DNA of 64,000 nucleotides from Rhodocollybia butyracea (taxonomy: Eukaryota; Basidiomycota; Agaricomycetes; Agaricales; Omphalotaceae), in NCBI GenBank assembly GCA_015501585.1, contig JADNRY010000003.1, forward strand, positions 806,001-870,000, written 5' to 3'. Within the stretch, counting starts at the first letter, position 1. Each line of letters opens with the position of its first letter. Positions 1 through 64,000 of the stretch are shown in pieces. The translations under genes were made by a program, and so were the position numbers. The notes beneath the pieces are model-generated. The model made no database searches, was not told where the DNA came from, and saw only the letters and a program-made list of their open reading frames with translations.

Positions 1-70
1 AAAGCCTCTTTTTGCGCGTGGGTTGCATTTTTTGCTCGTTATTGGTGCACCTTGTTAACGCGACACACAG

Positions 71-3000
71 CTGGCAGCTCGTCTCCAATCGCGTTTCCGA
101 GCTCGTCACCCTCCAAAACTCCTCGTCGACGCGTAAACTTTACATCTGATCCTCCAGTCGCCAATCAGGACTCTGAGCCTTTACACTTTCCTTCGTGCGT
201 GTCCCCAGTTTTCCGCAAGGCTAAAACTGATTGTTTTTCAGGAGCCCGACAGTTCCTGCGCCGGTCAACAGAAGAGGAGATATACACTCCTCTCTGTCCC
301 TTACGCCCTCTTCTCGCAGAACACAGACGCCCCGTGCAAAGCGCTCCAACGCTGATCCTTTCAGCCTCAGATGGCATGCAACTTGACATTCCGCCCTCAT
401 CAGCTCCTTATCTTTCAGCTGCAAATGGCCCTACTTCCGATGAACCGGATGAGATTCGTGCCATTTGGGGTACTACGGTCAATATCAACCAGACCATCCA
501 GCTCTTCACCGACTTTTTGAAAAATTTCAAGGTAAAATACCGTGTTTCTTACAATCGCGAAAACGGATTACCCACACGAGCCCTCACATCTCCTGGGGAG
601 GGCGAGGTGCTTTTGTACGAAGAATACCTTCGTCGAATGCGCCAAACTGGGGAGACCAATCTCAATCTCGACATTAGGAATTTGCTTGCGTATCCGCCTA
701 CCAAGAAGCTGCACACGCAGGTGATTAAGTACCCCCAGGAAGTTATACCGACGTTTGATCAAGCGCTGAAAGACGTGATGATCGATTTAGCTGAGCAGGA
801 CCAGGCTGAAGGGATGGAAGGAATGCAAGGTCCTGATGGAGATGTGGAAATTTCTGATATCCTCACCAAAGTGTACAAAGTTCGCCCATTGGGACTATCT
901 CCAGTCAACATGCGCGATCTTAATCCCTCTGGTAAGTCATCGATTTTCCTCCATGAAACTGGTTCCTAAACTGGTTCCTTAACTGTTTCTCACAGACACC
1001 GATAAACTTATCTGTATCAAAGGCCTAGTTATTCGCGCTACTCCCGTTATTCCGGACATGAAAGTTGCATTCTTCCGATGCCTCACCTGCTCTCACACTA
1101 TTCAAGTCGAGATTTCTCGCGGTCGCATCTCCGAACCTGCACGTTGCCCAAGGGATGTTTGTGCCTCGGTCGGGACCATGTCACTCATCCACAATCGATC
1201 CGAATTTGCGGACAGGCAGGTCGTTCGAGTGCAAGAAACGCCTGATGCTGTTCCAGACGGTCAGACACCCCACACGGTTTCGTTGAGTGTGTACGACGAA
1301 CTGGTCGATGTTTCCAAACCGGGTGATAGAATTCTCGTCACTGGTATATTTCGAAGTACGCCAGTGAGGGTCAATCCAAGACAGAGGAGTCTCAAGAGCT
1401 TGTTCAAGACCTTTGTCGACGTAGTGCATATTAAGCTTGGGACTGATAAAGGTCTGGGCTTCGATAGATCCACTCGACCGGTTGGCGGGGACAAGATTCC
1501 TGGTGTAGGTGGAATTGGAGACGGCCTTGATGGAGACAGTCCTGATGCCGATCCACTAAATGCTTCTACAAACGGAAATCCATCTCGCCGTGCTTTACAT
1601 GAAGATCATCTTAGGGAACTGTCCCACCGACCGGATATTTACGATCTCCTTTCGCGTTCCCTTGCCCCATCTATATGGGAAATGGACGATGTTAAAAAAG
1701 GAATCTTGCTGCAGCTTTTCGGTGGTGCAAATAAGAGTATCTCGAGAGGTGGAGGTGGTGGAGGTCCAAGGTATCGAGGAGACATAAATGTCCTTCTCGT
1801 TGGTGATCCTGGTACCAGTAAGAGTCAGATTTTACAGGTAAGTTTGCATTAATGAATTATGCTCTCTACCTGCTTACAAATTTATTCATCAACTAGTATG
1901 TACATAAAATCGCACCTCGCGGAGTTTATACTTCTGGAAAAGGTTCTTCAGCAGTTGGTCTGACTGCATATGTCACTAGAGACCCTGATTCTAAGCAATT
2001 GGTTTTAGAGAGGTGAGTGGACACATCTCCGACGTATCCTCAATGCTCACTTGCTATATTATCAGTGGTGCACTTGTTCTAAGTGATGGAGGTGTATGCT
2101 GCATTGACGAATTTGACAAAATGTCCGATGCCACTAGAAGTGTTTTGCACGAAGTCATGGTAAGTCCAAGTTTGTTTAATCTGTCTACTTCTTACATGAT
2201 TCCTCCACAGGAACAACAAACCGTCTCCGTTGCCAAAGCCGGAATTATCACGACTCTCAATGCACGCACATCCATCCTTGCGGCCGCAAACCCCGTCGGG
2301 TCTAAATACGATGTGGACATGCCCATCACGAGGAACATCGACCTTCCGCCAACGCTTATCTCCAGATTTGATTTGTTGTACTTGGTCTTGGACCAAGTCG
2401 ATGAGAACTTGGATCGTAGATTAGCGCAGCATTTGGTTGGGTTGTATCTAGAGGACACCCCAGATAACAGTGCGAATGACGTCTTGGTAAGATTTTGGCT
2501 ACCTCACGTATTTCTGAACGGTCATACTGACCGATATTTTGTAGCCTGTCTACGAGCTTTCCGCATACATCGACTACGCCCGAGCCAGGATCCATCCTAT
2601 CATCACCGAAGCGGCAGGCAAAGAGCTCGTAGAAGCCTATGTCGAAATGCGTAACATGGGTGCAGACCCTCGTACTTCAGAAAAACGAATCACCGCTACC
2701 ACCCGACAGTTAGAGAGCATGATCCGTCTTTCTGAAGCCCACGCTCGAATGCGCTTTTCAGAGTTCGTGGAGGAAAGCGACGTTAAGGAAGCTGTAAGAC
2801 TGATGCGCGAGGCGATCAGGACGAGCGCGATGGACCCGAGGACAGGCAAGATTGATATGGGCTTGTTGAACACGGGCACTGGGCAAGGACAGATCAAATT
2901 GAGGGAAGATATGAGGAAGGAGCTACTCAAGCTACTCAATGCCGGTGGTGGGACGCGAGGTATCAAGTGGACCGATGTGGTCAAATCGCTTGGCAGCCAA

Positions 3001-3120
3001 AGCAGCATCAAGGTGGACGCAGCTGAGTTCACAGAGGTAGTGAAGGGACTGGAGAACGAGGGTCTAGTCAAAGTTGTCGGAGAGCGAGAAAAGAGGACAA
3101 TTCGGAAAATGGACGGGTGA
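71..3120 (+). CDS. mcm4: DNA replication licensing factor MCM4 (5' end missing)
   Basis: MCM4 is one subunit of the MCM2-7 hexamer, the replicative helicase loaded on origins in the nucleus. Exons read as about 71-194, 242-333, 371-931, 996-1837, 1897-2012, 2066-2159, 2211-2486 and 2545-3120; all later junctions are GT-AG and keep frame. Visible are a Cys4 zinc finger (CLTC near 1080 and CPRDVC near 1150), the MCM4-like stretch [19 protein letters not shown], Walker [10 protein letters not shown] (about 1803), Walker [10 protein letters not shown], the arginine-finger motif SRFDL and a C-terminal winged-helix region. There is no ATG at the left edge; sequence ending in acacag at 70 looks like an acceptor, so the first exon lies outside the window. 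The 37-nt intron 334-370 is the least certain. Paralogue assignment rests on the OB-fold segment matching MCM4 better than MCM2 or MCM6. Confidence 0.93.
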
Positions 3121-3380
3121 GGACCGCCTTGTCTTGTATGACTGCAGATTCTTGGTTTTCTATTTCAATGTTGTTATGTATAAGCTGTCCTGTACTATAC
3201 TATGTCGAGTCAAGATGCTATGCCAGAGATACAGCATGGTATTACCGTATAATGTACAAAAAAATCTCATGAAAAATATGAAACGAGTTAAATGAACGTA
3301 TTGATGTACTGTAATAAAGCAAGAAAAAAGAAAAACAACATGATTGATAGCAGATAAATATAAACAAGACGTGGAGGCTT
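3121..3380. other. Convergent 3' intergenic spacer
   Basis: An AT-rich spacer between the 3' ends of MCM4 (+) and the Rsp5-type gene (-). It contains AATAAA-like sequence near 3312 and many A-rich stretches that could serve 3'-end formation for both genes. No coding signal is seen. Confidence 0.6.
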
Positions 3381-6259
<2,879 letters not shown>

Positions 6260-6816
6260 TGCTGGGCTGAGAACTTGGAAGGAAAGCAGCCAAGACAAGG
6301 GCTTCCTAGAAACGCAAAAGGAAGGGGATTTCGTATCGGCAATTTCGTATCGGCAAAATCATGTGCCTGGGCGTCTAGACTTTAGCGCCCTCTGCGCAGC
6401 CTCCAAATATCCCGAAAAGCTGTTTTCAGGCTGTTTTTCTACTTGTGTTGCTTCATTTATCTCTAATAGCTACTAGCTGTGCTGGTCGTGTATGCTCAGC
6501 AACTCAGTGCCCAAGCCCCAGAATGCATATAATCCTTTGAATCAAGATGACTCGCAAAGGTGTAACATAAATATGTGCATAGATATAGGAATGAAGGACA
6601 GCAGAAAACAGGATGGCATTTAGCCATCTATGGACCAAACTCGTTGGAGTATTTCAGCTGGCTGAAGACGCCGAATCATCTGAATCATCTGCCACATCGA
6701 GTAGTAGTCTGCAGGAGTCAAATATTTACTTGGCTTCCGGGTTGGCATTCCTACGAGATATTATCGGTATTAGGAAAATGTTGAGATTTAGAAGGGGATA
6801 ACCGCAAAATAACGGC
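6260..6816. other. Spacer between the Rsp5-type gene and eS30
   Basis: This spacer covers the promoter and 5' leader of the Rsp5-type gene, followed by the 3' flank of eS30. A direct repeat of TTTCGTATCGGCAA-like sequence lies near 6329-6356. Short open frames here have no recognisable features and I do not call a gene. Confidence 0.4.
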
Positions 6817-7109
6817 TCACATTCGGCGCTTTCCTCCCGGAAGGGTAGTAACATTGACGAATCTTAGATTAAATGAGCAAGATGAAGATTAAAGCAGATG
6901 AAGATTAAAGCCGATGAAGTATATCACACACCGCCTGTTGTACAGATTCCTTTTCTTTGCCCTTCCTTTTGGTGTCTTTGCCTTTTCTTGAGGCTCCACT
7001 TTGGGAGTCTGAGATTTTACTTTGCCTGCACGAGCAAGGGAGCCATGTACTATCACCAAAATCAGATCTACGTGAGGATAAGAGAAAAGGTGAATTAACC
7101 TTTTCCCAT
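6817..7109 (-). CDS. rps30: 40S ribosomal protein eS30
   Basis: eS30 is a small basic protein of the 40S subunit, located near the decoding region. Three exons, 7100-7109, 6932-7049 and 6817-6862, give exactly 58 codons including stop. The start [20 protein letters not shown] and the C-terminal NRRFVNVTT followed by KRRM match the eS30 family closely. The first exon is only 10 nt (ATGGGAAAAG) and the last 46 nt, so a naive ORF search would miss both ends. As in other fungi, there is no N-terminal ubiquitin-like (FAU) fusion. A possible 5'-UTR intron ends at the CAG near 7126. The gene diverges from the RasGEF gene upstream, so the 0.6-kb spacer probably carries both promoters. Confidence 0.93.
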
Positions 7110-7697
7110 ATTCGATGTTTCCTGAAGATGCGGTAAAAGATTGAACAAGTTTGTGAGTACGACGACTCCTCAAATTTCAGCGAGGTGAAGGCTTAGATGG
7201 AATTAGTAAGTGAAATCAGGTGGGCGCCTAATGTCTTAACCCAATACTTACAACACAATCCACCTTCCGCTGATCCCACAGGTCCAAGTGAAGAGGGTCC
7301 TATTGAAGCCCACTTTTTCTTGTTACAAATGCAGCCTGTACCTGTTCTGTTATAGGCCGGGCCAAATAGCAATTGGCCTGTATCCAGCACTTTTGGCATG
7401 AAACAATTATGAGGGGCCATTCTCCGGGCTATGTCCTTGTTATTGTTCAGCGAAGAATTTTGTCTTTCCTATTCTGGTAATCGCGTTTTGCCCAACGGTT
7501 GCATTGTCCTTTTTTAGCCAATACACAATGCCGATAATAGCTGGCAGGCTCGTTTATAACAGATAATCTATTCTCAACAGGCTTTCCTACTTGCCTTCGT
7601 TGCTCTCTTGTCTCCGCTACTAATTTCTCGACCTCTGTCCTTCCGCTTTAACTGGAGATCATCGTATGCGAATCAAGGCAGCAGGTGAACTCCCACC
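7110..7697. promoter_or_regulatory. Divergent promoter region of eS30 (-) and RasGEF gene (+)
   Basis: About 590 bp separates two divergent genes. The part next to the RasGEF start is pyrimidine-rich (7560-7680), as is common near fungal transcription starts. Open frames on the minus strand (7193-7420) have no family features and most likely lie in the eS30 leader or its 5'-UTR intron. No clear TATA box was identified. Confidence 0.4.
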
Positions 7698-10561
7698 ATG
7701 ATTATCTCATGTAAATCTAGACTCCGAAACCAAACTAACACGAAGCCAACCGACGATAAGAAGGCCACAGCCGGAACTGTGGCACCGGTACCTACTCCTC
7801 CCAGTCCACCAGCGACTGAGAAGAACGTCACTCGTCGCCGATCTGCTTCTGTCTCTTCATTAGACACCAGCAAAGCGACCTTCTCGCCCCCAGAGCCGCA
7901 CGCGTCCCAACCGACTGCTTCACACTCCCGATATGATCTCCACGTAGGTCACCCGTCCCTCGCTCGCAGCATGAAGCCTCTCAGAAAATTGAGAGGCTCT
8001 GTAGATGTCTCTGGCTCGCGAGCACTAAGTCGTGTGCTTCTCACTGGAATTACTGACGTAGTTCACCTCATGTGGGTCCCTCAAGATGTCAAAGAGGACC
8101 TGAAATATCTGGACTATGTCCAGGCTGCCTCGTTCATGATGCAGCAATTGAAGAGGGAGAGTGACAAATCTGGGGACATTGATGGTCCCAAGGAAGCGGC
8201 CGTTGTACGAATCGTGGACCTGGCAGAACTTACGCTAGCTGCCACTGAGCGCCTCCTTGGCCTTACGGCGAGGCTCGTCAAGCCCCTTCCTATTCTCCCG
8301 ACCAAAGAGGCGAATGATTCCAAGACTGAAGACGAACCTTCTTCTCCCACCAACACATCCTTTACTCGCTCTTCTAAAAGGATGTCTCTCGCCCAAATAA
8401 CTACCAGCGTGTTGCAGAAATCACACGAAACTCTTCCCCACGACAACGCCTCTGTGAATACCACCTCCACTTCTAAGACCGCAGCGATCCTCGCGATCCT
8501 GCAGAAAGCTCGAGAGAAAAGTGCATTAGGATCTCTCTTCAGACACAAAATCACTGCAGTTGTCGAAGAGTACCCACTCTATGCTCCTCGTAATTCAGCA
8601 CTCTACTACCCCGTCGATCCACTGAACCCCGACGTTGACATCGAACTACCCCCAATGTCGGAGGACGCGATGAATATCACACTCAGCCACGATAGTTCCC
8701 ACATAATCAAACTATCCCCCACAGCTGTGATCCGTCTTCTTACCTCCAAGGACGCGCTTCAAGACCCCCACCTCGTTCACTGGTTCTTCACCACATTCAG
8801 GCTCTGCCTTTCCCCCAGCAAAGTCCTCGACCTCTTTATCCGTCGATTCAACGAATCGATGCCCGACGAGCCCATGAGTCGCCAGCAGATCCGAGTTTGG
8901 TGTAACAATCAAAATAAAATCGTCCGTCCTCGCGTTGTCAGCACTCTTATTCGATGGTTGACGCAGTTTTGGGAACCACCGTTTGATGACTATTGCGTGT
9001 TGAATGACATGCAAGACTTTGTTTTAAAGCAAGTTGCGGATTCTCTCCTGCCAGAGTCACTGGGTATCGCTTTTGCTCAGGCAATCAAAGGCGTTCGCGT
9101 CGACGGTGTCACTCGCCAGACTTGGTTCATGAACCGTATCAAGACCATGTCCTCAAGTTGTATTGCTTCTCCGCCTTACTCTTTCGACGCAGTGGATCTG
9201 AACCGTTTTCCTATCGATGCGTTTGATTGCCCTGCGGGACACAAAGTTCTCGCTAGGCAGCTTACCTGTATGGTAGCAGGACTTTACGCTCAGCTGCCTA
9301 TACAGGGCGCAGTCCGCCTTTGGCTGGAAACAAAGACAAAGGAGGGCGACGATCAGTTGGCTTCGACAATCTTCGAACTAAAGGAACGTCGGAGGTTAAT
9401 CGGAGAGGAGTTGACGAATCTTCTACAGAAGGCTGATGCTTCTTCGAACTACGTCTTGGTGCAAACCCTTCGCTCTCAACAAACGGATCTCTTGAAAGAG
9501 TCGGGTCGTCTCTCGGCGAAGATCCATGCTTACGAAACGACCCTAGAAGAGATTTCTACCTCAAAAACCGTAGCTGAAGAAGCGGCTAACGCAATTAGAT
9601 GTTTCGAGCGCTCTCTCAACATGCTTGTGGTGAACACTGTTCTGATCGAAGCCGAAAATCCAGAGGGTATGGTTCGGGCGATGAAGTTTTGGCTGAATGT
9701 GGCGACTGTATGTGTGTTTTTCTTTACCTCGGAAACCATCCTCTGACAAATATCGTTAAACTAGCTATGCCTAGAGCTCAACAATCATAGCTCTGCGAAT
9801 ACAGTTTGCGGTGGAGCTACAAACGCGTCCCACATCTGGCGTCTGAGATCCGTCCTTCCGGTAAGTGCGAACTTGAGTCAATGTTCCAACCTTCTCTCAT
9901 TATCGAGTCAGGAACTTGATGATGAAACGTGGGGAATGTATAACATGCTCAAATCCATATTCCAAGATAGGAATCGTCCCAAGCTTGACGATCTTGAGTT
10001 TCGATCTGCCGCCTTTGTGCCTCTCTTGCGTATGTCGTACCGACTTAGTCCCTTCCATTCGTCTCACATGCTCCCTACCGCAGGTAAATCTCAACTGCAC
10101 GTCATGCACGTCGAGGAAACAAAAACTAGGTTAATTGAGGACAGTCTTCTGCACTCGAATAATCTGCGTATTCTGGGAAAAGTTATCTCTGGTATGATTC
10201 AACTCCGAATGAACTCATTTATCTTGATTTATTCAATCCTCGCATTAGCTCTCGAATCTCCTCGTCTTTATGCTTTGCCCCAGGACGAGGGTGTCGAGTC
10301 CCTCATCCGGAGCCAGCTTTTGAGATTCGATGTCGCGGAAGAAGTTGCTCATTTTCACACTTTCGAAAGGAAAAGGCATGCTTGTAGATCTGATCATCGT
10401 GTCCGAAAACACTAACAATTTTACGTAGTGATCAACTTAAGCCTCCTCCCCCTACTCCAAGTTTGGAACCGCTTACCCCGCCTCCGAGTCCTACTAAAAG
10501 CTCCAACAGTATTACTAAATCTCAACTCTCCGTTCATTTCGCTTTGGATGTAAAAAGGTAG
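7698..10561 (+). CDS. Ras guanine-nucleotide exchange factor (RasGEF_N plus CDC25-homology domain)
   Basis: RasGEFs load Ras-type GTPases with GTP at membranes. Exons 7698-9707, 9765-9860, 9912-10029, 10084-10191, 10249-10375 and 10429-10561 sum to 864 codons. After a Ser/Thr/Pro-rich N-terminus comes a RasGEF_N (REM) module (AVIRLLTSKDALQDPHLVHW, FRLCLSPSKVLDLFIRRF) and then a catalytic domain (RCFERSLNMLVV, KFWLNVATLCLELNNHSSAN). The tail is proline-rich (KPPPPTPSLEPLTPPPSP). The intron at 10376-10428 appears to use a GC donor (AAAAG|GCATGC) with a normal TAG acceptor, the only choice I found that restores frame. No SH3 domain is visible, unlike Cdc25/Sdc25 types. The N-terminal start is uncertain because an intron-like segment lies at 7687-7735. 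The substrate GTPase cannot be told from sequence. Confidence 0.8.
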
Positions 10562-10997
10562 CACCCCTTTCCGCACCTACTAGAATTTCCTCGTCATGAT
10601 CCACTTGAGGTTTTTCACGTTATCGCTTTCTGTACACACACTTTCCTTCACTCATACATGAAAGCCAGTCTCTCCTTTACCTTATGTTGACTCCTGGCTC
10701 CTGGCTCCTGGCGCCATCCGCTCCTTTGCTGCATATCGTACTTATAATTAAGTACCCACGCTCCTTCGCATGATTCTCCAACTTGTATTAACCTAGCCCA
10801 CTGTATCACGACGATCGCTGTAGCCCTACCATCTTTCAATACAACTTTGACAAACTTGGAATCTTCAAGCCACACGCAAAATAATTGTAAAGAGCATGTA
10901 AGGAGGGCATGGAATGTACATGAGGCTGAAAACATAGACATTGCATACTACACCTAATCCGATCCTGCCTCACGCTGTCGCATACAAAACGCAACAT
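10562..10997. other. Convergent spacer, no gene seen
   Basis: This holds the 3' flanks of the RasGEF gene (+) and uL22 (-). A small direct repeat of CTGGCTCCTGG occurs at 10690-10710. The open frame on the minus strand has no recognisable motif. Confidence 0.5.
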
Positions 10998-11841
10998 CTA
11001 TGCCCGGCCAGCCTCAATGCGCTTCCTCGCTACTTGCCGTCTGTTGAGGCCAATAAGTGCGCTGGGCTTGTCGGTGCTCTTCTCAACCTCCTCTTCTGAA
11101 GCAGCGAGGATGATCTCGACGTGGCATGGGTGTCCCTGATAAGGGTTAATACGACCATGAGCACGGTATGTGCGACGACGGGTTTTCTGAAAAACAGAGA
11201 TCGTAAGTTGCTGGAACTCCAAAGATGAAAATGCTCGGACGTACGGGAGCCTGCTGTACGACGATGTTTTTGATGGTAAGGTCTTCAACGTCAATGTTTT
11301 TCGCATCAGCGTTAGATTCAGCGTTCTTTAGCAGACGAACGATGAATTTGACAGATTTTTCGGGCCAGCGACCTAAAGATATCGATTATAAGCCAACTTT
11401 CTGCTAAACAACAGTACAGTTCACGCACCTTGAGTCGTTCCGAACTGTTTTGCCTGGCTTGCACGGCCAACACCACCAGCAAACCGTCTGAAAGGAATAA
11501 CTTGTTTGTGCTCGGAAACATCGCTGAGGTAGGTGTATGCCTTGGTGAGTTTGAGCCCTGTGTACATATTTCCCATCAGAATCCTCTTTCTCGCTTTGGT
11601 CAGAAGTTCTTCACCAGTTAATGCAGCCGCGACTTCCCGCATGTTCTTGAAGTGGGTACGTAGGTATTCACCCCGCGCACGGGCAGCTGGAGATAATTAG
11701 ATTATAAGTTCGATATTTCGTACTGTAAATTGTGAATTTTCGCACTCTTTTCGGGGTTGGTGGCATGGGCAGCGGCGGCGTAACGAACTATGTCGAATCA
11801 GTATAGATATCAGTGATGATAAACGAGCAATGCATACCCAT
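10998..11841 (-). CDS. rpl17: 60S ribosomal protein uL22 (eukaryotic L17)
   Basis: uL22 is a core protein of the 60S subunit that lines the peptide exit tunnel. Six exons, 11838-11841, 11746-11787, 11615-11686, 11429-11557, 11245-11372 and 10998-11186, sum to exactly 188 codons. Family motifs in order: VRYAAAAHATNPEK, ARGEYLRTHFKNMREVAAAL, LKLTKAYTYLSDV, EHKQVIPFRRFAGGVGRASQ, WPEKSVKFIVRLLKNAES and KTRRRTYRAHGRINPYQGHP. The first coding exon is four bases (ATGG). The intron at 11558-11614 is 57 nt, in frame and free of stop codons, so its retention would add 19 residues without a frameshift; removing it restores the family sequence ALTG-LKLTKAY. All introns have canonical GT-AG ends. Confidence 0.95.
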
Positions 11842-12028
11842 CTTGGATTTCTTGAGGATAACGAGCCGCCTGGACGAAAGTTGCGATAGAAAATTTCACG
11901 TGATCCTGGGACACATGTACATGTACAGGCAAAAAAAACTTTCACGGTCATGGGTTTATCTTTAGCGCCTTCGCAAGGCGCCAGCAATCAGATATTGATT
12001 GCACATAAATTCGAATTCATAGACTTGA
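11842..12028. promoter_or_regulatory. Upstream region of uL22
   Basis: This is the presumed promoter and leader of uL22, up to the target-site duplication of the retroposon. No distinct TATA box was seen. Confidence 0.35.
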
Positions 12029-12410
12029 GCTTTGAGCCGTTTTTTTTTTTTTTTTTTTTTTTTTTTTCGTGGAACGTTGCCTGAAACCAGCGACTCTCGT
12101 CGCTCTAGTCTCTTGGTACCATCAAGTGGACTCACATTGTCGTCCCCTCTCCGGCCGTTAAGTTTGCAAGGTACGGGACCGAGCGACTTTTTGAGATTTT
12201 AACCACCCGAGGGAATGCGTTACGCACTCGCCAGATAGGCGTTGTGTGGGACTCCGGGTAGGCTCTCCTTCTCCTTCCATCCTTCTCTTTGTTTTTGTTA
12301 GTAAATATAAATCATAATTCCATAAACCTTGCATAAACCCCCACGTCCTCGTGCCCACCCGTTTACACCACTAAAACCCCGGGCCTGGCCAGTATGCTTT
12401 GAGCCGTTTT
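12029..12410 (-). mobile_element. Poly(A)-tailed retroposon (SINE-like) with 15-bp target-site duplications
   Basis: A 15-bp direct repeat GCTTTGAGCCGTTTT occurs at 12029-12043 and again at 12396-12410. Just inside the left copy is a run of 28 T (12040-12067), which on the minus strand is a poly(A) tail at the 3' end of a roughly 330-bp body. Direct repeats flanking a poly(A)-ended insert are the hallmark of target-primed reverse transcription. No protein is encoded. I could not identify convincing A- and B-box pol III motifs, so a SINE, a 5'-truncated LINE or a retrocopied RNA are all possible. It sits in the spacer upstream of uL22. Confidence 0.8.
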
Positions 12411-12834
12411 ACCTAGCAGAGCATTGTATCAGGCGCGTAGCCTTATCATTCGTCACTCGATATTTCCTTGCTATAGCTCGCAGGCATATCTAACTTCCTC
12501 GTCATTGCATGGCATCTCTATCTGTAGAGGCGATGCTAGTTTCGAACATGTGCAAGACCCCCTCAAGACCCTCGACTAAAGAACAGGAATATATCTGCCA
12601 ATAGGTATGTACACGGAGACAGCATCGCCCATGCTGCCAAGTCATCAAAGAACCCTGCAGGCCACAGAGTATACTCTGTAACACTTATATAACAAGGACC
12701 GCCCGCATCTACAGGCGCGTGTTTGAACTTGTGCGAGCGGAGAATATATAAATGATAAGGATTTTTCCAACCGTTGGCATCTCTCCTAGATAGCCCCTTG
12801 CCTTTTCGATCTTTTGGCTTTTACCTTCCTCGTC
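12411..12834. other. Spacer upstream of the sedolisin gene
   Basis: The spacer between the retroposon and the sedolisin start. It holds TATATAA-like sequence near 12745-12751, followed by a C/T-rich stretch before the ATG at 12835, which could be the promoter of the sedolisin gene. No coding signal. Confidence 0.4.
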
Positions 12835-14881
12835 ATGATTTTTTGCTCACCAGGAGGCTGGCATCTACTGCAGGTATGGTCCCTAGTGTCCGTGGCGGTC
12901 ACGTATGGTGCTATTATCAACAGTCGTACCATGTCTCTGCATGATCGTCGCGATTCAATACCCAATGGGTATACCCAGATTGGTGTTGCGACTGACGATA
13001 CAATACTCCACATGCGTATCAATATCGAAATGGGGAATCGTACGGGACTCGAGGACGCGTTGAACAAGGCTAGTGATCCATCTCACGAGAAATATGGCCA
13101 GTGGTTATCACAGGAAGATGTGAGTGGTTCTAGACAGTCTTTTTATTTCTAACCATACTCAATGTTAAGCCTAGATTCAATACTACGCTGCCCCAACCCG
13201 CGAGGCGCTTCACTCTGTCCGAAAATGGCTCTCCTCAAACAACATTGACTCACAGTCAACGACCGTATCAGGAGACTGGATTAAATTCAATGTTTCCGTG
13301 GGGACCGCTAATACCATGCTTAACGCAAAGTACAGTATATTCGAATATACAGCTAGCGGGAAGCAGGCCGTGCGTACGCTAGAATACAGTGTGCCAGAAG
13401 ACCTGAGGGAATACATCAAAGCTATACATCCTGCTAGCTCGTGAATGCTGTTCAGTGGTTACAGCGGTCTGCCGAATACTTATTAGTTTTATTCTACAGG
13501 TTCTACCATTCGAGTGGGGGTCGAGTCATTTCCATTAGTGGACACCATCACAACATAGGCTCTGCTTCTAATGATGCATCTGAGAAAGCCTCGTCAAGCT
13601 CGACCTCAAGTGCAAGTCTTCCAACGTCAACCGCCCAGTTCTCCCACTGTAACGAGACTGTAACCCCCGCTTGCATCCAGAAGCTTTACGGTCTTCCCAC
13701 AACCTCAGTGAGCTCAAACACAAATAGTACAATTGGGGTTTCTGGATATTCCGGGCAAGATGCTAATAAGGTTTGTCAAAAGTATAGTTTAGAGTCTACT
13801 TTGGCTGACTCTTTTGCTCGTAGGCCGATTTAACAGCCTTCTTGAAGCTCTTCAAGCCAGATATACCCTCCAGTACAACATTCGGGACCGAGCTTTTGGA
13901 TGATGCAACAAACAGCCAAAATAATTCTGAGGCTGGCATGGAAGCTGTAAGTACTACATATGTACCTTTTTTCCCCACATAGTAGGCTGACCATTATGAT
14001 CTCGATAGAATTTGGATATTCAAGTAAGTAAGCAATATATATCCACGGTAAATCCTATATATCGCTTGACAGTACACAATTGGGCTGGCTAATGGAATCC
14101 CAACGACATTTTTTGACGTTGGCAACACTAATCTTGACGGAGACGATGGCGGTTTTCTTGACATAATCAATGACCTTCTGGCAGAGAGGAACCCCCCGTT
14201 GGTTCTAACCACCAGTTATGGCGTTGCTGGAGATGAAAGTGGACTATCCAGGCCTTTGACTTTTGCGATGTGCGATGCATTCATGAAGCTCACTGCGCGT
14301 GGTGTATCTATCCTATATGCTACTGGAGATGGAGGTGTTGCTTCATCTCCTGGCGGAGAATGCGATGACACACCATTTTTGGCTGCGTGGCCTACCTGCC
14401 CTTAGTAAGTGCGCTCCCTTCATTGTTCTGAATATGACTGATCACGATACCTCAACTATTTTGGACAGCCTTCGTGGCGTATGTGTTTCTTTGCTTTCGT
14501 TTTGAGGCTGAGCTAACCTTGGATCATTCAGAGCAAAATGCTGTAGCGACATACCTCGACAAAATTGATAGCACCCTGTACAAGGGACGGTATAATAGGG
14601 CCGGGCGTGGCTTCCCCGACGTCTCTGCTCAAGGCGAAAAAATCCAGATTATCGAATCTGGAGCGGTCACCACAGTGGCTGGAACTTCTGCTTCTTCGCC
14701 CATTTTCGCTGCAATTGTTGCACTTCTTAATGATGAACTGCTATCAGCTGGAAAGCCTCCATTGGGCTTCTTGAACCCATGGATTTACGCACACCCCGAA
14801 GCGTTCAACGACATCACAAGGTTTGTGATGACTGTGCTGCAGATTCTATTTTCGCTTAACAATTATTTTAGCGGTTCAAAC

Positions 14882-15087
14882 TATCAAGGTAATATCACTC
14901 TGGTACAGAGAGAGAGACGATAGGATTTATTAGTCCATGTAATACAATCAATGTTAATGATATACAAGTCCACATACCTGGTACAGAGAGAGAGACGATA
15001 GGGGCTCCTCTCTGACCAGGAAGGTAATATTAACTGAAACGGGTAATCAACCCTTATTTGGCTACGGCGCTAGGTCATCGCTCAACA
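14882..15087 (-). repeat. 3' LTR of the copia element
   Basis: 206 bp, begins TGTTGAGCGATGACC and ends CCTTGATA on the minus strand. It contains two copies of CTGGTACAGAGAGAGAGACG (plus-strand reading), near 14901 and 14978. The last codons of pol run into this LTR. Confidence 0.95.
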
Positions 15088-18000
15088 CCCCCCCTTGACT
15101 GGCGTCGAGGCCAAGTAGTTTGACCCATTGACGGTGTAGGATGCGGTGGAGTGGCTTGGTGAATATATCGGCGATGTTTTCCTTGTTGGAAATATAGACA
15201 ACGTCCACGAGGCGGTTAGTTATACAGTCGCGAATAAAGTGCTCGCGAATTGAGATGTGTTTCATCTTACTGTGGGCGTGCGGGTCGTGTGTACATGCGA
15301 TGGTCCCTTGGTTATCGCAGAAGATAGTAGTTGGTAGATATTGTGGGAAACCGAGTTCAGTGAAGAGATTCCTGAACCACAAAACTTCTCTAGCGCAGTG
15401 AGTTGTTGCTAAGTATTCTGCTTCGCAAGATGATAGGGCGACAACAGATTGCTGTTTCGAGCTCCACGAGAGGGGGGAACCGTTCATTGTGATCACGAAA
15501 CCGGAAACCGATTTCCTTTCATCGCCCATTCCCCAGTCAGAGTCTGTCAAAGCACGGACGAGGGGATAGGAAGGGTTGTTTCTTCCAAGCCAAACTCCGT
15601 AATCCATGGTTCCCTTCAGATATCGTAATAGGTGCTTGGCGGCAGCGATGTGTGAAGGGCCGTAGTTGGACATGAATCGCGCTAATTCACGAACTGTGTA
15701 CGCGATGTCGGGTCGAGAGCAAGTAGAGAGATACATACATTTCCCGACGACAGCTGTGTAAGGAAAAGTTTTGACCTTTTGCGCATCTTCTGGAGTGAGT
15801 TCCTCGGTGTTAGGGAAGAGGCGACAGCCCGGATCCATGGGAGTTGCGACAGAATTGCAGTTTTCGTAGTGGAATTCGCGGAGAATAGACAGGGTGTAGG
15901 TGCTTTGATCGAGGTGAATGGTGCGGTTGGCTCAATCCCGAGGAATCCTACATCCAAGGTGGAAGTTGGGTTCACCGTTGTCAGTGATCTCAAAGAGAGA
16001 AGCAAGTTCATCTATAACGAGGTCAGATTCTGTGGTCGAGCTGGACCCGATGAGCATGTCATCGACGCTTGTCGCGAGTAGTGATTTATCTGTTCCTCGG
16101 TTGCGATAGTAAACGCTCCAATCGGATTCGGTCCTTTTAAATCCAATGGATGTTAGTTTTTTGTGTAATTCCAGATACCATTGACGTCCCGATTGTTTTA
16201 GCCCATATAGGCCTTTACGAAGATGCCAAAATCCTGATCCTAACATCGTTGGTTTGCGAAGGTAGATCTCTTCATCGAGAGGACCGTTGAGGTAGGCTGT
16301 TTTAACGTCGATCTGTCGTAACTCCCAGTCTTGTTCTGCAACAAGAGCGAGGAGTGTTCGAATTGACTCCCATCTGGCTACAGGGGCAAATGTGTAATTG
16401 AAGTCTTGTCCTGGTATCTGAGTGAACCCTTTGGCGTCGAGGCGTGCTTTGAATCTGGAAATAAGTCCGTCACGATCTCTTTTAATGCGGAGTACCCATT
16501 TGGAGCCGACGGCTTTCCTCCCAGGAGGTAACTCGTCGATTTCCTCGTAGACACCCTTGGCATTTAAGGATTCGAGTTCCTCGTGGATGGCAGCTAGCCA
16601 GTGGGACCAGTATATGGAGGATTCAGCGTGTTGAATAGTCTCTGGATCTTTCTCGTTGATATCATCAATTGGTTGTTGTAGTGCACTTCCGATGAATGTT
16701 TCTGTGGCGATGAAGGATTGGGCAAGAGGAGCAAATTCGTCAGGGTCGCATTCCACTTCTATTTCGTGTTCTTCATCGTCGAGAGCTAGGAGGTTGAGTA
16801 GAACAGTGTTGTGCCCTCCCTCGTCAGGGGACGCAGTCAAAGCATCGACGCGGTAGCGAGTTGGTAGATATCTCGGGCGTGTGGAGCGACGGGGAGTGAA
16901 ATCAGAAGTGCCGTCGGTCATTTCGACGTCAGGACTGTGATAAAGTTAGGGTAGTTCTTTGGAGAATATTTATGATCGCAACGTACTCTAGATGTTTGCC
17001 ACTGTGTGGTGCATCTGAGTCAGTTGTGTCTGGGGACAGCCTGTAGAACAGGTTATTGTCAATGCGAGTCCCTTTATAATTGTTAGGGTCACGTACTCAA
17101 GATGATTATCACCGTGCGGTGCATCAGAGTTGTTCGTGCCCAGGGACAGCCTGTTTAACAGGTTATTATGCTTGTCCCTTACAATACTATAACCACGTAC
17201 CGGTGATTCAAGCCAGTGTGGATTGGGTCATCGGGTTCGATGGTTAGAGGAGAATGCCTGTGATACAGGTTAGGATAAATGTTTCCGAATGAGTATTGAC
17301 GTACTCAGGAAGAGGGTTAGGATCATCGCTGAATGAGATGTCATCCCATAAGATTTCGGAGAGAGGAGGTGACGGAAGATGTTCAGGAAATCCGTGGAAG
17401 TCGACGTCTTGTCGGGAACGGATGGATTTTGAAGAAGGAAACCAAATAAGGTAGCCCTTAGAATCCTTAGCGTATCTAACGAATCTTCCCTCTTCTCCTC
17501 TAGGCTCCAATTTATTAATATGATCGGAGTCTGTTTTCCTTGCGGTAACAAGAGCGCCGAAAGGTCGAAGATGAGAGAGGTCAGGTCTCTTGCGATACCA
17601 ACCTCGGAAAGGAGTGAAATCGGGTGGCAGGGAGAAGTGTGGAACACGATTTTTGATATGTACACTGGCTTGTGTACTTAGTGGCCAGAACCAGTTCGTC
17701 ATCTGGCAGTCGACGAGCATTGCTCTGGACATGGACTCGATGATTTGATTTGCTTGTTCTGCGACTCCATTTTGTTGTGAGGCATCGGGGATGGTTTTCT
17801 CGTATGAGATACCTTCAGCTTCGCAATAGCTTTTGAATTGCCCCTCTACAAGTTCCGGAGTGTTGTCTACACGAAGGAAGACAATAGGATAACCAAGTTG
17901 TTTTTCAGCGGCAGCACAAAAGATAGTGAAAGTTTTAAGGGCTTCGGATTTGTGTTTTAGAAAGAAAATAACGATAAAGCGACTGAAGTCGTCAATGAAA

Positions 18001-18343
18001 GTGATGAAGTAGCGGAAGCCTCCATATCCAACAGGAAAGGGGCCACAAATGTCGGAGTGAATATGAAAGAGAGGGCGGTCTGCGCGATTGGAAGCTTTTC
18101 GAGGGAACTTGAGTCGTTTTATGTTGGCAAGGGCACAGATTTGACAGTGTTCGACTCTAACACTGTCAATATCCGGTGGAAGTCCGGTGGTTGCTTTCCG
18201 GAGCCCTTTAACGTCTATATGGCCTATTAGACGGTGGTAAAACCCAACTTCCTCATGTCCTCGGTATCTGTCCTCGGTCCGAATAGCGTAGTGATTGACG
18301 GGACCATTGATGCAATCAAGTTTGATTGCGGAGTAGGTTCCTG
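15062..18343 (-). CDS. pol: Copia Pol (integrase, RT, RNase H) with four putative introns and a TGA
   Basis: The -1 frame opens near 18343. Integrase shows H-H (YHRLIGHID), C-C (CQIC) and the catalytic core (HSDICGPF, VDNTPEL, NGVAEQANQIIE). The ORF continues into RT only if introns 17258-17304, 17151-17200, 17041-17096 and 16935-16986 are removed; all are GTACGT...AG with CTAAC or ATAAC branch-like sites. Exons A-C (57, 54 and 54 nt) join in frame. RT carries KWVLRIKRDRDG, RQIDVKTAYLNG and SVDDMLIGS; RNase H has DSDWGMGDERKSVSGF and SSCEAEYLA. A TGA at 15932-15934 interrupts RT (PRD-stop-ANRTIHL), most simply a CGA to TGA change. Without splicing, translation would end at 17244, just after integrase. 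Confidence 0.88.
15088..15096 (-). other. Polypurine tract
   Basis: The coding strand reads AAGGGGGGG directly before the 3' LTR, the expected place for plus-strand DNA priming. Confidence 0.75.
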
Positions 18344-20089
18344 ATCAAAGGGCGGTGGCATCGGAGATACGGACATCTTGTAGAGATCCTTGACGATGCT
18401 TCCGCTGGCGAAAGGTTCACCTGCCGATGTTAAATAGACGATGTTGCCTTCACCTGTTCTTGTATGAACACCCTTTCTATCCAGTCTGGAGCCGGAAATT
18501 AGATTGCATCTGGCAGTTGGAATGTGGAGGACATTTGATATAGAGAAGACGCGAGAAGACCCGTTATGGTGAGCGTTGAGAACAATTTTTCCTTTTCCGA
18601 CAGCTACAGCCGTGAGATTTGAACCAAAACCGGAGACAGTAAGCGGGTCGTTAAAGGTGACATAGTCATGGAAGAGGGAACGGCTATGGAATATATGGCG
18701 AGAGGCGCCAGTGTCGTGGTTGACACTGTCGTCGTGAATGCATGTGTCGCTGAGTGCAATGACATTAACAAAAATGTCTTCGTTGTCCTCGATGTCGTCC
18801 TCATCAAAGTCCATAGCGTCCAGCATGTAGATCAAAGGTTGTAAGTTTCTGTTGACTTCCTCGTCACTATCATTTGACAGTTGTACTGCTCCAGCGAAAC
18901 GATTCGCTGAGTCCATATCATAGTCTTCACCTTGTTTCAGTTCCTTCCTTTGAGCTAGAATTCTTGCTTCTGGTGAGAGGTGGATATCTCTTCTTCCACC
19001 GTAATTTGAAGGATATTTCCTGACTTTTCCTCCTTTATAGGCACAGCAGTTGTCTAAAGTGTGACCAATGGGTGTCTCACAGTACGGATTATCGCAGAAG
19101 AGTCCAGAGCGACGTTGACGTTGGTTTGGATTGTAAGGTGTAGGACGTCTATATTGACGTTGCTGTTTTCTGGTGTTGTTAGATGGAGCTATGCTGATTC
19201 GTTGCTCGAGGGGAACAGAAGCAGCGACGGCATAAGCGCTAGGAACAGCATCGGACGAAGAAGTAGCTTTACTCTTCCCTTTGCCAGATTTAACCAATGA
19301 GTTCATTGCCTTTACTGCAGGTGCAATTTTCTTGTCAATTTCTTCACTTTTGAGACGAGTGATAACGGTGGCTGAGGAAAGGGGTTTATTGGTACGTTGA
19401 GCTGTAGCAAGCATGCTTCGAAGCTCATCGCGGCAGTATCTCCATTTGTCGTCCTTTGACATATGCGTGATTAGCATTTTGGCGAATTCAGCGTCTGGCA
19501 TAAGAGTAGAATCGGAAGCGCGAAGCTTTGCATAGAGCTCGCTCATGGTCCGTAACCACTGGGCAGGATCGTCACCTGGATTGCATGCATTAGTACTGAT
19601 TTCTTGCTGGTAATCCAAGGCCATGAGACTGTTGTTGGGTTCGTATTCGTCACAGAGAGCTTCCCAAGCATCGTGAGCAGTTTTACAATGCGCGATGACA
19701 TAGGCCTTTTCAGTGGGGACGGCGTCGGTGATGAGAGCAAGGGTTTGTTCGTCGCCTTCAATCCAGGCACTGTTTATGCGATTCGCCATTGCTACTTGTT
19801 TCTCGTTTCCTTGCAAGTGAATATCGATGGGGTTACCGGAGGTGTCAGTTCCTTGAATTCTGCGAGCAGGCTGCAACGTCGGAATTGTTGGGGGATGATA
19901 GTCTTCACCTCCGATGTACTTCCAAAGTCTGGCAGCGGTCAATTTTATGGTAGACTTGAACTTGAACTCGCTGAAATTGTTTGTACCATCTTCTTTCTCT
20001 TTAATAGGAATTAGAGTAACCCGTTTCCAGTCCTGACAAGATTGTCCGTTATTGACTGAGTTATTATGAGAGTTTGTTGGTCTGGACAT
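18227..20089 (-). CDS. gag-pr: Copia Gag-protease ORF
   Basis: 620 codons from ATG at 20089. The N-terminal part is a UBN2-type Gag (AHDAWEALCDEYE, LDYQQEISTNACNPGD, QWLRTMSELYAKL). A zinc-knuckle-like CCHC cluster follows (CDNPYCETPIGHTLDNC, about residues 335-352), then an acidic linker and the aspartic protease with active site HDTGASRHIFHS (about residue 465). The reading continues through the start of the GAG-pre-integrase region (DLYKM) to a TAA at 18227. The integrase zinc finger lies in the -1 frame, so Gag-PR and Pol are not in one continuous frame. Whether this is programmed frameshifting or an indel is discussed under findings. Confidence 0.9.
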   Translation of the reverse strand: MSRPTNSHNNSVNNGQSCQDWKRVTLIPIKEKEDGTNNFSEFKFKSTIKLTAARLWKYIGGEDYHPPTIPTLQPARRIQGTDTSGNPIDIHLQGNEKQVAMANRINSAWIEGDEQTLALITDAVPTEKAYVIAHCKTAHDAWEALCDEYEPNNSLMALDYQQEISTNACNPGDDPAQWLRTMSELYAKLRASDSTLMPDAEFAKMLITHMSKDDKWRYCRDELRSMLATAQRTNKPLSSATVITRLKSEEIDKKIAPAVKAMNSLVKSGKGKSKATSSSDAVPSAYAVAASVPLEQRISIAPSNNTRKQQRQYRRPTPYNPNQRQRRSGLFCDNPYCETPIGHTLDNCCAYKGGKVRKYPSNYGGRRDIHLSPEARILAQRKELKQGEDYDMDSANRFAGAVQLSNDSDEEVNRNLQPLIYMLDAMDFDEDDIEDNEDIFVNVIALSDTCIHDDSVNHDTGASRHIFHSRSLFHDYVTFNDPLTVSGFGSNLTAVAVGKGKIVLNAHHNGSSRVFSISNVLHIPTARCNLISGSRLDRKGVHTRTGEGNIVYLTSAGEPFASGSIVKDLYKMSVSPMPPPFDQEPTPQSNLIASMVPSITTLFGPRTDTEDMRKLGFTTV

Positions 20090-20150
20090 GATGCGAAGAC
20101 TGGAAATAGATGATATGATATTGATTTCTTTGCAGTGTGTTTAGCACACG

Positions 20151-20162
20151 GGGCCCATAACC
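20151..20162 (-). other. Primer-binding site (initiator tRNA-Met anticodon region)
   Basis: Immediately next to the 5' LTR the coding strand reads GGTTATGGGCCC. This is complementary to the anticodon stem-loop of eukaryotic initiator tRNA-Met (GGGCCCAUAACC), the half-tRNA priming mode known from Drosophila copia, not the tRNA 3' end used by most retroelements. Confidence 0.8.
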
Positions 20163-20368
20163 TATCAAGGTAATATCACTCTGGTACAGAGAGAGAGACG
20201 ATAGGATTTATTAGTCCATGTAATACAATCAATGTTAATGATATACAAGTCCACATACCTGGTACAGAGAGAGAGACGATAGGGGCTCCTCTCTGACCAG
20301 GAAGGTAATATTAACTGAAACGGGTAATCAACCCTTATTTGGCTACGGCGCTAGGTCATCGCTCAACA
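20163..20368 (-). repeat. 5' LTR of the copia element
   Basis: 206 bp, by eye identical to the other LTR. It starts with TG on the coding strand but ends in TA rather than the usual CA. It should hold the element's promoter. Confidence 0.95.
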
Positions 20369-20481
20369 CAAACCCTGGCTGTAACACAGAGGGCTTTCCA
20401 GCTCTCACTGGATGGGACCCAGTGACTGGCGTCGGTTCTCCAAACTATCCAGCGATGAGAAAAGCATTGGGACTGTCATAG

Positions 20482-20662
20482 ATGAATGAGTTGGAGTGAG
20501 TTGGAGTAGTGCGTGCACACATGGACATGTTATCTGTAGCTTCATGATCAGGATTCATACTGCCAGAGGATTACACCTCAAAATTATGTAAATTACTGGA
20601 AAGTCCGAAGCATATTATAATACAATTATTGAGAATCACCAATACTTGTTTACACCCTCCAG
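20482..20662. other. 3' flank of the sedolisin gene and of the MYND gene
   Basis: A short AT-rich convergent spacer with no coding signal. Confidence 0.5.
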
Positions 20663-22152
20663 TTAGAAAGCAGTCTAGCCAAGAAGTATTTTTTGAGTTG
20701 TTCAAACAGTGAGTAACAGTGAATACACAATACTTACTTTTTCAAGGAATTTATAGTTTTTCACGTCCCAGTTTTCGAGTTCCTTCTTAGTCATATCATC
20801 ATGGCTGAAGAACATCGGTAATGTCAGCGCAATCTCAGAGCGCAAAGATAGCATCACAATGCATGCGACGCCTGGCTTTCCATTATGACTAGTCACTTTG
20901 TTCTTCTCCTTGCATGCTGCATATACAGCATCACCATTAGTCGAATCATAATCATTCCTTCGTGAATAATATTCTTCCCATGATGTCCGTTTTGTTGCGA
21001 GTGGGGTAAATCGGTAACGGCCCTTTTCGTCAGGAGCAGAGACCATCATGTCAACTTCGACACAATCCTGGCTTTTATGTCGGTTCGAGGGGTTATTCAG
21101 ATCAAGAGTATAGATGCAACAATATGTTAGGTATGAATGATGTTTCTTGGAGTGAAATGAGGTGAGCTTGAGCTATGTACGATGGGTACTCTTGACTTAC
21201 AGTCACCCAACGATACATTGCAATGGGAATATTCTTGTCATACAACCCCGAGGGAACCTAGATAAACTGAATATGACAGTAGACAGGAAAGGAAACCAAA
21301 AACACTTACACGAAGTGCCAAGTCTAGACAGTCCACCCAGCCCTCAGACTCAGGCAAATCCTCGAGCATACTCGTCTCGATGATCAAAGAAGAAGAGGTG
21401 ATAATAAGGCGGTTATCATCATCAACAGCTTTAACGGCATATATTGCAAGACCTCCAAGGACCGGGGCGCCTTTCCTCTGTTTAACAGTCAAGAGACCAT
21501 CTAGAATATGCTGGATTTGTTGACCTTGGCCTGCAAGACAGTCTCAGTCTCTTGTAAACAGATGAGGTAAAGGAAACGGAAGTAAATGTACCTGCAAGAA
21601 GGCTCATCTGAAGAATGTCTTTGAATGTGTGGGAAGATGCTCCTCTGAAAGTGAAAACATAGGTGTTCCATTCGGTGGCATAGGCGTCGAGATTTACAAT
21701 TATTCCATGGGTGCGATGTTTTTGTGGATCGCGCTTAAGGCCCATACAATGTAAGTAAACTTCAAGCTGCCATTGCCGATAAAGCTGGAGAAAGTCCTAA
21801 GCGATTGATGTAGGAAGCTCGAAGTGTGATTTTCACCGGCATCCACTTCCGCAATGACTCCGCGAGATTTTGCTGCTTGTCATCCAAGGATTTGACCATA
21901 TTTTCTGCAGCAGTGTTTGCACTGCAGATGGGTTTGTGTCTTTTGAAGTCTACCCGTTGGCATGCTCGACTGCAATAGCTTGCTCTGAGTGGTGATATCA
22001 GCTCAGAATCGATATCTCAGAGAGTATTCTATTTACCTCTTGCAGCTCCCGCAGGTTCGCATTTTCCCTAGTTCCTTCGATGTTTTGAGACATTGCTGGT
22101 TTTGACAGCTCTGGTAGCGGTGACCATCTGGAATATCTGTACGCGGATCCAT
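20663..22152 (-). CDS. MYND-type zinc finger protein of unknown function
   Basis: Seven exons (22037-22152, 21837-21984, 21592-21796, 21310-21530, 21201-21257, 20738-21067, 20663-20674) sum to exactly 363 codons. The MYND finger is at the very N-terminus and split by intron 1: SCQNQQC, then CGSCKR-ASYCSRACQRVDFKRHKPIC. MYND fingers usually bind proline-rich partners. Behind it is DFLQLYRQWQLEVYLHCMGL and a region (THGIIVNLDAYATEWNTY; GWVDCLDLALR) that resembles the generic fungal MYND-protein C-terminus, without an enzymatic motif such as SET. The 12-nt last exon and the 133-nt intron 5 are my least certain calls. No indel is needed to read it. Confidence 0.78.
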
Positions 22153-22625
22153 GAAAGTAGGCAAGAGAAAAAAAAAGTTGAATAAACAGAGAAGCAAAGC
22201 AAAACGGTGATCGACGATTTAGGGCAGGCCTCGTCGCGTGAGTTTGGAATGGGCGCCATTTCGATGAGCCATTTATTTATTATTCAAAAAATCGAAAGAA
22301 AATTATTTGCGAGGGTGTAATTCGAAAAGAAGGAAGGAAGGGAGTGCGACCTACGAGGTGCTCACAATAACAGTACTCTCTAGGGTACTTTCATTTGCGT
22401 GTGGGCAGGGAGGTGTTGAACTAGAATAAGCTACGACGTCCACTAAGTATGTTTGTGAAACACTTCTTGGAAACCCTTCGCGTTTGTACACTCGAAAACG
22501 TGTCGTGAAGTTAACAAGGACAAATCCAGGATTATGATATATGTTATAGTAAGGGTATCATCCAAATAAGATCGTGCGCTACATAAAAAATACAACATGA
22601 AGCATTACTCTGACCAAAATACAAA
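22153..22625. other. Spacer between the MYND gene and the CSC1-type gene
   Basis: MYND promoter and CSC1 3' flank. There is no gene that I can support. Confidence 0.45.
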
Positions 22626-25600
22626 TCATTCTGTCTTCTTAAACATCCATTTAGTAAACCAGGACTTGGACTGCTTATCCACTTCAGCCTGCTCTTCTTC
22701 CAGCCTCTGCTCAAGGGCATGTTTTTCTTCAGCAAGAATCTCATGGTAGATCGCACGGTTTGCTGAGATATTAGTAGACCTTTGAGTGTCGGAGGAGATT
22801 CTGAAGGAGGAGGTGTGCCATCACCAGGTCAAGCTGGGCATGAGCGTCAGGTCGAGCCGCTGGGTCGATATCATCGGAGCGAGAGGGTTGCGTAGGGGTT
22901 CGTGAAATACGGACATAATGGAATTCTGTGTTGGTGCTTTTGGTCGAGCTGGCGCGTCTGAAGCAGAACGAGATCTCGGAGCATATCTCGACGAGCTGGG
23001 CCGCTGCTGTGAACCAAGGCTAGCGAAAGACGATTTGGAAGTAGCCCGACGGAATGTCGAAGGCCGTCGGGATCGTGCGACCAGTTCAATGTCGTCTTTC
23101 GATTCCGCTCGCTTGGCCAGAATCTCTGGGAGATTGATATTTTCCGTGCCATCAACTTCAGGTTCGGACGTTGAACTTAACGCCTCGCTTAGTATTGAGG
23201 CAGCACCATCGGCGGAAAACGGATGAGGCGTATTCTGGAAGGGTCAAGCGAGAGCTCGGATACATCGGTAGGCGCTTTAGTTTCACCCGAAACACCCATC
23301 CATGTCCCCAGCTGACCGGCCGCAGGATCAACGGAAATAGCAACCTTGAGATTTACGGTGTCGTCGAGGTCGAGGGTGCCACAAGGATCGCGAGGAAGCC
23401 ATAAAACATTGCTGATGGCTCGCGTATAAAATGGGTTGTCGTAAGGGAGTCTCCTGTTGATTGGTCGTCCCAGGAAAGTGGTGGAGGATGAGGGTTACAG
23501 GCCAAGATTGTCGTGGGCAATGGCAGATAATACGGCGGTAGGAGCATGGTCAGGGTCCCCAGGAGAGCGACAGCGGTATTGGGCATGGACATTAAACGTG
23601 AAAACGTAGGCCTGGACTCGGAGAAAGGAATAGGTGCTCGATGGGCAATATTGCGGGATGCTGACGAATGGTGGCATAGGATGATGAAACCCATTCAGGG
23701 ATACGCAGTAAAATCTTAGACGAGCTAGACCGGGATCGTGAACCAAGTTCTCCTGATGCTCAATTGCATTCATTGCTTCTGTCAGTCCTACTGGCCTCTC
23801 TCCTTCCACCGGAACATCATCTGAAAGGTATGTTACATTACACATCAGTTTAGCTTCGCGTACATCGTCGTTTTCAAACTGAGCTCGACATATTCGAGTT
23901 ATACTGTAACGGGTCATTCAGCACCGGGAATTAGGACGACGTCGATCTGTTATACGTACATATTTTGACTACAATGGTAAAAACCATGAGGAAAGCCGAG
24001 AGTCCAACGTTGACAGACTTCTTGAGGACAACCATGTAGGCTAGGAACACGGTCTTTTCGATCTGTCAGAAAATCCGAACAAGCTAGGAACCTGAAGGAT
24101 AGTCATACCTGAGCCAGAACGAGCCCTGCAGCACAAATGATGAGTCTCGGTAAAAGATGTGAACGATGAAACCTACCATCCAATGAATACCGGATAGCTC
24201 GTATCAATATCACCTGGCCATTACCCTCATAATTTTTGGCATATACATGAATCAGCTACGCACGCCATTAGTTTGCAGCTCTAAAAATTTGGCACTGAAA
24301 ACATACATGATTCTTGACGACGCCTGATACAACGTTAGCAAATTCGTGAGATGCACCCAAGATCACTAGGAAGACTCACCAGACTCAATAAAGAAGTAAA
24401 ATAGACCAAAGGGTATCACCAGAGGATTGAGCACAGAGAAAACCAGCAGCACATGTATCACCAACAGATGAGTCGGTAGCCAATCTATATCAAAATGAAC
24501 ATGAGGTAAGACAGGAGTCTCAGGTTAGACATACAGTAGTAGTTAAAAGTACGGGGACGTATCCCAACGGCTCGCCGACGCCTAAATATAAATTAGCCTT
24601 AATCGCAAACCACTGAAATTGATGCATACGGGGTGACTTGGCGTGTCGTACTCGGGTACATGATGAGTGGAAGCTGAGGAAGTTATCAGCAGTTATCGTA
24701 GGCAGATGGTCGGATCCTTACTCCAACTGCAATGAAAAAATCAGGGTACGTCATATTCAATAAGGAGATAAATACATACACATAGCGATCTCAAATCCTC
24801 CGTGCATAGCAGTCGTGAAGATCACTGGATAAATCATCCGTTAGCAGGGCTTCGTGACCTTTCATACGGTGAGGTGACTACTTACACCAACCAACGTAGA
24901 ATGGCCCGCTGTAGGGAAACTCGAAGCCACGGTGGTCAGCACGTCGCCCGCACTAGATGCTCCGACGAGTCCAGGATGGACTGCAGAGCGACGGTGCCAA
25001 CACAGAAAAATACTAAAACGTTGACGACAAGAAACTTGTAGTATCGGGTCATTATGCGGTCGTGAAGAGCAGAAAGAGTCGTTATCGTGTGTGCTTTTTT
25101 ACCGATCAGGAGAAGGATGAGAGGTATGAGTAGAGCGAGCAAGGAGACGAGAAGAGTGGGAAGGAAAGATTGAATGACTTCTTCCTCCCATGGGTGGCTG
25201 TCGAGGTAGGTTTTCTTGAAACGGGCAAGGAGAAGAGTCAGATGCAATTAGGATCAGATATGAAAAGGCTCACCAGCTTGGGCCAAAAAGTCGAGATGTT
25301 CTGGATCGAAACCAGACCGACTAACAAGGAGACAGGAAACAACCAGAAAATCGTAAAGGCCAGACACCAACGCTCACAACCCAATCTTTGACCAGCTAGA
25401 TTTTTAAAGAGTGTTCAGTCACTACGAAAACACCAAAATATCAGACGACATCACCTCGGCATTGAATGGACTTTTCATCACTCGATGCCAATCCAAATCT
25501 TGATACTGAGGCGCCATCGTTACCAGACAGGTCAAAGGGTTATTCGGATGAACCGTAAGGTACTTGCAAGCCTTCCTCGCATCTTCCGGGTCGGCAAAAG

Positions 25601-27432
25601 TCACAAATGCAGTTGATACAGGATCGTATTTGTTCGCTGGTTTTGCACGGTTCTCCGTAATCAGCGAAGTGAGTAAATTCAGTTTCGCCGTATAATAATC
25701 GATGGACGGAACTGCTTTTCCGCGGAAGAGATGAGATAGTCTGACCAAAGGTTGGTACGGATCCAGGGTGCTCCGCGGAAGGCAGAGCATGGCCTCCCAT
25801 ATCGTCTTCTTCAGGCGAAGAGGACGATCGGTGCTGGCGGAAGGAGGATACTTGGGAGAGGTAGGCGAAATAGGTCCTTCAATTGATTCTGAATCTGAAT
25901 CAAGAGACCCTCCGTGCGCAACTTTTTGAACAAATGTTTGCTCGGTCTAGACATCGATTTCGGACCGTGAGCAAGACTCGGTTTCAGGCCGAACTCGCCA
26001 ACATAAGGTCCCAAGACTTTATGAGTCGCTCAATACGCTGCTCATCCGTTAAAGTTGTTTCCTGCGACGCATCACCGATTTCTAAATCGACCCCCGGTTT
26101 TTGCTTCCTGATGAGACCGGCGCGAGAGTTAGTGCGAGAAAACGGTTTGTGAGCAGCTTGTTCCTCCAAGGCCTTCTTAACTGCGTTCAGCGTGGTTTTC
26201 GCCAATTTGATGTGCGCCGTCTCGAGAAGGCGGAGAATCTCTTCTCGCCGCTCCAACAAAGATGCCAATTCAGTCATCTTGCGTGCGATAACCACTCGTT
26301 CTATTCTAGGTTTGTCTTCTGGGTTCACAGGATCCGAAGGAGTTTGATTTTCATCCTGCTGGTGACCCGGAATTTTCTTCACACGATTGAACAAGAAGGA
26401 AAACATCTTGTTGAACATGCCCGGCTGTGTGGTGGAGTTTAGGCCAAGCGAAGGCTTCTCAAGCTTTCGAGACATGTAATACTCGAAATACTCCTGTAAC
26501 TCCTTTTCGTTTCTGAGCTGAGGTGGAATGTTTGATACCATGATGGTGCGAAAACGGAGACCGTCAACGGGAGCGATCGTGTCGAGGGATGGGTCATCCG
26601 CAAAGTTGTATGGAGGATGAGGGTGAGGATGATATTTGCGGCTTTCAGGGTCATTAGAGGCCTTGCGTTGGGCTGCCGCTGCAATGTTATCAGAACGCAT
26701 GCGAAAGGCACCATGTATGATCCATAATAATGTGGCGATCCAAGAGAGTGTAATCCAGAATAACAGGCAAATGTGTATCCAAAGCAAGGAAAGGCCTTTT
26801 GAGGTGCTAACGAGAGACGAGATAGAGGCACGGGTCATAGATTTCGGAGAAATGGAGCCTTCGGAGAACTCGAGATGAATAGGAAGAAGGATAGGAAAAG
26901 TGGTGCATGTTTGAAGTAGAATGAACCAGAAACAGCCTCGAAGGAAACGGATATACAAAGCTGCGTCGACTCCTCGAAGCTGGTTTAACTGCTCCTCCGA
27001 AAAGCGTAGAGTTTGGGGTAACCATCCTAAGGGCCATTGTAACGGTATACGAGGTGAAGCATATCTGGGTTTATTGTTATTGTTAGCAGAACGTACGTCG
27101 GTATCAATTTGTGGCTGACCTGGCCCAGCATCTGCCTTGATAGAGACTAGAACGGAAAGATGAGTGTTGACTCAGTGTGTGAGCTATTTCTGGACTGACT
27201 AGCCAAACTCCCAAGACTCCCTGCTACCCAACTCTCCATCCCGATAAGTTTTCTTGCCCGTCGTCTTCTCTTCATTAGTTCCTGACCACCGACACATAGG
27301 ACTACAATTGCCAAACCAATGACAGACTGGTTGACAAGACCACTAGGCAAAAAATGAACAAATTACGGTGAATATTGGGTACTTTGCATACCTGTAATTT
27401 TTCGAAAATGGTCTCGTTTGGATATCACCCAT
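22626..27432 (-). CDS. CSC1/OSCA-type calcium-permeable channel (DUF221), with frame breaks
   Basis: This family forms mechanically or osmotically gated cation channels in plasma or vacuolar membranes. First exons are 27392-27432, 27200-27342, 27120-27146, 25995-27064, 25455-25921 and 25274-25395, then about ten more to the stop at 22626. Motifs: N-terminal helix GLVNQSVIGLAIVVLC, ESWEFG-YLYQGRCWAR, the cytosolic domain (TAFVTFADPEDARKACKYL) and the 7TM core (WLFPVSLLVGLVSIQNIS, HPWEEEVIQSFLPTLLVS, GWLIFTTAMHGGFEIAM, HVYAKNYEGNGQ), ending IYHEILAEEKHALEQRLEEE. A 5-nt microexon (24722-24726) joins AMFG to LPLIMYPS. At least eight one-base frame breaks are needed (near 27250, 25360, 24960, 24904, 23446, 23235, 22880 and 22782), mostly in homopolymers. 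No substitution stop was seen, so assembly error is as likely as a pseudogene. Confidence 0.8.
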
Positions 27433-27723
27433 TTTTGAGGCTTTGGCTGACCTGGCGTAGTCGTTCTCTCAGATAGCTATGAGAATCCCGCAACCCAGCC
27501 GAACATGGGGTATCAGAAGGAAGCAGTAAAAGCACACGAAGAAGTTCAAGACATCCTCGTGCTAATGACGTCAACATATATATAGGCGCCCACTGAAGGA
27601 TTGGCGTCGGTTATCCAAATTCAGATCGAGTGATGCGGATTAGTCAACTCTGAGTTTTAGCAAATTCACAGCAATTCACAGTCGAAAGAGTAGAATTATT
27701 AAAATAAAAGCTCGTCTAATTAT
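27433..27723. promoter_or_regulatory. Upstream region of the CSC1-type gene
   Basis: A TATATATA stretch near 27571 lies about 140 bp upstream of the start codon and could act as the TATA element of the CSC1-type gene. The remainder is the 3' flank of the membrane-protein gene. Confidence 0.35.
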
Positions 27724-28598
27724 CTACTTGTGGTTGTACTTGGTTGTAAAGAGGCAAGCCTGACCCCGTATGTACACCATCAGCATTACTACTAAAATCA
27801 AAGTTAACGGTGTTCTATGATGTACGACAGTAAGCACCGCACGCAAGCTGGAAGAAGCGAAAGTTACATCTACCCTGTGGACTTCGATTACAGGAAGGTA
27901 CAGAAACCCTAGAGTAATAATCAAATAATTAGCTCTGTAGTAAATATGTTGATAATATTCAAGCATACTTCGGAGAACACCAGAATGACCATTTTCAAAA
28001 CGCTTTAAACAAGACAGAACGAAAGCGGCCGACGCAAACAGGAAGCCCAGAAAATAGAGGCCAATGCTCTGGAAAATGCTGATAGTCTGGGGCATGCTGC
28101 CCCAATCACCACTGATAGTAGGCTAGTTGAGAAGCGAGTTAAGAGGAGAGACGGAATTGAATGCACCAAGTGTAGTGACTATGAACATCACATAAATGTA
28201 GTCTTCTGCGTGACGCCACAGGGAGGTAAAGTACATTATTGAAATAAAAGCGAAAGAGTAGATCCGGAGATTCCCAGGATGGATTCACTCTCTCCAGACA
28301 TGATGGTAAGACATGAAAAGGCAAACAGGAAGAGGCCCCACCCGGTATCGGCTGACAACACATGAGAGTCGCTGCTGGGGCCCTTTCGGAGAAAGTGGTA
28401 AGCAGACTTTGAGAGTCTTGTGGCACCGAAGGGATGGGAGCCGAGCTCAATGTAGGCTCCGTTCGAGGTAGGCTCCGCGTGCGCACTCGATGTAGGCTTC
28501 GTGGCAGGTGTATTTGATGTAGGCTCCGCATGTGTACTCACCGATGTAGGCTCTGCAGGCGCACTCAATGTAGTCTCCGCAGCGGCAGGGGTTAACAT
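27724..28598 (-). CDS. Unknown integral membrane protein with an A-E-P-T-S repeat N-terminus
   Basis: I do not recognise the family. The N-terminal part from ATG at 28598 contains four or five imperfect repeats around (H)AEPTS. Hydrophobic segments follow: GWGLFLFAFSCLTIMSG, then in another frame FAFISIMYFTSLW and YVMFIVTTLGAF, and finally (27724-28095) IGLYFLGFLFASAAFVLSCL, LIITLGFLYLPVI and TLILVVMLMVY. Together this suggests five to six transmembrane helices. Exon structure is unsure: joining the first to the second block needs an intron or one missing base near 28275, and an acceptor CTAG is likely near 28120. No catalytic motif is visible. Confidence 0.45.
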
Positions 28599-28758
28599 TG
28601 GATGAGGGGCTTGTGGTGGTTAATAGTTGAGTGTCAAAGTTGGCCAGATCGATTTGCCCAGGTTAGGGGTTAGGGTTAAGCGCTCGCACTGGTCGGGCCA
28701 ATCTTACTCAGCAGTGTGACTACGTCACATTAGTAGTCGTCACAGCGCTTGCACTCCA
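28599..28758. promoter_or_regulatory. Divergent promoter with telobox-like repeats
   Basis: The spacer between the membrane-protein gene (-) and NDUFS4 (+). It holds GGTTAGGGGTTAGGGTTAAG at 28661-28680, two and a half TTAGGG units, which resembles the telobox elements bound by Tbf1/Myb-type factors in fungal promoters. Binding here is inference. Confidence 0.45.
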
Positions 28759-29440
28759 ATGTCTCTCCTCCGTACCTCTTTGACGCCATGTCGTCGAAGT
28801 ATCTTCCAAATTGCATCTAGAACACTTTCTGCAGAATCTGGCTCCGCTTCTTCCACCAATAATACCAAGGAATCCTCGAACATCGTCGCTCCGTCCCCGC
28901 TCGCGATGTTATGACTGCAGATGTTGTTAGCGGTGCTCCTTGTGCGTCTTTCACCTGGTGATATCCTAAATCATTCAATCTAACCAAAAATTAGCGGAAT
29001 TGAGACATCGTTCTGTCCGAATCTATCAACCAACTCGTAACACTATGCAGAGCGGGCCAAACAAAGGCGACCGATGGAGGATTGACTTTGATGTTCTTTT
29101 GGGAGGAGGCCGCTGGGAGAACCCGCTTATGGGCTGGGCCAGCTCGTACGTGGCAATCTCACTGGTTCATCTACTGATAGCTCAAAAAGTATTCTCTTTT
29201 GACAGTGCCGACTACATGCAAGGGACTCGTGTCTCTTTCCGTTCAAAGGAAGATGCCATTCACTTTGCTGAGAAGCAAGGCTGGGACTACTATGTGTATG
29301 GGCTTTTCCTTTCGCTTATCGTTCCGCTTTAACCCGCCCCGAACAGACAACTACCTGAAGTGAAGAGGGTCCCACCGAAGAATTATGCAGAAAATTACTT
29401 ATACCGCAAAGAAACGCTCAGGATCATGCGAACCAAGTAG
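28759..29440 (+). CDS. NDUFS4: NDUFS4, 18-kDa accessory subunit of mitochondrial complex I
   Basis: NDUFS4 stabilises the matrix-arm NADH-binding module of complex I. Exons 28759-28941, 28995-29145, 29206-29295 and 29347-29440 total 518 nt, one short of 173 codons. The N-terminus (MSLLRTSLTPCRRSIFQIAS) is Arg/Ser-rich like a mitochondrial presequence. Conserved blocks are ARDVMTADVVSGAP, ELRHRSVRIYQPTRNTMQSG, RWRIDFDVL, GGGRWENPLMGWASSADYMQ, FRSKEDAIHFAEKQGWDYYV and the C-terminus KNYAENYLYRKETLRIMRTK. In exon 1 the frame changes at the CCCC run 28895-28898; one extra C there restores the reading, so the break is probably technical. Confidence 0.93.
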
Positions 29441-32400
29441 ATGCGGACTTTAGAATGCTATAGCTTTGGTGTCTCTGTCGCTCAAAGTTGTTTTATGCAG
29501 TTGTGATAACCGAATTCACGCTCTTTTGATCGCAGTAACGGTGTCGACGGAACTTATCGGATTGGTACTGCGAGACTGCGAAACGCTCACCTCGAGCGGA
29601 CTGGACAGTGAGTAAAGTTATCCAGCTGAAAGATTCAAGCAAGAAGGGCCGGTCTTTTGATCGCAGTTACGGTGCCGACGGAAGTTATCAGATTGGCACT
29701 GCGAGAGTTATCGGAAGACCTCTTCGGGCTGTAGACCGTTGTGCTATATGAGCATACGGCAACAGCGAGATACAGCAACACTTTTGGATACCAGTAGGGA
29801 CATCTCAACAAAATTTTTCGAGCCCATTCCGAGACAGCATATGAGCTGCCCGAGTCGTCGATGTTTTTTGAAAAAGACCTCTGTTCCGCGAGATATTCTA
29901 CTGAGAGTGAATCAGGTAACGCCATGCAAGTCTGCTATATAACAATTACAGCGTACCGGAGGTGACTATCGCTATACACTGACGATCCATACGGATGTGT
30001 GTATTTATCTCCTACTCCAGCAGTATGTTTTCATCTGCCGCAGGGCACCACTCGGAAATCCACCCCACAAAATCAAAAATCACACGAGGACGAGGACAGC
30101 TTCGTAAACCAAGTCTACATGGTAGTACGAGGCTTAGTACCTCTGTCCAATTAGGTGATACGCCGAAAGGTTGCCTCGACCTTGTTCACGCGGTCGCGTT
30201 GATAAACTCTTTTGTGAGTAAACTGACAAGTTGGTGAACTGAGCCTCCTCATTTTCCGTCTCTGTTCCGTCTTTGCATCTGTCTTTAGCCATACTTAACC
30301 ATGTTTGAAATGGATGGGCGTCATGCTATACTATGATAGATCCTTAGTATTAAGATTGATTCGTCCTCTAGGTGGCAATTCTTTTAACGTCAGCTTTTAG
30401 CCGCCCTTCAACCAGAAGAGGAATTCATGGAACCTCGAGGTGCTTAGATTGCTCTTAATTAAATGATATCTGATATTGTTCCAAGTTCTTCCATTTGCCT
30501 TACTCGCGCAGTCTCAGTTCATATCCAGGTGACCCTTTGGCCTTGTTACGAATTTGAAGCGGAAATATCCTTGCACTGAACCCGCTTATTCCGTCGCCGT
30601 TTACTACTCCCTCAGTGGGCACTTCATTCGGCCTCTCACCTGGACTGCAGACGAAAGCACTTGCTTATTTCGTAAAGACAAGCTCAGGATCATGCGAATT
30701 AAATGAATGCGGATTTAGGATGCCATCTGTTCCTTCTACTCGAACAGCATCTTAAAAGCAGCATATTTGTATGATATAAAGTTGTGATTCAAACAAAGCC
30801 ATTGTTATGGATTGAATATCCGCTTTGGGACGCCAGAAAATTCTCGCTGTAAGTATATCGCTTCGTCCAATAGCAGCATACATGTGTCTTTCGTTTTTGG
30901 TGCGCATCGTTCCCTTGTCATCGTCCCGGTGCGCTCCAGGACCAGCTGCCAATCTACCCTGAGCAGGGCACCATGCTGACTTCAGAGATCTACTAGTGCT
31001 TGGATTTATCAGCTTTTCTGAGGCACTCACCTGTCTACTATCTGTCTATCTATCTATCTCGACTGAACCTTGGTCACAAAAATTTCTAGCGATCCCTGTC
31101 TGTACCTAACTGGAGGGAATACTTCGGATTTATTTTTTTGCCTCTGTATATCCTGCAAAAATTTATGTTCATCCTGTCGGAGGCCTTACAACCTTGTACT
31201 TTGAGCAAGGACCAGTCGTTATTTTAATTAGACACCGTTGGCTCAAAGCGAGCAGCATTTCAACAACCTACACGCGGCTGAACCAAGAAGGTGGCCACGC
31301 AAAATTCTTCCCCACTATCCCTAACCTGTGACATGTTCGTCGAAGGTTAGGAAACAGCTCTAATTAACCCCCGGTTCCCATGGACCTATTCGATATTCAT
31401 GCACGCCTTGAAGATTCCAAGATAACTCTAAAATGGCACCCATGGTGGCTCTCGCTACCTGGCCTTTCAATAGTGTGGAGTTTGCACTCGGGATGCGTTC
31501 CGTACACATAGAGTGTGATAGCTCTACTTAGTCGATCGCTTGTGGACCAGGTCCGACGTGAATGCTAACTTCTGTACAGAAACAACTGCTCTGGGGTATC
31601 TCAATATGATCGGTGCAATTGCTCGTGGGTCTGGAATTAATTTGAATAGGCTTTCTTCAGCACGAACACGATGGAGCGCGCGCTACAAACAGACTACACG
31701 AACGAGACCAGAGTCGTGTAGTATGTTTGAATGGTCTTGACTGCGGTCTTGGATGTAGCCAATAAAACACAAGCTTGGTTAACCCCTTCACGAACTAGTG
31801 CCACTCGAAGATTGAAGATTGAATGTGACAGTTCTGCGAAGACCCGGATTGACATTGACCTAATGGTAGATGTCTTTCCATAAAATTCATTTTCAACGCG
31901 ACCAGGGGCCCAGAGGATCTACCAAGAGAAACATGTCATATCTTTCCATCGGGCACATTATATTTACTGAACAGTGAACAGTTGTTATTCACTTGAATTT
32001 TTTTTCTTCGCGACTTGAATGATACATCTAGAAAAATATCGAGATCCAAATCATCGTTCATTTATTCTACCATCGGGTTCTGGAACCACTTGCAATAGGT
32101 GCGGGAAAGAAAGTCACCTACAGTGCCGATAGAAGGACCCTTGAACAGAGATCTGCTTGCTGGCATGCATCATGGTTCGACCTGGGAGTATGAAGTGGTT
32201 GTGGCCTGTGAGAAAGATCAAGTACCCACAGGCGAAAGCAACAGTTAGGTAGAACCTTAAATTTTAGTTCAGTTGGCTGCTAATCGGAGTCACAATCAGG
32301 ATATATGCGCAATAGTACATAATAATGCAGCACCTAGACGGCCATGGGACCGGGGAGCTTGAGCAAAGCAGCTCGACGATTCATAAAAAGTTTCCACTGA

Positions 32401-33172
32401 AAGCATGTAGTGCACCCACTCTCTTGTGACCCGAAGTTAGTTGGGACGTCAGTCGGACTACTTATCACTTGAATGCGACAGCTGCACTCATTGAGCGCGA
32501 TCCATGATTCACGGTTGTATGTAGATGAGATAAATTGGTACAGAGGCTTCTCCGCAGCTGTGAAGAAAAGAAACGACGAGTACAGAGGCCTCGTTGATAT
32601 CCGGTCACATCATACTGCATCAAATTGCAGTGTTAAGTAACGTATAGATAGATGGATTCTGCTTTTTTAAGGGAAGTCATGATTCAAAAAGCGGGACCAG
32701 ACTGTATGGCGGGATCTCAGAAAGCAAGCAGAAAACAACATTCCACGTACCGGATGTAATGGGCTATTGTATATGAAGCATTGCCTGGTTCTTGAAGACA
32801 TTCTGATAACTTACCCGAATCCAATGGTTCTGTGATAGCACAGGTCAGTAGTTCCAAGCCACATCACCCACCATGACGATGTACTTATTCTAGAAATAGA
32901 CGTTCGTGAACGAGAAAGTTTAGCGTGAGTAACTGAGCAGTTCATTTGAAGTGTTGGATTATCCTCCGAAGCGAGCGGTTGTGATAGAGAAAGTTATTGC
33001 CTCGATGCATTGCTCCGACTCGAGACCTCCTGCACCGGCGCTAATACTCGCCCACGTGATAAATCAACAATCGTTTCAGACAAAGAATCATTAAGGATCA
33101 GACCGAGCTCCTGCATTCCAATCCAAGGTGGGTCTACAACTCGTCGGACTTCTGTCTTTTTTTACTAAACAT
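29441..33172. other. Gene-poor region with decayed duplications
   Basis: About 3.7 kb without a supportable gene. Visible are a pair of about 55-bp diverged direct repeats (29521-29575 and 29652-29706), a degenerate copy of the NDUFS4 3' end (about 30660-30725), a short TCTA microsatellite near 31043-31057 and scattered AT-rich stretches. Short open frames (29635-29925, 30752-31030 and 31540-31740) show no motif and no typical intron pattern, and I leave them uncalled. Confidence 0.55.
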
Positions 33173-35042
33173 ATGCTTGAAAAGATGCATAGTACAAATG
33201 ATCTGAGCTTGAGGCATCTCCCTGATATATCCAACTCTTCTTTCTCCTTTGAAATTCCTGCTGAAACCAACGACGATTTTCTCTTGAACCATAACGGCGA
33301 CGACTTTTTTGATGTTGTTGATGACAGTTTAGCAACTCCGGCGTCAAATAGAACGATTTTTCGGCCGTTGATCACCAACCAATGCACGCCGAAGCAATCT
33401 ATCACTACTGTCCAGCGAGGATACCCCGAAACTCTCAACAGAACATCTCCAGAGAAGCCAGCTTCTTTTGTTCTCTCAAACTCCTCACAATCGAACTCTA
33501 TCGCTCCCCAAGTAAACGATTCTGAAGAGGCGTGGGGCATGGGCACGAAGAAGAAAGATCGCGGAATTATTGACTTGCGAAATGAAGTGATGTCTACGCC
33601 CCAGAGGATGCAAAGGTTGAGAGATGAAATAAAGGGCTTGGCCGACTCAAAACGTGCTGCATCGCCGCCAGTGGCTATCTATGACTCCCTCAACCATAGC
33701 CTTGCGAAGTCAACATCAGAGGTGGGCTCACTCACGACCTGTTCGCTTATTTCCTGGAACTGAATATTCTCAGTGGCAGACTGTCAATAGTCCCAGATTT
33801 ACCGCCTCGCGGAAGGTACCAACAGCATGCTCGCCTGCCGCTTGCGTGGGCAATCAAGATATACCAACAACTGGTGCCTCTGACAACGAAAACGTTGACA
33901 TGAGCGTAATTTCTTCAACAAACGGCACATTAGCGGAACGACTAGTGATGTACAGTCAAAATCTTGCTGGTTCACACCAGTAAGTTGTCTATTTCTGAAA
34001 ATTTCGCCTGGCTTAAATTCACCCGCATTAGGCTTTCTTATCTACCCGGTGGCGTTGCCCTCGGTTCACTGACAACAAGCTCAAGTGACTCGGATCTCAC
34101 GTTTTCACAACTTTCCCCCTCGAAGCCGTCGCCAACTGCTGATCCGACACCTCTTTCCAATGCCCCAGCGTCTCCTGTGCGATCATCTCGTAAGAGAGTG
34201 GGCTCTCCGGTGTTGAATAACCAACCCACAAAGAAAGAGAAGATTACCGTCAAGGCGTCTTGCGCCAATGTGCCGGGTATTCGTACTATCAAGAAGAAAC
34301 GTACCGTCTCCGCAAACTTAACCTCAGCTTCCGACAGAGTTAAGACTAATCCCTTGCGCCATGCCAGTGGCCCATCGAGACCGAGACCCACACGAGCGCC
34401 ATTGTTGATGTCAGGAGGGTCTTCCGGAAGGTCCGCTGTGCCCATTTCAAGGGAAGAAAATAGCACGCGCGGTTCTTCCTCCGGTAGCTTGTCAAAGTCT
34501 ACCAGTATCTCGAAGCTCAAGGAAAGATCGGAGGCAGTCACCCAGGTGAGCATATTTTTTGGGTTTCTTCGAGCCTCATGCTTAATACATATTAGACCTC
34601 GGCAACACACTCAACTCGACCTGTGGGGTTTAATTTCCACTCGACCAGGAGGCTGGAAGCGCGTAAAGCCGATTCCAGCGCGCGTGAGCATGAACACGAG
34701 GAAGAGCCCAAGCGGAAACAGAAGCTTCATACTGCTTATACTGTTCCAGACTTCAAGGCGTCTCACGCTGCTCAGGACGCACTCTTGTCCAGTCTCAGAG
34801 GACAGATCAAGCCTGTAGCTCCCCTTCCGATGGAATTCCACACCGATGCGAGAGCTCGAGAGAGAATCAAGTATAATGAACGGGTCAGAGAGAAGGAACT
34901 CGAAATGGAGCGCGCTTTAGAGGAAAAGAAGCGTCAGCAAGCGGAGGAAGTGGAGAGAGAGTTAAGAGAGCTGCGGAAGAAAGCTATTCCCAAGGCTCAT
35001 GCCGTTCCAGACTGGTACAAAGATGCCCCCCGACGGAATTGA
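33173..35042 (+). CDS. TPX2-domain microtubule-associated protein
   Basis: TPX2-domain proteins bind microtubules and promote spindle assembly. Exons 33173-33721, 33774-33979, 34032-34545 and 34596-35042 total exactly 572 codons. The N-terminal 400 residues are Ser/Thr/Pro-rich with basic patches (KKEKITVKA, IRTIKKKRTV), as expected for a disordered microtubule-binding region. The last exon has TRPVGFNFHSTRRLEARK, the TPX2-family core signature, then a Glu/Lys/Arg-rich helix (KYNERVREKELEMERALEEK) ending KKAIPKAHAVPDWYKDAP. It is shorter than animal TPX2 and no Aurora-binding motif is obvious, so a TPX2/TPXL-like role is inferred. An upstream exon is possible, because 33127-33184 looks like an intron (GTGGGT, CTAAAC, AAAAG) and ATG 33185 may then be the start. 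Confidence 0.8.
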
Positions 35043-35438
35043 GCGGGTGGCCAGTGTTCCGTAGAAATCCGGTAGAAGTCGCCTCCTTGTCATTGATTTC
35101 AATGTATCACCTTCGGAATTGTTCAGGTCCAGGATTTCTCTTATCGCTTGTGAGAGGTGATTCCCTACCTCCGTAAGACAATTTGGATCAGCATATTTGG
35201 TCGCTGTCGGATCCGTAGTAACCGGGCCAATGGTCCTTTGAAGATATAGCGCCCAGTCCCCTATCACGACAGGTTTACCGTTCATGCCAGATGTATAAAC
35301 GTACTTCACTGTCATTTTTAGTGCTTTCTTCTATCCGTGTTTTGACCTGTTCTGACATATCACTAATTTCGGACTTTCACTTTTTTTTGATGACCGTATA
35401 AGTAACTCCAAATTGAACTTGTAATCATTAGTACATAC

Positions 35439-35697
35439 CGAATCTCTGAGCACTTTCCAGTTTGGGAATAGGTGTTTCCATCTCTTCAATGGACGCGATA
35501 TGTATGCGCACAGCGCAATGCTGCATTATGTTGTCTACGTATACTTTTACTGATACATATTGGTTTGGTTCATAATGCGGTTTGTTTGCCACAGCGTCGT
35601 GGAAGCTGCATGGTGTCCCCATGACTAAGTCACCAGTGTACAAGTTATTTTTTTCGGGTGCCGCGATGATGGCATTGGAGTGGTATTGCTCAGTCAC
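35439..35697 (-). CDS. Hypothetical protein, first exon (gene continues left, end uncertain)
   Basis: An open exon from ATG at 35697 to a GTATGTAC donor at 35438, giving 86 residues starting MTEQYHSNAIIAAPEKNN. Its codon quality looks real (YVSVKVYVDNIM), but I do not recognise a family. Further exons probably lie at 35090-35360, where GDWALYLQRTIGPVTTD is open, but two frames compete and one runs antisense into the 3' end of the TPX2-type gene. Function unknown. Confidence 0.35.
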
Positions 35698-35870
35698 TCA
35701 GGAAGTTCCTTTATTTCTCCCCAAATGGATACTTGGACCAAACTTGGACTTACCATACATAGCTTAGGTTCCTGGAATGATATTTACTTGTCCGGCTTTA
35801 GATACTCTTTCGATCAAGTGATTCCCTTATCTGACTGCCACAGAGCCGGGTCGTGCCGGCGCGCAAAAAG

Positions 35871-35878
35871 CTATAAAG
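35871..35878 (+). promoter_or_regulatory. TATA box of the small Cys-containing gene
   Basis: CTATAAAG lies 96 bp upstream of the ATG at 35967. It is followed by a C/T-rich stretch (CTCTCCATCTACTCCATCC), typical of a strong fungal start region. Confidence 0.55.
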
Positions 35879-35966
35879 GACCAAAAACCTCTCCATCTAC
35901 TCCATCCAATCAGCCCTAGTACTCATCCACTTCATCGACCAATTCTGAAACTTGCTTGCATTCACA

Positions 35967-36194
35967 ATGTGCACCTTTACCACCATCGCGTCTTCTTCTT
36001 GCGTTCCCCGCAATGCTAAATCTTCTTGCACTCCCCACAATGCTCAATTATCTTCGGAGGGTTGCAATCTCACCTCCTTATATTCTACGCATAAGATTGA
36101 GCGGGATCCGCAGTGCGCTGAATGTGGCTGGCGTGGTGGTCATGCCCAAGGATGTCGGCTTGCAAGCTGTGATCGGAAACCTTTCAGGTTGTAG
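35967..36194 (+). CDS. Small Cys-containing protein with a CxxC-H-C motif
   Basis: A 75-residue ORF starting MCTFTTIASSSCVPRN with TTCACA directly before the ATG. Near its end it has CAECGWRGGHAQGC, a Cx2Cx5Hx3C arrangement close to, but not the same as, a zinc knuckle (Cx2Cx4Hx4C). No signal peptide is visible. The good TATA/pyrimidine promoter makes it more likely to be a real transcript than other short ORFs nearby; an overlapping frame is also open to 36240. Function unknown. Confidence 0.4.
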   Translation: MCTFTTIASSSCVPRNAKSSCTPHNAQLSSEGCNLTSLYSTHKIERDPQCAECGWRGGHAQGCRLASCDRKPFRL

Positions 36195-37018
36195 TCACCA
36201 GGTATTACTCTTTCTCGACTTTCTACAAAGCTCGGATTAACGCCACACCTTCCAGTGCCCATGTATACCCACTCCACTGGTAACATTCCACTACCTACCC
36301 CACACCAACTCTCCATCATCTTTATCCTCCTTTGTTATTGCTTAGTCTTCATCGTTCTGTAACAATATAATTAGCCTTTCAATGGCCTACTAGTAGTTTT
36401 CGTATTGTACTTGTATTCGCAATGTAGTGAGGAGGAGGAGATCACCCGATGAAGGCGAGGAATATCTTACTGACGACTGGAAACCTCATTGTAATTGTTG
36501 TATGTATATGTATAATCATGATGATTTGTTTTTTTTTCCCTTGAAATTGATGGCGACACCCCTATCAGCCTTGATATCTATCATCGCCTTGGCATCGCTT
36601 GAACTGAACAAAAATTCCAGTCAGGAGTTAGTCAGAAGAGGTCAGAAGCTTGTGCTACTGACGCGCGCTCGACGGGAGAAGTACCGCTTGAAATAGTAGG
36701 TCGATCCCAGGTCGATCCTGACGTCGGCCAGGAACAGACAAAGATATGGAAAAATGAATGAAAAATCCCCGGATTCACGTAAGCTTGTGGGGTACATCAA
36801 GTAGGGCAAAGCGCTACGGGAGTGACTGCGCTGCCGCCTCAACTATGTAAGTATCTCGCGGAAATTCAATTCCCACCTGTTCAGACAAATCACAAATTTT
36901 GAGATGCTGGAATGGCAGTATGATACATAATACAAGCTAGGATACATACTACAGATACACGGATACATAGGCAATTTTGGTCACGAAATAATATCCAATT
37001 TAAGATACTCCCAAGCAC
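36195..37018. other. Spacer before Rictor 3' end
   Basis: AT-rich, low-complexity sequence with no convincing gene. The open frame at 36427-36696 lacks motifs. Confidence 0.4.
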
Positions 37019-40000
37019 TCAGTATGCAAATCCCACAATCTTATTCACAGGGTGTAGTGCAATAGCAGGTGCTTCTTTCACTTTCGGTACATCTGGTTGC
37101 GAAGCATCGTCCATTTCGTCGTCCTCATCATCTTCGTCACTTTCGGACGGACGCCTCGACCTGCCGATGTTGCCAAACATACTCAGGCGACGGTTAAGAT
37201 CGGTCTTGGGTAGAGGAAGGTCAGGATTAGCTTTGAGTTTCTTCGATGCGTCGATCATGGCTGCGACTACATCTGCGTCCAACTCGACTTTGAAGAGGTC
37301 CATGATGTATCGTCGGACAGGTAGCCGATATCTTGAAGTAGATATTGTGTGAAGGACGCGATAAAGCATTGCTGGAGAGGTGAAGACGGAGCGATATTCT
37401 GGTCTGGATTTCATCCTGGTAGAAAAATGGTAAGACGGTAGAACGGAAAGCAGAACGTATTGGTAACAAACCTTGCTAGTGATCGCGAAGCGGCATTCGC
37501 AATGACCGTGTTTGCAAGGTTTTGTATGGCTGTAAGTGCTTCTAGTTCAGGTTCAGTAGTCGGAGGTATCAATTGTATGTTGCATTGTTCAGGGATATAT
37601 TGCTGCCAAGGTGGTAGCTAAAAAATATTGGCCTTCAAAAAATTTCACAACGCCTGTGAATACTCACCGAAATAAATTCGTCCAGTTCCACGGGTATACA
37701 TAACCCAGTGGGCATACCCATTGGTGTCAAGGTAGCCTCCCACTGATAATCATCAAGAATTTCTGCTCCTTGCGAGGTAGACGATATTAGACCTAATACA
37801 AAGAAACAAGTTCTAGATGGGGGAATCAGGATCTGTGATTCCGGGAAGAAAAAACAGGCATACCCTCGAACGGATGGTATAAGAGATTGGTTCGCAATAT
37901 TAAGCACTGCCGGGATGATATCTTCTTCCTCAAGGAAAGGAAGTCCACCCTCCGCAGCGCCGATATTTCCCTGTGGAGTCGTCAGTAAAGGTTTAGCGTG
38001 ATTCGTCCATTTTCAGCTTACGACTGCCCAAAGCACACTTTTGAGCTTCATAATCAGTTCTGCATCCTCGCTTTCATGTCCATGTTGACGGATGAACTGA
38101 GCGAACTCTGCAAAGTGACCCTTGTCTTGCAATATATGACAGCCAAACTCTGTTTTGGCTATCTCGCCGTAAAAATGTGGAGGCACGGTGCCTTCAAAGC
38201 CCCTGCATTGTGCTAATTAGAACACCTGTCCAAATTGAAGTTTTACCACGTACAATGTATGATCTTCTTCATCACCGGCTGAACTGAAAACTTGTGCCAA
38301 GAAAACTTCAACTTGAACGACATAGTAGATATTATGATCCTACAAAGGATAGGTAAGACGTGAATTCTTTCGCGGAGCAGAGTAAGGGTCGTACTTCGAA
38401 CCATACATCCATCTCACGATCAATATAACCAGCATCGTACAGGTACCGAAATCCTGTCGGCGTCGACATGAATCTAACAGCATTCAAAAAAGCCCATACA
38501 AAACAAGGACGTACAATAACTCACTTGAGTAAGAGAGCATTACCAATATCACCAAGATGATCCATTGTTGGGCGCATCTCGACCACTAGCTCAAGGATGT
38601 CCTTGGATTCGCAGGCCTCTTCGAGATAGTCGACGGCCAGTTTACGAACTTCGGCAGATGGATCGTACAATTGTGTCAACAATAATCGCAGCGTCCAGGA
38701 ATTAGCCATGGGAGAGCTGCGAATCAGCTCCCCTAAATGTTGAGTAGCATACAGTTGAATTCGCTGTGAATTAGATTACTAAGTACAACGTTCGGACATA
38801 ACCCGGGGGTTCTTGCTTACTTTATGACTAGAAGTCAGAGCCTTCGACAACACGATACGTGGATGGCCATCGCTTCAAGCGGTATCAGAATACCACCCAC
38901 GTAGAGTATGTAAGCGGCTTACATGCTATAGTCAAGATTTTCAATAATGCCCTTAATCAGGTCCTCTCGACTTTTCAAATCACTCAAGTGATAGAACGCT
39001 GTAAAGATATGGTAATTTTCCAGAATCCTGAAAGCTCGGGGTTCAGTGTAAGCAGAAAACGTAAAAAAGTGACTAACTCTATGCCTTCTTTGTGCTTGCT
39101 GAGTGTACCAAGCATCTCAAGGTACCCATAGGTCAGCGTCTCGGCGATCCGCCTTTTGGAGAACATCGGATCCGAGTCGGGTGCCCCTTGACTGTTGAAC
39201 TGTTATGTCGTAAGTATATAAAATCACAAATTTAGTCAGAAACAACCTACTGGATCGAGCTGCGCAAAACATTTGACGATCTGGGGCATGAATTGATCCT
39301 CCAAGGCTAAATATCGAATTCCATCTTGACTCGCCATGAGCGTCGTGAGGAGCGAGCACCCAAGTCGAACCCATCGAAGATTGACCTGGATTAAACGTTG
39401 CCTGGTCAATGATATGCCCTCTAGATATATTGGACAACGTACCTTGATATGATGCATGTCTGAAAACCTATGACTGAACGGGTGGAAAAAGCTCATTAAC
39501 CGCTTGATAAATCGCGTGCCCTTGATAGCTTCCTCCATTCTCTTAGGATTCAGCAGCGGGCCTTCGATAAGTTCCTGCAGAGTATCAAAATTCCATTTAG
39601 CGTGGTCCTTGTGGAGCATCACTTGCGTTTCCAAAATGAGCGTCTGGAACGTCTTGTCGTCCATCTGCATACCGACTCTCATTCTAGCTTGTTCGACCTG
39701 TCTTTGGCCTCTCCGCACAGCATCATCCACTGAGTTTGCCCTTGATTCATCATTAAAAACAAACGCTAGATGGTACAGGAGATGAACAGTACCTGAGCCG
39801 TGAGGGGGGTTTTATCGCCCCAGGTTCTAACCGCGTACGATTTCGATTGAAGCTATCCAACGCAGACAGCGCCGAAACTCCAACGAGCCTCTGTTCTCCG
39901 TCACTGTAATCAGAAGCCATTGAAAATATCGCTGGTAATGCCTGTACTAGTACTTAGAAACCGAACGGGTTGCGAAAACGAAAGCACTATACCTGTATTC

Positions 40001-42133
40001 GAGCAGCCACTGATAATGGTAGAACGCGATTCGACATCTGTAGAATTTCTCCCATGAGGAGAGTGGCTTTTCGGCCGAGACTTGAACCAGATGGAGACTC
40101 TTCCATGATGGAAATCAACGCCTAAGGAGGATGAAGTCAACGTTGAACTTCGCAATGGAAGAAGAACCAAGCACCTCGATCAGACCGGCGTTAGTGAACA
40201 CGAGAAGCAGAAGAGCGATGTATTGATCAGTGAGTTTCAACGTCTGTACGCTGCGCTCAGGAGCTTCGGATTCTGACTTGAGACCATCACGGTGATAGGC
40301 TGTACCGTCCGTTAGTAATGACCTCACGGCAGAATGAAAAGGAGACTTGCTCGTCAATCTTTTTCCAGCGATAAATGTTTGGTACCATTCAGGAGTCTTG
40401 ATGTTGAAGATTTCGAAGAACATGTTCAAAATGATTTCCTACCCACGTATGAGCCACAGTGATTGACAAGATGCCACGACGTACTCGCGTCTCCAGAGAA
40501 GGTATCTTTAATGTATCAACCAGAGATCGGATAGCTCTCATTCCGTCCATGCAAAAGTACATCAGACCGCTCCATGTTCGCAACATTAGCTGAATGACTT
40601 TTGTGCAGCTCTGCATACGCTCGGAGTGTTCAGGTCCTTTGCCGTAGGCATCCGTTACCGCGGAAAGGGCTATCTGACGAGAGGGAGAAGAATCAAGACA
40701 TGAAAAATGGAGAACTGATGCACAACGACCAACCTCGAGATCTGTGCCCACACGCAAATGTACGCGAGTCCGTGGTGAATCGACGATATGCAGAAAAGTG
40801 AAAGCCAGAATGGGGGTTATCTCCACCGGTCCCTCACCAATGGCATGGAGAAGGAAACGAATTCCACCAGTTTTTGCTAGCAGATCCGTATCAAGGATAG
40901 CTGGAAGGTGAAATCAGGAAAACAGCACAAAGCGCGACAACAACGCGAGACACACCTAATTCAGCCAACGTCTGTATGCATATGAACCTGAATGGGTCGT
41001 CTGCATGTTCTGCAACAGCTATGAACGCGCGTATCACCGGTTCCGAAAGCGGTACAGCTCCAGAAGCACCGCCATTATATACGGTGCCCATCTCGACGAT
41101 AGCGCGTATGAGCTTTATGGCTTGTTCCTTCTCAACAGCAGACTTGTTATCCCGATGTAGAGACCTAATAATATACCAGTCTATTTCCTGTTCGTTCAAC
41201 TTTTTCACTGATTCGGCATCCACTAAGGAATGTCGGATCACGCGATATGCTACTGCTCGACATTCTTTGGAGCGTTTATCAGCAAGAGCAGGAATAACTC
41301 TGGAAGAGAAACAGTTAGACATTATAGTGACTATCAGAAGTATGCCAAGGGGCGTACGGTTGGACGACTTCAGGGATATTCAAATCATATCGCACGCGCA
41401 AGTTTCGTCGCAGAATACCAACGAGTTTTGTCATAACTCCAATCATTTGTCGATCCAGATTGGCTGGGTCTGAATTATCGGTTTTGAGAGAAGCCAAGGA
41501 AGAGATACAGTCGTGAGCATTGCGAAGAGCAGTTCTAAAGTCGTCTCCTGCAAAGATAAATTAATTTTTATGTGCGCGATGACCAGAAAACTAAGGACCT
41601 CTCTCGTCAGTTTCATGTTCAGGCTCTTCTCTTCTCCGATGGTGTGTTTTGTGTGCCGTTTCTAGACGAGATTGTCAAGTCAATGATAAATAAGGTATGT
41701 GATTGACGTGCCAATATCTGTTTTTCTTATCCATAATAGCCTGTATCCTACTGTTGGCAGTCCTGAGCTCCGATACAACCTGGTCCCGCAGGTCTCCCTT
41801 AATTTAAGATGAGCATTAGCAAAAATAATCAACATCATTGCTTACTCCGAGCTCCATATTCAACAAGTTCTCTGCGCCATCTTTGATACGGTTTTCCTTC
41901 AGAAGACGAGCTTCTAATAGTTCAAGCTACAGAAAAGTTGATTCTAGTAAGATATCTCTTCATTTGTCTCACCAACACACCTGTTCATTGCGTTCCTTTC
42001 CCTCCAGTTCCGCAAAAGAGAAGATATCCGACCCAGGTTCCACAGAGCCATTTAGAGTTATTGAGGACGCAGCTGTTGAAGGGGAAGAGATATTTATACT
42101 TGCTGACGATAGTGTTGTAAGATGGCTGGGCAT
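37019..42133 (-). CDS. Rictor/Avo3/Ste16-type scaffold subunit of TOR complex 2
   Basis: Rictor is the defining scaffold of TORC2, which controls AGC kinases, actin and membrane stress responses. The gene has many small exons; the first is 41981-42133, starting MPSHLTTLSSASINISS, and the stop is at 37019-37021. An HR1-like coiled coil (LELLEARLLKENRIKDGAEN) precedes the RICTOR N-terminal armadillo region (CRAVAYRVIRHSLVD, EIDWYIIRSLHRDNKSAVEK). The middle domain shows KWNFDTLQELIEGPLLNPKR and EAIKGTRFIKRLMSFFHPFS. The RICTOR V region is seen as NSWTLRLLLTQLYDPSAEVR, GFRYLYDAGYIDREMDVWFE and SLIPSVRGYACFF. The C-terminus has an acidic serine-rich segment (SESDEDDEDDEMDDASQ). I did not resolve every junction; no frame break was forced in the parts checked. 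Confidence 0.9.
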
Positions 42134-43455
42134 AGCCAAAACAGCAGAATGGGCATGGGGAAACGGATACGACAAGAAGTAAGAATTTGCCGGACCGGCA
42201 CAGTTTTCTCAGACCAGTCGCTCTGCCCCCTTCTGCAAACTCGCGGACCCAAATACTCCTCGTCCGAACTGTCTTCAAATCTCAACAACTATATGCATGG
42301 TATCTTCTCAGGTGGCTTGTGCGAATTATGCACATCTTTCGTCAGATTCTTGTACCGAATCGCACTCCTCATTATGTAGTGGCTCTAAGCTAATCAACGA
42401 GGCGCCGTTTATTCGTTGGGAGCACGTTAGGTGGACACGGGAGTCATCCTGTAGCAGCGATGACTCCCTGAATTCGATTTAGGTAGTATTGTACTAGTGT
42501 TGCAAATGGACCCCCCCTGCGTTGAATCGTTTCGCACCTTCAAATATGCACAACATTGGATCGCAGCAGTACTGCATCCCTCCGCTCTTCTACCATTCTC
42601 TATATCCTTCCGCTCTCCTCTCGTCGCCCTATTGGGCTGCCTTAGCCTTCTTTCGGACGAACATCTCAACTTGTCTCAACCAGTTCTGCAAATAGACCCA
42701 CCTGGCATTATCCTTTCTCTCTCTCTCCTCCCATCTCCCCTTGCTTGCAAGCGTGTCAAACCGTGCAACACCTTTGCTGCTTTCGCCCTCTCTCGTATGT
42801 GACCAACGATTACGCGCGCGCGAAGAGGTCGTATAATTGAAGGTATCGTGACCGAGAACGAAGCTGGTCGGTTATGGGAAATGTTCAGACTAGGTGTGTA
42901 GCGAGGGTGTCCCCAAGAAGAGTGCATCTGTTGTATTTCGCATACTATTCCTTGGCGGTGCACTCCAATTTAATCGCGTTCCGCCCTTCATTCCCTTCAT
43001 TCCCTTTCCATTTTCACTTCGTAATCTCGAGCCTGGATAAGATTACCGTTGAAGAAATATTGTGTTGGGTTCAGATACTTGATCAAAAAGTTTCGTTTTT
43101 AAATTTGGATTGCGATTGTTAAAGTATACCATGTAACTTATGGACATAATTGTATTGGAATTAATTCAAGACGGTTAAATGAAAGATATGTTAGAGAAAT
43201 CAGGTGACCAGGATCAAGGAGTACCTTGTCCCAAATCAAGTGACCTTGAGACAGGAGGGAAATAAATCGTTAGCGCCGCTGGTGCGGCAATCCCCGACTC
43301 CGGTTAGCGAGCCAGGTAACTTAGTGTTCGATGTAGAAATGTAGCTGAGTCTGGAAGAGAAAATTTGATTACAGTTGCAAAGTTTACATAGGTTACTATA
43401 CCGGTTTTATATAGGTTAATGAGTTTGTTAGTGTAAGGACTAAAATTTGAACGAA
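42134..43455. other. Spacer upstream of Rictor
   Basis: About 1.3 kb. The Rictor promoter should lie at the left; the rest contains C/T-rich sequence (42590-42790) and no gene I can support. The open frame at 42497-42802 is pyrimidine-driven low complexity. Confidence 0.45.
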
Positions 43456-45607
43456 TTAATCAACGTTCATGTAGTCGACCGCTTTACTTTTTCCTTTGTC
43501 GTCTACAGTATCTTTCGACGACCGAGTGCGGTTCCTTGTCGTTCTTCTGATTTTGTCGGGATTTTCGGTTGCAGCGGCGTGGGTTTGACGTCTCTTTTTC
43601 GGTGTGGGAGTTATTGTGGAGTCTGCCGTTACGCGTTTCAGCGGAGAGGACTTCGGGATGGAAGGACCCGCCCCAGGGGTGTCATCATCGGGGACAGCGA
43701 GGGCACGTAAGGTTGTGTCAGTGTCGACCGTTGTCAAAGGGATAGCAGGCTGGCGAAGGTTGGCATCGAGTTTGGAAACTGCGTTGCCTTTTGAGTATAG
43801 AGCAGTGAGGTGGTTGAGTCGTTCGTTGTTCCGAGCTGCAGCTTCTGTAGAATTACGAGTGATTTGTTTTAAACGCTCTTCCTCATTTCCTCGAATCGTC
43901 AAGTGTTGGGTTTTTAGCTAGACGGAGTTGAACTGCGTTTTCTTGCGCAGCTTTACGAATAGTAAGAGCATGAGATCGATAAAGGGAGGTAACATCTTCT
44001 CTCGTGGTAGGGAGCAAGTGAATCTCCTTTGCTAGGTTTACGCAGTGAAGGCTAGGGTTTGGAAGCGGATGGCCGGAACCTCTATCGTATGTGATATCCC
44101 AACTAAATTACGACGATAAGAATTTCCGTTGACTTGGAGAAGGATAACGTACAGGTGACTGGTCAGTGAAACCGCTACTTCAGAGTTAGGGATTAGAGTA
44201 TCTTCCCAGTCGAGAGGATCAATCTGTGTTCCGTCTTTACCATAGACGGTGGAAGGTGCGATTCGAATTGCGCCCAAGTCAGTGGTTTCGCCTAACGCAA
44301 ATATTATTCCTTCAGGGTCAGACCAGCTGCCTATAGTGATGCGAGAGGGATCTGATAATGAAAAAGTGAGTGCCAAGAAATGAAAAGCGGTTGAAGACAT
44401 ACCATTCCCAGATTCAGCGTTAGTAAAAACTTCAAGATTCTTTTTTCGTTGTTCTTTCTGAACTTCTTCGAATGGGCGCAGAACACGGGCTGGGTGAGAG
44501 TTACGGTGCAGATAATCGGGAGAAGAAATTGACGTACAATGTGATTCCCCACTGGAAAGCTTTGCTCGGGTTGTCGTACCGCGTTTCGGAACATTAACGA
44601 AGACAGGTGCAGTGATGATAGGAATAGCGTAGCCAGATGGTGTGTTTTTTAACGAAAGGGTTTCCAGATATATTATCAGGTCCGAATACTTCGTCTAAAA
44701 ATGTAATGAGATATGGCCAAACCAAGGGAAAAACTTACATACCGTCACGTCCCCTACGAGTATCCAAGTATTCATCATGAACACCGACCTTGTAACCGTT
44801 ATAGTCGTTAAAAATTTTATTTGCCTTGTTGATCGTCGATTGAGCGTCAGGATAACCCGTATGGTCGTCTTGGATCGGTTGAATCAAAAATTTTGCTTTG
44901 GCTCTTCGAAGACTGTCCAAGGAAACCTTGGATACAGTAAGTACGACGTTATTGTGATGAGTAAGATACATACCTCTTGTTTGTGAAATAATTTCATGTC
45001 GAGGTAACCACCAAGGAAGTTAGGACCATATGAGGAGCCATCACTGAATGCGATCCGTCCAATGATAGTATGAGTTGCGATGTCATGATTACCGTCTACA
45101 AGATGCAAAGCTTGGTCACCAGTGTTGGGCATGTGGCGTAAGCCATGAGTAAGCTTAGCAGTTGGATCTGGAATTTCCGTGCAAGGTTGAGCGAGATAAT
45201 GAAGTCTTGCAGCCCGATCGAACTCGAAGAATCAATTATTTCCTCCACCACAACGTCGGTCGCATCGAGAAGGGATTCCGTCGTATCTGAATCTGGTTCG
45301 GATTCTGTGTCGCTGCGGTTGATATCATTGGTAGGGGCTGAAGATTTATCGATGATAGGCGGGTCATTTTCCTGTTTCCGGGTGTGTTTCGTTCTCAGGA
45401 TCTAGTTCAACTTCACGACGCGGTTCATCGTCGACATCGTTGTTGGGTTCTTGTTCTACATCGGAGGTAGTCGGTGTGTTAAAGTCTTCAATAACTGGAG
45501 GAGTGAGTTCCCCAGCAAACAATTCTGTGGAGTGGAAAAATTAGATTTGTGGTGAAAAATATTTGAGTATACTTACCATTGTCAACTTGCATCAAAGTCG
45601 ACGACAT
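43456..45607 (-). CDS. Unknown multi-exon protein with acidic N-terminus and basic, nuclear-like C-terminus
   Basis: I do not recognise a family. From ATG at 45607 (first exon 45577-45607) the reading passes through an acidic segment (TSDVEQEPNNDVDDEPRRE, SDTESEPDSDTTESL), then HMPNTGDQALHLVDGNHD, GRIAFSDGSSYGPNFLGGYL, ESLRRAKAKF-like and DYNGYKVGVHDEYLDTRRG blocks, GTTTRAKLSSGESHC, and ends with basic stretches (SSPLKRVT, TPKKRRQTH, KIRRTTRNRTRSS) that look like nuclear localisation signals. Apparent frame changes near 45390, 45195 and 43900 are all explained by plausible GT-AG introns, so the gene can be intact. The central globular part could be a novel domain. Confidence 0.5.
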
Positions 45608-45824
45608 GCGTGTTACAAAATTAACGAAATCCAGGTCCTAACTTTTCGTCATTTAAGTCGAAAATTTGCGAAACCAGACGGTTTCGAGGTAGGCCTAGAG
45701 GCTGGAGTGAAATATGAAATTAAGAGTCATACAGCTAGATGTAGGTCATAATCGACGTTCGGGTTAGATATACTAAGGTCACAAACTACGACAGGTTTCA
45801 CGTCAGTCATGAATTGAGTTGGAG

Positions 45825-45895
45825 GTTAGTAAGTATGAGGTTAGGAAGTACGACATTAGTACGACGTTAGTAAGTACGAGGTTAGTAAGTATGAC
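45825..45895 (+). repeat. 15-bp tandem repeat, unit GTTAGTAAGTAYGAS
   Basis: Five units in a row: 45825-45839, 45840-45854, a shortened one at 45855-45865, 45866-45880 and 45881-45895. Related isolated copies occur just upstream. Most units contain GTAAGT. Confidence 0.75.
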
Positions 45896-45959
45896 GTTTC
45901 CCACGGCTATCACTTAGTCTATGTCTAAATAACAAGCGCCCGTGTAGAGCTTAATCTAT

Positions 45960-46274
45960 TTAACTTCTCACGTTCAGATTATGCTGTATCACCAATGCTT
46001 CATAACACCCCCTACATCGTACCTCTTTATGTTTACTCTCACTGGCATCGACCATGCATCGAAAATCAGATGCTTTAATATCATCCCAATAGGCACCTTG
46101 AACGGCATCTGAAAATGACAATTGGCCCTCCTTTGACCTTGTCACACTCTTATATAAAGAATTCAAATCAATGCAATCCTTCCTTTGACAAGTCTCAAAG
46201 TCTTTGAAGTAGAGACAAAGGTCAAATACTGAATTTTTTTTCTGCTTCAAAGCTTTGAGACTGGCTGAAGACAT
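45960..46274 (-). CDS. Hypothetical 104-residue protein
   Basis: Open from ATG at 46274 to a stop at 45960. It starts MSSASLKALKQKKNSVFDLC and ends with a Cys-containing stretch (DFRCMVDASESKHKEVRCRG). It has no recognisable domain, and no clear promoter or intron supports it. It may be a remnant of a larger gene. Confidence 0.3.
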   Translation of the reverse strand: MSSASLKALKQKKNSVFDLCLYFKDFETCQRKDCIDLNSLYKSVTRSKEGQLSFSDAVQGAYWDDIKASDFRCMVDASESKHKEVRCRGCYEALVIQHNLNVRS

Positions 46275-46831
46275 AAATGGCCATTGATTTAGATCGCTAT
46301 AGACGAGTGTGACAAGCCAATGTGTGATCTCAGATGCTTTCGAGTGCTCAAAGCTACGAGATATATAAGCATCATTTCAATGCCATTCAAGTGTTGATGA
46401 ATACAACAACTGCTTAGGTCAATGATAGAGATCAAGTCGAGGAAGTGATCATGACCATCGTTTGCACTTCGTAAATCATTGTCAACCTTCTGCCATGATG
46501 GTAAGGTTATTTTCATCTCAGCTCTGGTTCGCATTCATAGCCTTGCAAGGTTGAAGGAGATTTTCATCGGAAAACTCAGGAACGACTCATGGTTCATCGT
46601 CGTAAGTTTGGTCATTGCTGTCGAAAGGACATGTTTTATACACCACATAGGTAAAACGACTTGAAATTTCACTGTCTAGCTGTAACTGGTTTATTTATTA
46701 ATTAACAGTGGCAGATAGATACTACACCGTAAATATGTCGGTTGTTCATGGGTGGGGAGAGAGTCAAATTGTTGATTATATAGTTACCGACAAGTATATA
46801 TAGTGAAATTGCGAGAAGATGAAATTTTGTA

Positions 46832-48296
46832 CTACACAGTTACTGATAAATATACATGGTGAAATTTTGCGCTATTGAATACAATTTCTACAGTCCTCGT
46901 GGTGGTTGGATTTGTGCGAAGAAGTTGGTAAGGACCTGAAAGCAGCGGTGTCAGTACAGATCGTATATGTTGTACAGTTGGTAACGGAGTTGTGACTGGT
47001 AGGGAAGTTGTAAAAGTGGTTAAATGAGACATCCGTGGTATGATTGCTTTCAGATGTACCAAGATATCCTTGGAAAGTGTTAGTATTAATACAATCGACG
47101 ATTGGGGAGAAAGACATACGTGGGTAGGAACGCAGGTGTCCGGTATGAAAGTCAGTTCCTTTAGTGTGCTCAAGCATCCGATTAAACAAGCATCGAATTC
47201 GGTTATTGCCACAAAATTGCGGAGAGTTAGATGTTTTAACGTAGTGGTGGAAGTCAACCTCTCGAATACATAAGCAATAGAGGTGAAGTTGTAAAGTGCA
47301 ACGTCAATCGACTGCAGATTTGGATGGGGGGGTGGAAAGTACAGCAATCTTCGAACGTCAAACAGGGAGCCACGGAAATGTTGCAAGTCGTGGAATCGGT
47401 TTTCGTTAGTGAATAGTGTAGTATTCTCTGTCCGAATACCTGCCCATCTGTAGCAAAGGTGGATTACGAAAGTGTGATGTTGCAGAAGGTCAAGACATGG
47501 AAGCTGTGTATTCCACGAACTTAAGCCCAGGGATATTAGTTTCGGGAAAAGGAAATCATTACTTTGAAGTAACGATTTCAGACCTTCAATAGAGTCCTGT
47601 TTCATAATTGCAGGAAAGGTGAGCTGTAAGTCTACAAGCCACGGCGTCTTATAACCCAAGTTCCGAAGTATGTTCACAATCGAATGCGGTGATTCTGCTG
47701 GAGTTATGAGTGCACTATGTGAAAAATAACAGATTAATTACCTTGTTCGCAATCTTTGTTGAAATGTAGATGAACAACAGTCAGGTTTTCGGTCATCAAT
47801 TGCATCTGAAGATGGTTAAGCGGCATTGGGGTAAATTGGAGTCAATATTTACCAAATAGTAGATATTTTCTGAGGAATAAACATTGACGTGCATTTCGAG
47901 GGTCGATAAATGTTGTAATGATTGTGGTACCCCACTAGGGAAGATAAGCACCAATGAATCTTCAACCATCCAATGAAATCCTCGGATGTTACTGCGGTTG
48001 GCAAGCTTTTGCCATACTTCACGAAGAAGTGTAATCGTTTTCAATCCGAGGCTGTTTCCGTCCTCTTTGGTAGGCATAATGAATATTGAACGGACCGCAG
48101 GCGCAAAATCTGCAGAACACTGCGACGCAGGTTGAGATAAGGTTAATAAGGCGCTAGAAGGAACTGCGTTATAAAGCGCAGCGATGGAGGCATCATGTAG
48201 GTCTTTATTGACGGAAGCCCAAGCTGCGATAGATTTTACATCGAGTCCCAACCAAGACAAAATTTCGGAGTGAATTTCCACAGGCAGAGGAAGCAT
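46832..48296 (-). CDS. F-box-like protein
   Basis: F-box proteins recruit substrates to SCF ubiquitin ligases, and agaricomycetes have large families. Exons 47853-48296, 47742-47805 and 46832-47697 total exactly 458 codons. The N-terminus LPVEIHSEILSWLGLDVKSI followed by AAWASVNKDLHDASIAALYN matches the F-box pattern (LP.E..eIl..L, then the C/W..vnk). The rest has leucine-rich segments (LVDLQLTFPAI, FPKLISLGLSSWN, TLKHLTLRNFVAI) as in other fungal F-box/LRR-like proteins. The substrate is unknown. It neighbours other lineage-specific genes. Confidence 0.65.
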
Positions 48297-48573
48297 GGGG
48301 TTTTTTGTTAAGTGGTAAATACGGGACAATAAGAGAGTGATGATTAATCTGAATCGAAATATTCCCAATTAAGGAGAAAAACAATTCCGACGTCATCTAA
48401 ATCCAGTAAGTCTTTTTGAATTTCACAGCTGAAGCTAGGTTCGGAGCCAGTGCATCTTATATGGACTGAAGCAATCAGCGCAACTGACCGGGGTCGATCG
48501 TGAATACAGTAGTTAGACTGTTGGCAAGGTTAGCATTAGTAAATGGTGTTGAAAACCACGCACAATAGTTGTG

Positions 48574-49990
48574 TTAGGGAAAACCGAAAAAATTTTTCTG
48601 CAAGAACTGCAGTGTATCGTAAGCCATAGAACAATCAAGGTCAAAACCTTGGTTGAAAGCAGGAGCGAAAGCTAAAAAGTCACAAGTAGCGCGTTCTGCT
48701 TTGCACCCATAATTATTGGGACGAAGCCTGTGGCTTTTTTGAACGAGATATATCGCGGAATCCCCACTACGAAGCATTTGTTGGTTTGAAAAGTAACAGG
48801 TATAAGTACCACTTACGAGAGTGTACCGTTGTAGATGAAGTTGTGATAGAAGTTTAGTTGAGTGTTAAATCTGGGTAATTCTTGCTTTGAAATAATATAA
48901 GCAGAACTGCCGGGCGGGACTCGGGCGCGTTCGAAGAAAAAGTTGTTGGCGTGGTTTGAGAAAGTTAATTGGAAGCTGTTGCATTCCAGACGATCTTGGT
49001 GCGGCTGCCGATTTCCCAAGTAAGGCAACTCCCGTGAATAACAAAAGCTATCTCGAGGAAACCTGGTAGTGCCACCATAAAACTCGCAGCGGAAATCAAT
49101 AACAGATTGCCAGTTTGGGGTTTTTGAGTAAGGATAATCCCGGTCGTTCCATTTTTTCAGTGAAGTCAGTTGTTGTTCAAAAGGTTTGCCTTGATTGAAT
49201 ACTACGGTTCGGTGTTCCACAAGAGTAGTTCGTGGAAACAGGCTAAATGCAAAACAGTGAGAGATGACGTTCATCACACACGCTATCCGTAACGCCTGAG
49301 CCATTGCAAGTACGTTAGATAATTGGCGTACTGGAGTGGAATGATAACACTGCTTCCAGTGGTCCACATTGAAGTGCTATTAGTTGAATGATGTTGTCGT
49401 TGCGAGAAAAATTCCAAACATCGATTACGATATCGGAACGATATTCGTTTTCTGGAAGATCTGGTGGCTGATGTATTACTCGCAATTGTGATTGTTCCAG
49501 TATAACCCGTCTATAATCGTTGTTGAACCCCAGTTTTTGCTTTTTCGATGCTTCGTATTCGTATCCGATGCGCTGTAACCATTGTGCTAGTTCCACGCAC
49601 TTTGAAAGTTCACAGAAAACATCAAGGTCGCTTTCATATTCCTCACGAGAAAAATATTGGAGCGCAATAGAACCGGAAACGAGAGCTCCCGTATACGCCT
49701 ATGCACTTGAGCAGAAATCCAAACATAGAAAAGAAGCTTCAGCCTACCTGGAGGTCTTGAAATTCTCCATATTCCATTGGTGAACGGAAAAAACGGTTCA
49801 TTGTATGGCGAATGTCCATGGCGTTGTTAAGAAAAGTTGACGCGTGGTTGTCCATGAAATGATTGACTCGACGGAGAATCAGAATCATTGGTGTATTAAA
49901 TTCATTGAAAAATATGAACGGTGTGTTGATAGTACGGTCGTTGTTTAAAGAAGTGAATGCTTCGAGTACACGTTCAAAAGAAATTGACAT
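48574..49990 (-). CDS. Nucleotidyltransferase-fold-like protein of unknown function
   Basis: Exons 49748-49990, 49332-49698, 48817-49282 and 48574-48766 total exactly 423 codons with GT-AG junctions. Residues from about 80 read GALVSGSIALQYFSREEYES then DLDVF: the G-S helix followed by D-x-D that marks the catalytic core of nucleotidyltransferase-fold enzymes. A second carboxylate strand may be RSDIVIDVW. Downstream, LSFHSTCVMNVISHCFAFS spans an intron and RTTLVEHRTVVF follows. Proteins with this core occur widely in agaricomycetes without a known role. What is transferred, if anything, cannot be told; a pseudoenzyme is possible. Confidence 0.55.
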
Positions 49991-50379
49991 TGGTGGAGGT
50001 TGTGATGAGGAAAAGGTGCTGGTTCTAGAGTATCCACGGAAGCAAATATATATGGTCTGCAAGTTGGATTCAGTAAGTACGGAAGGACCGTGAATGATGA
50101 ATGGGATCGGGTGGTAGTAGCAGTAAGAACAGTAGGAAAAACCCAAGTAATTCTAGGCACTGCTGGGTGCCCAGCAAAATTCTTCAGCGAAATAGCCTTC
50201 CGAACTACTGCATATCTAATCTTCTCCGATACCTTCGCCCAATATATCTGCTCCTTCTTCCCTTGCATAAGCTCGAGAATTTGATTCCAATACCGTATGC
50301 TTTTTCTTCAAATGCTACTCACTTATCGAAAAAAAAAAGCTGCTAGCGTACGAGCAGATGAAAGGGATGAAACGCGTAA
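49991..50379. other. Spacer upstream of the nucleotidyltransferase-like gene
   Basis: This includes the probable promoter and an A-run at 50328-50338. There is no coding signal that I trust. Confidence 0.4.
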
Positions 50380-51970
50380 TCAATACCAGGGGAATTCATT
50401 CCCGAAAAGCGCGAGCCGCGGCAGGGTTTTTGATAGATGGATGAGGAGGAGACACTCGGGTGGATAGGGAGAGGAATCCGAGGCTATCGAGTTCGGTTTG
50501 ATTCTCCGCCGACTATCTTCGATTGGGTTCTCGGTGGTCTCTTGAGGATATTCGCTAGGTGGCGTACCTTGCGCTGCGAAGACCTCATCTAGGAAGGTTC
50601 CCCCCAGGCAAAGTATTCTTCCTTCAACGCATTCCACCGAAGTTCAGAGAGCAAGCGGGATCCGTGTTTTTGAGCCTCCAAGACAGAAGTACTCGTCGTC
50701 TCCGACAAAGACGAGGCTGCCGCTGCGAGGGAAACTGGAATATGCATTTTTCGGGTAGGAGGATAATCGTGTGTCCCACGATGAGACGGCGGATCCGTAT
50801 CTCCGGGCCAAAAAGGAAGAAGCATGCAAAGCGACTCTGGAGGGACAGAAGAAAATACATGTTTAGATGGATCTGAGGCGGCCTTTCTCTTACTTTTATT
50901 TCCATTTCCGCCGACACTTTTTCTTCTTCCGCCAGCAGACCCGCCTGAGCTCGAACTCTTACTCGCACCACTGTCAGCCCCAATACGACTACGTCATCGA
51001 CCATGTGAGGGCACGCGGGGCGAACTAGGCAACAATCCTACATCCTTGAAGCTCGTGTTCAAATTACTCACCACTCTTCTCTGCTGTTCTTGCTTCCCCT
51101 TGCTCGGGAAGGTCAACTACGGAGGGTCAAAAGCAAGACCAGCAGTCGCTCGCAACGCGGAAGCAGATGGATCAAGGGTATCAACGACACCTGAGCAAAC
51201 GCCGTTGCGGTTGATGAGACGTTCGAGTTGAGAAAACGGGGAGGTAGGGGAGGTAGAGGAGGAGATGGAGCACTCTGACATGTACTGGAGAACTCGCTGT
51301 CGATTTAGGACACTAACATCAACAGTATCGTATGCCTCGCTGTGTGGCGTTCGGATGATTCGGAAATGTTCTAACTCATCATCATCCTCATTGTAGGAAC
51401 TGTCGTCGCTCATTTTCGTTGTGGTAGCCATTGCGGCCGTTGTACCACCGTCGTCCGCGCCGTCGATGCGCTGTGGGAGAAGGATGAGAGGATGCAGAAG
51501 TAGCATCGGATGTGGAAGAAGTATCAGAAGCAGAAGTTTCGGACATTTCTGAATCGATAAGGGTGGATGACCTGTCGGTGTTTTCGGTGTACGAGGACGT
51601 ACGATGCAACACAAGCATGCTTTCAGATGTGTATGGTGGTATTCGGGGTGCTGGCGAAGATGGGGACGAGGGCTGTAGCATTGGAAGTCGGGTTTGACAT
51701 CGTCTCAGGTTGAGTAGGAGGACCAGGATAAGAGAGTTCAGACGCAGTGAGGGGAGTGGGTATAGGAGGTGATGAGGTATCAGAGGGAATGTGAACGGGT
51801 CTGTGAGCGTGAGGAGAAACTGAAGTCGATGGCGACGGAAGTAGGGGAACCGGGGGTATGTCGGCCCCAGAAGAGACCTGCGATACAGGCCCACCGAGGC
51901 TCATCTTCCGACGTACTTTATTCGGTGACGATGGAGTCGAAGTGCTTCCTTCCCCACCCACTGATTTTCT
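50380..51970 (-). CDS. Ser/Pro-rich region continuing the Fab1-like frame, with frame breaks
   Basis: After the TGA at 51971-51973 the same frame stays open (VGGEGSTSTPSSPNKVRRKM), then becomes Ser/Pro/Thr-rich (SDTSSTSDATSASSHPSPT) with frame changes near 51650 and 51440. It ends in more ordered sequence: LPFWPGDTDPPSHRGTHDYP, LEAQKHGSRLLSELRWNALK and, after adding one G at the G6 run 50600-50605, EEYFAWGGTFLDEVFAAQG. It could be the continuation of the Fab1-like protein or a separate gene; I cannot decide. No PIP-kinase catalytic motifs are present. Confidence 0.4.
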
Positions 51971-54674
51971 TCATCTAGCTTCCTTCTCCACATCCCTACT
52001 TCCATTGCCCAATAACCCGTGTTCAGCCAACATCTTCGTGGTCGTTGTGCTCGTAAATGCTTCCTGAATTATTCTCGGAGCCAGTAATATTACTTTACTA
52101 CCTGCTGTTCGAGACACCGACGAAGCACCGCCAGCGCTGAAATGTGGTGGGAGATGTGGAGGTATGGGGCCGGCTAAGCGTGATTTCTGCCTGAGGACTT
52201 CCCGGATGGAGAGAAGGGAGGTAGCGTCGCGAGGGTGCTCTTTCCTGCTGATAACTGCAGAATACGCTTCGGGTTCATGCCAGATTACATCTTCCTGGTC
52301 AGGATCGGGTTGAACGAGCGCAGATGTGCGGAAGAGTTTGTACCCAGTTGCGGTTGCGGCGGAGAAAAACGAAGAGGCTGAGGTTGAGGATGCGATAGGT
52401 GTATCTGGAGAGCGCAGATCCGCAGTCGATGCGGTACGAGTGACAGACATGGAGGCGAGTTCACGTTGATAGTCCGGTGTACTAAAGGGAGGAATTAAAC
52501 TCGATTAACAGACAAGCATGGTACTTCCTCACCTCAACGTGAACGCAATAATACTCCCCCAATCGTCCTCTCGAACAATGATGTTTCCTCCAGGTACAAC
52601 ATGACAAGTCGAGTTCCACCATTGCGGTTCCGCCGCGCGCAACTTTTCCGATGGATTCAGCTGATTCGAATCGTCTTTATCATCCCTGCCGCCCTTTTTC
52701 TTCTTCCCTCCCAAGTGTTTTTTCTGCCACGCGATTAACCGCCTCTCAGCCCCACGAGCGGACGAGAGAAATGAACGTCGTACTTCGTTCAGCGACGAAG
52801 CTGGGACCTTGGCCAGTTGAGTGTACAGACTTTGTTCGGTACGGTGGAAAGTTTGTCGGAGGTTGGAGAGGAGCTCCATTGGATCGGCGGATGTGCTTTC
52901 CGTTGAATGGATTGAAGAAGCAGATGAAGAAGCGGTGACGGTGAGCTGAGAGTCTATCGATGTGGCGGAAGCGGGTGCACGATCCATAGGAAGGCGAGAA
53001 GGTGTTGGTGTTAAAGAGGCAGAGGATATGGAAGAAGATGTAGGTGGCGTAGGGAGATTTGGTGCTGTAGAAGAAGTGATGGGTTTGACGAAATAATCTT
53101 TGGCAATGGTACCAGAAGTCTCTGGAAGACCGGATGTCTTGGCTTTGGGTGTCTGGTGTTCTTCAGGTTCATTTTCGAATGAATCATAGGCTTCATCTGT
53201 AGAAGGCAGTCGAGGTAAAGCCTTTTTGTGAGATATATGGTCTTGCGTAGAGAACTTCTCCTCCTACAATCAAAGCGGTTAAAGAAAATCTTGCGGACAA
53301 AACTTTGAACTTTTACTCACTAGTAAATCCATATGGTCAGCCACACCCTCCCACCATGCCTTGATCTCTCGTCTGAGTTTCCTCTTCTCTTCATCGTCTT
53401 TGCTACCATGATTCACTTGATCCTCCTTGAGTAAGGACATCTGACTCTTAGATGCAAGTAGGTTCGTTTTTTTCGAAGATATCCTCAACAGGATCTGTCT
53501 TGAACGACACCGTATATTCCTTCCTTCTCAACCCGCCCAACACAACAGCCTGAGAAAAATGGCGGACGATGCTGAATCGTTCGGAAGGTAAACTCGACGC
53601 GGAGGATGAGGGGCACTTGGTATGTTCGCATAACGTCGGAGAGAGGTTACAGATGAGGGGCGAATATATCAAGAGCTCCATGTATTTCGCAAACGAGAAC
53701 AAGTGCGCTCCGTCGCTCAATTCGTTTTTTTTGGTCTCCGCGCCACATATTGAACAGCTCTCCCAAACGGTGATTGGCTTAGCATCGGACATCTTCCTCT
53801 TTTCATCATCGGCAAGGGTAGTGGGATCTCCATTCTCGATATTGACGGTGATCTTTACTCCACCATGAATGAATCTTCTCTCGTGCTTCCCGATTGGAAC
53901 TTCGCAACGTTTTTCCGAAGGCGGAGATCCCAATAGAACTGTTGCAGTTGAGGGTCGACGGCCAGTGAACCAGGAAAGGAACAGAGAGTTTCCGAGTCAA
54001 TTTTTGCGTGGGGTATGAGACTGGTCTCTGTTCGGAGCGGAGATGGAGATGGCAGATTTCGTCCGGTGAGATATCTGCTCCGAAAGATGTGATATATGCC
54101 AAGTCAAAATCGGTGTCTGTGGCATCTGTAGGTGAAGTTGAGGAAGTGGGAGCTGCAGCGAGGACTGTCTCTGTAACAGGAGAACTAGATTCAAACGGCG
54201 AAGTAAACATTGAAGGTTGCCCGTTTGTATCAACTAAACTATTGGATATCGCTCTCCGCAGTGTTTTGAGCGTCGCTATGCTGCCTTCGCGGTCTCGGTA
54301 TCTTCCTGGGAGACCATATCCATTGCTAATATAACCAGTGCCGACGGAGAACCGTGCTGAAGTGATTTCGATGTTTTCGTCGTCTTGTGGATATTCCAAA
54401 TGGTCAAATTCGTACGAATCATCGTCCGAGGAGAATTCAACTTCATGCAAGTGGGAAGCACGAGTGTCTGTCCAGATACAAACCATGAAGGCGAGGGTGT
54501 AGGTGATAGTCTGGAAAATGTTGATAGTCTGGATGACCCAGCATATGGTGCAAAATCAGTCTGCGAAACGACGCTTGGCTTTGGCGTAACGCCTATAGTC
54601 GTCGTTGTTGGAGATACGTTTTCGCCCTCTTCGTCGTCTCGGCGCTCCGCAGCGTTGATACTGTCATCGATCAA
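51971..54674 (-). pseudogene. Fab1/PIKfyve-like gene, CCR region only, interrupted
   Basis: Fab1 makes phosphatidylinositol-3,5-bisphosphate on endosome/vacuole membranes and normally has FYVE, TCP1-like, Cys-rich (CCR) and C-terminal kinase domains. Here the CCR segment is clear: VWESCSICGAETKKNELSDG, LFSFAKYMELLIYSPLICNL, LCEHTKC and FSIVRHFSQ (53500-53800). Downstream are EQSLYTQLAKVPASSLNEVR with RGAERRLIAWQKKHLGGKK, and REDDWGSIIAFTL before DYQRELASMSVTR, as in fungal Fab1. I see neither FYVE/TCP1 parts upstream of 54674 nor the kinase domain downstream. Frame breaks lie near 54485 and at the A7 run 53467-53473, and there is a TGA at 51971-51973. It is either a truncated, decaying copy or a badly assembled gene. 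Confidence 0.6.
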
Positions 54675-55366
54675 GTTGTTGCCGTAAGATTTGGCGCAGT
54701 CGATGGGAAGTAGGAAGGCGAAGGAATCATCAGTTTCTGTATTCTACTGTGGTGATAAGAAATGGAAAGAGCGATAAGTGAGTTCACTGGAAGCGATTAA
54801 ATTAATACTGAAAGATAACTGTTGACTTACAGGATAAAATATAATAACCTACCTTGGGATGGTATATGCGCTAGAAGCTAGGGCACTGCAAAGACATAGT
54901 CAGATAGATCACTAGCAAGCAAACAGCAAAGCGTACCTATCGGTTACCCGTTTACAGCCACCCACGAAATATTGTCACCCATTAACGTCAATTTGCTCGT
55001 TATTAATAGCGGTTTCTTTCATCGATACAACCCCCAGCTTAACGCCATGAGGGCGGGTGAGCGGAAGGAGAACGCGCAAAGAAACGGCTTTTCAAACATA
55101 TGACTCTGGGTAGAATCAAATGCTACGCAGAGATTGAGGAACATATAATTGGATAGTGTTGCGCCAGAAAGCCGGAAAATACGCGTTAGCGGTGTTATGC
55201 GTATGGAGGTTGATGCAAAATTGGTGAAATTTGTGTTCGTTCATACAAGTTGAAAGAATGTAAACCAGCGGGGTTGCCAGCGGCAAAAATCATGTGACCG
55301 ATTAATATCATATGACACGGAAATAAAACTAACACTGTAAATACTCGTACGTTCTTAACCAAGAGC
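54675..55366. promoter_or_regulatory. Divergent spacer between the Fab1-like and oxygenase-like genes
   Basis: About 0.7 kb with no coding signal. It should hold the start regions of both flanking genes, but no specific element was recognised. Confidence 0.35.
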
Positions 55367-57540
55367 ATGCCACTGACATTCGACGATGAACCCAATCTCA
55401 CGCTACATCAGTATCTAATGGCTGCGGAAACCTTGCCCTCCAATGTAGAGGAAATCAATTGGAAATCATCAGACTTCACGAATGTATCGTCGTTGGAAAC
55501 TTATCTTCGGCGTATACGCGAAGCTTTTGAACGATATTTTGTCCCGGAAAAGAGGTAAACACTTTAATATATTGAAAATTCATAACTAACGCAATTCCAG
55601 TACTCTCAAACTGCATGGAAGACACCGGCCAGCGCCATTCGAGCTTTACGAAAACTCAAACAATTGCCGGAATTTCTCAAACCTTCCTTGGAAATTGCCA
55701 TTCGAGTGTGTATAACTGTAAACAGAAATCAATCTTAATTTTAATATTTCAGGCTACAGGGTTAAACGTGATTCTGGTGAAGGTTATGAATGATATTGAT
55801 CTTGAGAACGATCCGATTCTAGCAGAAAGGTACTCTACTCATCGATGGAGTGCAAGTATAGCAGTAGAACTTCAACGTTATACGCCGCTCAGTGCATATG
55901 TCGATCAACGGTTTGACCATCATCAGAGAGTAAGATTCATTTCACTAATTTTGGGCCGCAAACGATAATTACTTTTTAGGTGAATAACATCACCGACATT
56001 ACAATGCTTCGTATGATCAGTACGACCATCCCGTTCATTGCACGCGCTGAAACCATGTTTGTTTTTTGTTCCAAGCGTATTTTCTTACATTATGGGATGA
56101 ATTGTTGGTTCCCGCTTTTGGTGCTGCTGGAGTTGCACTGGAAGTAAGTACCAAAACCATCATAATTTACGACAAGTTCATAATTGTTTAGTATCCTCAT
56201 TCAATGGATGTTATTTACGCCAAAATCTGCTCATTATGTGCACCGAAGAAGATTCCAGAATTCGTTAAGCTTGAAAATCCGGTGTTATTATCGGTTATGG
56301 AAGAAACCAATATCTATAAACAGATCCTCAAAGAACTAGATTTTGTAATACGACCGCTGGGCCGCCAAGCTTGTGATCACTGTGCAGGCGAACCAATGAA
56401 CCTGCGTTGCAAACGTTACATATCGGTTACTGAACGGGACACAGACCAAGTCATAGGCAAAATCCTTCATTCATTTGATGAGAAACATGAGATTCCTCTA
56501 GTATACGGGGTAATAAATGTTTTTACATTTTGTGATCTCCGAGTAACAACTTTGATAGGATAATTCCACTCCGTTGGAAGGCATCCATATCAATGAGCTT
56601 CCATCCCCTGGAATCCAACACCATATTCATGCTCGAACTGACCTAAATCCCAAGTGTAAACGTGATATCACTATCTTCGTCAATAGTGCAAATGATGAAG
56701 AAGTAGGAGGAGTAGTATTTGGAGGTCTTACGCCTCATTTCTTCAACATCATGAAATCCAATCACCAACATTTTCGGGATCGTGCAGTGAATGTAATCCG
56801 GGGGCAAGCATTTCAAAAACTTGACTATGGGTTAATGGCTGGAGGTGGTTTCAATGATCCCAACGGTGGTGCGTTGGGTAGATTCTACGGTGGTTCCTAT
56901 CCATCCGGTCGTCTGCATGGACCTATGATATTAAGCAAACAAATAGTCGACAGTCACGTTAAAAACTGGTTTCGTATGGCTTTGGTTAGTGTGTTTTATG
57001 CTCATTGTATACATTAATTAATTTACTTCAGGACAATGCACTTATGTTGCGTGTAGTAACCCAAGCATCGAGATCGGTTGGTAAAGATATTAAATCTGCA
57101 GCCACAAAAGCTGGAACATTGCCGATAGGACGTTATGGCTTGAATCAGTTCTACTGTTTTAATTACATCGCTCCTTTGCACTACGACAAAGACCGGACAT
57201 TCACAATGAGCGTTACCACTGCAAAAAATGGAAATCCTCAGTATTACAATTTCTGTTACGCAAAGTGGGGAATTATTGTGTACACACAAGGAAATTGTGA
57301 ATGGTAAATTACACTGTTATCGTCTGAGATCATTCGCTAACAGTTTACAGGTGGTTTGATGGAAAGGAAGTTCATGGTACCGTATCTCCAAGTCGGTCGG
57401 CATTGGCAGCCGTCTCTACCGATGGATCATATTCCGACGGATTTGTAGTTGTGTTAAGGGAAAAGGATGCGATAGCAGCAGAGAAAATGCATGATGCAGT
57501 GAAACGAATACCATATATATCTAAATATTGGTCTTCATAG
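55367..57540 (+). CDS. Putative 2-oxoglutarate/Fe(II) dioxygenase-like protein (unknown family)
   Basis: Exons 55367-55554, 55601-55709, 55753-55929, 55980-56143, 56192-56509, 56559-56984, 57032-57303 and 57351-57540 total 1844 nt, one short of 615 codons; the frame changes at the T6 run 56062-56067. The N-terminal half is helical with no known domain (TGLNVILVKVMNDIDLEND). The C-terminal part shows GRYGLNQFYCFNYIAPLHYD, then KDRTFTMS, then WWFDGKEVHGTVSPSRSALA. The HYD...(about 50 residues)...H...R spacing fits the metal and 2-oxoglutarate ligands of a double-stranded beta-helix oxygenase. It lies 1.3 kb from a Helitron. The assignment is motif-based only; relation to TET/JBP-type enzymes is speculative. 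Confidence 0.5.
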
Positions 57541-58829
57541 TACAGATAACCTATACAGTAACAATATTCCCCAAGGTTGACTAACTATTTAGGTCGTGGT
57601 TCCGATCATCGGACCGTGGTCCGTTCCTATATTTCTCTTGCTTTATTTCACCATTATGCTCGCTCTCTTGCCATTTTACATTTCTGCATCAAGATCAACA
57701 ATGGTACATTGATTGTCAAACTTTACCGTCCTGTTTTCTCGACATGATTATGAAGATGAGGTAGTCCCCTATGTCGAGCTGTATTCTGGTATGAATGGAA
57801 TCTCATACGAGCAGGATTTGGTATGTTTTCTATTGATTTCTTAACTTACGCTACTTTTCAAACTAGTTTCATAGTTGCAGGTGTTCAGGCTTCTCCTGAA
57901 TAGCCAATGAAAAGCGGTACGGGCTTCTCCTGTTCGCTTATAATCCAAGTTGAAATCACATAAAAACTGCAAAATACATTCTATACTGCGACGTTTCCCC
58001 TCGATAAAACCACGCCGGTTATTCGTTCCTTCCTTCCTTCGTCGATTGTGTTTCGTCATTCGTCCTCACAGCTAGGTGGGTCTTCATTTGAAACATCAAT
58101 CAATTGTTTGGAACTTACAATTCCTCACGAACTACATGTATTAGTCGAATTTGTTCATCAATAGGAGTACAACGTTCCTCTAGGTTCACCGTGTTGTTCG
58201 TAATGTTCAGTTTCGTGATGTACTGGGTGAAATAATACAACCCTTGGTTCCTGTCTGTGCAACGGAAGTTTTGCATAACTTCCTGCAGTGAAGATATTCA
58301 ACTCACCTTGAATTAAAACCAGGTCTTGTTTCATAGCAACGTTTTCAAGATTTTCAGTCATATTCACAACAACCAATGGATATGATTACAGAGGTGCTGT
58401 GGCTATACAGTTGATCATTACTCATGAAATTTCAGCGGCAACGGCGGACGAGCTCTCTCACTGTAAATACAAATCATCTATGTCATATTATCAAAACTTA
58501 TCTAACTGCCGTTTGCAGGCGTTTTCGTTCAGAAGGAAAAATACTGCTTCGTCGAGTAACAAACAGTGGACGGACAACCGACGCAGTTGTATAATCGTTA
58601 GTGGTCGTTAAACCCACTGAGTATAATGGATATTATGAAGTTGGACATAGAAATTTCTTTTGAAGTTACACAGACTACCTTCCCTGTCGGTCGAGATCAC
58701 TACCTCAACCAGCTATTATCTTAAGGGACCCCACTGGATGGTGGAGCTATGCAACATATTACTACTGCAACTACACAAGACAGAATGGGTTCAACTTTAG
58801 CGAATATGAGTACGTCTACGTTTCTTCAG
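57541..58829 (-). other. Helitron-flanking region with fragments of an unknown coding sequence
   Basis: On the minus strand, 58119-58282 encodes a good-looking exon (EVMQNFRCTDRNQGLYYFTQ, then NLEERCTPIDEQIRLIHVV) ending at a GTAAGTTCC donor. Further pieces lie at 57880-58030 (RRSIECILQFLCDFNLDYK) and near 58570. I could not assemble one continuous gene. A perfect hairpin CGGACC-GT-GGTCCG sits at 57610-57623. This may be the non-coding or captured part of the Helitron, or an adjacent decayed gene. Confidence 0.35.
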
Positions 58830-61800
58830 TCAATCAGAGCCTGGTTCACCATCAACTTTTCGCTTAGGATTTGGAGTGTGAAATATAAAACTATAGGACA
58901 TATTAGGAAGGTTAGCAGCTTCCAATTCAAAATCAGGAATATGCTGAGGAGAACCTGACGTGTAACCCCAAGTGATCAGAGTATTATGTTCCAGTAATGA
59001 AAACCGTTTGGTTTCAAATTTCAGTTCAAAGGGAATTGCAGGTTTGTTTAAATCTTGCATTGTTACAGGTCTAGTAATGAACAAACCTTGTCTAGTTTTT
59101 GCTCGAGATGCTGCAACATATGCTGCCCATCGACCTTCATGTAAATTACATATAATGACCAACAGTGTTTGCCCTTGGGCTGAGTGTCCGGTTACTGCAA
59201 ACGCTGATTGACATGGAAGCTGAGTACGTCGAACTTTGATGTTACATTTCCCTTCATTCAGAACATCCACAACAGTGGAAAACATCCAAGTCGCTGCTTT
59301 GATAGGAAAATAATGTTTCGGCAGACCAGGAAGATGTATCTTGCTGTTAGGAAATTCTACAAGAGCACCGGTACACGAAATAAAGCCGTTTACATCAGTT
59401 TCCAAATCAACGCTACGAATGAATCCTTTGGCTCCATTGGTAATAGCCAAATCTGTATTTACATTTTGGCCTCGAAGAATGACAGGCATTCCAATGTATA
59501 GATCAATGTTTCCAGGAAGAGAACCTGTACGACTTGAAGATGATGTATCCCGGTTAAGCAACTGCGTTTGAACATCTTTCAGAATATACGATGATTCTAG
59601 AATTGAAGGGCTTGTGGTTTCAACAATAGTGTCTTGAGCAGAACAGTGAATAAGAGTGGGGGTATCAGTGCCTTCACAAACTGCGTGTACTTTCCATCGA
59701 TTGATATGTTGGCGGAGCTTATTGGTACTAACGATCATTGATGCAAGATATTCATCTTTTCCCGTGAGTGTTGTTCCCTCAGGATGGTTGTTCGACTTGA
59801 TAACTCGACTATTGAAAATATCTATATCATCGGGAATGCATTTGCGTGTGCGTAGTCTTGTTACCGCTTCAGCATATCCATGGTCTCCTTCCATTCGTTT
59901 CTGTTCAAATAAAGTGACCACTGTATTTATTGTTTTCCATGCTAGACGTCCGAGTCGATTCATTAATTCCTCATTTGTCTTCCGTGCATAGGTTTTCATT
60001 GGCATGTACAGTGCTCGGCCAGGTGAAGGAGTATATTGATATTGATCTCCAGCGAAAATCATGTTTACTCCTCCAAAGAACTCATCTGGACTTTCTTTTG
60101 CGAATCGCAATGCAGCATCAATCTCTGCAAGTAATGAAAGTGATACAAGTGAGATTTCATCTATAAGCAAAACTACAACTGATTTCCACTCTTTTCTTAG
60201 CTGATCGCGTGTTGTGGTCCCAATGCTAAACGAAACATGTTCTGAACCTGCGCCTATTGATTCAGCATTAAGACCTTTTGGATCCTTGGTGATGGATATG
60301 CCCAATCCTTTGTGAATTGTTGTACCTTCAATGAGTGCCGCTGCGGTACCTGTTGGGGCAACAAATCGCAAATAATGATCGATACCGTAATGCTCCATTA
60401 CTTTTTTCACAGCTTTCACAACATGGGTTTTTCCCGTACCTCCAGGTCCAGTCAACAACATGCGAAGAGGGTCTTCTGCTAAAGCTGCTGCTTCACATAG
60501 AACGTACCGACGGATGACAGTAACTGCGATGATATTGAAGCTCTGAAGTTGTTTTTCATTCAACTTAAAATCACTGCTAACTCTGTTTAGCACTTGAATA
60601 GCAGTTAATGGAATAGATCCAACAGAACCACTGCAATCTTGTTGAGTATTATTATTTCTTGTTAATAGCCCTGAAGTAACATCAATCATACTGATTTCAG
60701 AAACTTCAGGACCTGCAACTTGACTTGGATTAGCAGTATTTGATTGGGTATGTCTCTGCTTAGCGATAGCAGAACTTTGTACCTTGATCTCAGCGTTCCA
60801 AACTGAACATTGTGATTTTGACTGTTTAGGTAAATTCGGATTAACTGATGCACAAAGAAGCGTAGATCAAATGGAAGGCAAAGGTAAATTCAGCCATTCA
60901 GAAAGAATGAGATCCCGTTTCAATATACGAAGTTCACGATCAAACTTTAAATCAACTGGTTGTGCTTTTGGGTCAAGTTTGGGCAACGTAGGTGGTTCAT
61001 CGTCATCAGACTCATTGTTAACATCATGAAACTGCTTATCTGTTGGCACTGTATAGTCAACAGCTTTCATCATATTTGCTTGTTTACGTAGGCGCTCCGC
61101 ATCTCTTTCATCCTGACATTCATAAATTGCTTCCCAATTCACCTTAATCATCTTTGCAAATGGTGTAAACTCAAATGCTGAAAATTCCTTATCAATAGGT
61201 TCCAACAGCAGAGGAATCCAAATGGAAAATGCTTTAAAATGGGCCAATACAAATAGCATATAATCAGGTGAGTTTTGACGTGGAATGGAAGTACCTATAA
61301 CTTGGGGAACCAAGGTCTGTCCAATATCACCTTTTTCAATGAAAGTATGCCGAACAATTTCATGAGTAAGGAATCTTGGATGGTTAAGTCCAAGCTCATA
61401 TCGGGTAAGTACTCCCACTCTAGATTCTGGTGTATTCTTGATACGACTGCTGGATTTAGATTCACAGGTAAAGTGATGGATGAAATCGTAAAAACATATT
61501 GAGTTTAAGCTACTAGGACGATGCCAATAATCATGTACTTGGTTGTGTTCTTGGAGGGTTCCATCTTTGTCGATTGAAATTTTAACAGGTATGTCATCAT
61601 CATCAGTTTCTTCATTAATCACACATAATAACCGATATTTTTCTCGTACAAAAGCTACTAAATTTGCTGATGGTAATGGGACAGTCTTATGAGAAGACAT
61701 TGTATCACCTAAACATCGAAGATACCGCACCGCAGATTGGGCGTGAAGTTGTTGACCTCTACCAAAATGTGTAAGGCATCGGTGAAGCAATTTCTTTGCT

Positions 61801-64000
61801 TTGCCAATGGGAGTATCATTCATATCATCAAAATTCACAGAAGCAACTGCTTTAGACAATAATGACAACAGCTGTTCAGTTTTCAAAGGCATCTTGGTTA
61901 TATAATCGGTAATGTAAAACATTGCAGCCTTTGCAGCTTTACCACTCAGTATACATTTCAGGTCATGATTGTGCTGACCATAAACCAACACTATTGGATT
62001 GTGACCATTAACATCTGCCTCTAATCTCGCAAGAATAATGGAGTTAGTCTCAGTTTCAAATCGAGATTGTTCTACTATTTTTTGAGGATAGCCAAATCGA
62101 CAAACACTTTCATTTCTACAACCTTTGTAGCAAACAGGACGACAACGATGACGTTGATGGCGTTCACCAATGCGTTTATGATCATATTCCACTTGTGCTT
62201 CCCATTCCATCTGTGAAGCTTCGACAAAAAATTCGTTATATCCAAGTTCAGAACTCAAGGGTGGATCAGGTGGCATCTCTACACGAGGCTCATAATAAGG
62301 ATCAACTTCACTCTCTAAATTTGGTAAATGGTGATGAATCATTGCTTCAAACACTGAAAAAAACTGTTTGCAATATTCATCAGATTGCCGCATCTTTGCA
62401 TGGACTTCCGATGGATTAAGTGCACAACCTCCCTGGACAGTTGATTTACCATTTTTAAAATCCCATCCAAACAAATCTTGGAACAGGCAATGATACATGT
62501 ATTCAAAAAAATCAGCAGCAGCTACTGGGTCTTTTGCAACATTAGCAGCGCGCTCAGATCGGCGAATAGGAATGTTAGGAAAACAAGAAGACAGGTCAAT
62601 ACCACTGCAACCAAATATTACTTGGAAAATAGGACTGTGTACTGCAGAAGGATTGAAAGTGAAGAACAATGTTGGCAAACCAAATATTGAAAAATAACTT
62701 TGAATTTCATGCCGCGCATTCGTTTTCGAAGCCTGTGAACCAGGAATCTTTGCAGAAACAACATTGACTTGTTTGAGAAGCATTAAAGCTTGTTTCTCCT
62801 CTGATGTAAACAATGCTGAGTTGTATTCATCACGCATATGCTGAGCTAAAGTGGACAAAACTGAGGAAGAGACAGAAAGAAGAGCAGGAGCTATGGTAGA
62901 AAACTTTGACGATTTTACGGAAAATGAGGTATAAAGGTGAGCCTTGCGGCGCTGAATGACATTGAGTACCACGAACATGTAAAAGAAATGGTACCAAAAT
63001 AAACGACCAGCTTGATCTAATAAGTGTTCAGCTTGACTTTCAAATGATACAGTTGGATTGCGGCAAGGATCTTCGAAACCTCCGATACCAAAAGGAAATA
63101 AGGTAGGAAACATTCCTGGAAATAATTCACAATTGTTGTATTCAGGTATGGGATCTTTATTGTATGTGAGATATTGAACATCTGATGGATTAGCCGCAAC
63201 AGATAGGTTGCGCATGAAGCGTGCAGGAACAGTGTTCGATTCTGAATCATACACACCAGATTTTTCAAGCAGACAGTCAGTAGGTAATGCGTCATCCATA
63301 AGTTCACCTGGATGATCATCAAAACTTGACGTTTCTTCTGCGAATACAGACTCAGGATGTGATTCATGATCGTATATTATTCTTTCTTCCAGTCCAGGAA
63401 GTACATCTTCATCCGGATACAAGTTCAAATTATCTGAGTTAATCGGGGGTAGTCCAGAGTAAACCTTGGAATGGGATTGGAGAAAAACAAGGAATGCAGC
63501 AATTTTTGGTTTGCGCACTGTATAGTGCCGTAGATTGGCCAACTCACTCCTTTTTAATTTTCTAGGGCCAATAAAAACAATGTTAATCAAATCATTGAGA
63601 TCCGAAGGTGTACGCGGCAGAACATGTGCATGTGAAAAAATATTCATTGGATGTGCACAAGTATTGCCATGCAATTTCAGCGGATTTTCTTCCGAGCATG
63701 ACCCATATAAACGTGCAACATGAGCTGTAGTACGATAAAGACTGCAAGCCATTTCTTCTACCCAGGTAATGTCTTGCAGGAATTCTGGTAGCTCTCCACG
63801 ATACAGCCCATTGTTAAGTGCAAGCCGAGGCATTTTTTCTTGAACTAAAGATGAGTGACAACTAACACAAAGGTAAATTTCCATAATTTTTTCAATTTCA
63901 TTGTTCATATGCAGGCCGTTTGGCTCCAACATGAGACCATCCAAATTGGAGTCAACATACAAGAATCTAGATGGCAGAGCATTATTCAATATATAGTTAT
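58830..64000 (-). mobile_element. Helitron (partial), RepHel side
   Basis: The DNA from 58830 to the right edge is the coding body of a Helitron, recognised by a Rep/DUF6570-type N-terminal region fused to a PIF1 family helicase. The element's 5' terminus is outside the window, and its 3' CTRR/hairpin terminus was not identified with confidence. Confidence 0.85.
58830..64000 (-). CDS. Helitron RepHel protein (5' end missing; one TGA; HUH segment missing)
   Basis: RepHel nicks and transfers single-stranded DNA in rolling-circle-like transposition. From the right edge to 60867 comes the N-terminal region (CVSCHSSLVQEKMPRLALNN, GLYRGELPEFLQDITWVEEM, LHGNTCAHPMNIFS), the helitron_like_N region (GLPTLFFTFNPSAVHSPIF) and the Rep tyrosine motif MFYITDYITKMPLKTEQLLS. 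The block that should hold the HUH motif is absent: TVQGG joins directly to CALNPSEVHAKM. After an in-frame TGA at 60867-60869 the same frame continues into a PIF1 helicase with Walker A GPGGTGKTHVV, Walker B VLLIDEISLV, FAGDQYQYTPSPG and the C-terminal QSAFAVTGHSAQGQTL. About 1700 residues are visible. The two lesions suggest a non-autonomous copy. Confidence 0.88.

Follow-up and report, generated by a model that had tools for sequence, protein, structure and literature searches.

Structure of the Copia element and its reading frames

The analysed window is a stretch of 64,000 nucleotides from Rhodocollybia butyracea, and it contains a complete LTR retrotransposon on the minus strand (Table 1). 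The order Gag-PR-INT-RT-RH with an RVT_2 domain, together with an LTR pair and a 5-bp target duplication, identified it as a Copia element. At least 150 Copia RT matches were present in this 95.6-Mb genome (1381 contigs). The two LTRs of the window element were identical, as the original prediction had stated, and the CAAAC target-site duplication was likewise perfect. The sequence GGTTATGGGCCC was located directly after the 5' LTR (20162-20151). Copia primer binding sites are complementary to the initiator tRNA, in some elements to a half molecule of it, and we take GGTTATGGGCCC to resemble the anticodon arm of this tRNA. Inside the LTR, a 25-nt direct repeat, CCTATCGTCTCTCTCTCTGTACCAG, occupied LTR positions 86-110 and 164-188. 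A 78-nt stretch of the LTR, reaching from GTATGT after the first repeat copy to CAG of the second, was intron-like and was possibly born by duplication of a segment bearing splice sites.

To the left of the element, Pro-kumamolisin activation domains were found by Pfam (12790-14881, plus strand); three further pieces nearer to the element on this side gave no Pfam match. Just past the far target duplication (20369-20481, plus strand), the sequence NPGCNTEGFPALTGWDPVTGVGSPNY was encountered, which we assume to resemble the C-terminus of sedolisin-type proteases. The element seems to have interrupted a host gene for a sedolisin-type protease, of which these flanking segments would be the two parts.

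Table 1. Features of the window element and its insertion site (window positions), and other Copia loci of the genome
Feature	Position or locus	Strand	Basis or remark
Whole Copia element, LTR TGTTGA...TTGATA	14882..20368	-	LTR pair and perfect 5-bp target-site duplication
Target-site duplication CAAAC	14877..14881	.	matches copy at other end
Target-site duplication CAAAC	20369..20373	.	matches copy at other end
5' LTR, 206 nt	20163..20368	-	identity to 3' LTR 206/206
3' LTR	14882..15087	-	identity to 5' LTR 206/206
Gag-PR open frame, stop to stop	18227..20140	-	Pfam: Retrotran_gag_2, Pol_BBD
GGGTTTT, X XXY YYZ slippery heptamer, gag register	18239..18245	-	16 nt before gag TAA (18229-18227)
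Putative 6-bp hairpin CGUCUA...UAGACG	18212..18233	-	5 nt after slippery site; in some folds only
INT open frame	17244..18344	-	Pfam: rve, SH3_retrovirus; unspliced, closes in exon 2
Intron 1, 47 nt, GTACGT..CACAG, phase 2	17258..17304	-	dynamic programme, shuffles
Mini-exon 2, 57 nt	17201..17257	-	dynamic programme
Intron 2, 50 nt, GTACGT..AACAG, phase 2	17151..17200	-	dynamic programme, shuffles
Mini-exon 3, 54 nt	17097..17150	-	dynamic programme
Intron 3, 56 nt, GTACGT..TACAG, phase 2	17041..17096	-	dynamic programme; tandem duplicate of preceding unit
Mini-exon 4, 54 nt	16987..17040	-	dynamic programme
Intron 4, 52 nt, GTACGT..CACAG, phase 2	16935..16986	-	dynamic programme, sibling; exactly absent in C681
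RT open frame	15932..16945	-	Pfam: RVT_2; entry at intron 4 acceptor, end at TGA 15932-15934
RNase H part of RT-RH frame	15062..15931	-	position after RT, family homology
Single-frame INT-RT Copia loci	C439, C722, C572, C1327, C838, C109, C431, C883, C442, C594		matched by hand

The first ATG of the Gag-PR frame (20089) and a DTGAS motif were recognized by eye. None of the four domain pieces of the window copy contained an internal stop. The RNase H part had no Pfam match and was named by its place in the Copia order and by homology within the family. The RT-RH frame of the window copy itself is cut because of the TGA between RT and RH. This TGA is shared with the related copy C716; C1066, C681, and C701 have CGA at the same site. 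In the aligned domain pieces of copies L045-L058, TGA made up 35 of the 38 internal stops (counted by hand), and in several family copies the intron donor GTACGT reads GTACAT. The TGA stops and GTACAT donors are the pattern of CpG decay.

Gag-PR and INT are encoded in different frames. The heptamer GGGTTTT was found in the gag register in all 15 family elements inspected, 16 nt before the gag stop except in L051 (88 nt), in which an extra T fuses the two frames; in the other 14, INT lies in the -1 frame relative to gag. A conserved, in-register X XXY YYZ heptamer within a frame overlap is the hallmark of programmed -1 frameshifting. Around GGGTTTT (INT 34-49), synonymous codon identity in same-residue pairs was 0.86 as compared with 0.51 for INT 60-330, a rise that is partly due to the overlap with gag. 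The 6-bp hairpin appeared in folds of the window element and L054 but was absent in those of L055 and L057, and the z-scores were not significant, so that folding of the frameshift region from these four elements (a mis-placed fifth, L053, was ignored) yielded no significant structure. We consider -1 frameshifting between Gag-PR and INT likely. The original prediction had the unspliced RNA giving Gag-PR-IN. This stood for Gag-PR, but INT would be reached only by a probable -1 frameshift at the conserved heptamer, which had been overlooked.

The intron array between INT and RT

Four introns had been predicted on the minus strand between INT and RT, each with a GTACGT start, with CACAG, AACAG, TACAG, and CACAG as the respective ends and with CTAAC or ATAAC upstream of the acceptor. 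We searched the linker with a dynamic programme whose only prior information was the frame entering from INT and the frame leaving into RT. Any GTRNGY..YAG segment that contained a TRAY branch motif was admitted as a candidate, provided that the exons were stop-free. This unbiased search returned exactly the same four introns, all in phase 2, and their removal kept the frame. With respect to the predicted single continuous ORF, continuity was confirmed from the INT frame to the TGA at the end of RT, but it did not extend beyond this TGA or to Gag-PR, which is in another frame than INT. After dinucleotide shuffling of the window linker, an intron chain was obtained in 0 of 1000 cases under either strict or relaxed criteria, and in a stop-tolerant version of the scoring the linker reached 14.4 as compared with a maximum of -0.7 for 100 shuffles. 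Without splicing, the 469-nt linker is closed in every frame, by 11, 5, and 13 stops, respectively. The GT..AG ends, the branch motif, a length usual for fungi, and the maintained frame are all features of U2 spliceosomal introns.

The units of the array, each consisting of an intron and an exon, resemble one another. Units 2 and 3 were identical at 82 of 101 positions (score 108.5; maximum of 200 shuffles, 33), and by this comparison they are a tandem duplication. Scores of unit 1 against units 2, 3, and 4 exceeded all 200 shuffles, and those of the pairs 2-4 and 3-4 did not. The window introns are related by tandem duplication and therefore do not amount to four independent proofs. Their spliceosomal nature is settled by comparison with relatives rather than by the window copy alone.

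Counting the window, a search of the genome with the INT frame revealed about 44 places belonging to the family, and those outside the window were 48-97% identical. Linkers were readable in 28 of the 30 loci fetched. We scored 29 linkers, namely 27 of these 28 (one with a large insertion was omitted) plus C1316 and C1271. The best chain comprised 2-4 introns in 28 of the 29, and the intron number differed between subfamilies. In 24 linkers the score was above all 100 shuffles of the same linker, and in L017, L028, L030, L031, and L036 it was not. The cleanest fits had exons of 54, 57, or 60 nt; exons that were merged or not multiples of three occurred in the weaker fits (L018, L023, L027, L031, L032, L040, L041, L059, and L060). 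In 13 clean-fit copies chosen for checking from the 29, every intron was in phase 2, and intron lengths varied modulo 3. In another subfamily, L031 (C1343) contained a near-perfect tandem duplication of an intron plus exon unit within the linker (by eye), and growth of the array seems to recur independently there. The linker of L037 (C672) was interrupted by roughly 0.7 kb of inserted sequence, the ends of which seem to be inverted repeats (by eye).

LTR pairs were found in 13 elements when the window and 14 further elements were fetched. They were about 204-228 nt long and 98.2-100% identical, and by this measure the intron-bearing copies are young. Matching 5-bp target duplications were detected by script in 11 of the 13 and by eye in L051 (TTTGA on both sides); L046 had no clean 5-bp duplication. 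All 13 linkers hold intron arrays, with those of L017, L030, and L031 fitting no better than shuffles. On the evidence of these linkers, the INT-RT intron arrangement is a recurrent property of this Copia lineage and not a peculiarity of one copy.

INT and RT could instead be joined by translational recoding, that is, by a second frameshift or by stop readthrough. In favour of this, -1 frameshifting is probably already in use further upstream in this family, and the linker of one copy, C701, is open without splicing. However, every frame of the unspliced window linker holds at least five stops, and the total intron length is not the same modulo 3 from one relative to another, which leaves INT and RT without a fixed frame relation. 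We rejected recoding as extremely unlikely on these linker stops and modulo-3 differences.

Exact intron absences in siblings and relatives beyond this genome

A DNA search of the genome with positions 16800-17500 of the window found five places, the window included. The matched stretches were identical to the window at 99% (C1066), 96% (C716), 89% (C681), and 67-71% (C701, in two pieces). In C681, intron 4 was missing to the nucleotide (52 nt); introns 1-3 were kept, with a 10-nt deletion at the intron 1 donor. When flanks were matched to the exact junction lacking intron 4, 49 of 50 positions agreed, with 39 or 40 for the next best junction. C605:5383 lacked exactly intron 1 of its subfamily when compared with C1 and C724 (49/50; next, 46), and C705 and C643 lacked exactly the third intron of C1316 (48 and 49 of 50; next, 40 and 44). 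One intron, cleanly bounded at GT and AG, was thus absent in each of three sibling lineages. C681, C605:5383, C705, and C643 have LTR pairs of 98.2-100% identity and 5-bp target duplications, which shows that these losing copies were inserted by retrotransposition. We deduced from these junctions that the exact single-intron losses are natural retrocopies of partly spliced RNA. Exact removal of the introns from RNA is seen here indirectly, through their exact absence in such retrocopies. The apparent absence of the last intron from C113/C267 and from C883-type copies relative to C1/C724 (by eye) did not fit an exact junction (best, 34/50) and was not counted as a loss.

The presence/absence differences might also be read as gains by introner-like insertions instead of losses through RNA, and the tandem intron plus exon duplications do show gains within the array. 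Against this, counterparts of the introns that C681, C605:5383, and C705/C643 lack occur at the same places in more distant subfamilies (by eye), so that the absence looks derived. An insertion of nothing but an intron exactly at GT..AG would moreover require a mechanism of its own. We regard gain as very unlikely.

The same absences bear on the reading that the linker is decayed coding sequence of a dead element, with chance matches posing as introns. A dead element would agree with the TGA that separates RT from RH in the window copy and with the stops, mostly TGA, in many family copies. Nevertheless, the introns missing exactly from GT to AG in three lineages already contradict it. This scarcely credible reading was rejected on these losses, on the failure of all 1000 shuffles to produce a chain, on the stop-free domain pieces between identical window LTRs, and on the recurrence of the same structure in young copies of several subfamilies.

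Other copies in this genome agreed largely with the predicted introns: full-length members carry arrays, and copies missing single introns exist. C701 did not conform. This copy is truncated and has TGA stops elsewhere, but its unspliced INT-RT linker is open in frame and stop-free.

A protein search with the INT frame gave 373 matching metagenomic proteins, of which the 120 listed were examined. A retained phase-2 GTAYGT donor encodes the dipeptide YV, and YV at INT tails is for this reason a donor signature. Among 114 of these 120 (3 short alignments and 3 proteins with very long tails were omitted), YV occurred 45 times in 6811 tail residues and 16 times in 31017 body residues. Two of the three long-tailed proteins, P0059 and P0120, continue into RT. 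By this count, the donor signature of the window introns is also present in metagenomic relatives. The prediction that the introns are spliceosomal is well borne out by the exact losses in three sibling lineages, the recurrence in the family, and this signature.

RT relatives were collected with the RT-RH frame of C1066 as the query. The search admitted only proteins of 345-1097 aa and by design excluded ordinary single-ORF Copia proteins; 7193 of 7981 candidates scored were matches, and the best 120 were used. No INT part was present in the ORF of 111 of these 120, some of which could be split only in appearance owing to contig ends. INT and RT shared one ORF in eight (counted by INT matches of >60 residues), seven of which have an MGHI-like start at the opening of the INT frame. 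P0126 was added separately as a ninth fused relative, as its ORF starts within the final portion of INT and continues into RT. The close RT relative P0138 carries the name Mycena citricolor in the protein search. A scan of viral contigs gave no relative of the element.

An RT tree was built from 145 sequences, comprising 117 of the 120 relatives (three short ones were dropped), 20 copies from this genome, and eight outgroup Copia sequences of the same genome. The outgroups were separate with full support and had long branches. The nine fused sequences require eight separate changes, all inside the split clade: seven single tips and one pair, P0125 and P0126. These two are sisters, and the fused state can therefore be inherited. 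In some of the fused metagenomic proteins, the linker resembles introns that were read through. Together with the open linker of C701, this implies that splicing is not obligatory everywhere.

The introns could be real and spliced but free of any control function, as neutral passengers that persist by early packaging or incomplete splicing and multiply by tandem duplication. Several observations are in line with this: intron plus exon units are duplicated in tandem, losses of one intron are tolerated and one such loss is shared by C705 and C643, the intron number ranges from 2 to 4 between subfamilies, and fused relatives can be sisters. On the other hand, the introns cluster in the linker, since the RT-RH frame that follows it in C1066 is open over 627 codons without interruption, and all introns of the 13 copies checked share a single phase. 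In addition, eight separate INT-RT fusions among 120 relatives suggest that loss of the gate is costly; such repeated fusion with little radiation could fit a favoured split state, although undersampling could look the same. We consider neutral passengers unlikely but far from negligible.

Two proposed gates and comparison with known elements

An element that replicates by way of RNA would be expected to shed its introns. In this family, intron arrays have persisted through recent transpositions in several subfamilies, and the exact losses record that partly spliced genomes were copied. A copy that combines a full set of introns with identical LTRs must stem from an unspliced template. The window copy is of this kind, and 13 family elements with LTRs of 98.2-100% identity carry arrays, in accordance with the predicted origin of the window copy from unspliced RNA. 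Exact single-intron losses need templates that were spliced at least in part. The two RNA pools that had been postulated can be deduced from these two kinds of copies in the DNA.

We propose, with a probability of about 0.85, that the polyprotein of this fungal Copia family passes two gates, a -1 frameshift that adds INT and splicing of the intron array that adds RT. The first gate would be frameshifting at GGGUUUU, 16 nt before the Gag-PR stop. The second would be formed by the 2-4 short introns between INT and RT, which are separated by mini-exons with lengths in multiples of three. The internal exons are symmetric, so that skipping or duplication of an exon keeps the frame, whereas retention of an intron breaks it. 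Translation of RNA retaining a stop-bearing intron would end just after INT, and only RNA with the array spliced out would encode Gag-PR-INT-RT-RH. One transcript would accordingly give mainly Gag-PR, less Gag-PR-INT via frameshifting, and Gag-PR-INT-RT-RH solely after splicing. The predicted need of splicing for RT holds for linkers that have stops in all frames when unspliced, as in the window, but not for the degenerate copy C701 with its open linker.

Introns survive in the cDNA copies, and the RNA that is packaged must therefore in most cases have kept all or some of them. If such RNA is the usual template of reverse transcription, introns would persist, and occasional copying of partly spliced RNA would remove single introns. 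Slow splicing, early export, and selective packaging are candidate causes for the presence of introns in packaged RNA. From the DNA we infer that frameshifting takes place and that splicing may be inefficient or regulated and may set the dose of RT; INT-RT splicing may also serve a regulatory purpose. A wider reading, which we put slightly short of even odds, is that of a widespread fungal Copia lineage with two serial enzyme-dosing gates. The tandemly expandable array of phase-matched introns would then work as a rheostat set by its length, and copies escaping the gate would recur but rarely found lineages.

The family offers a natural assay for tandem intron duplication and retro-loss, and the cost or benefit of intron retention in packaged RNA is directly testable with these elements. 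Gene finders will misread such intron-bearing elements as broken.

Other Copia elements of the same genome have INT and RT together in a single open frame, 1038-1654 aa long (matched by hand; Table 1). Likewise, GalEa-type fungal Copia elements have one large ORF according to the accessible passages of PMC5445492; they resemble the window element in the position of INT before RT, the 5-bp target-site duplication, and LTRs starting with TGT. The word "intron" is absent from the main text of this survey of fungal Copia elements and occurs once in the available text on Laccaria transposons (PMC3411680). In titles, abstracts, and passages, taken largely from outside the subscription literature, introns arrayed between INT and RT were not described for any fungal Copia element, which is not proof of their absence. 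Within this literature, splicing as a gate for pol is known in kind. The place between INT and RT, the array form, the coupling to frameshifting, the reversed direction for Copia, and the spread in fungi appear to be new.

The nearest precedent is the plant Ty3/gypsy element Ogre, in which passages of PMC6317226 describe an intron between protease and RT that is spliced from a subset of transcripts. Ogre has the gypsy order, with a single intron between protease and RT-RH-INT. The window family is fungal and has the Copia order, INT preceding RT, with an array of 2-4 introns between them and an apparent -1 frameshift site in addition. Drosophila copia, barley BARE1, and Arabidopsis EVADE are Copia elements like the window family, and in the accessible parts of the respective reports splicing sets protein ratios from more than one RNA by yielding Gag alone (PMC3735527, PMC12786077, and PMC8892269). 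In these three elements, the unspliced RNA encodes Gag-Pol without interruption, whereas the unspliced linker of the window element has stops in all frames. The control logic of the window family would thus be opposite to that of the known Copia cases, with the spliced RNA encoding the longest product and splicing combined with an apparent frameshift.
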